DNA of 7,865 nucleotides from positions 1-7,865 of the forward strand of contig JAJYPA010000381.1 of NCBI GenBank assembly GCA_021795795.1, read 5' to 3'. Both the position numbers and the translations under genes were made by a program. Positions 1 to 7,865 of the stretch are shown here, one piece after another (positions within the stretch are counted from its first letter, which is position 1; each line of letters begins with the position of its first letter). Origin of the DNA: Pseudomonadota bacterium. Lineage in GTDB: Bacteria > Pseudomonadota > Gammaproteobacteria > Halothiobacillales > Halothiobacillaceae. Under the pieces are notes generated by a model. It was given only the letters and a program-made list of their open reading frames with translations. It ran no database searches and had not been told where the DNA came from.

Positions 1-206
1 GCAACGGTAGCAGTCGATAGCTTGCATATTAATTGGGATAAAGAGGCAGTAAGATCTGCGAAGCAGTATCTCAGTCTAGAAGGCTTCTCACGGAGAGGAC
101 TTATTCAACAACTGAGTTTGGGTAGTGGTTATTCGGTGGCAGAGGCAACGGTAGCAGTCGATAGCTTGCATATTAATTGGGATAAAGAGGCAGTAAGATC
201 TGCGAA
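1..206 (+). repeat. 144-bp tandem repeat within the Ltp-like gene
   Basis: Bases 1-62 are identical to bases 145-206, giving a 144-bp (48-codon) period. The copies diverge from base 63 onward (AAGCAG against AAACAA) and more so further along. Perfect identity over 62 nt next to divergent sequence points to a recent unequal duplication or gene conversion among repeat units. More units may lie left of the window. Confidence 0.85.
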
Positions 207-339
207 ACAATATCTCATCATAGAGGGCTTCTCGTGCAGAGGACTTGTTCAACAACTTTCATCGAGTGTCGGTGCCGGTACTGGATACACCGTGAGCCAA
301 GCAACCTATGGGGCACAAAAAGCGGGTGCTTGCCAGTAG
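1..339 (+). CDS. Ltp-family repeat protein, 3' part
   Basis: The frame is open from base 1, so the true start lies outside the window; the ATG at 22 is internal to a repeat and should not be taken as the start. The visible 112 residues contain two Ltp-type repeats (Lipoprotein_Ltp, PF07553), each with the pattern EAVRSAKQYL..EGFS.RGL.QQL followed by a GY-V-ATxAVDSL linker into the next repeat. The C-terminus ends ATYGAQKAGACQ. Members of this family sit at the cell surface, anchored by a lipobox or N-terminal membrane helices; the phage TP-J34 Ltp blocks DNA injection by other phages, although most bacterial homologues are untested. The signal or membrane part cannot be seen here. Directly downstream is a remnant of a small membrane protein of the type often fused to such repeats. 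Family assignment is strong; the exclusion role is inference. Confidence 0.85.
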   Translation, partial: ATVAVDSLHINWDKEAVRSAKQYLSLEGFSRRGLIQQLSLGSGYSVAEATVAVDSLHINWDKEAVRSAKQYLIIEGFSCRGLVQQLSSSVGAGTGYTVSQATYGAQKAGACQ

Positions 340-401
340 GGATGCTGGGCAGAGGCAGGGATTTATTGGAAGCGCTAGCTGCTCCATAATAGGGGGATGT
401 T

Positions 402-531
402 ATGTGGATTCTTTTGCTTGTTTTAGGGACTAGCTTATGGGTACTGATACATGGGGCCATGGGGATGGTTTTTCGCATGCATTTTAATTTGGATTATTGG
501 ATTTCCTTTTTATATCGCTAAACGGCCATAA
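402..531 (+). pseudogene. Two-helix small membrane protein, frameshifted remnant
   Basis: An ATG at 402 with a good ribosome site (AGGGGG, 391-396) begins MWILLLVLGTSLWVLI, a first membrane helix. The frame then runs into an unrelated tail and stops at 519-521 (39 residues). In the +1 frame from 451 the DNA reads MGPWGWFFACILI followed by WIIGFPFYIAKRP and a stop at 529-531. From memory of the family, intact small two-TM proteins have a first helix of the WVLIDAK type, a linker of roughly 20 residues, then a GPWGWFF...GFP-YLAKR second helix, and are often fused to C-terminal Ltp repeats. Both ends are preserved here in different frames, so a linker deletion plus frameshift is the simplest account. 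Position just after an Ltp-repeat gene suggests a relic of a second Ltp-type gene. A functional 39-residue membrane peptide from 402 remains possible. Confidence 0.6.
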
Positions 532-587
532 TATAAAAGATTAAACGGAAAATAGCAGATTGTAATTATACAAGAGGATTTAAATTT

Positions 588-1295
588 ATGAAAAAATATT
601 TATTAGCAATTTTAACGATGTGCACTTTTGTTTCTGGTGTATCAATCGCCGGGAATGGCAATATTTTTCAGGTCGGATTTGCCGATGTCGATAATTACAC
701 CATACCTTACTACGCCGTAGCAACTCGGGCGCCGGCTGTGCCCGGCGCTAACGTAGGGAAAATACCGCATCGTCTTCTACCGCTGACCGCTAAAATTGAC
801 AAGAAAGAGGCTAGCAAACTGGCTATTTATTATTTCCCAGATGTTGGTATTTTTCTCGCTCCAAGAGGATGGGTGCCAAATGGCGTGCCAAGAATCGGCG
901 TTGACGGGAATGGTTCAGCCTATCTATTTGGTATCGGTGGCTGGTTAAAGTTTGATCGTATTCCAGCCTGTGAGGGATGCGCCTATTTTTCAGCGCGGGC
1001 CCACTTGCCTTGGGTAAAGCCAAACACAAGTTTTGGATCGCCACCTCAATACAAGCCATTCAGAGAACAAAAACAAGTTCGCATTTCAAATAGAATTACA
1101 GCTATACAATATGCTAGCAATTTTGGCGGAAACGTCAATGGAGTGATTCAATATGGTACCGCAAATGGCGGTATGGACGCTTATGATAGTGCGTGGTTCT
1201 TTGCTCCAAAAATGAGCCATAAAATTGCTACTGCGGTTCTTAATTTTATTATAAAATATGATATTTATAATGATAAATATGTCGCGGTACATTAG
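588..1295 (+). CDS. Secreted protein, DUF4850-like
   Basis: 235 residues. The ATG at 588 has a ribosome site AAGAGGA about 9 nt upstream. Residues 1-21 form a Sec signal peptide: KK, then a hydrophobic core LLAILTMCTFVSGVSIA, with likely cleavage after SIA, so the mature protein should be periplasmic or exported; no lipobox is clear. The middle of the mature part shows YYFPDVGIFLAPRGWVP, then a G-D-GNGS stretch, a GGWLKFD segment and a CEGC pair (C128, C131). This arrangement resembles DUF4850 proteins as I remember them, which have a PRGW motif and a CxGC pair; their function is unknown. The gene is AT-rich and stands alone, with about 190 bp from the preceding membrane-protein remnant's start to its own. 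The DUF assignment is a recollection of pattern, not a search result. Confidence 0.75.
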   Translation: MKKYLLAILTMCTFVSGVSIAGNGNIFQVGFADVDNYTIPYYAVATRAPAVPGANVGKIPHRLLPLTAKIDKKEASKLAIYYFPDVGIFLAPRGWVPNGVPRIGVDGNGSAYLFGIGGWLKFDRIPACEGCAYFSARAHLPWVKPNTSFGSPPQYKPFREQKQVRISNRITAIQYASNFGGNVNGVIQYGTANGGMDAYDSAWFFAPKMSHKIATAVLNFIIKYDIYNDKYVAVH

Positions 1296-1337
1296 TTTTT
1301 AGCAATTCCAGAAACCACCATTTTTGAGAGGCCTTTT

Positions 1338-1478
1338 ATGCCGATTATGCCAGCACATAAAATCAATGAGTTGCAATTCTCAAAATGCCATATCGGTATG
1401 AAGGCACGATGTTCGGCCATGATGATGAGTTTTGAGAAGACGGTGGCCAACCTGCTGAACGTCCGCTTTCGCTGCTGA
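1338..1478 (+). CDS. Possible 46-residue ORF, unrecognised
   Basis: ATG at 1338 with GAGAGG at 1326-1331, spaced 6 nt, gives a 46-codon frame beginning MPIMPAHKINELQF and ending LLNVRFRC. It is rich in Met and Cys, has no membrane helix or domain I recognise, and its last codons fall in the short sequence repeated at 2852-2870. It could be a real small protein, but equally a fragment of a decayed gene; the ribosome site is the only positive evidence. Confidence 0.2.
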   Translation: MPIMPAHKINELQFSKCHIGMKARCSAMMMSFEKTVANLLNVRFRC

Positions 1479-1546
1479 GTTGCCTACGAGCTGATCAATT
1501 ATTAGCGCTGATTAGCAGCTCCGTGATGACGCCGTTATGTTTCCTA

Positions 1547-1575
1547 TTGCAAATATATCTGGATTATGATAGATT
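1547..1575 (+). promoter_or_regulatory. Candidate sigma-70 promoter for the 65-aa gene
   Basis: TTGCAA (1547-1552) and TAGATT (1570-1575) are separated by 17 bp, and a TGA precedes the -10, as in extended -10 promoters. Each box matches 4 of 6 consensus bases, and the region is AT-rich. Transcription would begin roughly 75 nt before the ATG at 1658. This is a sequence match only. Confidence 0.3.
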
Positions 1576-1644
1576 AGAAATGGCTCGTCATTTTTTTATG
1601 GACTATGAAGCCAATTATTATTCGGTTTTTTCATTTGCTTTATA

Positions 1645-1653
1645 GGGGGGGGG
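1645..1653 (+). other. Run of nine Gs at the ribosome site of the 65-aa gene
   Basis: Nine consecutive Gs are followed by TGAG and the ATG at 1658. The 3' end of the run plus TGA (GGGGGTGA) is the Shine-Dalgarno sequence. Runs of this length slip during replication, and a change would alter spacing to any upstream element and possibly ribosome-site strength. It could also be a sequencing or assembly artefact. Confidence 0.6.
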
Positions 1654-1657
1654 TGAG

Positions 1658-1855
1658 ATGGAAAGTATCATTGAGGTATTTCCAGTAAAAATTAATGGCG
1701 TTAAACGCTGGAAATTCAGGGTGATCAGGGATAATGGAAAGAACGTATCTTTCACCAACTATTCAACGAGAGATGAGGCCGTATCTGCTGCGCAAGCATA
1801 TCCTGGGAATTCCGGTCTGCATGTGCAAGACATCTCGGCTCCAGATTGGCGATAG
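1658..1855 (+). CDS. Small hypothetical protein, 65 aa
   Basis: A 65-residue protein starting MESIIEVFPVKINGVKRWKF. The sequence looks like a small beta-rich unit: a strand (IIEVFPVKI), a turn, a second strand (RWKFRVIRDNGKNVSF), then a helix (TRDEAVSAAQAYP). That arrangement recalls YegP/DUF1508-type modules, with a W-containing strand, a DNGK turn and a S-R-EA helix, but the similarity is too weak to name it. No signal peptide or membrane segment. The start is supported by a G-rich ribosome site. The neighbour downstream is convergent (1910-2356) with 54 bp between them; no clear terminator is visible in that spacer. Confidence 0.6.
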   Translation: MESIIEVFPVKINGVKRWKFRVIRDNGKNVSFTNYSTRDEAVSAAQAYPGNSGLHVQDISAPDWR

Positions 1856-1909
1856 AGATTAGCCAACTAAAGCGCTGCTGACCACATGCTGAAGCGTGCA
1901 AAATAATTC

Positions 1910-2356
1910 TTACTTTTTTGATAGCCGCTGATAGATTCCCAGGGCAACAAGTGAAATTGCTGAAGCTACTACAATTATAGCTGGATATGGAAATTGTGAC
2001 GCATTTTCCAGCCCGCTTTTGAAAAGCAAAACCAAACCCTCCAGACCAACGGAAATTATTATTATAAGATATATTTTTATGATTCCGTTGGTTATTTGTT
2101 CTTGGGATTGCTCTTCCTGGCTACGTGAAACGTATATTTCTTCCTCAATGATGTACCGGGAAACTTCGATTATCGCAATAGAGATTACCGTGACGCTAAT
2201 AACATTCAATATAGCAACTGAAAAAGATGACTTTCCAGCTACCGCAACATAAACTCTCCACAGAGATCTGAAAAGCAATAGTCCGGTGGAAAAGAATAGT
2301 ACAGTAGCAAAAAATGTAAATCCTATCGCTATCAATTTCTCAAAAATAGCTTTCAT
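1910..2356 (-). CDS. Four-helix integral membrane protein
   Basis: 148 residues with four predicted membrane helices: about 9-30, 46-65, 92-112 and 124-142. Between helices 2 and 3 lies an acidic, polar loop (IIEEEIYVSRSQEEQSQEQ), probably cytoplasmic, and the protein ends with basic RLSKK. The ATG at 2356 has AAGAGGA 8 nt upstream, so the start is secure. I do not recognise an enzymatic motif; the pattern of helix 2 running into an (I/V)SRY-EEEI loop is seen in small uncharacterised bacterial membrane proteins. It is monocistronic, convergent with the 65-residue gene, and AT-rich like its left neighbours. Role unknown. Confidence 0.75.
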   Translation of the reverse strand: MKAIFEKLIAIGFTFFATVLFFSTGLLLFRSLWRVYVAVAGKSSFSVAILNVISVTVISIAIIEVSRYIIEEEIYVSRSQEEQSQEQITNGIIKIYLIIIISVGLEGLVLLFKSGLENASQFPYPAIIVVASAISLVALGIYQRLSKK

Positions 2357-3033
2357 ATTTTCGATCCTCTTTTCTTGTGCTTTTGCAAAACCAGCCTACA
2401 TCGGGTGCGATGTGGCGTGCCAAGTCTGCTGGTGAAGAACTCTGTTTGTTGGAGACAAAAGTATATACGGGTTGCGTTCATAGTGCCTGATTTTAATCTC
2501 AGCCGCCATAGTTGCCAGTCAGCATTAGTAGGTGAACACCCATCTCGCCAGGCACACGCATACTCTCGACTCGCCTCAAAATGTCACTCTCCTGTTCGTC
2601 TTTGGTTGGTTGTTACAGAATGCTTTTGTAGGTGGAACGCCATCACCCGATTTGTGACCCGTCAGTTGGGAGAATGCTGCTACCATTTGGATTAATTCCA
2701 ATGATAGGTCCGGAATAGGTTGCGAAATAGGCGTAGACTTTGGAGCGCCATACTCATTGACTGTTGTCAACGGCCACCCAAATGGCGCCATCCTGCCGAC
2801 CGGTGACATCGGTATTCTTCGATCGATATTACTCCTCCCCAAGCTAGGTGGGAACGACCGCTTTCGCTGCGTTCCTGTCATTGGTACGTTCTCTGCTGAA
2901 TAACCGCGTGGCCAGTCTTTACAGCAGCAATGGACATGGACGCCACTATCATCAGCTCTATGCGCATGAACAATGCCGATTGTTCTCACACAGCTCACTC
3001 GATGAGGGTGATTCGCCCGGGAAAGCAAGTAAC
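2357..3033. other. 677-bp stretch with no convincing gene
   Basis: Open frames exist on both strands here. The longest is leftward, 2576-3046, 156 codons, whose ATG overlaps the end of the HTH gene by 13 nt. Its product is full of Cys, His, Arg and Trp in an unstructured order, has no recognisable domain, and no clear ribosome site was found. Its last half (from about 2799) reads slightly better and has a GGGGAGGAG sequence some 20 nt before an internal ATG, but nothing identifies it. I see no tRNA, hairpin terminator or IS ends. Most likely this is decayed or junction DNA between the AT-rich cargo and the replication operon. Confidence 0.5.
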
Positions 3034-3498
3034 CTAACGTCTCCATTCATAATCTACGAAATCCCAGGCAAGTTGTCCATTGGGCTCCTTAAAACAGGGG
3101 GCTGCGGTGACCAGCCCGGATGTTTGGGATGGTGGGGATGCCGCCATGGCCTGGAGGTAGGCCAACAGCCGTCGGCGTTTTTTGCTTACCGCCTGCCGTG
3201 AGCAGCCCATCATCCTGGCCAACTCCGCCTGACTTGCACCAGGGAACTCTAGACGGAGGGCAACGAGCCTGCGGATGGCGGGTGGGGCGAGCCGAACGAG
3301 GCGATCCACGTCGTCGGGGTCGGGTACATTCGAAAGCGGTAAGGACGCTTCCGTCGTCAAATCCTCCGGCAACTCTCCGCCCTGGGCGTGCTGCTGCCGC
3401 ATGCGGCGACTAGCGAGCGCCCGAGGAGTCGTCTTGGCAAATTGCGGGTCGTTGTGGAGCAACCATAGGTCGGCTGCATCAAGATGCGAGGATCTCAT
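3034..3498 (-). CDS. Sigma-region-4-like HTH protein, 154 aa
   Basis: The start chosen is the ATG at 3498, which has an excellent ribosome site (AAGGAGGAGGG) and overlaps the previous stop as ATGA; a longer frame to 3570 has no such support. The N-terminal part (HLDAADLWLLHNDPQFAKT, then ALASRRMRQQ) is a short helical region seen in small regulators of mobile elements. Residues 67-116 (LVRLAPPAIRRLVALRLE, then SQAELARMMGCSRQAVSKKRRRL) form a tri-helical HTH of the sigma-70 region 4 or Trp-repressor-like type. The C-terminal 35 residues are Pro/Ser-rich and end DYEWRR. There is no sigma region 2, so it is not a complete sigma factor. As last gene of the replication operon it could regulate element transcription or bind the origin; that is inference. 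Confidence 0.75.
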   Translation of the reverse strand: MRSSHLDAADLWLLHNDPQFAKTTPRALASRRMRQQHAQGGELPEDLTTEASLPLSNVPDPDDVDRLVRLAPPAIRRLVALRLEFPGASQAELARMMGCSRQAVSKKRRRLLAYLQAMAASPPSQTSGLVTAAPCFKEPNGQLAWDFVDYEWRR

Positions 3499-3938
3499 TG
3501 CCCTCCTCCTTGCGAGTTTATCTCGTCTGAGTTGAAGTGGGAGCATTTTCGAATCGCTCTTGGCCAGCATGCGCTTCCGTCTGGTGACAGTCCGCTACGC
3601 GTGAGAGCGCAACGGCCGAGGCCAAATACGGAGTCGCCTATATCTTGCGACATGGGCCAGAAATTTCCGCAGCTACAGCAGCGCAAAGATTCCAATTTCT
3701 GGGTCATAGCTGACTGCTGTTTGCCATTCCCAGCATGGATGGCAGCCGTGCGATTTTCGGACTGTTCCAAGCGCTCTGATGCCACCAAAGAAAGAAGGGC
3801 GGAGCGGTGCTCCCGGATGGCCTGCCGCAGTTCGTCAGTGAGCAATCCAGAAGGCCGAACCATGAGGCGGTCGCCCTTGACGGTGAGGGTGAGGCCCAGG
3901 CTCCTGAGTTCCGCCAAAAGAGAATCAGAACGCTTCAT
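3495..3938 (-). CDS. TubC-N-domain protein with Cys-rich C-terminus
   Basis: 147 residues. ATG at 3938 has GAGGAGG 7 nt upstream and overlaps the helicase 3' end by 14 nt. Residues 5-53 (LLAELRSLGLTLTVKGDRLM, then RPSGLLTDELRQAIREHRSALLSLV) match the TubC N-terminal docking-domain fold, first known from NRPS/PKS assembly lines but also common beside primase/helicase genes on proteobacterial islands. A variable linker follows, then six Cys (87, 88, 90, 110, 124, 132) in a CCSCG...GRC...ACWP...KC.HF pattern that suggests a zinc-binding module. No condensation or other NRPS domain is nearby, so a role in natural-product synthesis is unlikely; protein-protein docking within a replication or transfer complex is my inference. 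Confidence 0.75.
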   Translation of the reverse strand: MKRSDSLLAELRSLGLTLTVKGDRLMVRPSGLLTDELRQAIREHRSALLSLVASERLEQSENRTAAIHAGNGKQQSAMTQKLESLRCCSCGNFWPMSQDIGDSVFGLGRCALTRSGLSPDGSACWPRAIRKCSHFNSDEINSQGGGQ

Positions 3939-5220
3939 AGTCGCCCTCCTCGTCCTCGCTCGTCGCCTGGTTCCTCACTCCCCTCATGCCTAAAGGCAAA
4001 TGAGGAGAGTGAGGAGTAACAGAGGTTTCCTCGTTTTTCTCAAACGAGGGAGGTGAGGAATGTGAGGAATCGGTCAGAGAGACAAAAATCCCGTCTATGG
4101 TGATTAGTTGCCTGTCCTCTAGAGCGGCTGTCCAACGCGAGAAGTTGCGAATATCCAACCCTTCCTCTTTGGTGGTTTTACGCCAGTCGGACAATGCCAC
4201 TTTGGCGGCCTTCATGTCCCTGCCACCTTGCGCAAGGTTGCGTTCATGCTCGGCAATTAATCGCTTGAGAATGGACAGCACCAGCCTTTGCTTGTCGCCC
4301 AATCCTTTCTCCGGCTTGGTGGATACCTGGGGCAGGTCGCAGGGCACTAATACCGCGCTTTCGGTGGGGGTGCCGTCCTCGTCCGCCCATGCCTGGGGAA
4401 GCTCTACCGTGCGGAATTGGAAGGCTAGAGGCCGGGCAGTATCGCCCCCACGCTGCTTGGGGTTTATCAGGGCGATAACGCCACCCTCTCGCGGTTCCAG
4501 CACTGCCATGGTGTCGATTGCCCCCTTGAGTGAGGAATGGCCGCGCGGCTCACCTGGGGTAGTCTTACTAGGATGGTGAATTACCAGGCACGTGCAGTGA
4601 TATTTCTGCCGCAAGCTATCCAGGGCGGCAACAAATCCTCCCATGGCCTCAGCGCTGTTTTCGTCACCAGATAGCCCACGCTGCAAAGTATCCACAATCA
4701 CTAACCCGGGCGGTTCTGGCATCGCGTCGATTTCTGCCTGCATGAATGCCAGTGCGTCCGTGTCATTCAGCGCCACGCCCCCGCTGCTCAAGTGCAGAGG
4801 TGCCGCGATCAAGTCGTCATACACAATGCCCCAAGCGCAGGCCCGGCGTACCATAGCGGCTTGTCCTTCACCAGCCAAAAACAGCACACGAGCTTGCTTG
4901 GTGCGGATGCCGTGCCAAGGCTTCCCAAGCGCCACGCAGCAGGCCATATCTAGGGCGACAAACGATTTGCCCCGTCCCGGCTCTGCTATCAGCGCGGCAG
5001 TGGTGTTTCGTTCCAGCCAGCCACGCACAAGCCAGTCGATAGGTCGAGGGTGGGCCAGCAGTTCACCGATCGCGGTAAACAAAGGCGGGCGGGCCGCTTG
5101 CGGCTCCGGCATTTGAGCGCCAGCAGTAGGCGAGGCGGGGGTTTCCTTGTCGCAACCATAAGGGGGCACGGCGTCCCAATCTTTTGGGTTAAGCACGTTC
5201 CACCCCCTGCCGCTTGGCAT
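3925..5220 (-). CDS. RepA-like AAA/RecA-fold hexameric helicase
   Basis: 431 residues from the ATG at 5220. Walker A is at residues 79-86 (AEPGRGKS), preceded by WLVRGWLERNTTAALI; Walker B is LVIVD (173-177), followed by TLQRGLSGDENSAEAM; VIHHPSK (213-219) is the sensor strand and RGHSSLKGAIDTM (226-238) the arginine-bearing motif of RSF1010 RepA-type helicases (AAA_25, COG3598). Residues about 311-383 look like a winged helix, and the last 50 residues form a hydrophilic tail. It should unwind element DNA with the Toprim protein just upstream. A GTG at 5196 (codon 9) has a better ribosome site, AGGGGG 6 nt away, and overlaps the previous stop by 8 nt; that start gives 423 residues and may be the true one. 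The 3' end carries the unusual DNA repeats described at 3970-4070. Confidence 0.9.
   Translation of the reverse strand: MPSGRGWNVLNPKDWDAVPPYGCDKETPASPTAGAQMPEPQAARPPLFTAIGELLAHPRPIDWLVRGWLERNTTAALIAEPGRGKSFVALDMACCVALGKPWHGIRTKQARVLFLAGEGQAAMVRRACAWGIVYDDLIAAPLHLSSGGVALNDTDALAFMQAEIDAMPEPPGLVIVDTLQRGLSGDENSAEAMGGFVAALDSLRQKYHCTCLVIHHPSKTTPGEPRGHSSLKGAIDTMAVLEPREGGVIALINPKQRGGDTARPLAFQFRTVELPQAWADEDGTPTESAVLVPCDLPQVSTKPEKGLGDKQRLVLSILKRLIAEHERNLAQGGRDMKAAKVALSDWRKTTKEEGLDIRNFSRWTAALEDRQLITIDGIFVSLTDSSHSSPPSFEKNEETSVTPHSPHLPLGMRGVRNQATSEDEEGDYEAF
3970..4070. repeat. Three paired-TGAGG elements inside the helicase gene
   Basis: An about 18-bp unit, RTGAGGRRWGTGAGGARY, occurs three times: direct at 4053-4070 and 4000-4017, inverted at 3987-3970. 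Each unit has two TGAGG cores exactly 9 bp apart (cores at 4054/4063, 4001/4010, and CCTCA at 3973/3982). The inverted pair makes a hairpin over 3973-4014: 8 bp, one C-A mismatch, 6 bp, a 2-nt bulge, then 3 bp closing a short loop. The copies are read as SSHSSP, TPHSPH and MRGVRN, i.e. in different codon phases or orientation, so conservation is at the nucleic acid level. An additional half copy (GTGAGGAAT) lies at 4530-4538. Function unknown: iterons, a protein-binding array or an mRNA structure are all possible. Confidence 0.7.
4029..4049. repeat. Perfect 8-bp hairpin between the TGAGG elements
   Basis: CCTCGTTT and AAACGAGG flank a 5-nt loop (TTCTC). It lies within codons for the SFEKNEE part of the helicase tail, between two of the paired-TGAGG elements. 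No T tract follows on either strand, so it is not a typical intrinsic terminator. Confidence 0.6.
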
Positions 5221-6076
5221 TCAGCACGTCCAGCCAATCCGTTGCGCCATCAGGAATCTCGGCGGGCGGGGGCAGGATGCGGGCACGGGCTTTCTCGGCT
5301 GCTTCCTGTCCTTTTTGGCGGCCTACCTTATCGAAGTCCGGGCAGATCACGATATCCAGTGTAGGCCAGCAGTTGCGGGCTTCTATGGCTGTGCTGGCGA
5401 GGTTCCCGGCGTCAAGGCCAGCAATGCAGCACACCTCCGTGCGCATGATTTGCAAAGCACAGGCGGTGCCCCAGCCCTCACAAATCCAAAGCGGGCGGCT
5501 GCCGTCCGGCTTTGGGCCTGCAGGTATCCACGCCCCTCGCTTCGCCATGCCCGCAATGAAACGCTTTTGCCCATCCGGTTGTATGTACTGCACCCCGCGC
5601 AGGTGCCCGGTGAAATCCACCACAGGCAAAACCAAAGATGCCCCGCGCTGCCGGGCAATGCCCGGGGCAAGACGCTTGCGTTGCAGATACTCATGGGACG
5701 GGCTAGCAGGCTCGGCATGATTCCATACCCACGCGCCCCGCTGGGCGGCTTCCCGGTGCCGTGCCTGCTCCCCGGCCTCGCGCTCGGCCTGTTCGCGCTC
5801 GATACGGCGGCGCAGTGTATCCCGCTCGGCTGGGCTGAGGCGTCCCGGCCGCTTGCTGCACCACGTCACCTGACAACCAGTCCGCCAGTCACCAGCAACA
5901 CCAGCAGGTGGTGGGTCAAGGTGCAGGCGATACCAACCTGTTCGCTGCCCTGCCTTGTCAGTGGCGAGGCGGACCCGGTGCAGTTTTCCGTCTGGGGTTA
6001 TGCTCTGGCCTGGGGCAAGCTCAATGCCGCCAGCAGCAAGAGCGGCGACGAATTGCTCGATGATGTCTGAGGCCAT
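5189..6076 (-). CDS. Toprim-domain primase-like protein
   Basis: 295 residues from the ATG at 6076, 4 nt after the preceding stop; an upstream frame to 6157 would run through the HTH gene and reads as non-domain sequence. The N-terminal part (residues 33-68, including RLATDKAGQRTGWYRL and GDWRTG) resembles the leader of P4-alpha and plasmid primases. Residues 85-117 are a charged, probably coiled helix rich in E/R/A. YLQRKRLAPGI through VVDFTGHLRGVQYIQPDGQ (130-170) leads into the Toprim fold: catalytic Glu in ICEGWGTA (E200), Asp pair in CPDFD (D247, D249), and a C-terminal DWLDVL. No zinc finger is visible. It probably synthesises or supports primers for element replication with the RepA-like helicase encoded directly downstream. 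Family confidence is high; enzymatic activity is inferred. Confidence 0.88.
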   Translation of the reverse strand: MASDIIEQFVAALAAGGIELAPGQSITPDGKLHRVRLATDKAGQRTGWYRLHLDPPPAGVAGDWRTGCQVTWCSKRPGRLSPAERDTLRRRIEREQAEREAGEQARHREAAQRGAWVWNHAEPASPSHEYLQRKRLAPGIARQRGASLVLPVVDFTGHLRGVQYIQPDGQKRFIAGMAKRGAWIPAGPKPDGSRPLWICEGWGTACALQIMRTEVCCIAGLDAGNLASTAIEARNCWPTLDIVICPDFDKVGRQKGQEAAEKARARILPPPAEIPDGATDWLDVLNAKRQGVERA

Positions 6077-6080
6077 TGGA

Positions 6081-6341
6081 TCAGCTATCCGCGCCTTGTC
6101 GGCGCTTAGCAATCCAAGCGGCAAGATCTGCCACACGATAACGCACCAATCGGCCAACTTTTATGTAGGGCAAGTTGTAACGCCCCGTGGTGCGCCAGTT
6201 AGTCAGGGTAGAGACTTTGACGCCCAACACTTCAGAAGCAAGCTTTTCGTTGATTTGTACGGGGATGGCTTCAGGTGGGTAGCCCAGGGTACGACCAATC
6301 TCTGCGACAATCGGGGCCACAGATTCAAAATTGCTGTGCAT
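6081..6341 (-). CDS. AlpA/excisionase-like HTH protein
   Basis: 86 residues. The C-terminal half (about 29-80) is a MerR-type winged HTH as in AlpA and excisionases (HTH_17): INEKLASEVLGVKVSTLTNW, the turn RTTGRYNLPYIKVGRLVRY, and RVADLAAWIAKR. The N-terminal 28 residues (SVAPIVAEIGRTLGYPPEA) are helical. Such proteins activate element genes or assist excision by bending DNA. It is the first gene of the replication operon, and its ribosome site GAGG (6350-6353) lies within one arm of a perfect inverted repeat, so translation could be blocked by a hairpin or the site could be an operator for the protein itself. The next gene starts 4 nt after its stop. Confidence 0.85.
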   Translation of the reverse strand: MHSNFESVAPIVAEIGRTLGYPPEAIPVQINEKLASEVLGVKVSTLTNWRTTGRYNLPYIKVGRLVRYRVADLAAWIAKRRQGADS

Positions 6342-6348
6342 GGAGGTT

Positions 6349-6375
6349 GCCTCACAGTTGCGGATAACGTGAGGC
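6349..6375. promoter_or_regulatory. Inverted repeat over the ribosome site of the HTH gene
   Basis: GCCTCAC (6349-6355) and GTGAGGC (6369-6375) are perfect 7-bp arms with start positions 20 bp apart, about two helical turns, as in dimer operators. In the leftward mRNA the downstream arm contains the GAGG ribosome site 8 nt before the ATG at 6341, so folding would hide it. The arm shares the GTGAGG core with the elements at 3970-4070. Confidence 0.4.
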
Positions 6376-6387
6376 TAGGATCGGAGG

Positions 6388-6415
6388 AGCTATTCTCCCG
6401 ATGCGGCAAATAGCT
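6388..6415. promoter_or_regulatory. Second inverted repeat in the HTH upstream region
   Basis: AGCTATT (6388-6394) and AATAGCT (6409-6415) are perfect 7-bp arms spaced 21 bp start to start, immediately after the stop codon of the 271-residue gene. No U tract follows in the leftward direction, so a terminator is unlikely; an operator or a weak stabilising hairpin is more plausible. Confidence 0.35.
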
Positions 6416-7231
6416 CTATTTGCTGTTTGCTGTTTTGCGGACTTTGACGGCTTCAGGAATTTCTTTCATTGCGTCGCGGATGGTGTGCTCAGATGCAGGG
6501 GTGCCTTGCAGGTCCAAAAGCGTCATGATTTCACTGGTGGCACTCCTCCCCTTCGGATCAATGCCCGCTTTGATACAGAGCGCATTGATGACGCTCAGCA
6601 ATATCCGGCGGCTGGTTACCGCCTTTCCGCCCAGCACATCCTTAGCGACGGCTTGCTCGGCTGCCAGATGAAGGGTCTCTATCCGCCTGATTTCTTCGGA
6701 CAGGATCACCAAATCATCTTTGGTGACACGTGGCAATAACATCCCGCTATCGACGTCCCTCTTCCAAGAGACAATGCCGAGGAAAGTAGCGCGCTCAAAG
6801 CCGCTAAATCCGGTAAATATCAGATCATCAACCCATTCCGGAAGATCGTCGTGTCCGGTTAGTGAGCGGGGTATTAAGTGGTCCGGCACGACCTCTTTTC
6901 CCCCATCGAGAAGATGCAATGCTTCTACTCTACTTAGTTTGAACGTTGTCCCGGCCATCATATACCACGTGCTATCCCACAGTTTGCGTTCTATTTTTCC
7001 ATCCTCTGATTCTGGAGCATGGAGCAGCCCTAGCTCAACCGCGCGCTCATAGGTTAGTAGTGTGTTGTCACACCTGTCTAACACTATGGTTTTTAGTGGT
7101 GTTTGGAGACGGGCGCAGATCTCAATTTTGTTTTCAGTTGCCAGTCGCAAAAGGAAATCGACCGATACCGACCACCTATCCTTTACTTCCTCGATGGTGT
7201 AATAGTCTGGTTCTGGTAATTGCACCGACAT
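6416..7231 (-). CDS. Unrecognised 271-aa protein of the element
   Basis: The start chosen is the ATG at 7231, with AAGGGGG 8 nt upstream; extensions to the ATG at 7261 or a TTG at 7267 lack a ribosome site of this quality. Residues 9-40 (DYYTIEEVKDRW then SVSVDFLLRLATENKIEI) look like a MerR/AlpA-type HTH. The middle (60-165) has mixed alpha/beta character with an LIFTGFSGFERATFLG stretch. Residues 175-212 form a charged helix, and the C-terminal part (ALCIKAGIDPKGRSATSEI, then LQGTPASEHTIRDAMKEIPE) resembles a small DNA-binding fold: a ring of helices with a TIRD recognition-type segment. No catalytic motif. It lies upstream of the replication operon in the same direction with 74 bp between, and may be a regulator or partner of it. 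Function unknown. Confidence 0.75.
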   Translation of the reverse strand: MSVQLPEPDYYTIEEVKDRWSVSVDFLLRLATENKIEICARLQTPLKTIVLDRCDNTLLTYERAVELGLLHAPESEDGKIERKLWDSTWYMMAGTTFKLSRVEALHLLDGGKEVVPDHLIPRSLTGHDDLPEWVDDLIFTGFSGFERATFLGIVSWKRDVDSGMLLPRVTKDDLVILSEEIRRIETLHLAAEQAVAKDVLGGKAVTSRRILLSVINALCIKAGIDPKGRSATSEIMTLLDLQGTPASEHTIRDAMKEIPEAVKVRKTANSK

Positions 7232-7321
7232 AATGTATGCCCCCTTCGGAATAGGCGCCATCCCCAAGGCCGGCTAGGCCTCACCTTTTCAGAGATCAGT
7301 CTAGGGTATGGCAATAATTGG

Positions 7322-7566
7322 TTATTCTGCTCTTCCTCGCAGTGCGGGTTCCCCTCTCAGCATTCCCTCGGTGCTCAAGTCCTCATCAATCTCCGGCCAA
7401 TGGATGCGATAGCCACCTCCTGCAGTTTTCCAAGCGCGCGGACCTTGGCGCTGGCATAGGCTTGGCGGGTGTGCCATCCGAGAGGAACCGATATTATGCG
7501 CCTGCCCATGAGCCGCACGGTTAAAGTGTGCTCGGTGATCTACACGCCTGCGATGCACTCATTCAT
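7322..7566 (-). pseudogene. DUF2442 protein gene, nonsense plus frameshift
   Basis: The ATG at 7566 overlaps the antitoxin stop as ATGA. The frame reads MNECIAGV, then TAG (7540-7542), then ITEHTLTVRLMGRRIISVPL and GWHTRQAYASAKVRA, which is the N-terminal half of a DUF2442 protein (TLTV-L-DGR-ISVPL-W). The C-terminal half, WKTAGGGYRIHWPEIDED then LSTEGMLRGEP, is in another frame ending at 7322. Start-to-stop length is 245 nt, one short of 82 codons, so a single-base deletion near 7432-7444 restores an 81-residue protein of normal family length. The uninterrupted frame from a GTG at 7558 (78 codons) joins the true C-terminal half to a meaningless N-terminus. DUF2442 proteins often travel with toxin-antitoxin genes; their function is uncertain. 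Sequencing error could explain one lesion but hardly both. Confidence 0.8.
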
Positions 7567-7844
7567 GGGCGTGGCTCTAGCCTTACTATGGCGCGGCTTC
7601 CGGTAGCGGCGGCGATCCGCGCAATGGTTCGCATAGATGGCGGGGATTTGCCACTTTCCAGGCGGGCGATAGCCGATTGGGTGGTGCCCATGCGTTGCGC
7701 CAATTCTGCTTGCGACAGTCCAGCGCGAGTCCGGGCTTCGATCAATTCGCGGGCGAGGCTGAACTCATCCTCCAGCGCGTCGTATTCCGCCTTGAACGCG
7801 GGGTCTTTCATCCATTGCTTTTTCAGTTCTGATAAGCGGCTCAT
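7563..7844 (-). CDS. higA: HigA-like antitoxin, XRE-family HTH
   Basis: 93 residues, ATG at 7844 with AAGGAGG 7 nt upstream. The N-terminal helix (MSRLSELKKQWMKDPAFKAE) is the toxin-facing type of extension seen in HigA proteins; residues 31-83 form the XRE/Cro HTH (ELIEARTRAGLSQAELAQRM, GTTQSAIARLESGKSPPSMR). The C-terminus ends AIVRLEPRP, typical of antitoxins paired with Gp49-like HigB toxins. It would bind and neutralise the toxin and repress their operon. It overlaps by 4 nt with the upstream partial gene and with the downstream DUF2442 remnant, so the three formed one operon. The gene symbol reflects family resemblance. Confidence 0.85.
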   Translation of the reverse strand: MSRLSELKKQWMKDPAFKAEYDALEDEFSLARELIEARTRAGLSQAELAQRMGTTQSAIARLESGKSPPSMRTIARIAAATGSRAIVRLEPRP

Positions 7845-7865
7845 TGCAAAACCTCCTTGGCGCGT
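7841..7865 (-). CDS. 3' end of a probable HigB/Gp49-like toxin
   Basis: Only seven codons and the stop are inside the window, reading RAKEVLQ and ending at a TGA that overlaps the antitoxin ATG. An ERAKEVL-type end following a helix is common in Gp49-like HigB ribosome-dependent RNases, and toxin-first order is the rule for higBA. The identity rests on context and a very short peptide. Confidence 0.45.

Follow-up and report, generated by a model that had tools for sequence, protein, structure and literature searches.

The plasmid pRN1 carries, directly 3' of its rep gene, a stem-loop of about 100 nt which is needed in cis for replication, has a conserved shape but not a conserved sequence, and is sufficient in cis together with the replication operon (PMC4234260, accessible part). 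The same part of that source gives the replication proteins of the pRN1 family a C-terminal winged-helix domain, states that gel shifts with the replication protein failed, and reports that the replication protein of Bordetella phage BIP-1 is followed on its 3' side by a similar stem-loop (PMC4234260). In the PICI and SaPI elements, the origin is described as lying immediately 3' of the replication initiator/helicase gene and as containing two iteron sets; in SaPI, Rep recognises the origin through its C-terminal domain, and a rep-ori plasmid of EcCICFT073 was maintained, with deletion of either rep or ori impairing maintenance (PMC6092414, PMC7581432, in the parts available). Lambda and Stx phages are reported to have iterons within the coding sequence of gene O, which are bound by O, extra iterons lengthening the protein (13 residues) (PMC7466680, accessible part). 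In the PLE satellites of Vibrio cholerae, ori and the DNA-binding domain of the initiator covary and have been swapped at least twice, and cognate pairs were shown (PMC8263062, accessible part). In the IncQ plasmid RSF1010, a separate protein, RepC, reads the iterons, and ssi hairpins prime replication (mentioned in PMC4234260).

The window analysed here, the whole 7,865 nt stretch of contig JAJYPA010000381.1, carries part of a mobile island. A RepA-type helicase of 431 amino acids, which we take to be an SF4 enzyme, is encoded at 3925-5220 of the minus strand (AAA_25, residues 46-220, Pfam PF13481, E=1.7e-41). RSF1010 RepA (1g8y, E=2.6e-11) was the sole PDB match at E<=0.1 of a profile made from this helicase and 28 relatives, and the families matched in Pfam and PHROGs were helicase/primase families or families of unknown function, none of them O-family. 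Directly upstream of the helicase gene lies a Toprim primase ORF (5189-6157, minus strand; Toprim_3, E=2.2e-08; PHROG DNA primase, E=3.6e-45), and an HTH_17 excisionase-like ORF is found at 6081-6341 on the same strand (PF12728, E=8e-09; PHROG 66, excisionase and transcriptional regulator, E=1.8e-07). The helicase stop is overlapped by the start of a TubC_N-domain ORF (3495-3938, minus strand; PF18563, E=1.1e-10), and an ORF at 3034-3570, also on the minus strand, has a weak sigma-4/HTH-like match in Pfam. The C-terminal domain of the helicase (residues ~303-380; 4081-4314, minus strand), which tracks the iteron core across relatives and is the proposed iteron reader, is winged-helix-like by sequence pattern only, and had no Pfam match and no significant PDB sequence match. 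No RepC-like protein was found among the seven ORFs of the window compared with PHROGs and the ten compared with Pfam, the window being only part of the island. Elsewhere in the window, a 5'-open reading frame (1-339) encodes a nearly exact tandem repeat with a unit of about 45 residues (AVDSLHINWDKEAVRSAKQYL...), and a DUF4850 ORF (588-1295, E=1.4e-8) with a signal-peptide-like start is unrelated to the replication genes.

The named close relatives are labelled Acidithiobacillus, Igneacidithiobacillus and, in one case, Thiomonas. The locus from Acidithiobacillus sp. YTS05 (L001) is 89% identical to the window across 5 kb, and a tyrosine integrase lies upstream of its primase-helicase genes. 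Next to the island there (L001:71-4240) is a replication gene of the Prim-Pol/DUF3987 type, which has a tyrosine integrase of its own, and two integrative elements seem to lie side by side.

The pattern TGAGGNNNGTGAGGA, with up to two mismatches allowed, matched five times in the window, a number reached in none of 200 dinucleotide shuffles. Three matches were exact (3972-3986, minus strand; 4001-4015 and 4054-4068, plus strand), one had a single mismatch (4045-4059, plus strand) and the match with two mismatches at 2983-2997 is likely to be due to chance. The TGAGG cores are spaced 9 bp apart. The array extends from 3971 to 4070, 46-145 bp before the end of the helicase ORF, and consists of two adjacent imperfect palindromes of 9-bp iterons, which are about 10 bp apart, an AT-rich melting region between them not being obvious from the sequence. 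Unit I (4027-4070, minus strand), as recognised by hairpin and pattern searches and by folding, has the iteron doublet TTCCTCACA TTCCTCACC followed by a small hairpin, CCTCGTTT-TTCTC-AAACGAGG (plus strand 4029-4049). Unit II (3971-4016, minus strand), recognised by hairpin search and folding, has two iterons, a small-loop apex (GCCTTTAGGC on the coding, minus strand, 3988-3997) and two inverted iterons, and forms a long hairpin with arms of 16 nt (3972-3987/4000-4015) which are 94% complementary. Folding of the array gave z values of -4.37 as DNA (plus strand) and -4.77 as RNA (minus strand), and none of 200 shuffles was as stable in either case. When the amino acids were kept and synonymous codons were redrawn from the gene's own codon usage, 0 of 1000 redraws reached three exact pattern matches, 0 of 1000 had five copies of a 6-mer and 2 of 1000 folded as stably. 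The paired TGAGG elements given in a preliminary description, two direct and one inverted within 101 bp and in the last 150 bp of the helicase gene, are thus confirmed by the exact matches and their position, and chance doublets, which that description had named as a possible objection, are not borne out by the redraws. What goes beyond it is the additional small hairpin at 4029-4049 and the arrangement as two palindromic units side by side.

Acidithiobacillaceae loci, read by eye from the DNA, have the same plan in the same place with different cores: TTCCTCA in L001 and L002, GCGTCA in L003/L006, GCATCA in L009, L024 and L026, CCCCAAA in L011, CGAACG in L014 and L015, GTAACG in L025, CGTCCGA in L016 and, just behind the stop codon, GCAAAT in L012. 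Between these relatives the direct and inverted copies change together, with the consequence that the encoded tails shift from SSHSSP..EENEE to ASSASS..NDAND and to NTPNTPN. In viral contigs and in phage or plasmid records, the module lies across the helicase stop or behind it (cores GGGACA, CGTAACA, GCGCACA, GGTACA, GGTTCA, GTATAA and others), and this position, which is found in many phages and in L012, indicates that the module is a nucleic-acid element. A scan of the viral contigs with the window helicase protein itself found no relative.

The frequency of such arrays was counted in 109 loci (those scoring at least 100 bits to the A1 profile, 12 chosen phage and plasmid records, and the window), which formed 44 helicase clusters at 60% identity with the complete region required; the representative L026 was an interrupted ORF and not the correct one. 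At least four copies of one 7-mer were present between 200 bp before and 250 bp after the stop, with 0 of 100 shuffles having as many, in 23 of the 44 clusters, and at least four copies were reached in 4 of 42 control stretches of ATPase-coding sequence. In 17 of 28 cluster representatives (at least 4.5 kb), the strongest repeat interval of the whole locus lay within -250 to +300 of the helicase stop. The strict repeat test was failed by 21 of the 44 clusters, narrowly so by the window's own (4 copies, 2/100 shuffles), because its iterons diverge. A hairpin or module was seen by eye in the failing clusters L011, L028, L134 and L146, and nothing was seen in some others, e.g. L045, L057, L097, L098, L120, L142 and L147. 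The IncQ2 repA L144, from a replicon with its own RepC, had no array at the repA 3' end and behaves as a negative control.

Some further loci had features of their own. The more distant Acidithiobacillaceae helicase relatives L017, L018, L033 and L034 have GCGCC-type repeats in the 3' ends of their genes, and no CTTTAG-type apex hairpin was seen in the ends examined. Ten phage or genome modules (L036, L044, L054, L068, L092, L117, L122, L136, L137 and L140) have cores ending in ACA (GGGACA, GTAACA, GCGCACA, CCGGACA, GTTACA, GGTACA and GTGACA), which suggests a recognition site with a fixed and a variable part. L143 (CP018459.1, a 17-kb Klebsiella plasmid record) and L145 (NZ_CP031350.1) have a capsid gene near the RepA-helicase region and iteron arrays (TGCGGC and AAAGTGAG) just behind the helicase gene, and look like satellites or plasmid-prophages. 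In L010/L026 (G023:C1 762015-764263), a close relative of the helicase gene is split in two by another ORF, presumably transposase-like, and the second piece retains the iteron module.

The core was compared with the domains of the helicase in a set of 29 rows, the window and 28 relatives, in which core classes S (TCCTCA-like, 16 rows) and A (GCRTCA-like, 10 rows) were labelled from the protein tails; P0028 was left unlabelled though its tail looks N-type, and the DNA cores of L001, L002, L003/L006, L009, L024, L026 and L011 were read by eye. On the tree of the ATPase domain, the S label needs eight changes, a count as low in 112 of 500 shuffles, and well-supported branches force at least four. 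On the tree of the C-domain, S needs two changes and A three, and none of 500 shuffles was as low. In all 26 labelled rows, S and A can be told apart by a one-residue insert that precedes the presumed recognition helix. P0010 and P0011, with a domain otherwise like that of the A-type P0020, are without the insert and have S-type tails, the core in both being deduced from the protein.

Pairs of loci with DNA and with ATPase domains at least 55% identical were also compared, iteron-encoded tails being avoided or delimited in the C-terminal identities here and in the phage-family and exchange comparisons. The five same-core pairs had ATPase/C-domain identities (%) of 95/85, 85/79, 83/75, 93/96 and 94/87, the C-domain thus being from 10 points below to 3 points above the ATPase domain, whereas in the 19 different-core pairs it was 6 to 56 points below (e.g. 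92/36 for L016/L025, 76/44, 80/57 and 94/75, with 73/65 and 73/67 at the mild end), the ATPase identities of L006 and L016 resting on part of the domain because of partial ORFs (frame break; contig end). The two ranges overlap, and large drops were found only with a change of core. As core and C-domain are physically adjacent, recombination alone would carry both together and linkage may mimic coevolution; of these comparisons, only P0010 and P0011, where a domain that is otherwise A-type has changed locally, speak against pure linkage. We infer from the covariation that the C-domain of the helicase binds the iterons. The neighbouring TubC_N protein was considered as the reader and rejected: it does not track the core, being 77% identical between L016 and L025, which have different cores, and only 40% identical between the window and L002, which have the same core, and no TubC_N-like start is present in L026 or L011.

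As judged from sequence comparison, it is the helicase's C-terminal domain that the core accompanies, and not the ATPase domain or the TubC_N neighbour. Searching with the Idiomarinaceae phage 1N2-2 helicase yielded a phage family of 37 loci. Thirty-five loci were read, made up of the three phage records L136, L139 and L140 and of 32 from this family; left out were L148, which duplicates L136, L152, L159 and L177 (too little sequence behind the gene) and L184 (partial match). Of the 35, 28 were kept (four had fewer than five copies and three were fragments). At ATPase identities of at least 85%, all 15 same-core pairs keep a similar C-terminus (0.83-1.00, mean 0.96) and all 11 different-core pairs have a dissimilar one (0.27-0.66, mean 0.38), copy counts being without shuffle control and the pairs sharing loci. 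At ATPase identities of 0.70-0.85, same-core and different-core pairs had values of 0.42 (n=6) and 0.38 (n=98), and at 0.55-0.70 values of 0.40 (n=3) and 0.31 (n=244), a weak contrast. All 11 different-core pairs are formed among six contigs of a single metagenome (L165, L166, L167, L168, L169 and L171), with ATPase segments 97-99% identical and three core labels, two of them related, and so represent two or three switches.

In a few pairs the limits of the exchanged segment could be placed. L166 and L169 align to stop-340 and again from +276/+161. L016 and L025 are 88% identical to stop-392 and 85% identical from stop-31, and the differing stretch is an in-frame segment of about 360 bp, wholly inside the ORF, which holds the C-domain and the module. 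L014 and L025 differ likewise, from about -338 to -28, and the differing stretch of L002 and L003 is shorter (-153 to -74). With the putative reader and its sites on one segment of this size, origin specificity would be exchanged as an in-frame cassette. That the exchanged segments end at the module, with flanks that stay alike, is the sharpest argument against mere linkage, yet recombination of neighbours would also account for it.

The small-loop apex of unit II stays similar while the stem varies (CCTTTAGG, TCTTTAGA, CCTATAGG, TCTATAGA, CTCTTAGAG), and CTNTAG-type or closely related apices recur in other families. Hairpins of this type with a stem of at least five pairs were found in 15 of 44 representatives, in 0 of 43 control stretches and in 7 of 2200 shuffles, the apex expression having been framed after examples were seen and thus not being independent of those families; they are accordingly frequent, not universal. 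The strict form was present in 11 of 26 repeat-positive representatives, among which L141 (4 copies, 2/100 shuffles) was probably counted by chance, and in 4 of the 18 others, and the window's own apex stem is one pair below the threshold. The CTNTAG-type apices have CTA on at least one strand, which is suggested as a candidate primase start site. In L146 (Polaromonas plasmid pPNAP03, ~4020-4120), a very long hairpin with the apex CCCCCTTTAGGGGG lies right behind the RepA helicase gene with hardly any direct iterons, and is possibly a reduced form of the module.

The array is likely to be the replication origin of the island, or the core of it, placed in the last ~150 bp of the island's own helicase gene and bound by the C-domain of that helicase. 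The preliminary description had offered an origin, a binding array for an HTH protein of the element or an mRNA device controlling the downstream genes; the first fits best, the second is not favoured and the third is less likely. In the proposed mechanism, the two palindromic units of 9-bp iterons would be bound by the winged-helix-like C-domain encoded immediately upstream in the same gene, and the RepA-type ring helicase would thereby be loaded where its own gene ends. The hairpin of unit II would then be extruded or unwound, its exposed small-loop apex (CTTTAG, CTATAG and variants) might serve priming by the Toprim primase of the element, as the ssi hairpins of RSF1010 do for RepB', and a host polymerase would take over after the primase start.

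The array could also be bound by the C-domain without being an origin, as an operator or an incompatibility or copy-control locus through which the helicase would limit its own expression or copy number. The association between core and C-domain predicts binding only and not origin function, and iterons commonly serve both origin and control roles; the present array may do so as well. We nevertheless regard an array without origin function as rather unlikely: the array occupies the 3' end of the gene instead of a promoter position, a search for sigma-70-like promoters gave none at 3400-4300, and the function-tested sites 3' of rep genes are origins in a Gram-negative PICI and probably in pRN1, as far as the available parts of the accounts go.

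It is quite improbable that the hairpins act in the mRNA, by attenuating or coupling translation of the TubC_N and HTH genes that lie downstream, or by stabilising the message. The RNA fold is strong (z -4.77) and, in the hairpin flanks of 33 loci, a set that includes near-duplicates and some palindromes other than unit II, G.T mismatches exceeded A.C mismatches by 13 to 4, a mild lean which hairpins of single-stranded DNA would equally allow. An RNA hairpin, however, needs no direct 9-bp iteron repeats, and similar modules lie behind helicase genes with different downstream genes, which makes such a device less likely. The TubC_N proteins do not track the core, and the swaps join the module to the C-domain of the helicase. 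No terminator-like site was found at the array and no Rfam match at gathering thresholds, so a known structured RNA and an intrinsic terminator were both rejected as candidates.

The element has HTH genes, and the recurring apex suggests a shared additional factor, so that the sites might be those of another protein (an HTH protein of the element, the primase or a host factor) merely linked to the helicase gene. In the delimited pairs, however, only the C-domain and the module differ, with DNA alike on both sides, and we consider such a protein very unlikely. The HTH proteins at 3034-3498 and 6081-6341, put forward in the preliminary description as possible readers, are likewise not favoured, as the core tracks the helicase's own C-terminal domain. 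A protein repeat of a disordered tail, spread by codon slippage and without a role as nucleic acid, would agree with direct copies that are in frame (9 bp being three codons) and encode SSHSSP-like repeats in relatives, but can practically be dismissed in view of the inverted copies, the synonymous redraws, the concerted change of both arms and the non-coding instances of the module in L012 and in phages. The earlier statement that the motif is not a protein repeat holds, since the module is retained where the amino acids differ and, in L012 and many phages, is found outside the ORF; the reverse, amino acids kept and doublets lost, was not seen among the loci with DNA read.

An origin at the 3' end of the helicase gene would provide a rule of thumb by which candidate origins and their likely cognate reader could be located in phages, satellites and islands from sequence alone; origin annotation was absent in all 12 annotated phage and plasmid regions examined. 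The variable helicase tails (SSHSSP, ASSASS, NTPNTP) would be explained as dictated by the DNA. The matched natural sets, with ATPase domains 92-99% identical and different C-domains and cores, could be used for testing how origin specificity evolves. Origin switching might be driven by incompatibility of elements that share a cell, or might serve to evade nucleases directed at the origin, as has been reported for PLE and Odn (PMC8263062, accessible part).

More tentatively, and with somewhat more doubt than confidence, the modules may represent a widespread unrecognised replicon class of phages, satellites and integrative islands with RepA-type helicases. In this class, origin specificity would reside in a self-contained cassette of ~250-600 bp, the DNA-binding domain of the helicase with its own sites inside or just past the ORF. 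Swapping of such units would place many mutually incompatible origin types on near-identical helicases, in the manner of restriction specificity subunits, and the recurring CTNTAG-type apex would preserve a common priming step. If this is true, the many natural pairs would make a recognition code from domain to iteron readable.

Compared with the known systems, the module resembles pRN1 in that a stem-loop is found at or behind the 3' end of the rep gene with its shape kept and its sequence not. pRN1 has a primase-polymerase with an SF3 helicase, whereas an AAA_25/RepA-type helicase and a separate Toprim primase are present here, and the pRN1 origin is said to lack iteron structure, whereas the present module has clear 9-bp iterons and lies inside the ORF (PMC4234260, accessible part). 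PICI and SaPI likewise have a pair of iteron sets where the initiator gene ends, and of the genes expected of such an island L001 has a tyrosine integrase upstream and the primase-helicase. In the accounts available, however, the PICI/SaPI iteron sets flank an AT-rich region downstream of the gene, whereas here they are inside the gene and form hairpins, with no obvious AT-rich stretch. RSF1010 is similar in that the window helicase is a relative of its RepA, and differs in its separate iteron-binding initiator, no RepC-like counterpart of which was present among the window ORFs compared.

As in the lambda ori, the iterons are inside a replication gene, that of the helicase, by which they would be bound, as judged from covariation. 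Lambda O is an initiator, whereas the protein here is a helicase and not of the O-family; the lambda iterons lie mid-gene beside an AT-rich region, and the accessible part of the source describes nothing like the paired palindromic units and their recurring apex (PMC7466680). In PLE, the ori is intergenic and RepA_N is an N-terminal domain; the two do not form one continuous cassette, as the putative reader and its sites do here (PMC8263062, accessible part). Among the matches listed in searches of open-access literature, none describes iterons and hairpins forming a module where a RepA-type helicase gene ends. What is new is the combination of RepA-type helicases, iterons with a recurring-apex hairpin, a position within the gene, and a putative reader and its sites on one exchangeable segment.
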